This document shows positions 1 to 44,544 of a stretch of 44,544 nt of DNA, in pieces. The DNA is taken from positions 1 to 44,544 of the forward strand of contig JAPLKC010000044.1 in the NCBI GenBank assembly GCA_026388255.1, given 5' to 3'. The position numbers and the translations under genes were made by a program. This DNA comes from Pseudomonadota bacterium (GTDB lineage: Bacteria > Desulfobacterota > Syntrophorhabdia > Syntrophorhabdales > Syntrophorhabdaceae). The notes beneath the pieces were generated by a model. The model was not told the origin of the DNA. It ran no database searches and saw only the letters and a program-made list of their open reading frames with translations. How positions within the stretch are numbered: position 1 is the stretch's first letter; each line of letters starts with the position of its first letter.

Positions 1-1
1 A

Positions 2-700
2 ATTATTGAAGCAGGTAAGGAATTGGGGGACACCATAGCCCTTCAACTCACAGAGAACCTCCAGCGGGAAGACTTAAATCCTATTGACCAGGCAAAAGGG
101 ATTCTTGCATATATTCAGGCAAAACATCCTGAGAAGGGGTAAGATGTGGAGGGGGTGATGAGCGAATTAGTGAAGGTCATGCGTGCACCGGATTATGCCT
201 CAGAAGATTTTTTATTCACATTGAATAAAACTTCTGAAATCTCTGCAAAGTCTTATCCTACCTTGTTTCGCACGATTTAACTTTTAAAACTTTCTCCTGA
301 GATTCAGGCGGCAATTGTCCCTCCGTTGTCGGGATTAAACCGTACAGCAGGAAACCTCCCCGTTTCTCAGGGGTATCTCTTTGACGCAAACCTTGATTGC
401 CCGGATCTTAAGAATATATTCGATGCTATCATAAAGACACCGGTAACAAATGCCACATTGGAAAGAATGCTCACCGCATACAAAAAAGTAAACCCTGACC
501 AGAATAATACAAAATCCTTATCCGTGAAGAAACAGGTTAAAGACCTTGTATCCATGAAGACAACCTTTGAGAAAAGCCTTGCAACGTATATAAGAGAAGA
601 CGTTGAAAATTTCCTTTATGAACTGCAAGTGTTCTGTAATTATGTCCAACAACAGGTGCCCAAGATCCCATATGGTAAGAAAAGATCCCCACAAGTGTAA
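2..700 (+). pseudogene. ParB-like partition protein, 5' cut by window edge, two in-frame stops
   Basis: Frame 2 reads continuously from the window edge as a ParB/RepB/Spo0J-type protein. It contains the ParB-box motif ENLQREDLNPIDQA near the start and the motif LPVSQGYLF further on, as I remember them from chromosomal/plasmid ParB relatives. The frame is interrupted by TAA at 140-142 and TAA at 278-280, yet recognisable protein continues in the same frame after both, to the stop at 698-700. Each stop is one base from a plausible sense codon (TAY or TCA). A stretch of about ten residues just before GNLPVSQ also looks inserted relative to the family. ParB proteins bind parS DNA and use CTP in segregation. 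This copy cannot make a full protein without readthrough, so I call it a decaying gene. No ParA is visible. A start at TTG 326 giving 124 residues is possible but is probably just the residual open frame. Confidence 0.7.
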
Positions 701-928
701 AGGACCGTGAAGCGTGAAGCCCCCGCAAGCGAGGACAGGCGCAGAAGAAACTGACGTGAAGCGTGAAGAGTTAAAAGATAAAGACCATAAAACAGGAAAA
801 ACGAAATATGGCTTTTACGAGATAAACTTCACGAGATATGGGATATGGTTTTTTAGAGATAAAAATCAGGTGATGGATTTAGGTTTAGGTATTGATTGTT
901 AATATTTTATATGGTAATTTTCATCTAA
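701..928. other. Gene-free stretch with short direct repeats
   Basis: This stretch lies between the broken parB-like gene and alaC. It carries a 13-bp direct repeat GTGAAGCGTGAAG at 707-719 and 756-768, and AT-rich runs towards 900. An open frame of 62 codons (714-902) is made of these repeats, has no ribosome binding site and resembles nothing I know, so I do not call it a gene. The upstream promoter of the alaC operon must lie here or further upstream. I see no convincing -35/-10 pair. Confidence 0.5.
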
Positions 929-2113
929 ATGGACGAATTTTATAGAATATCAAGATTACCACCTTACGGGCTCGGCATTGTAAGAGACCTCATGATAGAA
1001 GCCAGAAGAAACAATGAGGATATCATAGACCTCGGCATGGGTAATCCGGATATGACTACTCCAAAGCATATTGTCTCAAAGCTCATTGAGGCTGCAAGAA
1101 ACGGAAAAAACCACAGGTATTCTGTAACAAAAGGTATCTACAAATTGCGGGTGGCAATTGCCAAATGGTACAAGAGGAAATACGATATAGATGTTGACCC
1201 GGAAGACGAGATTGTTGTCACCATGGGTGCCAAAGAAGGCATAGGGCACCTTGTCCTTGCTACGATCAGTCAAGGAGAAGTGGTGTTTGTACCGGATCCG
1301 AGCTATCCCATTCATACATACTCTGTAATTATTGCGGGCGGTGATTTAAGGACTATCCCGATCCTCCCGAAGGAAGAATTCTTTGACAGACTTAGTATGG
1401 CAGTAAAGACAACCTGGCCTCAGCCGAAGATGTTGATTATCAGTTTTCCCAATAACCCGACTACCGAAATTGTTGAAATTGATTTCTTTGAAAAGATAGT
1501 TGCCTTTGCAAAAGAATATAACCTTATGATAGTCCATGATCTGGCTTATGCAGACATAGTATTTGACGGCTATCAAGCACCGAGTTTTTTACAGATTGAA
1601 GGAGCAAAGGATGTGGGGGTAGAATTTTTCTCTCTTTCAAAAAGTTACAACATGCCGGGATGGAGGGTTGGGTTCGCCGTTGGAAACAGAAGGATGATCT
1701 CTGCCCTCGGCAGGATCAAGAGTTATTTTGACTATGGTATGTTCCAGCCAATTCAGATTGCTTCAATCATAGCCTTGAACGAAGGTGATGAAGATGTACT
1801 GGAAATTGTTGAAAAATACCGGAAAAGGAGAAATGTTCTCTGCGATGGGCTGACCCGTTACGGATGGAAAGTGGACAGGCCAAAGGCAACAATGTTTGTC
1901 TGGGCAAAAATTCCCGATGAGTTTGTATCAATGGGTTCTCTGGAATTTTCAAAACTTCTGCTGAAGGAAGCCAAAGTAGCTGTTTCCCCGGGCATTGGAT
2001 TCGGAGAATACGGAGAAGGTTATGTACGGTTTGCCCTTGTAGAAAACGAGCATAGAACCAGACAGGCAGTAAAAGGCATCAAAAATCTGTTGTATACCTC
2101 AAGCAAGAAATGA
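929..2113 (+). CDS. alaC: Alanine transaminase, AlaC family (PLP-dependent aminotransferase)
   Basis: This is a 394-residue fold-type I aminotransferase that closely follows the glutamate-pyruvate aminotransferase AlaC as I remember it. The N-terminus has RLPPY, then [18 protein letters not shown], the substrate loop DPSYPIH and the NNPT motif. The PLP-binding [11 protein letters not shown] motif places the Schiff-base lysine at about residue 238. AlaC converts pyruvate plus glutamate to alanine plus 2-oxoglutarate in the cytoplasm. Relatives in the same subfamily include LL-diaminopimelate aminotransferases, so a wider substrate range is possible. The stop overlaps the start of hom by 4 nt (ATGA), implying coupled translation and an amino-acid biosynthesis operon. 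No clear Shine-Dalgarno precedes the ATG. It was chosen because the family N-terminus begins a few residues before RLPPY. Confidence 0.88.
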
Positions 2114-3402
2114 TAGGCATCGGCATCATAGGTCTCGGAACTGTCGGCGTCGGTACATACAAAATCCTCACAGAACACAATTCCCTGTTAAAAGAACGGA
2201 CAGGGTTGGATATAAAGATTGTCAGGATCGCAGATATTGATCTCAAAAGGAATAGGGGCATAAAGATAGATAGAGGCATCCTTACAAAAGATGCCTACGA
2301 GGTTATAGAAGACAAAAATGTGGATATTGTTGTTGAGCTTATGGGGGGGATAACCCCTGCTTATGAATACATTACCTCTGCCATAAAACATAAAAAACGA
2401 ATTGTAACTGCCAATAAAGCGCTTCTTGCCGAAAGAGGGGATGAGATATTCGATCTTGCCGAAAGAGAGGGTTGCGAGATAGGCTTAGAAGCAAGCGTCT
2501 GCGGCGGCATCCCGGTGATAAGGGCAATACGGGACGGTCTTGTAGGGAACAGAATTTCTTACATCCTCGGTATCCTAAACGGCACGAGCAACTACATCCT
2601 CACAGAGATGACCGAAAAAGGGGTGAGCTTTGCCGACGCGCTGAAGGATGCCCAGAAACTGGGTTTTGCCGAACAGGATCCTACCCTTGACATTGAAGGT
2701 ATAGATGCAGCCCATAAATTATCCATCCTGGTGCGCTTGGCTTTTAACTGTCCTATTAAGATGAGTGATATGGTAATGAGTGGAATATCAAAGATTAAGC
2801 CGATAGACATAGGTTTTGCAAAAGAATTCGGATACAAGATTAAGCTCCTTGCACTGGCAAAAGAGGAAAATGGTCTCATAGACGCCCGTGTTGAGCCGGC
2901 CATGATCCCCATAGGCCATTTAATGAGTAATGTAAACGGGGTTTACAATGCTGTATATGTTGTAGGCGATAGAATAGGCCCAAATCTCTACTATGGAAAA
3001 GGGGCCGGCAGTGATCCTACAGGGAGTTCTGTTGTAAGTGATATTGTAGACATGGCGTCGAGGATTAAAGAAAACAGATCAAAGACAAGGGTTCCAAAAC
3101 AGATCAAAAAAGAGATGAAAATAAGAAAAGGTGAAGATATATCTGTTCCTTATTATATGAGAGTTACTGCACAGGACAGCCCGGGTGTGCTTTCTAAAAT
3201 TTCCGGAATATTATCGGAATATAATATAAGCATCTCTGCTGTTATACAGAAGGGAAGAGAGGAGAAAGGCTATGTCCCTATCGTGATGCTTACCCACGAA
3301 GCAGTAGAAAAAAACCTGAAAGCAGCAAAGGTGAAGATAGATAAACTGCCTTTTATAAAGGGAGAAAGCGTACACATCAGGATCGAGGAAGGACCGGCGT
3401 AA
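2110..3402 (+). CDS. hom: Homoserine dehydrogenase with C-terminal ACT domain
   Basis: The 430-residue protein is a stand-alone homoserine dehydrogenase. It reduces aspartate semialdehyde to homoserine, the branch point to threonine and methionine. The Rossmann motif GLGTVG is at residues 8-13, ANKALL at about 101-106 with Lys103, and the catalytic segment [11 protein letters not shown] around Lys203. The ACT domain (about 349-425) contains [13 protein letters not shown] and would bind an amino-acid effector, in this family usually threonine for feedback control. It overlaps alaC by 4 nt and is followed after 74 nt by the ApgM-like gene. No threonine synthase (thrC) or ThrB-type homoserine kinase is in the window, which bears on the role of the next gene. 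Confidence 0.93.
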
Positions 3403-3412
3403 GAGCAAAAAA

Positions 3413-3436
3413 CTATAGGTCTTATAAGTCCTATAG
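3413..3436. repeat. 24-bp near-perfect palindrome built on CTATAGG/CCTATAG
   Basis: The sequence between hom and the ApgM-like gene has arms CTATAGG (3413-3419) and CCTATAG (3430-3436) around a CTTATAAG centre. It is palindromic over 24 bp except for one mismatched symmetric pair. A further partial copy (GGCCTATA) follows directly. It could be a dispersed intergenic repeat or a transcript hairpin. It lacks a T-tract, so it is not a terminator. Confidence 0.6.
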
Positions 3437-3476
3437 GGCCTATAATGATCTTAAAGGTAAAACAAAGACAGGTAAG

Positions 3477-6297
<2,821 letters not shown>

Positions 6298-6313
<16 letters not shown>

Positions 6314-7110
6314 GTATAGGACATATAAGTATAGGACAAAAACCTTTTGTATTTATCGGGGGCCCCTGTGTTATTGAGGGGAGAGACATCACCCTAACAA
6401 TAGCTGAAAGACTCCTGAAAATAACCGGGGCATTGCATGTGCCTTTTATTTTTAAATCCTCATACGACAAGGCAAACAGAACATCGGTAGGAAGCTTTCG
6501 TGGTTTGGGTATAGAAAAAGGATTGGAGATACTCAATGAAGTCAAAGAAACGCTCGGCATACCAATATTAACAGATGTCCACAACGTTGAAGAAGCAGTC
6601 ATGGCAGCCCGCGTTGTTGATGTTCTCCAGGTCCCGGCGCTTCTTTCGAGACAGACAGATCTGCTTATTGCATGCGCAAAGACGGGGAGGGCTGTAAATA
6701 TTAAGAAAGGTCAATTCCTGTCTCCCTACGATATACAATATGCCATAGGTAAAGTGGAATCTACCGGAAACCAACAGATATTGATTACCGAGAGAGGAAC
6801 AAGCTTCGGATATAACACACTGATAAATGACTTCAGATCTATACCAATCATGAAGGAATTCGGATATCCTGTCATATTCGATGCAACCCATAGCGTTCAG
6901 AAACCGGGGGCAGCATCGGGCCGTTCGGGCGGGGAAAGAGAATTTATTTTCCCGCTGGCAAGAGCAGCCATTGCTGTCGGGGCTGACGGCATATTTATGG
7001 AAGCCCACATTGACCCGTCAAAGGCACTGTGTGATGGTGAAAATTCTATTGCCCTGGATGATCTGCCTGCTATACTGAAAACGTTGAAAAGCATAGAGGA
7101 AGCTTTATGA
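6298..7110 (+). CDS. kdsA: 3-deoxy-8-phosphooctulonate (KDO8P) synthase
   Basis: The 270-residue class I aldolase condenses arabinose 5-phosphate with phosphoenolpyruvate to give Kdo-8-phosphate for the LPS inner core. Family motifs are GGPCVIEG near residue 22, [22 protein letters not shown] and the C-terminal [16 protein letters not shown]. The start overlaps the end of the pyrG frame by 16 nt. The first 20 codons contain an in-frame 15-bp duplication ([10 protein letters not shown]) not expected in the family, so the true N-terminus could lie slightly downstream, but no other start is near. kdsA followed by kdsD is a usual LPS precursor arrangement. Confidence 0.93.
6311..6338 (+). repeat. 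13-bp direct repeat, period 15, inside the 5' end of kdsA
   Basis: TAAGTATAGGACA occurs at 6311-6323 and again at 6326-6338. The 15-nt period keeps the reading frame and adds five residues to KdsA. The repeat resembles the TATAGG-type intergenic repeat at 3413-3436, so it may be a fragment of the same repeat family that has entered a coding start. Confidence 0.7.
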
Positions 7111-7208
7111 TAATTTTGGATTGTCCCTCCTGTGTCAGGATTGAATCTTATGGATTGCGGATTTACCCTTCTTTTACTTCGATTACTCTGAGGCCCAATA
7201 ATGCCTGA
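7107..7208 (+). CDS. Possible 33-codon ORF bridging kdsA and kdsD
   Basis: An ATG overlapping the kdsA stop opens a 33-codon frame. It begins [10 protein letters not shown] and ends in a TGA that overlaps the first codons of kdsD. The tight bracketing would suit a coupled small gene, and the start faintly recalls the ILDVDG beginning of KdsC phosphatases, a gene expected in this operon but absent. There is no independent ribosome binding site and no recognised domain. It may be a decayed remnant or chance. Confidence 0.2.
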   Translation: MIILDCPSCVRIESYGLRIYPSFTSITLRPNNA

Positions 7209-8178
7209 GCACTCACGCATTGTCAAGATCGGAAAAGAAGTATTAGAAAAAGAAGCCAAAGCAATTCTTCAAGTGATGGAAGGACTTGATAATACCTTTG
7301 AACAGGCAGTTAATATCATATTTAAATGTACAGGAAGGGTTGTGCTCACGGGTATCGGAAAATCCGGTCTTGTTTGTAAAAAAATTGCCTCTACATTGTC
7401 AAGTGTAGGCACGCCTGCTCTATTCCTGCACCCTGCAGACTCGCTCCACGGAGACCTCGGCATGTTGCAAAACGGTGACGTACTGATCGTTGTCAGCAAC
7501 AGTGGTGAAACGGATGAAGTTATAGGCATACTCCCCTGGATAAAAAGGATGGGTATAACTACACTTGTTATTACCGGTAATGCAGGCTCATCAATAGCGC
7601 AATTCGGCGATGTTGTTCTTAATGTTAATGTTGACGAGGCATGTCCCTTCAATGTAGTGCCTACGTCAAGTACCACTGCAACACTCGCGCTGGGCGATGC
7701 AATTGCTGTAGCCCTGATAGAAATGCGGGGTTTTAAAATTGAAGATTTTGCCTTCCTGCATCCTGGAGGTACGTTGGGAAGAAAGCTTTTACTCAAGGTG
7801 GAAGACCTGATGCATACCGGAGATGCTCTACCTAAAGTATATCAGGATACTCCCATGAAACATGCAATCCTTGAGATCACCTCAAAAAGGCTTGGAGTTG
7901 TGGGAGTATACAACAACACAGAAGAGCTTATGGGTATAATAACTGATGGTGACCTGAGAAGGGCGATTGAAAAACATGAGAACATTCTGGAAAAAAAGGC
8001 CTTTGATGTGATGACAGGCAACCCGAAAACAATACAAAAGGATTCCCTTGCTGTTTATGCATTGAAAAAGATGGAGGAACTTTCTATAACATCACTTTTC
8101 GTTCTGGAGAGAGAGGGTAAAGCAAATCCTGTTGGGATAATCCATATTCACGATCTTTTAAAGGCAAAAATAGTGTGA
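7201..8178 (+). CDS. kdsD: Arabinose-5-phosphate isomerase (KdsD/KpsF family)
   Basis: The 325-residue protein converts ribulose 5-phosphate to arabinose 5-phosphate, the substrate of KdsA. The N-terminal SIS sugar-isomerase domain shows GIGKSGLVCKKIA and the phosphate-binding SNSGETDE. The link motif LHPGGTLGRKL is followed by two CBS domains (about residues 200-325, starting at VEDLMHTGDALP). GAGG lies about 7 nt before the ATG as the ribosome binding site. The gene normally downstream, kdsC (Kdo-8-phosphate phosphatase), is missing, so the dephosphorylation step must be encoded elsewhere. Confidence 0.93.
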   Translation: MPEHSRIVKIGKEVLEKEAKAILQVMEGLDNTFEQAVNIIFKCTGRVVLTGIGKSGLVCKKIASTLSSVGTPALFLHPADSLHGDLGMLQNGDVLIVVSNSGETDEVIGILPWIKRMGITTLVITGNAGSSIAQFGDVVLNVNVDEACPFNVVPTSSTTATLALGDAIAVALIEMRGFKIEDFAFLHPGGTLGRKLLLKVEDLMHTGDALPKVYQDTPMKHAILEITSKRLGVVGVYNNTEELMGIITDGDLRRAIEKHENILEKKAFDVMTGNPKTIQKDSLAVYALKKMEELSITSLFVLEREGKANPVGIIHIHDLLKAKIV

Positions 8179-8279
8179 TTATTAAGTCGAAAGATGAGAA
8201 GGCAGGAACAAAGGATGGTTAGGTTCTCTTAATCCTTCAATCCTTAAACCTCTAAATTTCAAGGTAGTTATGGTGATAG

Positions 8280-9191
8280 ATGAAACACAGAAAGGTCATT
8301 ATTTATATAGCTTCAGGGTTTATAATTGCAAGTCTCCTCTTAGCGCTCTATTTCTTCGTTAAAAAACCTTTAAGAATATCTATCCCCGTATTAGATGAAG
8401 AAAAAAAGGTTATAGTTTTCAAGGATGTAAAGTATTCCGGAGAGAAAAAGGGGACTATAGACTGGGAGATAATCGCAAAAATTGCGCGAAAATATATTGA
8501 CAAACCTCTTATAGAAATGGAAGACCTTGAGGGCAAGTACATGCCGAAGGCGGGCGTCGTTGTTTCTTTCAAAGGCACAAAAGGTACGATGAACACGGAA
8601 GAAGAAAAAGGCACCGTTGAGAATGTGGACTTTATATATAAAAACAGTTACAGGCTTAAAAGCAGGTACATGGATTTTGATTTCAGGAAAGGTCTTACGT
8701 ATACGAATGCACCCGTGGATGTTCAAGGTACTAAACTGACCCTCAGGGGTGTGGGATTAACCGCCAATACAGAAGAAGAAACCGTAAGAATAGAAAGAGA
8801 TGTTACGGGATACATAGAAACCGATAAAGGCAAATACAGGTTTGAGTCTGACAGACTTACATACACCATGAAAGACAATGCATATATCCTGGAGGGCAAA
8901 GTCATCATGAAGGGTCAGGATATAAACCTGCTGTGCGATAAGCTCTATCTTCTCAGTAAAGACAATGAATTGGAAAGAATAGATGCAAAAGGGAAGGTGC
9001 GGTTGATTTCCAAAGGGACTATTGCGCAAAGTGAGAAGGCGGTATATCATTTCAAAGAAGACAGAGTTGTGTTGACTGAGAGACCAAAAATATTCAAGGA
9101 CAACGTAGAGATGGAAGGGGAGTCCATTGTATATAACCTTTCCAGCAGAAAGTTTTCTATAAATAAGCCAAAGATGAGAATGGAGAAATAA
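8280..9191 (+). CDS. LptC-LptA fusion, periplasmic LPS transport protein
   Basis: The 303-residue protein has one N-terminal membrane segment (about residues 6-27). An LptC-type region follows to about 165, marked by the paired phrase GTVENVDFIYKNSYRLKS and a DF/FR stretch. After about 175 comes an LptA/OstA-type beta-jellyroll (YILEGKVIMKGQDI, LLCDKLYLLSKDNELERIDA, SEKAVYHFKEDRVVL). LptC anchors the bridge to the LptBFG transporter and LptA forms the periplasmic bridge to LptD. Here both appear in one chain, and no separate lptA is present before lptB. The stop overlaps the lptB start by one base. The 100-nt gap upstream holds no gene. Confidence 0.82.
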   Translation: MKHRKVIIYIASGFIIASLLLALYFFVKKPLRISIPVLDEEKKVIVFKDVKYSGEKKGTIDWEIIAKIARKYIDKPLIEMEDLEGKYMPKAGVVVSFKGTKGTMNTEEEKGTVENVDFIYKNSYRLKSRYMDFDFRKGLTYTNAPVDVQGTKLTLRGVGLTANTEEETVRIERDVTGYIETDKGKYRFESDRLTYTMKDNAYILEGKVIMKGQDINLLCDKLYLLSKDNELERIDAKGKVRLISKGTIAQSEKAVYHFKEDRVVLTERPKIFKDNVEMEGESIVYNLSSRKFSINKPKMRMEK

Positions 9192-9934
9192 TGCCTGAAA
9201 TATTAAAACTTTTCACTGAGAATCTCACGAAGTCTTATAATTCACGGAGGGTAGTTGACGAAATCTCCATATATATAAAAACAGGCGAGATAGTCGGGCT
9301 GTTCGGCCCGAATGGTGCGGGAAAAACCACTACATTCTACATGATTATAGGGTTTACGAAACCGGACAGCGGCAAGATACTCCTTAACGCTGAAGACATT
9401 ACTACACTGCCCATGTTTATGAGAGCAAGAAGAGGAATTACCTACCTGCCCCAGGAACCGTCTGTCTTCAAGAAAATGAGCGTTGAGGATAATCTTTTAT
9501 CCATTCTTGAATTTAACGATATGGCCAGGGAATCAATGGGACATAAAGTAATGGAACTGCTCGAGACATTCAAGCTTGATCATTTATCCAAAAACAACGC
9601 CGACTCGCTTTCAGGAGGTGAAAGGAGGAGGCTCGAGATTGCAAGAGCTCTCATGATTTCCCCCAGGTTTATGTTGCTTGATGAGCCTTTTTCCGGCATA
9701 GATCCCATATCTGTTTCCGATTTAAAAAAGATCATAAACGGTTTAAAAAAGAAAGATATAGGCATACTTCTATCCGACCATAATGTAAGAGACTCGCTCC
9801 CTATTTGTGACAGGGCCTATGTTGTGAATAACGGCAAGGTGCTTCTTGAAGGTACCCCTGAAAGCGTGGCAAGAGATAAAATAGTAAGAGAGGTATATTT
9901 AGGCGAGGAGTTCAAAATTGATGTTGGAGCTTAA
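9191..9934 (+). CDS. lptB: LPS export ABC transporter ATPase LptB
   Basis: This 247-residue ABC ATPase energises extraction of LPS from the inner membrane. Walker A GPNGAGKTT is at residues 39-47, followed by a Q-loop region (PQEPSVFKKMSVEDNL), the signature LSGGERRRLEIARAL, Walker B LLDEPFSGIDP and the switch histidine in LSDHNVRD, all typical of LptB. It sits between the LptC-LptA fusion and rpoN, the usual order in proteobacteria. Its permease partners LptF and LptG are not in the window. It overlaps the start of rpoN by 14 nt. Confidence 0.96.
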   Translation: MPEILKLFTENLTKSYNSRRVVDEISIYIKTGEIVGLFGPNGAGKTTTFYMIIGFTKPDSGKILLNAEDITTLPMFMRARRGITYLPQEPSVFKKMSVEDNLLSILEFNDMARESMGHKVMELLETFKLDHLSKNNADSLSGGERRRLEIARALMISPRFMLLDEPFSGIDPISVSDLKKIINGLKKKDIGILLSDHNVRDSLPICDRAYVVNNGKVLLEGTPESVARDKIVREVYLGEEFKIDVGA

Positions 9935-11276
9935 ACAGACCCAGAGACTTCTCCCCGTATTGACCCAGCAGCTTCAGCAGGCAATAAAACTCTTGCAGAT
10001 GTCACAACTTGAATTGGTTGAGGCGATTGAACAGGAACTCGAAGAAAATCCCATTTTAGAAGCAACCGAGCAAGAGCCTGCAGAAGAACAGGTACAGGAG
10101 GAGGAAAACACAGAAGAACTTTTTGAAAGATATACACCTTCAGAGGAGTTTGTCGGCAGGCAGGATAAAGAGTACCCTGACTATGAAAATATTGTAAAAA
10201 AGACATATAACCTAAGAGACTATCTGCGGTGGCAGATTGGGCTTTCAATATTTGATTCGAATGAACGCATCGCGTCAGAATGGATTATCGAAAATATTGA
10301 TGATAATGGATATTTAGCCGACCAGATTTCAGAGATATCAAAAGCATCCGGTTACACAACGGAGTTGCTTGAAGGTGTTCTTAAAAAAATTCAAAAGCTT
10401 GACCCGGCAGGGGTTGGCGCGAGAGACCTCAGGGAATCTGTGTTTCTCCAGTATGAGGCAAAGGGGGAAAAGGATCCTGTATTCGAAGATATAATGAAAT
10501 TATACTTTGATTTGTACCCGAAAGTAAATATTAATGAAATTGCAAAAAAAACCGGGTATGCTCCGGAAAAAATCCAGGATGTTTTCAACAAAATAAAGGA
10601 GTTTGACCCGAAGCCGGGAAGAAATTTCGCTGATGATTTTACATCTTATATTGTACCTGATGTTTATGTCGTAAAGGGAGAAGATGGTTTTGAAGTATAT
10701 TTAAGCGATGACAGCATCCCCGAGCTTAAACTAAACGGTTACTATATAGACCTCTATACAGCCGGCAATGTCAACGGTGAAACAAAAAGATATATAAAGA
10801 AAAAACTCAAACAGGCGGAATGGATTATAAAAAGTTTGAAGCAGCGACAAAAAACCATCTTCAACGTTTCAAAAAGCATCGTGAAATTTCAGGAAGCGTT
10901 CTTTGAGAGGGGCGTACGATTTTTAAAACCCATGATATTGAAAGATATTGCACAGGACATAGGTGTCCATGAATCCACGGTAAGCCGGATAACAACAAGC
11001 AAATATATGAGTACCCAGTTCGGAGTTTTTGAATTAAAGTTCTTCTTTCCCACAGGCATATATCAGGAGGAAGGGGATCAGCTTTCTACAAATATCATAA
11101 AGGATTTAATTTTAGAATATATTGAAAAAGAGGATAAGAAAAACCCCTTAACTGATGACGAACTGGTTTCTTTGCTGAAAACGAAACGAGACATAAAAAT
11201 CGCAAGAAGAACAATAGCAAAATATAGAGAAATACTCAACATAAGCTCTTCACGGCAAAGAAGAGTGCAGGAGTAA
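9921..11276 (+). CDS. rpoN: RNA polymerase sigma-54 factor
   Basis: The 451-residue protein has the glutamine-rich activator-contact region I (TQRLLPVLTQQLQQAIKLLQ), an acidic region II, the core-binding domain with DPAGVGARDLRE, the DNA-binding helix-turn-helix HESTVSRITTSKY and the C-terminal RpoN box ARRTIAKYRE. Sigma-54 directs transcription from -24/-12 promoters that need an AAA+ activator. I prefer ATG 9921 over TTG 9918 because the family begins with Met-x-Leu-Glu-Leu/Lys. GAGGAG lies upstream inside the lptB end. The gene closes the long upstream unit. A hairpin with a T-run follows. Confidence 0.95.
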   Translation: MLELKQTQRLLPVLTQQLQQAIKLLQMSQLELVEAIEQELEENPILEATEQEPAEEQVQEEENTEELFERYTPSEEFVGRQDKEYPDYENIVKKTYNLRDYLRWQIGLSIFDSNERIASEWIIENIDDNGYLADQISEISKASGYTTELLEGVLKKIQKLDPAGVGARDLRESVFLQYEAKGEKDPVFEDIMKLYFDLYPKVNINEIAKKTGYAPEKIQDVFNKIKEFDPKPGRNFADDFTSYIVPDVYVVKGEDGFEVYLSDDSIPELKLNGYYIDLYTAGNVNGETKRYIKKKLKQAEWIIKSLKQRQKTIFNVSKSIVKFQEAFFERGVRFLKPMILKDIAQDIGVHESTVSRITTSKYMSTQFGVFELKFFFPTGIYQEEGDQLSTNIIKDLILEYIEKEDKKNPLTDDELVSLLKTKRDIKIARRTIAKYREILNISSSRQRRVQE

Positions 11277-11282
11277 ATTGGA

Positions 11283-11311
11283 TTGACATGATATACTATA
11301 TCTGGTAACTT
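11283..11311 (+). promoter_or_regulatory. Putative sigma-70-type promoter for hpf-pts operon
   Basis: TTGACA at 11283-11288 is a perfect -35 box. A 17-nt spacer leads to TAACTT (11306-11311), a weak -10 (3 of 6). Transcription from it would start about at 11318, exactly where a hairpin with a T-run begins, so it would give an attenuated leader for hpf. The weak -10 makes the call tentative. Confidence 0.4.
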
Positions 11312-11317
11312 TGTTGC

Positions 11318-11349
11318 ATAAGGTTGGATATGTGCCAACCTTATTTTTA
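11318..11349 (+). terminator. Hairpin with T-run after rpoN
   Basis: ATAAGGTTGG (11318-11327) and CCAACCTTAT (11335-11344) form a perfect 10-bp stem with a 7-nt loop, followed by TTTT. It suits rho-independent termination after rpoN, or attenuation of the promoter just upstream. A longer-range complement, CTTTGTTGC (11309-11317) with GCAACAAAG (11380-11388), could enclose it. Confidence 0.7.
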
Positions 11350-11464
11350 AAAAGAACGGCTATAGACAATCAGCGTTTGGCAACAAAGCCATTCAACAGT
11401 TTTTTTTGAGCTTTTTTGCTGGTGACTGTATGGTTGAAAGCTGAATTTGATCATTGGAGGCAAC

Positions 11465-11989
11465 ATGGACATAACAATAAGCTTCAGACATCTCGAGCCG
11501 GATGATAATCTAAAAAAATATGCTGAAGAAAAGCTTGCAAGATTACAGAAATTTGTGGAAGTGCCCCTTGATGTTCATGCAGTGCTTTCGCTTGAAAGAA
11601 AATACAGATACAGAATAGATGTCATGTTTACCTTGAATGGTGTTGTTATAAATGCACATGAAGTTATGGATGATATGCATGCGGCTGTCGACAAAATACT
11701 TGATAAACTCGAAAGAAGACTGACAAGGTATAGGGATAAGCTGAAAAAATACCGGGAAAATAAACCAAAACGTGCTATCTCTACTACAATAGAAGCAGAG
11801 TCGAAAATTATAATGACAAAGGCTATCAATGCAAAACCGATGGACCCTGAAGAAGCCATTATGCAGCTCGAAGCATCCGGAGATAATTTCATCATATTCA
11901 GCAACGCGGAAATGGGTAATATCTGCGTAGTCTACAAGAGAAAAGACGGCAATTTCGGGCTCATCGAAACGACTGGAAAGCCTGTATGA
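11465..11989 (+). CDS. hpf: Ribosome hibernation promoting factor, long form
   Basis: This is a 174-residue long-form HPF. The N-terminal S30AE domain (ITISFRHLEPDDNLKKYAEEKL, then LERKYRYRIDVMF and MYAA-like DDMHAAVDKILDKLERRL) binds the decoding centre. The C-terminal domain (about 120-170: KPMDPEEAIMQLEASGDNF, VYKRKDGNFGLIE) mediates 100S ribosome dimers. Start ATG 11465 is chosen because GGAGG lies 4 nt upstream. The in-frame TTG at 11447 adds six residues not seen in the family. hpf between rpoN and ptsN is the classical order. The stop overlaps ptsN (ATGA). Confidence 0.94.
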   Translation: MDITISFRHLEPDDNLKKYAEEKLARLQKFVEVPLDVHAVLSLERKYRYRIDVMFTLNGVVINAHEVMDDMHAAVDKILDKLERRLTRYRDKLKKYRENKPKRAISTTIEAESKIIMTKAINAKPMDPEEAIMQLEASGDNFIIFSNAEMGNICVVYKRKDGNFGLIETTGKPV

Positions 11990-12447
11990 GAATAGAAGAT
12001 ATACTCAAAGAATCGTGTGTTGTATCAAATATAAAAAGCAAGGGTAAAAAAGAAACCCTCTTTGAGCTTGTCAGTGCTTTAAAGGAGGCAAATCTTATCA
12101 ATGATGTTGAAAAAGTGGTCAATATCGTTCTTGAGCGCGAAAAGCTCGGCAGCACGGGAATAGGCGATGGTGTTGCAATTCCTCACGGTAAGATGAAGGG
12201 CATAAACAATATCCTTTGCGTCTTTGGAAAGTCAAAAAACGGTGTAGACTTTGATGCAGTTGACAGGAAACCGGTCCGTATCTTTTTCTTGCTTCTTGCG
12301 CCTGAGGATTCGGCAACCCTGCATCTCAAAACATTATCGCGCATCTCAAAGTTGTTGCGCGACCCTTCATTTAAAAAAAGACTTATGGATTTGAACAATT
12401 CCCATGATATATACAGCAATATTCTCGAAGAGGACAGAAAGATTTGA
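11986..12447 (+). CDS. ptsN: Nitrogen-regulatory PTS EIIA component
   Basis: This 153-residue EIIA of the fructose/mannitol (Ntr) family has the phosphorylation site GDGVAIPHGK with His67, and LLLAPEDSATLHLKTLSRISKLLRD near the C-terminus. It receives phosphate via HPr and acts as a regulator rather than in sugar uptake. It overlaps hpf by 4 nt. A heptanucleotide tandem repeat lies between it and hprK. Confidence 0.94.
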   Translation: MRIEDILKESCVVSNIKSKGKKETLFELVSALKEANLINDVEKVVNIVLEREKLGSTGIGDGVAIPHGKMKGINNILCVFGKSKNGVDFDAVDRKPVRIFFLLLAPEDSATLHLKTLSRISKLLRDPSFKKRLMDLNNSHDIYSNILEEDRKI

Positions 12448-12473
12448 CATTGATATTTTCTTTATTAAAAAAA

Positions 12474-12501
12474 TCCAAAATCCAAAATCCAAAATCCAAA
12501 A
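12474..12501 (+). repeat. Heptanucleotide tandem repeat (TCCAAAA)x4 before hprK
   Basis: Four perfect copies of TCCAAAA (12474-12480, 12481-12487, 12488-12494, 12495-12501) end 4 nt before the hprK ATG and occupy the place of its ribosome binding site. Seven is not a multiple of three, so copy-number change would shift any frame read from upstream and move the start region. Confidence 0.9.
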
Positions 12502-12505
12502 TCTG

Positions 12506-13447
12506 ATGAAGGGCGTAACGGTTCAGGAACTCAATGACAACAAATCGTACGGATTGGAATTAGAGGTTATTTCCGGATTTAAAGGTCTTTCCAGAAAGAT
12601 ATACAACCAGAGGATACAAAAGCTCGGGCTTGTTGTTACCGGTCATATGGTATATCTGCACCCGCACAGGATTCAGATCCTCGGCAACACTGAAATATCC
12701 TATCTGAGATCGCTTGATAAGGCAGAGTGCCTCAAAATTGTTAAAGAACTCTGCAAACATGATGTGGTTTGTTTTGTTGTAACACGGAATCTTAAAATTC
12801 CTGAGTATGTCCTTAACGAGATGGAAGAAAAGGGCATACCATTGTTACGTTCCAAGCTTACGACTTCTGTGTTTATTGAAAGGATCACAAAACTTCTTGA
12901 AGAAAAACTTGCACCCTCTACAACTGTTCATGGGGTTTTAGTCGACATCATGGGTGTTGGGATCCTGATCATAGGGAGACCGGGTATCGGAAAAAGCGAA
13001 AATGCCCTTGAGCTTATTATGAGAGGACACAGGCTTATTGTTGATGATGTAGTATATGTAAAAAAACTTGGAGCCATAGACCTTTATGGAGAATCACCTG
13101 AGATGATTGAGAATCTATTAGAAATACGGGGCATAGGCGTTGTAGATATAGGGCGTCTTTTCGGGGTTTCTTCCGTGAGAAAGAAAATAAAGATTGATTT
13201 TGTAGTTGAACTGGTTGACTGGAATGAAAAGGAAGAATACGACAGGATTGGTTTTCAGGAAGATAAATACAGGCTTTTAAGTATTGATCTTCCTATGGTA
13301 AGGGTTCCGATCAGTCCGGGGAGGAACGTATCCACAATCATAGAGCTTGCCTGTAGAAATTACATTCTTAAAAAGCAGGGGATAAATACTGCCGTAGAAC
13401 TGGAGGAAAAAATGCTGAAATCCATGAAGGCAGAAGAAAAATCTTGA
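12506..13447 (+). CDS. hprK: HPr kinase/phosphorylase
   Basis: The 313-residue bifunctional enzyme phosphorylates Ser46 of HPr with ATP and can reverse the reaction with phosphate. The N-terminal domain has ELEVISGFKGLSR and the phrase RIQILGNTEISYL. The catalytic domain has the P-loop GRPGIGKS at about 157-164, VDDVVYVK and the conserved EIRGIGVVDI signature, with LRGIG-type spacing. ATG 12506 matches the family N-terminus. The same frame is open back to 12404 within ptsN, but the extra residues are encoded by the heptamer repeat. No Shine-Dalgarno is seen. Its target Ser46 is present in the HPr encoded at 14741. It overlaps rapZ by 4 nt. Confidence 0.94.
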   Translation: MKGVTVQELNDNKSYGLELEVISGFKGLSRKIYNQRIQKLGLVVTGHMVYLHPHRIQILGNTEISYLRSLDKAECLKIVKELCKHDVVCFVVTRNLKIPEYVLNEMEEKGIPLLRSKLTTSVFIERITKLLEEKLAPSTTVHGVLVDIMGVGILIIGRPGIGKSENALELIMRGHRLIVDDVVYVKKLGAIDLYGESPEMIENLLEIRGIGVVDIGRLFGVSSVRKKIKIDFVVELVDWNEKEEYDRIGFQEDKYRLLSIDLPMVRVPISPGRNVSTIIELACRNYILKKQGINTAVELEEKMLKSMKAEEKS

Positions 13448-14289
13448 AACTCATAATTCTCAGCGGCATTTCGGGCTCAGGGAAGACAACGTTCTTAAGA
13501 GCGCTTGAAGATACAGGCTATTTTTGCATAGACCATTTCCCCCTTGTTTTACTGAAAAGATTTTCAGTATTGTCAAAAATGATAGGCGATAAAGTGCAAA
13601 AGTGTGCGCTTGTCGTAGATATAAGGGAAAAGGAATTTTTTGACGTAGGTAAGGATACCCTGAAAAACATCAAGGAGAAATTTAACGCAGAACTGATATT
13701 CCTTGAAAGCTCTGACGAAGCTTTGCTAAAAAGATTCAGTGAAACAAGAAGAATCCACCCTCTGTATGCTACTTCAAATATAAAAGATGCATTGAAAGAA
13801 GAAAGGGAACTTGTAGAGTGGATAAAAGAGATTTCAGATAAAGTAATGGACACTTCACACCTAACCCCTCATGAACTAAGACGCTTCGTACTAAAAACTT
13901 ACGGCCACACTGAAAATAAGATGAAGATAAACCTCATGTCTTTCGGCTATGTTTATGGGATACCTCTTGAAGCAGATATAGTGCTGGATGTAAGATTTTT
14001 ATCGAATCCTTTTTTCATTGAGGGGTTGAAAGACAAAACAGGTCTTTCCGAAGAGGTATCCGAATACATTATGTCCGACGATATTTATAGTAAATATTTT
14101 CTTTTGCTTTTGGATTTTTTGTTATATCTTATACCGTTATTTGAAAAAGAGGGCAAAAGCTATCTGACCATATGCTTTGGATGTACAGGGGGAAAGCATC
14201 GGTCTGTCTTTATTGCAAGCAAGCTCTCAGAGAGGTTTTTGTGTATGGACTATAACTTATCTACGTTTCACAGGGATATTGATAAATAA
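13444..14289 (+). CDS. rapZ: RapZ/YvcJ-type nucleotide-binding regulator
   Basis: The 281-residue P-loop protein of the RapZ (YvcJ/YhbJ) family has Walker A GISGSGKT at residues 8-15, HFPLVLL, the central motif FLESSDEALLKRFSETRRIHPL, FGYVYGIPLEADIVLDVRFL and the C-terminal FGCTGGKHRSVF. In enterobacteria RapZ is an RNA adaptor controlling glucosamine-6-phosphate synthase through small RNAs. In other lineages it binds UDP-GlcNAc or nucleotides. The start is TTG overlapping the hprK stop (TTGA), chosen because the family begins directly with the P-loop strand. The order ptsN-hprK-rapZ links it to PTS signalling. Confidence 0.92.
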   Translation: MKLIILSGISGSGKTTFLRALEDTGYFCIDHFPLVLLKRFSVLSKMIGDKVQKCALVVDIREKEFFDVGKDTLKNIKEKFNAELIFLESSDEALLKRFSETRRIHPLYATSNIKDALKEERELVEWIKEISDKVMDTSHLTPHELRRFVLKTYGHTENKMKINLMSFGYVYGIPLEADIVLDVRFLSNPFFIEGLKDKTGLSEEVSEYIMSDDIYSKYFLLLLDFLLYLIPLFEKEGKSYLTICFGCTGGKHRSVFIASKLSERFLCMDYNLSTFHRDIDK

Positions 14290-14323
14290 TGGCATACAGG
14301 GAACGAGGCGGCAAGGAGGCATA

Positions 14324-14734
14324 ATGATCGGAATAGTAGTAGTGGCGCACTTTAATCTGGCAAAGCAAATGGTAGCAGCCACCGAACTGATAGTGGGCGA
14401 GCAAAAACAGTTTGAATCGGTTGATTTTTTTCCTGATGAAGATGTAGATAGAATCAAGAAAAGGCTTACAGATGCTGTAAATAGTGTTGAGAACGGTGAC
14501 GGCGTATTGATAATGACAGATATGTTCGGCGGCACACCTTCCAATATAAGCCTATCTTTGTTGAATGAAGGAAAGGTTGATGTTGTTGCCGGGGTAAATC
14601 TGCCTATGTTGATTAAACTTGTTATTTACAGGGAGGGAAGGCCGCTGGATGAATTGGCCAGCTTTATTGCTCAATATGGTCAGAACAATATCTACCTTGC
14701 AACAGATATATTAAAAACAAGAAAAAAGGAATAG
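14324..14734 (+). CDS. PTS EIIA component, mannose family
   Basis: The 136-residue protein is an EIIA-Man domain. The phosphorylatable His9 sits in MIGIVVVAH, followed by ILTDMFGG-type LIMTDMFGGTPSN and a GVNLPML stretch. ATG 14324 has AAGGAGG 4 nt upstream. The frame is open 49 codons further upstream within rapZ, but those residues are not EIIA-like. In Desulfobacterota such orphan EIIA-Man proteins sit next to HPr and EI and may only regulate, because IIB, IIC and IID components are often partial. None is visible in this window. Confidence 0.9.
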   Translation: MIGIVVVAHFNLAKQMVAATELIVGEQKQFESVDFFPDEDVDRIKKRLTDAVNSVENGDGVLIMTDMFGGTPSNISLSLLNEGKVDVVAGVNLPMLIKLVIYREGRPLDELASFIAQYGQNNIYLATDILKTRKKE

Positions 14735-14740
14735 GATAAA

Positions 14741-15007
14741 GTGGTGGAGGGTATTTTTGTTATAAAAAACAGACTGGGTCTTCATGCAAGGCCGGCGGCC
14801 ACATTTGTAAAAAAGGCAGATGAATTTGCATCAAGTATATGGATTGAAAGGAATGGGACAGAAGTGAATGGAAAAAGTATTATGGGTCTTTTGATGCTTG
14901 CATGTCCTCTGGGAAGTAGAATTAAAATAAAAGTCGAAGGAGACGATGAGGAAAAGGCATTTGAAGCACTTGGACGATTAATCGAAGATGGGTTTTACGA
15001 AACATGA
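14741..15007 (+). CDS. ptsH: HPr phosphocarrier protein
   Basis: This is an 88-residue HPr. NRLGLHARPAATF places the EI-dependent site at His15. VNGKSIMGLLML places the HprK-dependent site at Ser46, the canonical numbering. The start is GTG (14741, or GTG 14744), with AGGATA just upstream. Presence of both sites together with hprK means the Ser46 switch is likely operative. The stop overlaps ptsI (ATGA). Confidence 0.96.
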   Translation: MVEGIFVIKNRLGLHARPAATFVKKADEFASSIWIERNGTEVNGKSIMGLLMLACPLGSRIKIKVEGDDEEKAFEALGRLIEDGFYET

Positions 15008-16782
15008 GCGAAGATGTTTTTTCAAATAAGATTCTAAAAGGTATAGGAGCCTCATCCGGTATAGCTTTCGGCAAGGTACGCCTGCTTGAAAGAGGAAAGA
15101 TATCCATTACCCGGCGTTCCATCAAGACAGAGTCCATAGAAAAAGAGGTCAATAGATTCCGGCAAGCAGCAAAAAGCGCCGTTGAAGAGTTGAAGAGTAT
15201 TAAAGAAACAATTCTTGATGATGAGATAAGAAAACATGCATTCATTATCGATGCACACATGATGATTCTTCAGGATGTTTTTTTTTCAAACGCTGTGATT
15301 GATGCAATAAGAGAGGGGAAAATAAATGCCGAGTGGGCCCTTGACATTGTTGTATCAAAGTTCCTGACGAGCTTTGAGAAAGTTGAAGACTCCTACCTGA
15401 GAGAGCGCGGTCAGGATATCAAGTATATATACGAAAGACTTGTAAGAATCCTTGTAAAAGGTAAAGCATCGGATATAGATAATGCCGGCATAAAGGGAAA
15501 AACAATCATTGTTGCTCATGATCTATCCCCTGCAGACACTATTCAACTGAACCTCAATAAGATATCCGGGTTTGCTATTGATGTAGGCGGGCGTACATCA
15601 CATACTTCGATTATTGCCCGGGCCCTTGAAATTCCGGCAGTTGCAGGTACCGGGAATATCACAAGTCTTGTTAAAAATAATGATATGGTTATTGTTGACG
15701 GTGATGAAGGCATTGTAACAATCAATCCTACAAAAGAGATGCAAAGAGGCTACATTGCAAAGCACCTTCATCTCAAAAACCAGAGAAGGGAACTTTTGAG
15801 GACTGCAAAACTAAGTGCTGAAACCAAGGACGGGTTCAGGGTTAAAGTCGGTGCAAATATAGAATTTCTGGCAGAGATGGATATTATCGAAAAATACGGT
15901 GCCAGAGGAGTAGGCCTTTACAGAACAGAATATATCTATCTATCAAACAAAACTCTGCCTACCGAGATGGATCATTTTCAAATATACAGAAAGCTTGCTG
16001 AAAATAAGGCATTAGAGTACATAACGATAAGAACCCTGGATATAGGCGGAGACAAATTAGCATCGAATATTGACGTTCCGAAAGAGATAAATCCTGCCAT
16101 GGGCTTAAGGGCAATAAGACTGTGCATGAAAGAGGAAGAACTTTTTAAATCCCAGCTTATGGGCATATTGCGGGCAAGCGCATATGGTCCCTTAAGGATA
16201 TTGATTCCCATGATCTCAGGTATTGAAGAAATCAGAAAAACTAAAGAGATTATCAAAGCATGTATGGAGGAGCTAACCTATAAAGAAATTCAATTTAACA
16301 AAGATATAAAGCTCGGCATCATGATGGAGGTACCTTCTGCCTGTATGATAAGCGATATGCTTGCGCCTGAGGCAGACTTCTTCAGCATAGGGACAAATGA
16401 CCTTATTCAATATTCTCTTGCTATTGACCGGGGAAATGAATACGTTTCATATCTTTACGAACCGCTCCATCCGGCTGTGCTGAGAATGATAAAGCAGACT
16501 GTTGAAAATGCCCATGCTCATAAAATTGAGGTTGCATTATGCGGAGAAATTGCCGGAGAGCCTCTCTACACACCTATCATGCTCGGATTGGAACTTGATG
16601 AACTGAGTATGAACGCATATTCTATCCCTAAGATCAAAAAGATAATCCGCAAACTTGAGCACAGCTATTGTAAAGAATTGCTGAATAATATTTTAAGCAT
16701 GGGATCTGCAAAGGAAGGTGAGTCGTTGCTGAGAAAGGAGATGGCAAGGTTTTTTCCGGAGGATTTTTATATAAAGTTATGA
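15004..16782 (+). CDS. ptsI: PTS enzyme I (phosphoenolpyruvate-protein phosphotransferase)
   Basis: The 592-residue enzyme I takes phosphate from PEP and passes it to HPr His15. The swivel domain has GGRTSHTSIIARALEIPAV with the phosphohistidine at about His200. The PEP-binding barrel has GVGLYRTEY, RTLDIGGDK, NPAMGLRAIR, MMEVPSA, GTNDLIQYSLAIDRGN and the catalytic Cys513 in VALCGEIAG. The length is normal. It ends the rpoN-linked PTS cluster, followed by a 65-nt gap to metK. Confidence 0.96.
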   Translation: MSEDVFSNKILKGIGASSGIAFGKVRLLERGKISITRRSIKTESIEKEVNRFRQAAKSAVEELKSIKETILDDEIRKHAFIIDAHMMILQDVFFSNAVIDAIREGKINAEWALDIVVSKFLTSFEKVEDSYLRERGQDIKYIYERLVRILVKGKASDIDNAGIKGKTIIVAHDLSPADTIQLNLNKISGFAIDVGGRTSHTSIIARALEIPAVAGTGNITSLVKNNDMVIVDGDEGIVTINPTKEMQRGYIAKHLHLKNQRRELLRTAKLSAETKDGFRVKVGANIEFLAEMDIIEKYGARGVGLYRTEYIYLSNKTLPTEMDHFQIYRKLAENKALEYITIRTLDIGGDKLASNIDVPKEINPAMGLRAIRLCMKEEELFKSQLMGILRASAYGPLRILIPMISGIEEIRKTKEIIKACMEELTYKEIQFNKDIKLGIMMEVPSACMISDMLAPEADFFSIGTNDLIQYSLAIDRGNEYVSYLYEPLHPAVLRMIKQTVENAHAHKIEVALCGEIAGEPLYTPIMLGLELDELSMNAYSIPKIKKIIRKLEHSYCKELLNNILSMGSAKEGESLLRKEMARFFPEDFYIKL

Positions 16783-16797
16783 AAAACACTAATTCTG

Positions 16798-16818
16798 TGC
16801 TAAGTTATTAACTTAACA
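16798..16818. promoter_or_regulatory. Small AT-rich inverted repeat upstream of metK
   Basis: TAAGTT (16801-16806) and AACTTA (16810-16815) form a 6-bp stem with a 3-nt loop. TG/CA pairs lie outside one mismatch. It lacks a T-run and does not resemble a SAM riboswitch. It could be an operator or a chance repeat. Confidence 0.3.
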
Positions 16819-16847
16819 CGATAAATTAAAAAACAGGAGGTAGAAAC

Positions 16848-18011
16848 ATGGGAATGAGTAGATATCTTTTCACATCAGAATCTGTGGCAGAGGGGCACCC
16901 CGATAAGGTGGCCGATCAGATATCTGATGCAATACTCGATGCATTGATTGAACAGGATCCAAAATCCAGGGTGGCATGCGAAACGTTAGTTACGACAGGA
17001 CTGGCGCTTGTTGGCGGGGAAATCACAACAAGCGGCTATGCAAACGTGCCCGATATCGTCAGACAGACGGTTAAAGATATAGGATATAACAATTCAGCTA
17101 TGGGGTTTGACTGGGAAACATGTGCAGTTATTACGACAATAGATGAACAGTCGCCTGATATCGCAATGGGTGTGAATGAGTCAGGGGACCATGAGCAGGG
17201 GGCTGGGGACCAAGGTTCAATGTTTGGGTATGCCTGTAATGAAACACCAGAATTTATGCCCATGCCTATCATGTACGCCCATAAACTGATAAGCAGGTTG
17301 GCAGAGGTGAGAAAAAAGAATATATTGAACTTCCTGAGGCCTGACGGAAAAAGCCAGGTCACTATTGAATATATTGACAGGTTACCGGTAAGGGTTGACG
17401 CTGTGGTAATCGCCGCTCAGCATAACCCGGATGCATCTATAACGGCAATAAGAGAAGGCATCACCGAAGAGGTGATAAAAAAGGTGATTCCTCCTGAACT
17501 GATGGACGAGAATACCAAAATCTATATCAATTCTACAGGCAGGTTTGTTGTAGGAGGACCAAAGGGCGACTGTGGCATGACAGGAAGGAAGATCATCGTT
17601 GATACCTATGGTGGTTTTGGTAGCCATGGCGGAGGCGCCTTTTCCGGCAAAGACCCTTCAAAAGTAGACAGAAGCGCCTCATATATGGCGCGCTATATTG
17701 CGAAGAACCTTGTAGCTGCCGGCCTTGCAGACAGGCTTGAGGTACAGCTTGCCTATGCCATAGGTGTGGCTCAGCCTGTTTCGGTTATGATAGATACCAA
17801 GGGAACGGCAAAAATAAACCCTGACAGAATTGCTCAGATCGTGAACGAGCTTTTTGATATGAGACCGAGAAAGATTATTGAAAGGCTCAATCTGCTCAGG
17901 CCTATCTACAAAAAGACAGCTTGTGGCGGACATTTTGGAAGAAATGAAGAAGAGTTCACTTGGGAACGACTTGATATGTTAGAGGCGATCAGAAAGAAAG
18001 CGGGAATATAG
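16848..18011 (+). CDS. metK: S-adenosylmethionine synthetase
   Basis: The 387-residue enzyme makes SAM from methionine and ATP. Clear motifs are [19 protein letters not shown] at the N-terminus, [16 protein letters not shown], the P-loop-like [22 protein letters not shown] and the C-terminal GGHFGR. A strong ribosome binding site (AGGAGG, 6 nt before the ATG) is present. It is followed by a hairpin with a T-run and then ahcY, so SAM production and S-adenosylhomocysteine recycling are encoded side by side. No riboswitch is recognisable in the 65-nt leader. Confidence 0.97.
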
Positions 18012-18049
18012 AAGCGGTTTGCCGTATACGGCTCACGGTTTACTCTATA

Positions 18050-18081
18050 AAGCCTTAAATTTAAGGTCCTTTGGTTTTTTT
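18050..18081 (+). terminator. Terminator-like palindrome and T-run after metK
   Basis: CCTTAAATTTAAGG (18053-18066) is a perfect 14-bp palindrome, with AAAG and CTTT extending it past a two-base bulge. Seven T residues follow (18075-18081). A separate perfect palindrome GCCGTATACGGC lies just upstream at 18021-18032. Confidence 0.6.
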
Positions 18082-18177
18082 AGTACCTGACCTGTGCAGC
18101 AAAACAACTGCCGGATAGTTTAACCTTGACTTTATTGCGATGATTAACCGTAAACCTTGAAAAAATTAGGAGGAAAG

Positions 18178-19503
18178 ATGGAATATGATGTGAAAGATAT
18201 AACCCTGGCGGACCAGGGCTATGATAAGATCGAGTGGGCAGAAAGAAGGATGCCTGTTTTACGGAAGATACGGGGAAGGTTCGCAGAAGAAAAACCGTTA
18301 AAAGGTGTAAAGATTGCTTGTTGTCTTCATGTAACCACAGAGACGGCAAACCTTGTTTGGACGCTGAAAGAAGGTGGCGCCGACGTGGTGCTTTGTGCAT
18401 CAAACCCATTAAGTACACAGGATGATGTTGCAGCCGCAATTGCAAAACATATGGAAATCCCGACCTTTTCAATAAAGGGAGAAAATGAGGAACAGTATTA
18501 TACCCATATTATGAAGGCGCTTGCATTTATGCCGAATATTACGATGGATGACGGCGCTGACCTGGTAGGGGCGCTCCATATGATTGCCCTGAAAAGATAT
18601 GAGGCTTTACACGGTTCCGTGAAGAGCTGGGTATTAAAACTTGATGAAAAGAAGAAAAAGAAACTGATAGGGAATGTTATCGGTGGGTCGGAAGAGACCA
18701 CAACAGGGGTGATAAGGCTCAAGAGCATGGAAAAAGAGGGCGTATTGTGTTTCCCTATTGTAGCGGTTAACGACGCCTATACGAAACACATGTTTGATAA
18801 CAGGTACGGCACAGGCCAGAGCACCATTGACGGGATTATCAGGGCTACGAATATCCTTTTTGCCGGTGCAACATTTGTTTTGTCGGGTTACGGGTGGTGT
18901 GGCAAGGGTGTTGCCCAACGGGCAAAAGGGCTTGGCGCGCACGTGATCGTCACGGAAGTTGATCCACTCCGGGCGCTGGAAGCACATATGGATGGTTTTG
19001 AAGTTATGGATATGGCCCATGCTGCCCCTCGCGGAGATATATTTGTTACTACAACCGGGGATATACATGTGCTAAGGGCAGAGCATTTCAAAAAGATGAA
19101 GGACGGGGCGATTATCTCCAATTCGGGTCATTTTAATGTTGAGATTGATATAGATGCGCTTGAGAAAATGAAAAAGAAAAAAAGAAGAATAAGGGAATTC
19201 ATTGAAGAATATACCTTGCCCGGCAACAAAAAAGTTTTTCTTCTGGGCGAAGGCAGATTAGTGAACCTTGCCTGTGCCGAAGGGCATCCGTCGGACGTTA
19301 TGGATATGAGCTTTGCGAATCAGGCATTATGTTCCGAATATATGTGGAAGAACGGAAAGAAACTTGAAAAGAAGGTCTATAGCGTTCCCAAGGAAATAGA
19401 TGAAAGTATATCATTTTTAAAACTTGCATCGGCAGGCATCACGATAGACGAATTGACAGAAGAGCAGAAGATATACCTTGCTTCCTGGGAGATGGGTACA
19501 TGA
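18178..19503 (+). CDS. ahcY: Adenosylhomocysteinase (S-adenosylhomocysteine hydrolase)
   Basis: The 441-residue NAD-dependent enzyme splits S-adenosylhomocysteine into homocysteine and adenosine. The substrate-domain motif is [16 protein letters not shown], then [13 protein letters not shown]-like text. The NAD-binding Rossmann loop is [18 protein letters not shown], followed by TTTGD and [13 protein letters not shown] 18178 has AGGAGG 5 nt upstream. The in-frame upstream codons belong to the leader. The stop overlaps the following PfkB kinase gene by 4 nt, suggesting that the adenosine product is handled by that enzyme. Confidence 0.96.
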
Positions 19504-20420
19504 TAAAGCTGCTTGTTATCGGCACTGTTGCCTATGACTCCATAGAGACCCCCTTCGGCAAGGCAGATGATGTCCTTGGGGGATCAGCTCTCCATTTTAC
19601 CAATGCAGCAAGTTTTTTCACGGATGTGGGTATTGTAGCGAATGTAGGAAAGGATTTTAGCTTAAGTGATATAGAATTCCTGAAAGCCAGGAATGTTGAT
19701 TTAAGCGGAATAACGATCGATGAAGGAAAGACATTCAGATGGGAAGGAAAATACGGCTACGACCTTAATCAGGCAATTACGCTCAAAACTGAGCTGAACG
19801 TCATTGAGACTTTCAGACCACATGTCCCACAGGATTTCGGGGCAGCCGATTTTGTTTTCCTTGCAAACATTGACCCTGTGTTACAATCTTACGTGATCGA
19901 TCAGATTAAAAAACCGTCTGTTGTTGTCCTTGATACGATGAACTTTTGGATAGAAAACAGGCTTAACGAGCTTATTGATGTAATAAAAAGGGTTGATATG
20001 CTCGTCATTAACGAGGCAGAGTTGAGAGAAATATCCAAGGAATACAATCTCGTAAAGGGGGCACGGAAGATTATGGCATATGGCCCCTCATGTATTGTAG
20101 TAAAAAGGGGTGAGTACGGCGTCCTTATGCTGAACGGGGAAGAGATTTTCCTTGCACCTGCATTTCCTTTGGAAGATGTTTTTGATCCGACCGGGGCAGG
20201 TGACACCTTTGCAGGCGGCTTCATGGGCTATATTGCAAACGTGGGTAATATTTCACCGGAAACGCTCAAACAGGCTATTATAATGGGTACTGTCATGGCA
20301 TCTTTCAACGTGGAGGACTTCAGCATCAACAGGCTTAAGGACCTTGACTATGCAGAGATTCGGGAGCGGTACACGGCCTTTAAAAAATGCCTTCAGTTCG
20401 GGGATATAACTTTAGAATAG
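19500..20420 (+). CDS. PfkB/ribokinase-family kinase, candidate adenosine kinase
   Basis: The 306-residue protein has the PfkB N-terminal GG motif ([14 protein letters not shown]) and the C-terminal PfkB signature [13 protein letters not shown], with the catalytic base at about Asp235. Substrates in this family include ribose, adenosine, inosine and fructose phosphates. Sequence alone does not fix the substrate here. Translational coupling to ahcY (ATGA overlap) makes adenosine removal the most economical hypothesis, because adenosine accumulation blocks the hydrolase. No terminator is obvious after it. Confidence 0.8.
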
Positions 20421-20943
20421 ATATTTAATAAGATAATGAAAAATCCAGCCTCCAGGCTCCCTGCACATTGCAAGATCTTTGCAAAACTCCAAAAATGCCG
20501 TCATTAAGCCTCTCCCGGAGTGCGGGTACCCGCAGGTGATCCGGGGGCGAAAACCGGTATCCAGAAATAATTGAATTTACTAGACATAATAGCTGAAAGT
20601 TATGAAAAAACCTGCCCCTTATGAAACATGGGGTATAAAACTATGATTGCAATCAAAGGTGTGAAGACCTACCATAGGCAGCGGTGTCCACAGTGGACAC
20701 CATTTTTAAAATCTCCGTAAAGTCAATATACACCTTGTTTCGCATACCTTTGTTTTTAAATATATTTTTCCGAAATTCGAAGAACAACTACCCTGGAAAA
20801 CGTACTGGGGGAACTAACGCGATGTTATTTAAAAAGCAAGAGACTGCTTTATGTTCATTCTTGTGCAGTGATGCTATTTCATTATGCCACAGCCTTTAGC
20901 CTGAGAAACACACAGTGGACCTTTCTCCGCCCCAGGATTGCCC
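20421..20943. other. 523-nt gene-free stretch between convergent units, with repeats and gene debris
   Basis: Three things are visible. First, a REP-like dispersed element at 20496-20564 (separate entry). Second, a perfect palindrome GGTGTCCAC-A-GTGGACACC at 20683-20701. Third, a segment at about 20708-20742 that is about 74 percent identical (26 of 35 by eye) to part of the ParB-like pseudogene at 236-272, including the shared run ACCTTGTTTCGCA. In frame it reads ISVKSIYTLFR against ISAKSYPTLFR. An open frame of 71 codons spans it but has no ribosome binding site. I read it as decayed mobile or partition-gene debris. Confidence 0.5.
20496..20564. repeat. REP-like dispersed palindromic element
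   Basis: The element begins TGCCGTCATT and ends CCGGTATCCAG, resembling the common intergenic CGTCATTCCCGC...GCGGGAATCCAG repeat of many bacteria. Inside, CCCGGA (20514-20519) pairs with TCCGGG (20540-20545) around the perfect 12-bp palindrome GCGGGTACCCGC (20522-20533). Confidence 0.55.
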
Positions 20944-23466
20944 CTACAGCCTGCCACCTACTGCAATATCAACCATCCTGTCCAGAGAAAGATATTTCTT
21001 CGCTACTCTGTCCACATCTTCTTTCTTTATTGCCTCAATATGTTTCGGCCATGCCTTGAAATAACCGGGACCTAATCCATATATCGTATCAAGACACATA
21101 CTCGTAGCTTTAGCGCTATTGGCCTGCATGCGTATATAGTGCGTCCCGATAAGATACTTTTTTGCATCCTCAACCTCTTTTTCAGTAAATCCTTCTGATA
21201 CAATCCTTTCTATTTCAATATTTACTATCTTTCGTACCTCTTCTGTCAGTTTTTTATCTGTCCCGATATATATGCCCATCCCACCAACTTCATAAGCCAT
21301 CTGGTTGAAAAATGTCAGTGCATAGGCATAAGGCTTTTCTTCCCTCAATATCTTTTGTATTCTGCCCCCCATTCCGGAGAGAATTGAATCCATTACCTCT
21401 ATGGCATATCTGTCTTCATTGCCTATACCCGGACCTAAAAAACCGAAAATAAGATGTGTCTGCATTATCTCTTTATCTATATGCTGTATGCTTTTATGTA
21501 CCGCTGTAACCGGTTTATTTTGCAGGATACCGACCTCTCCAGACCAGTCCGAGAACATCTTCCGGAAAAGATCCTCGACCTTTTTCTCATCAACATCACC
21601 TGATATCGCCAGTACCGCATTTGAAGGGGTAATAAATTTATTATAAACACCTTCAAGCTCATTAAGCTTTATAGATCCTACATCGGATTCCACGCCTACA
21701 GGGTCTTTACTGTATGGGTGCCCTTTGTACAAAATTTCATTGAAGCGCATGAACGTGTAACCTACCGGGTCGTCATCCCGTTGCCTGATCTCGGAAAAGA
21801 CATCTTCCTTGACCTTTTTCAGTTCCTCTTTTTTTAAATCAGTTGAAGTAAGTAGATTTTTAAGAAGACCGAAAACTTCTTCAATATCCTTGCTGAGAAA
21901 TTTTCCGGAGAGCCCAAAGGTATTTTTCCCGTTGAATGCAGATACATTACCGGCAAGGAAGTCAATCTCTTGTGCAATTTTTGTTGCATCCTTGTCTTTT
22001 GTGCCTTTTAACAACATTTTGGAGAGGACATTAAATATGCCGTTCTTTCCAGCAGCTTCTTCTTTTACTCCCCCGATAAAACCGACCCGGAAGGCAAAGG
22101 TCGGCGATGCCTCTTCCTTATTTACGACGCATTTTAACCCGTTTTTTAACTGAAATGTATATGGGTTGGATGGACTTTTCGGCAGCAATGCAACAAGGGC
22201 TTTATATTTCCCCGTAACATACTTGTCCATCACCTTTATTATATCATCTCTGCTAACCCGATCTACTCTTGCCAGAAAATTGTCAACGAAGTACGGATCG
22301 CCTGTTAAAGTCTGAAAATTACCTATCTGCCTTGCCTTTCCCTGAACTGTCTCTGTTGAGTAAACATACGATGCTTTAATCATGTTTTTCGCTTTTTGTA
22401 TTTCCAATGGCGTCGGTCCTTCTTTGCGCAACCTTGAAACCTCTTTTTCTATCTCTACGGCTATCAAGCGATAATCTTTGCCTTTAAAGGTTGCATAAAA
22501 AACAAACAGCCCTTCTTCTTTGGGGGTGAACAGGTAGGTAGAGCTATCGGTAACAATCCCTTTTTTGTTTTTTAGTTGTTTCTGAAGACGGGAGCTCTCG
22601 CCTTCACCAAGAATTGTCCCCAAAACCTCCAGCGCCGGCAGGTCTTCATGTGTTATAGAGGGAATATTGTACGAAAAGGCAAGATAGCTCTCCCTTATAT
22701 TTTTTTCAATGAGCTTTTCCCTGTTTCCAGCTCCTCCATCGCTTTTTATATTCTCAAAGGTTGCTTTATTTTTACCGCCCTCTCCTGCAATATGTTTTTT
22801 TATCATTTCGCCGGCCTTTGTCTCTTCAAAATCACCGGTTATGACAATTACCATATTGTCAGGCACATAATGTGTTTTAAAATATTGCCGTATATCATCC
22901 CTGCTTATGTCTTTAACAGTGCCTTCGTATCCTATAATCGGCCTTCCGTAAGGGTTGCCCTCATAGCTCAGGGAAAATAACTCTTTAAAAAGCTTTCGCT
23001 GGGGGTCGTCCTCTCCCATTTTGATCTCTTCCAGGATAACCTTTTTTTCTTTTGCAAGCTCCTCTTCCGGAAAGGCAGGGTTCTCCACAGCATCGATAAG
23101 TATCGCAAAACCTTCTTCAAAAGCATTTTTGGGTACCACGATATGATAGACAGTGTTGTCGTGAGAAGTGAATGCATTTATATTGCCGCCCAGCGATTCT
23201 ATTCTGGAGGCCATCTCGTTGGACTTAACCTTCTCAGTGCCTTTAAATATAAGGTGTTCAATGAAATGGGTGATACCTGCATTTTTTTGTTCTTCATATC
23301 TGCTGCCGGTTTTCACCCAGATCTGAACTGCTACGACACCCGTACCCTTACGCTGTTCAAGGATGTATTGCAACCCGTTATCTAAAGAAAATATATTCAT
23401 AGAATGTACCGCCCTGCTAAAGAGTAGTATACAAAAGATGCACGCAAAGAGGACGGCCTTTCGCAA
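20944..23466 (-). CDS. Secreted M16 family zinc peptidase, two fused M16 halves
   Basis: This 840-residue protein has a signal peptide (about residues 1-22, MRKAVLFACIFCILLF). The first M16 unit contains the inverted zinc motif HFIEH (His67, Glu70, His71) and a downstream acidic ligand in EEIKMGED. The second unit starts near FQLKNGLKCVV and has NGIFNVLSK where the HxxEH would be, so it is the non-catalytic half that closes the chamber. Related PqqL/processing-peptidase types degrade short peptides in the periplasm. The start is TTG at 23466, in the same reading frame as iorB and 18 nt after its stop, without a Shine-Dalgarno. Starting at ATG 23400 would remove the signal peptide. It is separated from iorB by a terminator. 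Confidence 0.87.
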   Translation of the reverse strand: MRKAVLFACIFCILLFSRAVHSMNIFSLDNGLQYILEQRKGTGVVAVQIWVKTGSRYEEQKNAGITHFIEHLIFKGTEKVKSNEMASRIESLGGNINAFTSHDNTVYHIVVPKNAFEEGFAILIDAVENPAFPEEELAKEKKVILEEIKMGEDDPQRKLFKELFSLSYEGNPYGRPIIGYEGTVKDISRDDIRQYFKTHYVPDNMVIVITGDFEETKAGEMIKKHIAGEGGKNKATFENIKSDGGAGNREKLIEKNIRESYLAFSYNIPSITHEDLPALEVLGTILGEGESSRLQKQLKNKKGIVTDSSTYLFTPKEEGLFVFYATFKGKDYRLIAVEIEKEVSRLRKEGPTPLEIQKAKNMIKASYVYSTETVQGKARQIGNFQTLTGDPYFVDNFLARVDRVSRDDIIKVMDKYVTGKYKALVALLPKSPSNPYTFQLKNGLKCVVNKEEASPTFAFRVGFIGGVKEEAAGKNGIFNVLSKMLLKGTKDKDATKIAQEIDFLAGNVSAFNGKNTFGLSGKFLSKDIEEVFGLLKNLLTSTDLKKEELKKVKEDVFSEIRQRDDDPVGYTFMRFNEILYKGHPYSKDPVGVESDVGSIKLNELEGVYNKFITPSNAVLAISGDVDEKKVEDLFRKMFSDWSGEVGILQNKPVTAVHKSIQHIDKEIMQTHLIFGFLGPGIGNEDRYAIEVMDSILSGMGGRIQKILREEKPYAYALTFFNQMAYEVGGMGIYIGTDKKLTEEVRKIVNIEIERIVSEGFTEKEVEDAKKYLIGTHYIRMQANSAKATSMCLDTIYGLGPGYFKAWPKHIEAIKKEDVDRVAKKYLSLDRMVDIAVGGRL

Positions 23467-23494
23467 AATAAAAAAAGGCCCTTAAAGGGCCTTT
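23467..23494 (-). terminator. Terminator of iorBA overlapping the iorB stop
   Basis: AAAGGCCCTT (23474-23483), one base, then AAGGGCCTTT (23485-23494) is a perfect 10-bp inverted repeat. On the minus strand it is followed by a run of seven T and ATTTT. The stem includes the last iorB codons and stop. The start codon of the M16 gene falls directly after the T-run. Confidence 0.8.
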
Positions 23495-24078
23495 CTCCCT
23501 TCGCTGAAGGCTTTGATATTAAGCTCATGGAGCTTTTCTTTCAGTAACCCCTTAATTGCCTTTACCCACGCCGCTTCTTTTATTTCAGGAAAGAAATTAG
23601 AGAAGGCGCCGATAAGTACCACATTTGCAGCCTGTACATTCCCAAGTTTGCCTGCAATCTCCTGCCCATTTATTACTTGAACATTCTCTTTAAAGTATTT
23701 TTTAAACACTTCCTCGACACCATCAGGATACTTTGCCACTCCAAGATTTACCGCCGGTGGAAAAACCTCCTGCTTATTGATTATTATTTTTCCGTCCTCC
23801 TTAACCCAGTTTATATATCTGAGCGCCTCAAGGAGTTCGAAGGAGAGAAGGAAATCCACATCCCCATACTTGATAAGAGGTGAATACACCTTTTTCCCGA
23901 ATCTGAAATGGGTTGTAACGTCTCCGCCCCGTTGTGCCATCCCGTGGACTTCGCTCTTCTTTACATCGTAGCCGGCGTTAAGAAAAACCTCGGTCAGAAT
24001 ATTACTCGCGAGGATCGTGCCTTGACCGCCGACACCTGAAAGAAATATATTAGTTACTTTATCGTTATTTTTCATCAT
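23482..24078 (-). CDS. iorB: Indolepyruvate:ferredoxin oxidoreductase, beta subunit
   Basis: The 198-residue gamma-type domain of 2-oxoacid:ferredoxin oxidoreductases begins NIFLSGVGGQGTILASNIL and has the conserved KKSEVHGMAQRGGDVTTHFRFG. With IorA it oxidatively decarboxylates arylpyruvates from aromatic amino acids to aryl-acetyl-CoA, reducing ferredoxin. ATG 24078 is preferred because a GAGGGGG ribosome binding site precedes it. A GTG at 24090 overlapping the iorA stop would add four residues. The gene ends inside its own terminator hairpin. Confidence 0.93.
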   Translation of the reverse strand: MMKNNDKVTNIFLSGVGGQGTILASNILTEVFLNAGYDVKKSEVHGMAQRGGDVTTHFRFGKKVYSPLIKYGDVDFLLSFELLEALRYINWVKEDGKIIINKQEVFPPAVNLGVAKYPDGVEEVFKKYFKENVQVINGQEIAGKLGNVQAANVVLIGAFSNFFPEIKEAAWVKAIKGLLKEKLHELNIKAFSEGRKAL

Positions 24079-24086
24079 CCACCCCC

Positions 24087-25898
24087 TCACCTTTTACCAG
24101 GAACAATGGCTTTGTATTTACAAATTTGAGTACAGATGTCACATCCTATACAGACTCCCTTATCGATATACACAGTTCCTTTTCTCTTATGACCATCTTT
24201 TGTTGCCCCTGCGCCTTCTTTCCAACTGATTGCAGGGCATCCTATCTCAAGACACATTTTACAACCTCTGCAATTGTCTTCATTGATTATGAAGAACGGG
24301 TCTTTGAATTTCCTGTTTGCCCTTTTCAACATAATACAGGGACTGTTTACTGTAATGATTACTGAAGGCTCATCCTTTGCCAACTCTTCCTTTATTATTT
24401 TCATGGTTTCTTCTATTTTATAAGGATCAACCTTTCTTATACTCTTTACGCCGAGAGCCTTTGAAAGTTCTTCATAATTGACCATGTTGGCAGGTTCCTG
24501 CCTTACTGTAAAGCCTGTGCCGGCATGTTCCTGATGGCCTGTCATGCCTGTTATCCTGTTGTCAAGGATGATGGTGGTGGAATTTCCTTTATTATACACA
24601 ACATTCATAAGAGATGTTATTCCGCTGTGCAGAAAAGTGGAATCACCGAGCACTGCACACATCTTTCCAAGCCCTGCTTTCCCGAATGCCTTCATTGCAC
24701 CATGGGCTCCTCCGATACCTGCACCCATACATATACAAGCGTGAAGCGCTTGAAGCGGAGGGGCTGCTGCAAGGGTATAACAGCCAATGTCGCCGAAGAC
24801 AAAGGTGCCAAGCTTTTTCAATGCATAGAACAAGGGTCTGTGTGAGCAGCCTGCGCATAAATTTGGCGGTCTTCTTGGAAGGTCTTCAGGCTTTATCCTG
24901 ATTTTAGGTGCTTTGTACTTTTTGCCCATCAGAGACTGCTCAACAATCTCAGGAGAAAGCTCATACATATTAGGTATCAGGTCCTTTCCGTGGAATACCT
25001 TGTAACCCATGGCTTTTATCTCTGTTTCAAAAAACGGATCAAGTTCTTCGACGATGATAACCTTCTTTACCTTTTTATAAAATTCTGCAATCATCTTTTT
25101 TGGAAGCGGCCATATCATACCAAGCTTCAGGAAAGAGTATTCCGGAAAGACCTCTTTTGCATAGAGGTAGCTTACACCGCTCGCAATGATGCCTACACCC
25201 GGATCGTTAATCTCCATCCTGTTATACTTGAATCCATCCGCATAGGCTTCAAGTTTTCTCATTCTTTCTTCAATGAATTTACGTCTTACCCGGACATTTG
25301 CCGGTACCATGACATATTTAGGCGCGTCCTTCGGATCAAGCCCTATAGGTATCTTGGATTCTTTCCTGTTTTCAAGAGTAACAGGGGAATCGGAATGTGA
25401 CACCCTTGTTTCACCTCGCAGCAATACCGGCGTATCAAACTCTTCGCTGATATCAAAGGCAACTTTTGTAAAATCTTTGCACTCCTGAGCATCGCCCGGT
25501 TCCAGCATGGGAACCTTTGCAAATCTTGCCCAGTTACGGCTATCCTGCTCGTTCTGTGAGCTGTGGACATTCGGATCATCGGCTACAACAATCATCATGC
25601 CGCCTTTTATCCCTGTATAAGCAAGTGTCATAAAGGGGTCTGAAGCAACGTTCAATCCTACATGCTTCATCGAAGCCATAACCCTTGCCCCTGATATTGA
25701 CGCCCCGCTTGCAACTTCAACTGCTACTTTTTCATTTGGAGACCATTCAGCATAAATATCGGGATAATTGTCAGCAATCTCCTGCAATATTTCACTACTC
25801 GGTGTTCCGGGATATGCAGATGCAAACGTTACGCCTGCTTCCCAGGCGCCTCTTGCAATCGCGCTGTTTCCTTGCAGCACTTTTACTTCTTTTTTCAT
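24087..25898 (-). CDS. iorA: Indolepyruvate:ferredoxin oxidoreductase, alpha subunit
   Basis: This is a 603-residue TPP enzyme. The N-terminal pyrimidine-binding domain shows GNSAIARGAWEAGV, YPGTPSSEI and DPNVHSSQNEQDSR. The TPP-pyrophosphate domain shows FGDIGCYTL, CMGAGIG and LGDSTFLHSGI with LDNRITGMTGHQ. At the C-terminus two 4Fe-4S clusters are expected from CRGCKMCLEIGCP and CIGCDICTQICK. It works in anaerobic amino-acid fermentation in the cytoplasm. ATG 25898 is chosen because the family starts at this point and a G-rich site precedes it. The frame is open to ATG 25964, whose early codons contain a strong AAGGAGGTG that would itself look like a ribosome binding site. A possible -35 (TTGACA on the minus strand at 26035-26040) lies upstream without a good -10. 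Confidence 0.94.
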   Translation of the reverse strand: MKKEVKVLQGNSAIARGAWEAGVTFASAYPGTPSSEILQEIADNYPDIYAEWSPNEKVAVEVASGASISGARVMASMKHVGLNVASDPFMTLAYTGIKGGMMIVVADDPNVHSSQNEQDSRNWARFAKVPMLEPGDAQECKDFTKVAFDISEEFDTPVLLRGETRVSHSDSPVTLENRKESKIPIGLDPKDAPKYVMVPANVRVRRKFIEERMRKLEAYADGFKYNRMEINDPGVGIIASGVSYLYAKEVFPEYSFLKLGMIWPLPKKMIAEFYKKVKKVIIVEELDPFFETEIKAMGYKVFHGKDLIPNMYELSPEIVEQSLMGKKYKAPKIRIKPEDLPRRPPNLCAGCSHRPLFYALKKLGTFVFGDIGCYTLAAAPPLQALHACICMGAGIGGAHGAMKAFGKAGLGKMCAVLGDSTFLHSGITSLMNVVYNKGNSTTIILDNRITGMTGHQEHAGTGFTVRQEPANMVNYEELSKALGVKSIRKVDPYKIEETMKIIKEELAKDEPSVIITVNSPCIMLKRANRKFKDPFFIINEDNCRGCKMCLEIGCPAISWKEGAGATKDGHKRKGTVYIDKGVCIGCDICTQICKYKAIVPGKR

Positions 25899-26141
25899 AT
25901 TGCCCCCATTCGGCCTTTCAGCCAAAAATTTTGATTTGTAGTAACTTTTCACCTCCTTTATCATCTTTTCATATCAACAATTTTAGCGTTTAATGACTAT
26001 TTCATTTATTATTTTCAACAGAAAAAATGGCTTTTGTCAAGAATATAACGCAAATCCAAGTTTAAATTTTGTATACGGAAAATTAGACCAAATGTTTTAA
26101 CAAATTACCCTGGCAGGCTTGCCTGCAAACACTACAATACA

Positions 26142-27455
26142 TTAAACACCGGGATGAGAGGCAAGAAATTTCAGAATTTTGTTTGTTCCTTCCAAGCCCT
26201 CATTGAGTGCTTCAACGGATATTCTTTCGTTTTTGCCGTGCATTCTGAGAAACTCATCATTCGTGAATGTTGCCGGGAAAAAACCATAAGATAAAATTCC
26301 AAGGTTTCTGAAATAACGCAAATCTGAAGCGCCTGTCATTAAAAATGGAAGGACAGGAATGGGGCCTTTCAACTTTTTTACAATCTGCCGTATACCGCTG
26401 AAATAGCCGGTATTGTATCCTGAAGGGACTGATTTGCTTGTCCCTGACCCGATCTGTTCAATTTCAACATTATCTCCGCACAGTTTCTTAATTTTCTTAA
26501 AAAACGCCTCATGATTTTCTGTTGGCAGGAGCCTTGCGTCAAAATATGCTTGAGACGTTGCCGGGATTACGTTAACCTTATCGCCACCCTTTAGTATTGT
26601 AAGGGTAACCGTATTTCGTAATAATGCGTTATAAGAGGGGCTATCCTCCAGAAAGTTCCTGAAATGTTTATTTTTCAGCGTCTCTTTTAAGTTGGTATAT
26701 ACAAAACCCTTGCCTTTTTTGCCCTTTAAAATACCGTTCATATATGTATTTACAATGCCGGTTGGCTTAAAAGGCCAGTTATACGATAATATTGCCTGAG
26801 CTGCATTTACGATCTTTTCATTTGCATTATTATTGTGTGGTTTAGATCCGTGACCGCCCGTTCCAACGGCCTTCAACATAAACTGGCTCAATTGTTTTTC
26901 ATCTACAGAAATCTGGGCATGACGAAAGCCGTCCTCATTCATAATGCATCCGCCTTCGCTCAAAACAAAAGAGGCATCGCGAAGTTCTCTGACCTGATTC
27001 AGCATATATTCCAATCCATGTTTTCCGCCAACTTCTTCATCGCATGTAGCAAGAAAAATAATATCCCGTTCAGGCACTACCCCTTCTTTATATAAATTGA
27101 TGAACGAGAGGAGTTGGCATATAATCTGCCCCTTCATGTCAATTGTGCCTCTTCCGTAGATGAATCCATCCTTCAAAACCCCGCCGAAGGGGTCCACTTC
27201 CCACTCATCGGCATTTGCCGGTACGACATCAACATGGCCAAGAAGTATGACCGGTTTGCCTTTCTTCCTTCCCTCAATGCGTGAAATAATATTTGCCCTT
27301 TTTGGCACCGACAAATAGATTTCTGTGCTTAAACCCTCTTTTTGAAGGATATTTTCAAGGAACTGAATGGCTTTTTCCTCATTTCCCGGAGGGTTTGTGG
27401 TATCGATCTTTATAAATTCTCTTAGCATTTCTGTAGCAATATCAGCACTTATCAT
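26142..27455 (-). CDS. M20 family metallopeptidase / deacylase
   Basis: The 437-residue M20 (ArgE/DapE/carboxypeptidase G2-like) enzyme has the metal-binding motifs LLGHVDVVP, GRGTIDMKG, the catalytic-glutamate pair DEEVGG, and a C-terminal histidine in LRMHGKNERI. The dimerisation insert is in the middle. The exact substrate (dipeptide, N-acyl amino acid) cannot be read. ATG 27455 is chosen because the family starts at this level. It overlaps the end of the upstream GGDEF gene by 14 nt, so the two are translated from one message. A small palindrome GCAGGC-TT-GCCTGC at 26113-26126 lies past its end without a T-run. Confidence 0.88.
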   Translation of the reverse strand: MISADIATEMLREFIKIDTTNPPGNEEKAIQFLENILQKEGLSTEIYLSVPKRANIISRIEGRKKGKPVILLGHVDVVPANADEWEVDPFGGVLKDGFIYGRGTIDMKGQIICQLLSFINLYKEGVVPERDIIFLATCDEEVGGKHGLEYMLNQVRELRDASFVLSEGGCIMNEDGFRHAQISVDEKQLSQFMLKAVGTGGHGSKPHNNNANEKIVNAAQAILSYNWPFKPTGIVNTYMNGILKGKKGKGFVYTNLKETLKNKHFRNFLEDSPSYNALLRNTVTLTILKGGDKVNVIPATSQAYFDARLLPTENHEAFFKKIKKLCGDNVEIEQIGSGTSKSVPSGYNTGYFSGIRQIVKKLKGPIPVLPFLMTGASDLRYFRNLGILSYGFFPATFTNDEFLRMHGKNERISVEALNEGLEGTNKILKFLASHPGV

Positions 27456-28851
27456 AATAGACCCTGTTTTTTCCTGTATTCTTTGCTTTGTACATATTTT
27501 CGTCGGCAAGCTTTATGAATTTTTTTACGTCTATCCGGTGAGAAAAAGGGGCAATCCCACCGCTGGCTGTAATCTTTATGCTTTTATTTTCGTAAACAAA
27601 GCTCTCGCTTTCAATATCTTTTATTAAACGTTCACACACCTTAGCTCCTTGTTCTAAAAATGTTTCCGGCAGTATTACAAGAAACTCATCCCCGCCATAT
27701 CTTCCAACCATATCAATAATTCTCAAGCCATCCTTTAATATCTCTGCAATCCTCTTCAATGCATAATCTCCTGCAAGATGTCCGCATGTATCATTAACCT
27801 TTTTAAAATCATCTATGTCAAAAAGTGCAATTGTAAGTTTGGAGCCGTATCTTGTCGATCTTTCAATCTCCTCCTCCAGTGCTTTAATAATATAAGCATG
27901 GTTATAAACACCGGTAAGACCGTCATGCATGGAAAGGGCTTTTATTTCACTAAAAAGTCTTATCTTTTCATGAGTCAAGGAGATGTGGGAACAGAACCTG
28001 TTGAATATGACCTGTTCATCCAAGGTAAAAGATGAAGACCTGAACAGCCCTGCATAACCATATACACGCTTCTTTGTCGAAAGATCGGATATGATATATG
28101 TAAAATCTTTTTCGTCAGAATGGGGAACTGCTTCATCAATGTCAATAATTACTTTTGTCTGTGTTTCAACAGATGATAAATCGGTTACTTTTTCCGACAA
28201 GGCATTTGATACAAAATCTAAAAGTTTCTTGTTTGTTTTTATATTCGGAAATATCTGGATAACGATTTCATCATCCTTCTGCATCAATGTTGCAAATATA
28301 TCAAAAGAAATAAATGTTTTTATGAGAGCAAAAAAGTTTTTCATCACAAATATGGGGTCTTCAGTCTCACCGATCATATGGTGAAGACCCTTTAAAAATT
28401 CGAGCTCAACCAAATTTAACTTTTCATTTTCACGTTGTTTGCTTACTTCTTGTGTTAACTCAAATGTTTTCAAGAATTCGCTATAATAATTTATTGCATT
28501 ATTCACAATGTGATACAATTCCTCGTAGCTGGCAAAAGGCTTCGTTAAAAACGCATAAGCGCCCCTTCTTAAAGACTCAAGATGCTTCTCATTATCAGCA
28601 TGCCCTGTCATTATGATAACAGGCAAATTCGGTTTTAACTTTTTTATCTGTTCTAAAAGATCGATCCCGGAGGTTTTAGGTAAATAAATATCGAGAAGCA
28701 CTGCATGTGGATTTATCTCTTTTAATTCTTTCTCTAAGTCTGGAGGCACGCTATATGTATAAGAAATTACCCCGAACTCATTAAAATATTTCTTTAAAAC
28801 AAGATTCAGATTAGTATCGTCATCAATGATTAGTATTCGTTTATTTTCCAT
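27442..28851 (-). CDS. Response regulator diguanylate cyclase (REC - sensor-like - GGDEF)
   Basis: The 469-residue protein starts with a receiver domain (residues 1-120: acidic pocket IIDDD, phosphoacceptor Asp54 in VLLDIYLP, Thr in MTGHA, Lys in TKPF). A region of about 160 residues follows that may be GAF-like. The GGDEF domain has an intact GGDEF at 386-390 and an inhibitory-site RxxD at 377-380, exactly five residues upstream. It should make cyclic di-GMP when phosphorylated and be product-inhibited. No partner kinase is adjacent. The ATG has no Shine-Dalgarno and lies 11 nt after a strong terminator hairpin, so expression may depend on terminator readthrough. Confidence 0.93.
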   Translation of the reverse strand: MENKRILIIDDDTNLNLVLKKYFNEFGVISYTYSVPPDLEKELKEINPHAVLLDIYLPKTSGIDLLEQIKKLKPNLPVIIMTGHADNEKHLESLRRGAYAFLTKPFASYEELYHIVNNAINYYSEFLKTFELTQEVSKQRENEKLNLVELEFLKGLHHMIGETEDPIFVMKNFFALIKTFISFDIFATLMQKDDEIVIQIFPNIKTNKKLLDFVSNALSEKVTDLSSVETQTKVIIDIDEAVPHSDEKDFTYIISDLSTKKRVYGYAGLFRSSSFTLDEQVIFNRFCSHISLTHEKIRLFSEIKALSMHDGLTGVYNHAYIIKALEEEIERSTRYGSKLTIALFDIDDFKKVNDTCGHLAGDYALKRIAEILKDGLRIIDMVGRYGGDEFLVILPETFLEQGAKVCERLIKDIESESFVYENKSIKITASGGIAPFSHRIDVKKFIKLADENMYKAKNTGKNRVYYDKC

Positions 28852-28861
28852 AATATAAAAA

Positions 28862-28890
28862 AGAAAGGGGGGAGTATATCCCCCCTTTCT
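28862..28890 (-). terminator. Strong terminator with 12-bp stem, T-rich on both strands
   Basis: The arms 28862-28873 and 28879-28890 are perfectly complementary (AGAAAGGGGGGA type) around a 5-nt loop. On the minus strand six T follow directly, ending the 30-codon gene. On the plus strand five T follow, so it can act in both directions. Confidence 0.9.
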
Positions 28891-28895
28891 TTTTG

Positions 28896-28988
28896 CTACT
28901 TCTTAGTCTTCTTTTCCTTTTTTGAAGTTGTCTTTTTTGTAGCTTTTTTCGGTGTCGCCTTGTCCCCCTTCATTCCACACGTTGCCAC
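28896..28988 (-). CDS. 30-residue lysine-rich protein with own promoter and terminator
   Basis: GTG at 28988 opens a 30-codon frame starting MATCGMKGDK (with GTG read as Met) and continuing as a Lys/Thr/Ser tail with more than ten lysines. No domain is known to me. The tail recalls histone H1-like or nucleic-acid-binding tails, and the short Cys-containing head is unusual. The support is contextual. A strong AAGGAGG lies 9 nt upstream, a near-perfect promoter (TTGACA-17-TATTAT) lies directly before it, and a strong terminator begins 5 nt after the stop. That architecture suggests a highly expressed single gene. It is too short for most gene finders. The alternative is that the transcript acts as a small RNA. 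Confidence 0.65.
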   Translation of the reverse strand: MATCGMKGDKATPKKATKKTTSKKEKKTKK

Positions 28989-29012
28989 AATAACCACCTC
29001 CTTTTTTAAAAA

Positions 29013-29041
29013 ATAATATTTTAATTAAAATATTTTGTCAA
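29013..29041 (-). promoter_or_regulatory. Near-consensus sigma-70 promoter with 20-bp palindromic spacer
   Basis: On the minus strand TTGACA (29041-29036) is followed after 17 nt by TATTAT (29018-29013), five of six matches. The spacer and part of the -10 are covered by a perfect 20-bp palindrome AATATTTTAATTAAAATATT (29015-29034), a plausible operator. The predicted start is about 29006, giving a very short leader to the 30-codon gene. Confidence 0.8.
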
Positions 29042-29044
29042 TAA

Positions 29045-29263
29045 TTATATGGCAATAACTTCTTTAACTTCAGGTATTTCATCTTTTAGCTGCTTTTCTA
29101 CTCCCATTTTTAAAGTCATCGCACTCATGGGGCAACTGCCGCAGGCACCCTGGAGCTTAACCTTTACTATACCGTCAACCACATCAATAAGCTCTATGTC
29201 TCCCCCGTCTCTTTGTAAAAACGGCCTTATCTTCTCTATTGCTTTCTCAACTTTTTCTCTCAT
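29045..29263 (-). CDS. NifU C-terminal (Nfu) domain iron-sulfur scaffold protein
   Basis: This 72-residue stand-alone Nfu domain has IRPFLQRDGGDIELIDV and the cluster-binding CGSC motif (Cys41, Cys44). Such proteins carry or deliver 4Fe-4S clusters to apoproteins, useful here for enzymes such as IorA. AGGAGGTC lies 5 nt before the ATG. The start of the strong promoter for the next small gene begins directly after its stop. Confidence 0.93.
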   Translation of the reverse strand: MREKVEKAIEKIRPFLQRDGGDIELIDVVDGIVKVKLQGACGSCPMSAMTLKMGVEKQLKDEIPEVKEVIAI

Positions 29264-29363
29264 TTTGACCTCCTGTATTATTAAACCCTATGAAGGATTT
29301 TCCTGAATATAATCATAAATGGCAGATTTGTAAACATTCTCCCATTTCCATTAACTCAAGCTT

Positions 29364-29636
29364 TTATGTATTTTTACCCTCTTCCGTTAAAGGTTTTTTC
29401 CAAAAACTTACGATACCCAGCGGACGGAAAAAGAGCTGGACCATCTCCCACCCCTCTTCGCCCATTTTATTGAACAACTCTGATAGATTTTCAAGCTGTT
29501 CTGCGCCCACGTTATGAACCTCGCATTCGCCATCAGGACGGCATGCATATACAATATTGTTTTCCGGGTCAACAACTATACCTTCTTTACTCAAGTCTTC
29601 CATAGAGAATATCTTTATCGTATACTCATATTTCAT
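29364..29636 (-). CDS. Small DUF4177-like protein
   Basis: The 90-residue protein begins MKYEYTIKIF and ends with MGEEGWEMVQLFFRPLGIVSFWKKPL. This matches the DUF4177 pattern of an N-terminal W/YEYK strand followed by LNxLGxEGWELV and a final FKRP-like strand. Function is unknown. ATG 29636 is chosen because it starts the domain and has GAGG 9 nt upstream. The frame extends to 29666. Confidence 0.65.
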   Translation of the reverse strand: MKYEYTIKIFSMEDLSKEGIVVDPENNIVYACRPDGECEVHNVGAEQLENLSELFNKMGEEGWEMVQLFFRPLGIVSFWKKPLTEEGKNT

Positions 29637-29729
29637 CTTGTTTACCTCGTGTTTTTGTAATTGCATCTTTTATAATATTAATTCATCATTTTCGATTTTT
29701 AAAGGGGCTTTGGGATTTAATTCGTGTAT

Positions 29730-30002
29730 CTACTCATTAAGCTTTTTTCTCAAAATATCATTTGCTTTCAAGACTTCCTGTGCATCCTTTCCTGCAATCT
29801 CCCAGCTATATCCCCCTTTTCCATCTTTTTTAAGCTTGATCTTCACTTCACCTTTCAAGGTTTTCTTAATATCATCCATTTCTTTTTTATATTGGGTTTC
29901 ATTGTTTTTATCATCTGCAACCCCTTGTTTTATTGTAACATCTGTGCCCTTACTGCAAGAAACAAGTAAAAAAATAAGTAAAATAATCATTAGAAATCTC
30001 AT
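29730..30002 (-). CDS. Small lipoprotein, unknown function
   Basis: The 90-residue protein has a signal peptide with lipobox LVSC (about residues 13-16). The mature part is highly charged with many lysines and ends in a helix-like LKANDILRKKLNE. A middle GKGGYSWEI strand resembles no family I can name. It starts back to back with the hydrolase gene, sharing a 54-nt intergenic region. Confidence 0.65.
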   Translation of the reverse strand: MRFLMIILLIFLLVSCSKGTDVTIKQGVADDKNNETQYKKEMDDIKKTLKGEVKIKLKKDGKGGYSWEIAGKDAQEVLKANDILRKKLNE

Positions 30003-30009
30003 AACCTCA

Positions 30010-30018
30010 TGATATAAT
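30010..30018 (+). promoter_or_regulatory. Extended -10 promoter for the hydrolase gene
   Basis: TGATATAAT contains TG one base before a perfect TATAAT (30013-30018), the extended -10 form that needs little -35. The -35 at 29990 (TTAGAA) is weak. The start would be about 30025, 32 nt before the ATG. Confidence 0.55.
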
Positions 30019-30056
30019 TTCTCCCTGATTTATTGCAATACAATTCTGGAGGTTAT

Positions 30057-30791
30057 ATGAACATTCATGCAGAGAGGTACGGGAAGGGCGAAAAAGTAAT
30101 CTTTATTCACGGGGCGGGCGGCAATGCCAGGTCATGGTACTTCCAGAAAGAATACTTGCAGTCTTCCATGGAAGTAATTTTGATAGATCTGCCCGGACAT
30201 GGCGAGGATGCTGCTGGCACAGGACGCAGCACTTTGGCGGGTTATATAGACTATGTACACGAGGTAATTCGTGAACTGGGAATAGATAAATGTTATATTG
30301 CGGGACATTCGATGGGCGGAGCAATAACCATGTCTTTTGCGCTATCCTTTCCGGAGGAGCTAAAGGGTATAATCCTGATTACAACAGGGGCAAAGCTCAG
30401 AGTTTTTCCTGAAATTCTTGACGGGTTAAAAACGGATAAAGAGAGCGCCGTCCGGGGCATAATGGATTACGCCTTCTCAAAAAAGGCCCCGGCAGTCTTA
30501 AAAGAAAACGGTTTTAAAGATATGATGAAGTGCAAAGCAGAAGTAATATATGGCGATTTTATCGCCTGTGAAGGATTTGATTTAATGAATTCTGTAAACA
30601 GAATAAAGACGCCTGCACTGATCATCTGCGGGGATGATGATGCCCTTACCCCGCCTAAGTATTCCGAATATCTTTATAAGCAGATAGAAGGGTCCCTGCT
30701 TGTGACAATTAAAGATGCAGGTCATATGGCGCCACTTGAAAAGCCGAATGAAGTAAGCAAGACCATTCAGGAGTGGGTTGCTTCACACTAA
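30057..30791 (+). CDS. Alpha/beta hydrolase
   Basis: The 244-residue protein has the oxyanion motif IHGAGGNARSW, the nucleophile elbow GHSMGG (Ser85), the acid in CGDDDALTPP and the histidine in DAGHMAPLEKP. It therefore has a complete Ser-Asp-His triad, with a cap region between. Substrate is unknown. Relatives include esterases and C-C hydrolases. ATG 30057 follows TGGAGG by 4 nt. Confidence 0.88.
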   Translation: MNIHAERYGKGEKVIFIHGAGGNARSWYFQKEYLQSSMEVILIDLPGHGEDAAGTGRSTLAGYIDYVHEVIRELGIDKCYIAGHSMGGAITMSFALSFPEELKGIILITTGAKLRVFPEILDGLKTDKESAVRGIMDYAFSKKAPAVLKENGFKDMMKCKAEVIYGDFIACEGFDLMNSVNRIKTPALIICGDDDALTPPKYSEYLYKQIEGSLLVTIKDAGHMAPLEKPNEVSKTIQEWVASH

Positions 30792-30829
30792 AAGCAAGCT
30801 GTAATGAAAAATCTAACTTAGGATAATTT

Positions 30830-31261
30830 ATGTCTTTTTTAAAATACGGGGTAAGCCCTGAAAAAGTAAGATTGCTTGAAGAGAAGATGGAGGAACTTGA
30901 CATAAAAGAACTGGATATTATAGAAAAATTTGTGCATTCAAGCGGCCACGGCGGCCAAAAAGTCAATAAAGTTTCAACCTGTGTATATTTAAAACATCTT
31001 CCCACAGGGATTGAGGTGAAGTGCCAGCAGGAACGTTATCAATCGCTGAACAGGTTTCTTGCTCGCCGGATTCTTATTGAAAAAATAGAAAACATGGTTC
31101 TTGGCAAAAAGAGCAAGAAAGAACAGCAGATTGAAAAGATACGAAGACAGAAATGCAGACGGTCTAAGCGTGCAAAGGAGAAGGTGCTCGAACTTAAACA
31201 CATCCAGTCAAGGAAAAAGCAATCCAGGGCTTTTAATTCTGATGACCCCTCCGAATATTAA
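30830..31261 (+). CDS. Release factor-like ribosome-rescue protein (GGQ domain)
   Basis: The 143-residue protein has the peptidyl-hydrolase motif SSGHGGQKVNKVST with GGQ at residues 41-43 and a long basic C-terminal tail. It lacks the codon-recognition domains of full release factors. This is the architecture of ArfB/ICT1 and C12orf65-type factors, which release peptides from stalled ribosomes. The N-terminal VSPEKVRLLEEKMEEL favours the C12orf65-type class over ArfB. It follows the hydrolase after 38 nt. Confidence 0.88.
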   Translation: MSFLKYGVSPEKVRLLEEKMEELDIKELDIIEKFVHSSGHGGQKVNKVSTCVYLKHLPTGIEVKCQQERYQSLNRFLARRILIEKIENMVLGKKSKKEQQIEKIRRQKCRRSKRAKEKVLELKHIQSRKKQSRAFNSDDPSEY

Positions 31262-31483
31262 ACCCTGACATCTCAAAAAAATATAAAGTTTTTTCATGCT
31301 TGGGCTATCCTTTCTGTGATTTTAATGGTACTATTTATTTATTTCTGCTGTTTTTTTACATATTTATTTGCTGGATGTCAGCTATGCGGCAATCCCGGAA
31401 AGGGGTTTTTGTTTCGTCCGGAATAACTTGGAAATAGACCTGTTATAGGATATGGCATATGTACTAAAGTAAGGAGGTTTTAA

Positions 31484-31702
31484 ATGGGAAAATACGGTGG
31501 GTTCAAAAGCGAAAAAAGGAAGAAAGAAACTGCCCGGCTTAAAAAGCAGGAAGAAAAGCGGCAGCGCAGATTCGGGCTGAAGGCAGAAGAAGGTTCCGAG
31601 ATGCAGGAGGGGGAGATGGTAGAAGGACAGGAAACTGTTGAAGAACAGCAGGTTACAGGGGAACAGGAAATCGCCAAAGAAGAGGGGGATGTAAAGGCAT
31701 AA
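31484..31702 (+). CDS. Small bipartite charged protein, unknown
   Basis: The 72-residue protein begins MGKYGGFKSEKRKKETARLK. Its first half is strongly basic (many Lys/Arg), its second half strongly acidic and glutamine-rich. No hydrophobic core is expected, so it is probably largely disordered or helical. A strong AAGGAGG precedes the ATG. I recall similarly starting small proteins in related bacteria but no function. The 222-nt region before it is AT-rich and gene-free. No clear promoter or terminator is seen in it. Confidence 0.65.
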   Translation: MGKYGGFKSEKRKKETARLKKQEEKRQRRFGLKAEEGSEMQEGEMVEGQETVEEQQVTGEQEIAKEEGDVKA

Positions 31703-31734
31703 TCCTGAAAAAATAGAGGGGCAGTCTTAAATGC

Positions 31735-32436
31735 TCAACCTCGAATCTTTGCGCACTTATTCAAGCAGTTTTTACACATGAGCTTTGCATTGTAAAGTTC
31801 ATAAAATCGTTCAGGGTGCTTGTAATATAGATATTCCCACTGAATAATAATAATAACAGACAAAAACAAAATTGAATATGTCCAGAAAGAAGGGATAAAT
31901 ATTAAAGGAGAAAAGGCCATCAGATATCCCCAATTGTTTATCCTGCAGGTATTACAGCATTTATTTTGAATGATTGTCTTAAAGGGGCACCACACTGTAA
32001 TGCAGAACTGGTCCATAAATATGAAAAAGATAACGATAATAATGAGCCACATCGGATCAAGCAGCCCGGCAACACACCAGAAACCTATATCAAGAACAAG
32101 CAATGTCCAGTATACGGCAGAACGAATTGCCCCGAAATTCATCTTTTTTATATAATCTTCCAGCCTTTTCTGCTTTGTGTTGCTGTCCTCACCGGCCTGA
32201 ACATAGTTTCTTCCGTATATCTTCCCAAGGTTAATTTTCGGGTTCAGTCGGGGGATCAACCGTTTTACCAATATCAGGACTGCAAGAAGCCATAGTAAAT
32301 GGTATACCTTGAAGAAAGGAAGACCATAGGTAAAAGATTTTACAAGGACATGGGGATAACAAATCGCAAGAACCAACGATATCGCTAAAATCCCGCCTTT
32401 CACTGAAAGCTTAAGGATGTTGCTGTTTTTGTGCAT
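31735..32436 (-). CDS. Cysteine-rich multi-pass membrane protein, unknown
   Basis: The 233-residue protein has about six hydrophobic segments (roughly residues 13-30, 45-60, 110-127, 128-146, 173-190 and 190-205). Between segments it carries WCPF and NKCCNTCRINNWG. The C-terminus has MCKNCLNKC. The Cys clusters suggest metal or disulfide chemistry on one face of the membrane. I recognise the CCxTCRxxNW phrase as recurring in uncharacterised proteins of anaerobes but know no function. No clear Shine-Dalgarno precedes the start. It is divergent from the caspase operon, sharing a 211-nt region. Confidence 0.75.
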   Translation of the reverse strand: MHKNSNILKLSVKGGILAISLVLAICYPHVLVKSFTYGLPFFKVYHLLWLLAVLILVKRLIPRLNPKINLGKIYGRNYVQAGEDSNTKQKRLEDYIKKMNFGAIRSAVYWTLLVLDIGFWCVAGLLDPMWLIIIVIFFIFMDQFCITVWCPFKTIIQNKCCNTCRINNWGYLMAFSPLIFIPSFWTYSILFLSVIIIIQWEYLYYKHPERFYELYNAKLMCKNCLNKCAKIRG

Positions 32437-32473
32437 AGCTATAAGTTTCTGATTCTAACAAATTTTAGTTGTA

Positions 32474-32502
32474 TTGACAAACATAGTCTGCTCAAATATA
32501 AT
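32474..32502 (+). promoter_or_regulatory. Perfect consensus sigma-70 promoter of the caspase operon
   Basis: TTGACA (32474-32479), 17 nt, TATAAT (32497-32502): both boxes match the consensus exactly. Transcription would start about 32509, leaving an untranslated leader near 140 nt in which I recognise no known riboswitch. Confidence 0.85.
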
Positions 32503-32647
32503 TAACTTAATATATTATGCTAAAGCAAGGCCACCCAATCACTTTACTGTTTTCTCACAATCACATTTCCGTTCTTACTACTTTAAATAAAGAAAATAGT
32601 TGTTAAATTAAGAGAGAGAAAAGTCGTTCAATTAAAAGGAGGTTAAC

Positions 32648-33535
32648 ATGAAAAAGTATTGTTTGATCATTATGGTGCTGTTTCTTGTTTATTTAATGGG
32701 CAGCAATGTTTTTGCCCAGGGGATGCCAAGAGGCGCCAAAGCCCTTTTTGACAGTGGAGAAGGTACGACGGTAAAGATGTCTTCGGGTCCACGCACATCT
32801 ACCCCTACAGCTACTTCCGCAGCCGCACCGGCAAAATATGTGGGGATTTCTTACAAACTTGTTCTTCTGCGCCCTGACGGGAGTTTCGACATTGTCCCCA
32901 AATCACGTGTCTTCAGATCAGGCGAACGGCTTAAACTCCTTGTTAGAACAAATAAGCCGGGTTACCTCACGATTTTGAATATAGGAACGTCCGGTAACAC
33001 AAATGTTTTATTCAACGATCATGTTGAGGGGATGAGCATGCAAGAAATTCCGAAAACAGGTAATTTCCGCTTTGCCGGCGCCCCCGGTTCGGAAAAGCTG
33101 CTCATCATGCTTTCCGGCAATCCAAACCCGCTTGGATCACCCCAGACAACAACTGTTGCGCAGGCTCCCGGAGCAGTACCACCTCCACAGTCAAGTGCAA
33201 GCAATTTACCTCCTCCTCCGCCTCCACCCGGGGCCGACAGTTCACTGCCTCCTCCTCCACCTCCACCCGGCGCAAGTGCAGATGCCGGTGCACTTCCTCC
33301 CCCGCCTCCTGTCATGATGGCTTCGCTTCAAGGGTCAAAAGACATAGTTATGGATGATAACCAGAAAACTACTTATGCTGTTATCTCGCCAAAAAGCGGA
33401 TGGAAACCGGAGCCCAAAGGCAAAAAGGATATTGTTCTCGAATCAAACGGCGGTGAAAATTATGGTGTCATCCCTGCATCGTATATTGAGGACGGGAAGA
33501 TACTCACCCTTGAAATCAACTTAAGGCACAAATAG
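32648..33535 (+). CDS. Secreted DUF4384 protein with polyproline linker
   Basis: This 295-residue protein has a signal peptide (about 1-23, ending FAQ). A DUF4384 domain (about 58-155: SYKLVLLRPDGSFDIVPKSR, FRSGERLKLLVRTNKPGYLTIL) follows. Next come a Pro-rich linker with L-P7-G repeats of period 39 nt (about 180-225), and a C-terminal part with two KDIV motifs at 231-237 and 260-266. DUF4384 often occurs in or beside caspase-like proteins, and the caspase-like gene is two genes downstream. Strong AAAGGAGG before the ATG. The linker suits an extracytoplasmic, possibly envelope-spanning protein. Confidence 0.82.
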   Translation: MKKYCLIIMVLFLVYLMGSNVFAQGMPRGAKALFDSGEGTTVKMSSGPRTSTPTATSAAAPAKYVGISYKLVLLRPDGSFDIVPKSRVFRSGERLKLLVRTNKPGYLTILNIGTSGNTNVLFNDHVEGMSMQEIPKTGNFRFAGAPGSEKLLIMLSGNPNPLGSPQTTTVAQAPGAVPPPQSSASNLPPPPPPPGADSSLPPPPPPPGASADAGALPPPPPVMMASLQGSKDIVMDDNQKTTYAVISPKSGWKPEPKGKKDIVLESNGGENYGVIPASYIEDGKILTLEINLRHK

Positions 33536-33544
33536 GAGATAAAG

Positions 33545-34303
33545 ATGAAGCTTAAACACATCAAGATTTTAACAATGATCGTAACTTTCATATTCATGCT
33601 CTCATCTTGCGCTTCAATGCTGCCGGCGCCTGACCAGATTACGTCGGAAGAGGATTTGGTTATAGCAAGGAATAAATGCTTTGCCATGTATACCGTGGGC
33701 GGAGCAGCCATTGGTGCGCTTGTCGGCGGACTTGTAAAGGGTGATTGGAAAGGCGCAGGCGTTGGGGCTGCAGCAGGCGGCGCCATCGGGTTTGCATATG
33801 CCTGGGGTAAATGCCTTTCCCTGTATTCAACACTTAAAAGTCAGCCCGTTGCAGACTATAACACAACAGCCCAAAGAACAAAATATAACCCCTCCCAGGG
33901 AGATGTTGTGAAAATTGAAGGATTCAACATAAACCCTACCAGTGTTCCCCAGGGTGGGGCAGCTAACCTGAACGGGTCTTATTATGTAATGGCCCCTGAA
34001 GGCGCAAAGGAGATGAAGGTCACAGAGACAAGGACTGTGAAATACTTTGACCCTCAGAAGAAAGAATTTGTCGAACTCGGTCAGGTTGATCAGGAAATCA
34101 CTGCAGCGCCGGGGTCGAGAAAGGCGGACGGCAAGTTCGATGTGCCAAAGGATGTGCCGGAAGGTCGCTATAGAATTGCCTTCAAGGTTTCTGCTTCAGG
34201 TAAAGAAGATGTTATTGAAAAAGAAATGCTCGTTCAAAAGGCAAAGGCATCCAATACTGAAACAAATATCGAGTTGGCCGGCCTAACTGCAATCATGTGG
34301 TAG
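33545..34303 (+). CDS. Lipoprotein with glycine-zipper segment
   Basis: The 252-residue lipoprotein has the lipobox LSSC (about residues 19-22). A glycine-zipper hydrophobic pair (about 55-95, VGGAAIGALVGGLVKG and GVGAAAGGAIGFAYAWG) follows, then an Ig-like beta domain (about 120-235). Glycine zippers occur in envelope and pore-associated proteins. Ig-like C-terminal domains bind partners. It is 9 nt downstream of the DUF4384 gene with AGGAG before the ATG. Confidence 0.75.
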   Translation: MKLKHIKILTMIVTFIFMLSSCASMLPAPDQITSEEDLVIARNKCFAMYTVGGAAIGALVGGLVKGDWKGAGVGAAAGGAIGFAYAWGKCLSLYSTLKSQPVADYNTTAQRTKYNPSQGDVVKIEGFNINPTSVPQGGAANLNGSYYVMAPEGAKEMKVTETRTVKYFDPQKKEFVELGQVDQEITAAPGSRKADGKFDVPKDVPEGRYRIAFKVSASGKEDVIEKEMLVQKAKASNTETNIELAGLTAIMW

Positions 34304-34314
34304 AGGAGCATTAC

Positions 34315-35574
34315 ATGAAAAGGCTTTTCCAATGTTTATTGGCAGTATGTTTTGTCTGTTCCTTAATAACCGTGACAGGCCTCCTGTATGCCGCTGAGTC
34401 GCCTGTCACGCAATCACATCTATCTGAAATAAATGATCTTTTTAAAAGAAACAATGTACCGAAAGGGTTTGTGGAATTCGATCAGTACAACAGGGTTGTG
34501 CTAAGAGGCGAATACTCTGACGAGAAAGAAGTGGATACGGCATTCTCCCTTGCCCAAACGATTGTTGGAGTAAAATGGGTTTCTCCTGTTACGCCTGAAA
34601 ATATAAAGGTTAAGGAATGGGAAAAAAGACTCGGTGGGTTATTCAGCAGGGCTGCCGTACTCAAGCCGCGGGTATCTGACGGTATACCCGGACCGATAAG
34701 AAATAGATACGGACTGGTTGTCGGGGTCGGAAAGTTTAAAAGCAATATAAACCCTTTACAATACTCTGTCAGAGATGCCGGAAGCTTCTATAATTTTCTT
34801 GTTGATTCGAATAAAGCAGCCTTTCCGAAACAAAATGTCTATTTTCTTGTAGACCAGAATGCGACAAGGGCCAACATTGCTATGTATCTTGACGGTATAA
34901 AGAAAGCTGCCGGTCCTGACGATCTTGTCGTTATCTATATGAGCAGCCACGGTACGCCGCCGGACAAATACGGCGGTGTGAATGTTGTCACCTATGACAC
35001 AGAGGTGAAACCTCGCGAAAGGATCTGGCAAACTGCGGTTACAGAGACTATGCTGAAAGATTTTGTTGAAAATTTACAGGCAAAGCGGCTTGTTATGATT
35101 CTCGATACCTGTTACAGCAACGGCGCATACAGGGCTGTACCGGGCTTCCTTCCTGCCGGAGGCAAATCCCTCGGTGTTGGAGACGAAGATGAGGGGTACG
35201 GTGTTTCGAAAACTTACGGCAAGAGGCTTTTGGGGGCTAAAGATATTGTCTTTGAAGATGAACCCAGACCAAAGGCAAGCTCTGCAAAGAGCGTTGATTC
35301 ACAGGATGGCTATGGTAAGGTATTGATAAGCGCAAGCAGTGCAGGGGAAAAATCCTGGGAATCAGATACGTTGCGTAACAGCGTGTTTACTTACTATTTT
35401 GTAGATGGGCTTGGACGTAATCAGGGATCGGTGAAAGATGCATTCACTTATGCCAAACCGCTTGTATCGCAAAAGGTAAAACAGGAAAAAGGGGCTGATA
35501 TAGAACAAACCCCGCAGGCTATGGCGACTAATACGGACTGGAACATGCGGTTCATCCAAAGGCCGAACCGTTAA
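34315..35574 (+). CDS. Secreted caspase-like (C14) cysteine protease with BON-like domain
   Basis: The 419-residue protein has a signal peptide (about 1-28). A BON-like region (about 40-100: VEFDQYNRVVLRGEYSDEKEV, VGVKWV) follows, then a caspase p20 domain with RNRYGLVVGVGKF. The catalytic His212 is in MSSHGTP and Cys266 in LDTCYSNGA. A linker (about 285-325) contains KDIVFED (309-315). The p10 part begins near KVLISASSAGE. Prokaryotic caspase homologues usually cleave after Arg/Lys or Asp, but the specificity pocket cannot be read here. Both catalytic residues are intact. ATG 34315 has GAGGAG upstream. A GTG 18 nt earlier would be N-terminal to the signal. Confidence 0.9.
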   Translation: MKRLFQCLLAVCFVCSLITVTGLLYAAESPVTQSHLSEINDLFKRNNVPKGFVEFDQYNRVVLRGEYSDEKEVDTAFSLAQTIVGVKWVSPVTPENIKVKEWEKRLGGLFSRAAVLKPRVSDGIPGPIRNRYGLVVGVGKFKSNINPLQYSVRDAGSFYNFLVDSNKAAFPKQNVYFLVDQNATRANIAMYLDGIKKAAGPDDLVVIYMSSHGTPPDKYGGVNVVTYDTEVKPRERIWQTAVTETMLKDFVENLQAKRLVMILDTCYSNGAYRAVPGFLPAGGKSLGVGDEDEGYGVSKTYGKRLLGAKDIVFEDEPRPKASSAKSVDSQDGYGKVLISASSAGEKSWESDTLRNSVFTYYFVDGLGRNQGSVKDAFTYAKPLVSQKVKQEKGADIEQTPQAMATNTDWNMRFIQRPNR

Positions 35575-35594
35575 ATTTAAGGAGGTTTATGGAC

Positions 35595-36239
35595 ATGAGA
35601 AAAGGTTCTTTAATTATGTTTCTGGCATTATGTGTTTTATTTACAGGATTTATCGGCTGTCAGCAGAAATCAGAGGCCCCTGTTGTTGCAAAGCAGGAAG
35701 CATCTCCACCACCGCCGGCTCCTCCGCCACAGGGAACCCAGCCACCACCACCGCCATCAGGAGCACAACAAGCACCTGCTGCAGGCGAGCCGAGTCTCGA
35801 GGTAAAGTCCCACATTAAACAAGGCTTATCATACGTGAGTGTCGCAAAGAATGCAAATTCTCCTGGCATATTTAACGAAAACATCGAGAATGCCATCAAT
35901 GAATTTTCCAATGCCATTAAGAAAGACCCCAACTATGCAGAGGCATATTCAAACAGGGGAGTGGCTTACATGATGCAGAAGAAGTATAACAAAGCCCTTG
36001 ACGATCTTAAGAAAGCAAAGGAACTGAAGCCGGACAGCGCAAACATACGTTATAACCTCGCATCCTGCCATTCTCTTATGGGCAGTGTCGATTACGGTCT
36101 TGACGAGCTTGATGCGGCACTGGCAAGAGGGTTCAACAGCTATGATTCGCTGAGAAAGGACCCTGATATTGCAAATTTAAGAAAGCACAAGGAATTCAGA
36201 ACAATACTGGAAAAACACAAAGTCTTTATAACGCAGTAA
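35595..36239 (+). CDS. Lipoprotein with polyproline stretch and TPR repeats
   Basis: The 214-residue lipoprotein has a lipobox ending FIGC (about residues 19-22). A proline-rich stretch (about 38-62) precedes about two to three TPR units (about 95-175: AINEFSNAIKKDPNYAEAYS, AYMMQKKYNKALDDLKKAK). TPRs mediate protein-protein contact, so it may be an adaptor for the caspase or DUF4384 protein. ATG 35595 is placed 9 nt after GGAGG. ATG 35589 is also possible. It ends the operon. Confidence 0.85.
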   Translation: MRKGSLIMFLALCVLFTGFIGCQQKSEAPVVAKQEASPPPPAPPPQGTQPPPPPSGAQQAPAAGEPSLEVKSHIKQGLSYVSVAKNANSPGIFNENIENAINEFSNAIKKDPNYAEAYSNRGVAYMMQKKYNKALDDLKKAKELKPDSANIRYNLASCHSLMGSVDYGLDELDAALARGFNSYDSLRKDPDIANLRKHKEFRTILEKHKVFITQ

Positions 36240-36263
36240 AATCAAACCATAAGATCACCATAG

Positions 36264-36299
36264 ACCCTGCCAGATTCCAATTATCCGGCAGGGTTTTTT
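36264..36299 (+). terminator. Strong terminator of the caspase operon
   Basis: ACCCTGCC (36264-36271) and GGCAGGGT (36287-36294) form a perfect 8-bp GC-rich stem with a 15-nt loop, followed by TTTTT. It lies 25 nt after the TPR lipoprotein stop. Confidence 0.9.
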
Positions 36300-36460
36300 A
36301 AGGCAGCGCATCGAATAAAAATCCCTTAGATTTGTAAAGTTCTGTGATATAGAATAAGACCACAGGCACATTGGAAGCAGAAATATCATTTTACTGGGAT
36401 TCAATACAATAGGGGTTGATAAGTTGTGTAAAAATCACAAATCAGGTAAAAAGAAACAGC

Positions 36461-37960
36461 ATGGTTAGACAAAATCTGTCAGGGTATTGTTTCTTTGACT
36501 TTGCTCAAAAGGCAAAAAGATCTTTTGTATTGTGGGTTTTGTTGTTTCTCCTGTTTTTTGCGATATCGGCAAGGGCCGAAGAGGGCGGGGTCCCGTCATC
36601 TGAACGCAAGGGCATTCCCATTAAATTCGGCGGTGATGTACGTGTCAGGCAAACTTACTTCGACAATGTTCCATATTACAAGGATGTCCATTTTACCCCA
36701 ACTGATTTTCTTCGCTTAAGGAGCAGATTATGGGTTGAGATAAAACCAACAGAGGATTTGAGCTTTAAGGTCCGGGCAGTGAACGAGTTTAGAAAATATT
36801 TTGAACCGTTTAAGATCCGGGCAGTGAACGAGTTTAGAAAATATTTTGAACCGTCTGACAAAACTTCCTACCGGTTCCCCGACGAGATATTTATAGACCA
36901 ATTATATATGGATATACGAAATCTATGTAACGGTGAACTTGACTTCAGAATAGGAAGGCAGGATATGCGCTATGGAACAGGCAGGATTATTGCAAACGGC
37001 ACCCCTAAAAGTTCAGGGCGCACTGAATATTTCGATGCAATAAAACTCACCTGGAAGGGGATAAAGGATACCCAGATCGATATCATAGGCATTTATAACA
37101 AGCCTACAAATCAATTGATCATCAATTCGCAGGGAAGGGACCTAACGGGCTACCCCGCATCGCGCACATGGATGACGGAAACAGGCGCAGGAATATATAT
37201 TAAAAACAAGACTTTTCCGGATGTGCCTTTTGAGGCGTATAACATTTTTAAACGTGAAAGCAGTTGGGATTACAATGCGGATGACCCTTCCTATTCTCTG
37301 GCAGGCTATCAAACGCTTAACCCCGATACCGACATGATTGAAACCCCGGTGTTAAACTACAACACTATTGGTTTACGGATCATGCCGAAATTTACCGAAG
37401 CCATTGAAGGCAACTTTGAGGCAGCATACCAGTTCGGGCGTTACGAGGGCGGGCCATCCAAAACAGGTTATATGACTGATCTGTATTTAAAATGGAAGAT
37501 GCCGCTTGTGCGTGAAATAAAGCCTGTGATGGGTTTGGGATGGTACTACCTCTCGGGGGCCGATCCGAACACAAAAAAGAATGAGGGTTGGACATCGCCC
37601 TTTGCCCGGGGTGCAGGATACAGTTTGATTTATTCAACTACGCTGAGCTATGAAGATGCTGCAAGGTGGTCGAATATGAGCATGTACTATGCAGATATGA
37701 CAATAACCCCTTTTCAGTGGTTAAAGACCATTTTAACAGTAGGTTATCTCCTTGCCCCGGTAAAAGACGGTCCCGGAGAAGGAAATGTCAGAGGATGGCT
37801 CACCGCAATACAGGCAGATTTTAAGCTTGGTAAAGATCTGCTGAAAAAAAACGATGCGTTGACCGGAAATTTCCGGTTCGAAACCTTAAAGTCCGGCAAT
37901 TACTACTCTGACAATGACTACGCATATTATGCCCGCTGGGAGATTGTTTATACGTTTTGA
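36461..37960 (+). CDS. Outer-membrane barrel, alginate-export/porin family
   Basis: The 499-residue protein has a long signal peptide (about 1-37, cleaved near SARAEEG). An extended beta-barrel follows with many alternating strands, RLRSRLWVEIKP, DFRIGRQDMRYGTGRII, AYQFGRYEGG, and a final aromatic strand ending WEIVYTF, the usual outer-membrane C-terminal signature. The RIGRQ...YGTGR phrase is typical of the alginate-export (AlgE-like) family, but substrate cannot be inferred. ATG 36461 is preferred. The frame is open to TTG 36416. A weak extended -10 (TGATATAGA at 36345-36353) lies upstream. It contains a 45-bp tandem duplication. Confidence 0.85.
   Translation: MVRQNLSGYCFFDFAQKAKRSFVLWVLLFLLFFAISARAEEGGVPSSERKGIPIKFGGDVRVRQTYFDNVPYYKDVHFTPTDFLRLRSRLWVEIKPTEDLSFKVRAVNEFRKYFEPFKIRAVNEFRKYFEPSDKTSYRFPDEIFIDQLYMDIRNLCNGELDFRIGRQDMRYGTGRIIANGTPKSSGRTEYFDAIKLTWKGIKDTQIDIIGIYNKPTNQLIINSQGRDLTGYPASRTWMTETGAGIYIKNKTFPDVPFEAYNIFKRESSWDYNADDPSYSLAGYQTLNPDTDMIETPVLNYNTIGLRIMPKFTEAIEGNFEAAYQFGRYEGGPSKTGYMTDLYLKWKMPLVREIKPVMGLGWYYLSGADPNTKKNEGWTSPFARGAGYSLIYSTTLSYEDAARWSNMSMYYADMTITPFQWLKTILTVGYLLAPVKDGPGEGNVRGWLTAIQADFKLGKDLLKKNDALTGNFRFETLKSGNYYSDNDYAYYARWEIVYTF
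36764..36853 (+). repeat. 45-bp tandem duplication inside the barrel gene
   Basis: The 45-nt units at 36764-36808 and 36809-36853 are identical except one base (GTCC/ATCC, Val to Ile). They encode two copies of a 15-residue strand containing RAVNEFRKYFEP. The duplication is in frame and therefore adds one strand-like unit. Confidence 0.95.
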
Positions 37961-37976
37961 TTTTTCCTGCCCGGTA

Positions 37977-39380
37977 TTACCAGGACTCGCGCTGAAGGCC
38001 GGAAACCCCTTCATATACAATGTCACTTTCTAAAGAGCTTTTTTGTACGTCCTTAAAAACCTGCTTCTTATCAACATTAATGCCCTTTACCACCTTCAGA
38101 TAAAAGCGCATTCTGTCCCTTACACTTATCCGCCCCGGGATTGTCGTATTCAATTGCATCAGCATCCTTTTCAGCCTTTCTTCATCTATGACAGTGAACA
38201 GTATATCTTCCACATCCAGCAGGAGAAATCTGCCGTCATTCAGTACAAATATGTTGCACCCCTTCAGATCCCTGTGGGCGATCTTTTTCTCAAAAAGTGC
38301 TGCAAAGAATTGCGCGAGCGTTTTGATAAAGGCTGTTTTTGCGCCTTTGCTCATATGGTCATAAGTCTTATCAAGGTATCTATCGAGTTCAATACCTGAA
38401 CCGGTGAGGTCTTCCATGGCGACATATCCCCAGGAAAAGAGGGAATGACGTTTAACACAGTATGGCTCAGGTGTTACGCAGAGGTCTAAATATTTCACTG
38501 CAACATGGTTTTTCCACGCCAGTTGGAGTCTTCTTTTACTGCGGTAATACTTCCGTATATGGTCGTTATGCCTCTCGACTATGATCTTTTTATCTTTCTT
38601 TATTAACTGAACAGGATCGCTGTCAACAGGAATTTTCTTCCCTGCCATACAGGTATAATCTCCCCTGACAACTATCTTTGACGTATTTTCAAAGGCCCTT
38701 TCCTGTTTTTTTCTGATCCACCTTTTCCACAACCTTCCCATTTCTTTTTCAACGGATGCTCTTATGTCCTGCTCTCCATATTGGCTGAAGAAAAGTGTTT
38801 TTTCATCTGCTGTCATGCCACCATACAGCATGGTGATTGCATGGGACAGGCTTGACACCTCATCTTTCAAGCTGACACGTCCTTTAACCTGCATTTTATG
38901 CAAATCGATGAGATATAGATTTTCATTATGAATGATAATATTATTCAGATGGAGATCGTTGTGAACCACCATTTGTGTCTTTAAGGTTCTTAAAAGGTCT
39001 GCAAGCTTCAGGAGGAGCCCTGCCCGGTCTTTGCTCTCAAGGAATACATTGACAAATGTATCCCCCTCTATCCGTTCCTGAATAATATATGAACCTCTGT
39101 CTGAAATACCATACCCGAGCGGTTGGGGAGTCATGACAGAGAGCGCAAGGAGCCTTTTCCCTGCAAGGTATTCCTTCCTGCCTCTCGGCGATACCCTGTT
39201 TCTTATGAAGCCGACATTTCCCTTTTCCTTGAAGAATTTTATAAAGATTCCTTTGTCCTTATAATCGCATGTAAAGTATCCTCTCTTTACCTCTTCCTGT
39301 AAGGGAAGACCATCCAACAGGGCAACCATTCCGCTGTCATCTAAAAACCATTTTATGTTGTTGAACTTTGGAGTTTTCAT
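37977..39380 (-). CDS. Tandem protein-kinase-fold LPS kinase (two catalytic domains)
   Basis: The 467-residue protein contains two kinase-like catalytic loops. The first is VVHNDLHLNN (His140, Asp142) with metal-binding LIDLHK. The second is AHRDLKGCN (His369, Asp371) with LLDVEDI. Each belongs to the WaaP/InaA/Kdo-kinase-like group, which phosphorylates LPS core or Kdo sugars. Single-domain versions are about 230-270 residues, so this is a fusion of two. An upstream glycosyltransferase overlaps it by 4 nt (ATGA), and a carbamoyltransferase lies beyond. The gene converges with the barrel gene, 17 nt apart. Confidence 0.85.
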   Translation of the reverse strand: MKTPKFNNIKWFLDDSGMVALLDGLPLQEEVKRGYFTCDYKDKGIFIKFFKEKGNVGFIRNRVSPRGRKEYLAGKRLLALSVMTPQPLGYGISDRGSYIIQERIEGDTFVNVFLESKDRAGLLLKLADLLRTLKTQMVVHNDLHLNNIIIHNENLYLIDLHKMQVKGRVSLKDEVSSLSHAITMLYGGMTADEKTLFFSQYGEQDIRASVEKEMGRLWKRWIRKKQERAFENTSKIVVRGDYTCMAGKKIPVDSDPVQLIKKDKKIIVERHNDHIRKYYRSKRRLQLAWKNHVAVKYLDLCVTPEPYCVKRHSLFSWGYVAMEDLTGSGIELDRYLDKTYDHMSKGAKTAFIKTLAQFFAALFEKKIAHRDLKGCNIFVLNDGRFLLLDVEDILFTVIDEERLKRMLMQLNTTIPGRISVRDRMRFYLKVVKGINVDKKQVFKDVQKSSLESDIVYEGVSGLQRESW

Positions 39381-40342
39381 AGGCTGCCTATTATTTTCGC
39401 CACTTCAGGACCCCAGGACTTCAAGGAGTATTTTGCTTCTATGTGTTCCCTTGCGGTATTCCCTATTCTGCTTCTTAAGGCCGTATCCTTTGAGAGCGCC
39501 TCTACAGCGTCCTTCCACCCGGCCGGATCATCCTGCAAAAAACCGTTTACCCCGTCTTCTATTATATCATTTACAACACCAACGGGATGGGCTATGGACG
39601 GAAGCCCCGACGCCATATACTGAATGAGCTTAAGCCCGCACTTACCCTGTGACCATATATCATCCCTTGCAGGCATAATCCCTGCATCGAAGCTCAAAAG
39701 TAACGATTTTTCTTTATCTTTCTCCCACTTTTCAAATATTATCCCCTTCTCCTCCATGCCTGAAGGCTTGTCTGCCACAAATTTAAATATTATATGCCTG
39801 TTATGGCGAAAAGAAAGAAAAAATTCCTTTATATCGGAAAGATACTTTAACGTGGAACTGCTTCCCATCCAGCCCACCACAAATGGTTTGTGCTCTTCGT
39901 GTACCTTCACAGGATATTCGTCGGTATCAACGACTGTGGGTACATAATATGCACCTGTGTCCCTGTGCTTTTTTGCCTCATCAAGGAGGAAGGAGTTCCC
40001 GCAAAATACGGCATCGGCACATTGCACCGTCATCTTAAAACGGAACCTTCTGGTTACACTCTCTTTCCTTGTTCCGTACATAACAGCGTCATCATAGTCG
40101 TAGACAATCTTTTTTGCGCATTGCCTTAAGGCAAAAAGTTTCAGGGGATTTAAAAGTAACCTCTGCAGATAGACAACGTCTGCCTGGCTTGCCTGTTTCA
40201 GAACCTTTGAGAAGCCGGTTTTGGTCGTAAGGAGTTCAATTTCAAACCCCTTTTCTGCAAGATACGGGAAATATTGGTGAATTCTGTAGCCTTTCGGATT
40301 TTCAGGTGTAAATATATTGTGGGTAAAGAAGAGTATTTTCAT
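39377..40342 (-). CDS. Glycosyltransferase, GT4-like
   Basis: The 321-residue GT-B fold enzyme starts MKILFFTHN, has a GYRIHQYFPYLAEKGFEIEL acceptor side, VGWMGSSSTLKYLSD linking the second Rossmann domain, and the donor-binding motif GLKLIQYMASGLPSIAHPVG (family EX7E region with an unusual K-x-x-Q form). The donor sugar cannot be read. It sits between a carbamoyltransferase and a tandem kinase, consistent with LPS core or other surface-glycan assembly. Confidence 0.85.
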   Translation of the reverse strand: MKILFFTHNIFTPENPKGYRIHQYFPYLAEKGFEIELLTTKTGFSKVLKQASQADVVYLQRLLLNPLKLFALRQCAKKIVYDYDDAVMYGTRKESVTRRFRFKMTVQCADAVFCGNSFLLDEAKKHRDTGAYYVPTVVDTDEYPVKVHEEHKPFVVGWMGSSSTLKYLSDIKEFFLSFRHNRHIIFKFVADKPSGMEEKGIIFEKWEKDKEKSLLLSFDAGIMPARDDIWSQGKCGLKLIQYMASGLPSIAHPVGVVNDIIEDGVNGFLQDDPAGWKDAVEALSKDTALRSRIGNTAREHIEAKYSLKSWGPEVAKIIGSL

Positions 40343-40363
40343 TAGCTGCTTGCCTGAGGCAAT

Positions 40364-42151
40364 CTATGAATTATTTTTAAAGAAACATTTGAAATATTTT
40401 CTAAAATCAGTTCTAAAATCCGTTGCCTTCAATTTATTTTCATCTATGACAGGCTTGCCAATAAGTTCCTTCGGCCCTGAGGCTTCTATAAAATAGTCTT
40501 CAATAATCAGGTAATCCATTTCTGTAGACATAAAACATTTCAGGGCATCGGCAGGGGTCTCCACTATGGGTTCCCCGGCAATATTAAAGGAGGTATTTAA
40601 TATGACGGGAACACCGGTGATCTTACGGAATTCTTCTATCAGGTCATAGAATCTGCCGTTGTCTTCACGGGTGACGGTCTGCACGCGGGCAGTGTTGTCA
40701 ACATGTGTTATTGAAGGGACAACTTTGCGCTTGTCCTCTTTCACTTCAGCTATAAGCAGCATATAAGGGCTTTCGCATGTAAGTTCAAAGTAATCCGATA
40801 CGTATTCCTTAAGAATGGATGGGGCAAAAGGACGGAAGGCCTCGCGGTGTTTTACCCGTGCATTAAGGATATCTTTCATGTCAGGTTTTCCCGGATCACA
40901 GATAATGCTCCTGTGTCCCAGGGCACGGGGGCCTATCTCGCTGCCGCCTTCAAACCATCCGAGGATCTTGCCTTCTGCCAGAAGTTTCGCAGCCTTTTGT
41001 GCAACGTTCTGTTCTTTACTGAATTTTATATGGGTAGTGCTATTCAGGGCTGATAGAATCTCTTCTTCGCTGTAGCGTCTCCCTGTGTAAGCATTTTTGA
41101 ATTTATACTTTTTCGGCTCCTCGTTGTTCAACATGTGGGCGCCATGCAGGGCGCACCCCAGCGCTATACCCGTGTCACATGCGGCAGGCTGCACAAAGAT
41201 ATTCTCAAAGGGTGTATTATCGAGAATTTTCTTGTTTGCTACGCTGTTTAACCCCACTCCGCCAGCATAACAGAGGTTTTTCGAGGGGCTTATCTTATAA
41301 AGATGCCCGGCAATCTCTATGAGTGCCTTCTCAAGGGCGTCCTGTACTTCAAAGGTAATTGCCGTATATACTTCATCAGGAAGTTTCCCCTTGTCCCTCT
41401 TGGGGATATCAGGATAATACATTTTCTGGAAATGATCGATGTGTCTCACGAAGTTCTTTTCGCTGGGTATCAACACGGCGCCGTCAACAATCTCATAGAA
41501 ATTCCTACGGTAGCGCCCGTCGGTATGCTCACCATACGGCGCGAGACCCATGACCTTGCCTGAGCCGAAATCACCGAAGCCGACGAATACGGATGTGCCC
41601 ATGTAGAGGAGGCCAAGGCCATTAGTGAATCCGGGCATGGCATAATCCTTCCTGATCGTATGAAGCCTGCCGTCTATTGCCCTGTAAAAAGATTGTACCT
41701 CTTCAAACTTTTTCTGTATCTTTTTATCTATAACCCTGAAGATGAAAGGGGTTTTAGCACCCGCATCAACATCGGCGGCATTACTGCCCAGCCCGTCTAC
41801 CACCATGACAGCGGCTTCGTCAAAAGGGGACGGATAAAAGGCGCTTGCAGCATGGGCTGCATGATGCGATATGGTATGGACCTTTCCTTTGTAATCAAGC
41901 TCGGAACGGATCATCTCGATCTCTTTGTTTTTCCCGTCCTTTCCGATCCTTGTAACGCCTACGATCAGATCTATATTGCCTATATTCTTCAGACCGGCGG
42001 TTTCGAGGAGATAACGAACAGATTTATGAGGGAAAGCCCCGGAATGTTTCTGTCTGTTAAGACGCTCTTCACCTATGGCGAGGAGTTGGCCTCCCGATAT
42101 CAGGGTTGCACCTGTGTCGTGCCCGAAGGTATGAATGCCTAATATATTCAT
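40364..42151 (-). CDS. NodU/CmcH/TobZ-family carbamoyltransferase
   Basis: This is a 595-residue carbamoyltransferase. The N-terminal YrdC/ASKHA-like domain starts NILGIHTFGHDTGATLI and has HHAAHAASAF with VMVVDGLGS. The middle has GGVGLNSVANKKI and GPRALGHRSI. The C-terminal domain carries DNTARVQTV, LNTSFNIAGEPIVETP and DAL. It transfers a carbamoyl group from carbamoyl phosphate, via carbamoyl-AMP, to sugar hydroxyls of antibiotics, Nod factors or surface glycans. It is first in the - strand operon with the glycosyltransferase (21-nt gap, holding a TTGCCT-G-AGGCAA palindrome) and the tandem kinase, suggesting carbamoylated surface sugars. Confidence 0.92.
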   Translation of the reverse strand: MNILGIHTFGHDTGATLISGGQLLAIGEERLNRQKHSGAFPHKSVRYLLETAGLKNIGNIDLIVGVTRIGKDGKNKEIEMIRSELDYKGKVHTISHHAAHAASAFYPSPFDEAAVMVVDGLGSNAADVDAGAKTPFIFRVIDKKIQKKFEEVQSFYRAIDGRLHTIRKDYAMPGFTNGLGLLYMGTSVFVGFGDFGSGKVMGLAPYGEHTDGRYRRNFYEIVDGAVLIPSEKNFVRHIDHFQKMYYPDIPKRDKGKLPDEVYTAITFEVQDALEKALIEIAGHLYKISPSKNLCYAGGVGLNSVANKKILDNTPFENIFVQPAACDTGIALGCALHGAHMLNNEEPKKYKFKNAYTGRRYSEEEILSALNSTTHIKFSKEQNVAQKAAKLLAEGKILGWFEGGSEIGPRALGHRSIICDPGKPDMKDILNARVKHREAFRPFAPSILKEYVSDYFELTCESPYMLLIAEVKEDKRKVVPSITHVDNTARVQTVTREDNGRFYDLIEEFRKITGVPVILNTSFNIAGEPIVETPADALKCFMSTEMDYLIIEDYFIEASGPKELIGKPVIDENKLKATDFRTDFRKYFKCFFKNNS

Positions 42152-42569
42152 AATTTATTTGAATTTTTAATATAACAAAACCACCGGGCACAGTCAATAG
42201 ATTCCAACTGCCTGGAGCTTCCTCAATTTTCTCACTTGCTGTGGCCGGAGCACTGTCTTACTCCCTGCTCAACTGCGGGTCGTGCGCTCGATTACCCACT
42301 ATCGGCCTTGCATGTATATGAAAAACTTACTTGACAAAGTTAACATCCAGGTTAACAAATAACCAGAAATATGGAATTTTCCTAAACCTCATAGTATATT
42401 GTGTGATAATGACAATCAAGCACATATACCACGCTGCCTACTCTATATACAATTTAGTGGAAACAACTGTGCTTTCACATGAATATACATTGACACCTCA
42501 ACATATCTACTATAGCATTCTTAATGTATTAATATATCCCGGCACTATTTGTCACCATAGGGAGACCAG
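42152..42569. other. 418-nt gene-free region between divergent units, with GTTAACA repeat
   Basis: No gene is supported. It contains a direct repeat GTTAACA (42339-42345 and 42351-42357, 12-nt period) just after TTGACA (42331-42336), with no good -10 box after it. A second TTGACA (42491-42496) precedes the kinase by about 75 nt, but its nearest -10-like TATAGC is 15 nt away. A GC-richer stretch 42200-42310 matches nothing I recognise. Confidence 0.4.
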
Positions 42570-44544
42570 ATGAAAGATCCATCCAGGACAAATCAGGAAC
42601 TGACCAAAGAGGTATCTGCCTTAAAACAGCAAATCATAAAACTGGAACAATCGGAATCCGGACACAAAAAGGCCGAGGACGAACTGCGAAGGAGCGAGGA
42701 TAAATACCGTACATTGGTTGAAACAACCGGCACAGGTTTTGTTATTATTGATAAGGACGGCTTAGTGCTTGATGCAAATCTCGAATATGTGCGTCTTACC
42801 GGACACCATGATTTGAGTGAAATAGTCGGCAGAAGCGTCATAGAATGGACTGCCGATTCAGAAAAAGGGAAAAATTCAGCGGCAATCAAAGCCACCCTTG
42901 AGAAAGGATACACAAGAAACCTGGAAATTGACTACGTGGATTCAAAAGGTAATATCACCCCCATTGAGATCAATGCAACATCCATGGAAATAGAGGGAAA
43001 AATACAAACTATAACGATATGTCGTGACATCACCGAACGCAAGCGGGTGGAAGAGGAACTGCTGGAAAGCGAATCCAAATTCCGCGCCCTTGCAGAAAGT
43101 TCTTCTTCTGCAATATTTCTTATTCAGGGCACGAAATATATTTATATTAATCCTGCATTCGAGTCGATCATTGGCTATACGATGGAAGACCTCGCCGATA
43201 TGAATTTCTGGGATTTTACGCATCCGGATATGCGGGAGTTGATAAGGAGCAGGGGCCTTGATCGCATCAGCAGGGGCATTGATCGCATCAGCAGGGGCAT
43301 TGATCGCATCAAAGGACAAGATCCACCATCAAGGTACGAAATTAAATTCATTGCCAAGAATGGCCAGGTGAAATGGGTTGATTATTCTGCTACTGTCGTC
43401 GAATTGAATAACAAACCGACTATCATGGGATCGACATTTGATATTACCGAGCGTAAGCGGGCGGAAGAGGAACTGCTGGAGAGCGAGGAACGGTTCAGGG
43501 CATTTATGGACAACATGCCCGGTATGGTGATAATCAAGGACAAAGAGTCGAGACCTCTGTTCTTTAATCAAAAATTCAGCAATATGTTCCCCGCAAATGA
43601 ATGGCTGGGCAAGATACCAGAGGAAACCTTCCCTTCGGAAATTGCTGGCTCCATGCGTGAAAATGATCTAAAGGCTTTGTCGGAAGGTTTTGTATCGTAC
43701 GAGGAAGAGTGGCACGACAAAAATGATTGCTTACGAGTTCTTGAAACCAGGAAGTTCTCTATTAACCAAAAAAACAAGGCACCGGTCCTTGGTGTCATTA
43801 TTACTGACATCACTTCCCGCAAACAAGCCGAGGAGGAAAAACGAATTCTGCAGGAGCGTCTGCAGCACGCGGATAAGATGGAGGCCATCGGCACCCTTGC
43901 AGGCGGCATCGCCCACGACTTCAACAATCTGCTCATGGGGATTCAGGGCTACGCTTCCCTCGCGTTACTGGAGCTCGATCCCTCCCATCCCAATTATGAG
44001 CGGCTTAAAAGGATTGAAGCGCAGGTGCAAAGCGGGGCGGATTTAACCAGACAACTGCTGGGGTTTGCCCGCGGGGGAAGATATGAGGTAAAGACCGCGG
44101 ATATGAACGATATTCTTGAAAAGAGTTCCTCGATGTTCGGCAGAACCAAGAAGGAAATCACCATCCATCGGAAATACGCGAAAGATCTCTTTACCGTGGA
44201 GGTTGACCGGGGGCAGATGGAGCAGGTATTTATGAATCTGTATGTGAATGCCTGGCAGGCCATGCGCGGGGGCGGAGAGATCTACCTGGAGACAGAGAAC
44301 GTTCTTCTGAATGATGAACAGGCGTTTCCCTATGCCGTCAAACCCGGGAACTATATCAGGATATCCATGACAGACACCGGCACAGGGATGGATGAGAAGA
44401 CCCGTGAACGGATCTTTGATCCTTTTTTCACCACAAAGGAAATGGGAAGGGGGACCGGCCTGGGACTGGCAACGGTCTATGGGATCATCAAGGGGCATAA
44501 CGGTTTTATCAATGTAGACAGCTCTCCCGGTCACGGGACAACAT
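42570..44544 (+). CDS. PAS-domain hybrid-type histidine kinase, 3' end cut by window
   Basis: The frame from ATG 42570 stays open to the window edge (658 codons). It has an N-terminal coiled coil, three PAS domains (about 45-160, 165-290, 300-420) joined by [12 protein letters not shown] linkers, a HisKA-like dimerisation helix with phospho-acceptor His449 in [11 protein letters not shown], and a HATPase domain with [19 protein letters not shown] and [11 protein letters not shown]. The GG(I/A)AHDFNN histidine box is typical of kinases that often end in a receiver domain. That part is beyond the window. Any response regulator is unknown. GGGAG precedes the ATG. PAS2 contains a 21-bp tandem repeat. 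Confidence 0.9.
43248..43310 (+). repeat. Triple 21-bp tandem repeat inside the second PAS domain
   Basis: The units at 43248-43268, 43269-43289 and 43290-43310 are identical except for one base (CTT/ATT) and encode [21 protein letters not shown]. They precede [10 protein letters not shown]. The length change is in frame and lengthens one PAS loop by 14 residues. Confidence 0.95.

Follow-up and report, generated by a model that had tools for sequence, protein, structure and literature searches.

To our knowledge, not many native substrates have been described for bacterial orthocaspases. Members of family C14B cleave behind basic residues by means of acidic pocket residues (PMC6426788, PMC4357240). 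In Arabidopsis metacaspase 4, Lys225 is located in a linker between the catalytic residues and is the site at which the enzyme cuts itself on activation; the same enzyme cuts its substrate Propep1 at Arg69 (PMC7206013). Caspases are also found at the centre of bacterial conflict systems, some of which include genes of the tubulin family (PMC7159879).

The locus analysed here lies on a stretch of 44,544 nucleotides (the window) and encodes a DUF4384 protein, a glycine-zipper lipoprotein, a caspase-like protease and a TPR lipoprotein (Table 1). A first-pass annotation had described four tightly spaced genes with ribosome binding sites, a perfect promoter, a strong terminator and export signals on all four products, and each of these features was found again. 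The genes are closely spaced and preceded by purine-rich ribosome binding sites, and the promoter is the single perfect instance of TTGACA-17-TATAAT in the whole window. The terminator was overlooked by a simple terminator scan, probably because of its long loop. As judged by eye, the DUF4384 protein and the protease start with signal-peptidase-I type signals and the other two proteins with lipoboxes, whose cysteines (C22 in the glycine-zipper lipoprotein, C24 in the TPR lipoprotein) are invariant in the alignments. Of 18 related operons, 9 have a promoter with at least 11 of 12 consensus positions no more than 350 bases 5' of the first gene; several of these 9 are close relatives. Half of the operons have a consensus promoter of the housekeeping type, the best reading of which is that expression is predicted to be constitutive. 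The family assignments made earlier were also borne out by Pfam for DUF4384 (PF14326, residues 89-158, E 7.8e-9, 35.9 bits and thus above the cut-off of 27), for Peptidase_C14 (68.9 bits versus a cut-off of 21.4, with the family matched in 21 of 21 homologues) and for TPR; the glycine zipper scores slightly below the Pfam cut-off here, yet it is matched in 19 of 19 orthologues. A fold search with the model of the DUF4384 protein returned no match that reached significance.

Table 1. Positions of the features discussed, in the window unless a locus is named.
Feature	Position	Strand	Details
Upstream flanking gene, adjacent to downstream one in G001	31735-32436		
Presence/absence block	32437-37976		about 5.5 kb
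Promoter TTGACA-17-TATAAT, sigma-70-type	32474..32502	+	12/12 consensus match
DUF4384 protein, candidate substrate	32648..33535	+	295 aa, proline-rich linker; Pfam, alignment, model
Tag copy 1, GAKALF, Lys31	32732..32749	+	DUF4384 protein, adjoining signal peptide
Tag copy 2, GSKDIV, Lys231	33332..33349	+	DUF4384 protein
Tag copy 3, GKKDIV, Lys260	33419..33436	+	DUF4384 protein
Glycine-zipper lipoprotein	33545..34303	+	252 aa; zipper at residues 48-82, followed by another domain at the C-terminus
Caspase-like protease, exported by eye	34315..35574	+	419 aa; Peptidase_C14 E 6.7e-19
BON-like N-terminal region of protease	34426..34581	+	Pfam E 0.017, model, partial profile match
Catalytic His212 codon	34948..34950	+	invariant, 21 homologues
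Asp264-Thr-Cys266, with catalytic Cys266 and likely pocket acid Asp264	35104..35112	+	Asp264 and Cys266 invariant
Tag copy of protease, GAKDIV, Lys309	35233..35250	+	protease linker; Lys309 invariant, 21 homologues
TPR lipoprotein	35589..36239	+	216 aa; Pfam TPR, alignment
Intrinsic terminator, hairpin and T run	36262..36299	+	-19.5 kcal/mol, z -6.2
Beta-barrel gene behind operon	36464-37960		Pfam alginate export, E 1e-8
Downstream flanking gene, adjacent to upstream one in G001	37977-39380		
Tubulin_2-bearing operon	L133 3670-8213		
Tubulin_2-bearing operon	L134 2743-7289		
Tubulin_2-bearing operon	L062 8346-12190		
Caspase and CsgG-family observation	L062 2197-4496 and 6001-7317		
Caspase ending short of catalytic Cys	L144 9158-11706		

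The first-pass annotation had tied its proposal to the co-occurrence of the four families elsewhere, and the same gene order is indeed found in about 19 other genomes or loci, a few of which are cut by contig ends. These include the window's own family and order, another family of the phylum, two genomes with the label Syntrophaceae and others that are assigned to Nitrospirae or Thermodesulfovibrionales (Nitrospirota). In one Desulfobacterota locus (L083), just the zipper-caspase pair is kept. The genes flanking the operon vary between groups of genomes. In G001, the one sister species examined, the operon is absent and the two flanking genes are adjacent, about 20 bases apart; the presence/absence block therefore comprises the operon together with the beta-barrel gene that follows it. 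The beta-barrel protein contains a tandem duplication, with RAVNEFRKYFEP occurring twice, and its gene has no match at the related operon loci. A secreted-looking protein of 1,784-2,049 aa is encoded divergently on the upstream side of the operon in L066, L068, L070 and L073, with PKD and TPR domains in the case of L070. It was rejected as a candidate substrate, being no constant neighbour and having no KDI-type tag (three of the four copies have only YDSKGLR).

More distant forms of the operon encode caspases that are 21-28% identical to that of the window (28% in Paraburkholderia L062, about 25% in L116). L115 and L116 belong to two single-contig genomes of another family and have two extra genes and one extra gene, respectively, before the TPR gene, while the order in L062 is zipper-caspase-DUF4384. 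L133, L134 and L062 have an additional Tubulin_2 (PF13809) gene, and another TPR protein takes the place of the TPR lipoprotein; in L133 and L134 this protein starts with a zinc-ribbon-like stretch and has a single apparent membrane helix. These versions of the operon suggest a link to the cytoplasm. Judging by eye from LLSAC, the L062 caspase is apparently itself a lipoprotein, and a gene for a CsgG-family lipoprotein is located nearby. In L144, the caspase ends short of the catalytic Cys and the DUF4384 protein retains RSIR tags. The window's own genome contains a second caspase cluster (L183, contig C122) encoding a 742-aa protein that matches both caspase and DUF4384, together with a caspase of 366 aa and a TPR protein, among which no tag of the operon type is held in common.

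The catalytic residues of the protease, which had been described as intact in the first-pass annotation, are both invariant in 21 of 21 homologues. The same applies to Asp154 and Asp264, the likely S1 pocket acids, which were equated with Asp95 and Asp211 of TbMCA2 by motif position. The best solved fold found by Foldseek, using a structure model of middling quality, was the yeast metacaspase Yca1 (E 3.5e-11), and the score against the EACC1-associated caspases (NF047832) was 66.1 bits, below the curated cut-off of 140. The best reading of these features is that the protease is an orthocaspase, with a predicted preference for Lys or Arg in the P1 position. A BON-like region at its N-terminus can be added to the earlier description: residues 33-99 of the model follow the BON-type helix-strand-strand-helix-strand order, and in a profile comparison the region partly matches a genuine BON protein. 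Full BON membership (PF04972) was dropped and the region is named BON-like only, since its 15.9 bits lie under the Pfam cut-off of 27; one of the 21 homologues is matched at E 0.05.

The protease and the DUF4384 protein have a short sequence tag in common. The pattern [GSA]-x-[KR]-[DGSAN]-[IL] occurs three times in the DUF4384 protein and once in the caspase, where the site corresponds in most homologues to the p20-p10 linker. In the alignment of DUF4384 proteins, G29, A30, K31, A32 and F34 of copy 1, G229, K231 and D232 of copy 2 and G258, K260 and D261 of copy 3 are invariant, and the structure model places each of the three copies in coil of a pLDDT below 50 around the beta domain. Five variants of the tag were found, namely KDI, KDL, KGI, RSI and RDI. 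In all 17 operons compared, the caspase contains a tripeptide from the tail of the DUF4384 protein encoded with it. KDL occurs in both proteins of L080 and L082, possibly as the result of one single event, KGI in those of L062, RDI in L116 and RSI in L115. The matched variant is present in none of 17 glycine-zipper proteins and none of 15 TPR proteins. When the five variants were compared with five caspases, all own pairs were filled and just two cross matches appeared (KDI in L115, KDL in L116). RSIR and RDII were found in fewer than 0.5% of shuffled L115 and L116 caspases. The tag was spotted first and these tests were run afterwards, on few independent lineages. Shuffling with 8-mers had too little power within one operon, so the tests relied on the presence of the tag and the matching of its variants across the full set of operons. 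The strict DNA pattern of the tag, searched for in the whole genome, is found at two operon sites, at one place outside the listed reading frames and in one cytosolic-looking gene.

Our leading, still tentative reading is that the operon is a constitutive module of the envelope in which the orthocaspase would cut both itself and the DUF4384 protein after Lys or Arg. The two lipoproteins would hold the protease, which is predicted to be exported, at the outer membrane, a scaffolding role that is plausible. Once triggered, the protease may cut its own linker after Lys309 and the DUF4384 protein after Lys231, Lys260 and perhaps Lys31, thereby releasing or rearranging the beta domain of the latter. 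The tag would be the common cleavage sequence of both proteins, which would explain why protease and substrate change together. By analogy with metacaspase 4, Lys309 is proposed as the self-processing site and the DUF4384 protein as the dedicated substrate. The broader proposal that a caspase of the envelope has its own dedicated substrate, with one co-evolving recognition tag across phyla and a proteolytic switch outside the cytoplasm, is put forward with a little more reserve. A purpose in envelope maintenance or maturation is more likely than one in cell death. Of the roles suggested in the first-pass annotation, the self-contained proteolytic unit of the envelope is supported by the conserved gene order, the differing flanks and the adjacent flanks in G001; maturation has gained support from the tag common to protease and partner, and self-killing finds no support.

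The most serious alternative, although we consider it unlikely, is that the tag is a docking or assembly motif: one receptor would bind the same peptide in both proteins and build a complex at the outer membrane, and the true substrate would be found elsewhere. That receptor might be, for example, the BON-like domain, the DUF4384 domain or the glycine-zipper lipoprotein by way of its C-terminal domain. The caspase tags of L115 and L116 lie at different places, outside the p20-p10 linker, for which a docking motif is an equally suitable explanation, and the residues on the primed side of the tag are conserved as strongly as the lysine. Moreover, copy 1 adjoins the signal peptide, so that a cut there would remove a mere stub, which speaks against cleavage. 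However, the one feature kept in all copies of the tag is a basic residue, the expected P1 of this class of enzymes, and the linker position agrees with known self-cut sites.

An improbable reading is that the protease serves general scavenging or quality control after export and has no dedicated substrate, with the DUF4384 protein acting as a structural or inhibitory partner. The constitutive type of promoter and the many contexts in which orthocaspases are found (PMC3501461) would suit such a role, but it leaves the matched tag and the constant gene set unexplained. Still less probable is a role in self-killing or against phages, for which the protease, once activated, would damage the envelope, perhaps via the glycine-zipper protein. 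Defence systems do include caspase-like proteases, one caspase model of PADLOC is matched by the protease (E 4.9e-12), and the distribution of the operon is patchy; however, the other three proteins match no PADLOC defence model, no relative was found on viral contigs, the promoter is of the consensus housekeeping type, and the conserved set includes no recognisable sensor, regulatory or immunity gene. PADLOC, PHROGs and the scan of viral contigs returned nothing specific for a link to defence or phages. The least probable explanation, a structural coincidence in which the caspase linker and the DUF4384 tail each have a similar beta-strand and are functionally unlinked, may draw on the fact that four-residue words common to two proteins are not rare, but five variants are matched between the partners, two of them at non-homologous places, and none of eight DUF4384 proteins from elsewhere than the operon, several encoded beside other caspases, has the tag.

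For the reading as a self-cutting protease with a dedicated substrate, the sequences point to a candidate substrate, to exact bonds and to five natural matched variants, so that it could be tested by one cross-cleavage experiment. If true, a caspase-type switch would be located in the bacterial envelope.

The four-gene set is not described in the available sections of a survey that covers caspase homologues of prokaryotes and the operons in which they lie (PMC3501461), nor in the accessible parts of papers that mention DUF4384 together with caspases. Caspase and DUF4384 pairs of the same phylum (L177, L179-L182) likewise have adjacent genes; however, their caspases are larger or different and their DUF4384 proteins lack the tag. 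The conflict systems (PMC7159879) resemble the operon in that a caspase is part of a multi-gene set, and a tubulin-family gene is present in three distant operons here, but MoxR-vWA, GTPase or peptidase-cascade components form the basis of these systems, and none of these components belongs to the conserved set. The likeness to metacaspase 4 and Propep1 would consist in a linker lysine as self-cut site and in a distinct substrate that is cleaved behind a basic residue, whereas metacaspase 4 itself is eukaryotic and cytosolic, has a large linker domain and is controlled by Ca2+ (PMC7206013). Orthocaspases and prokaryotic metacaspases of family C14B (PMC3501461, PMC6426788) have in common with the protease the p20 fold, the catalytic His and Cys and both acids that suit a basic P1. 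Compared with those described in the accessible text of these sources, this protease differs in its predicted export and in having a BON-like N-terminus, a fixed four-gene operon and a partner-matched tag. Since the features tested fit an orthocaspase, the operon seems to represent an orthocaspase in a new context.
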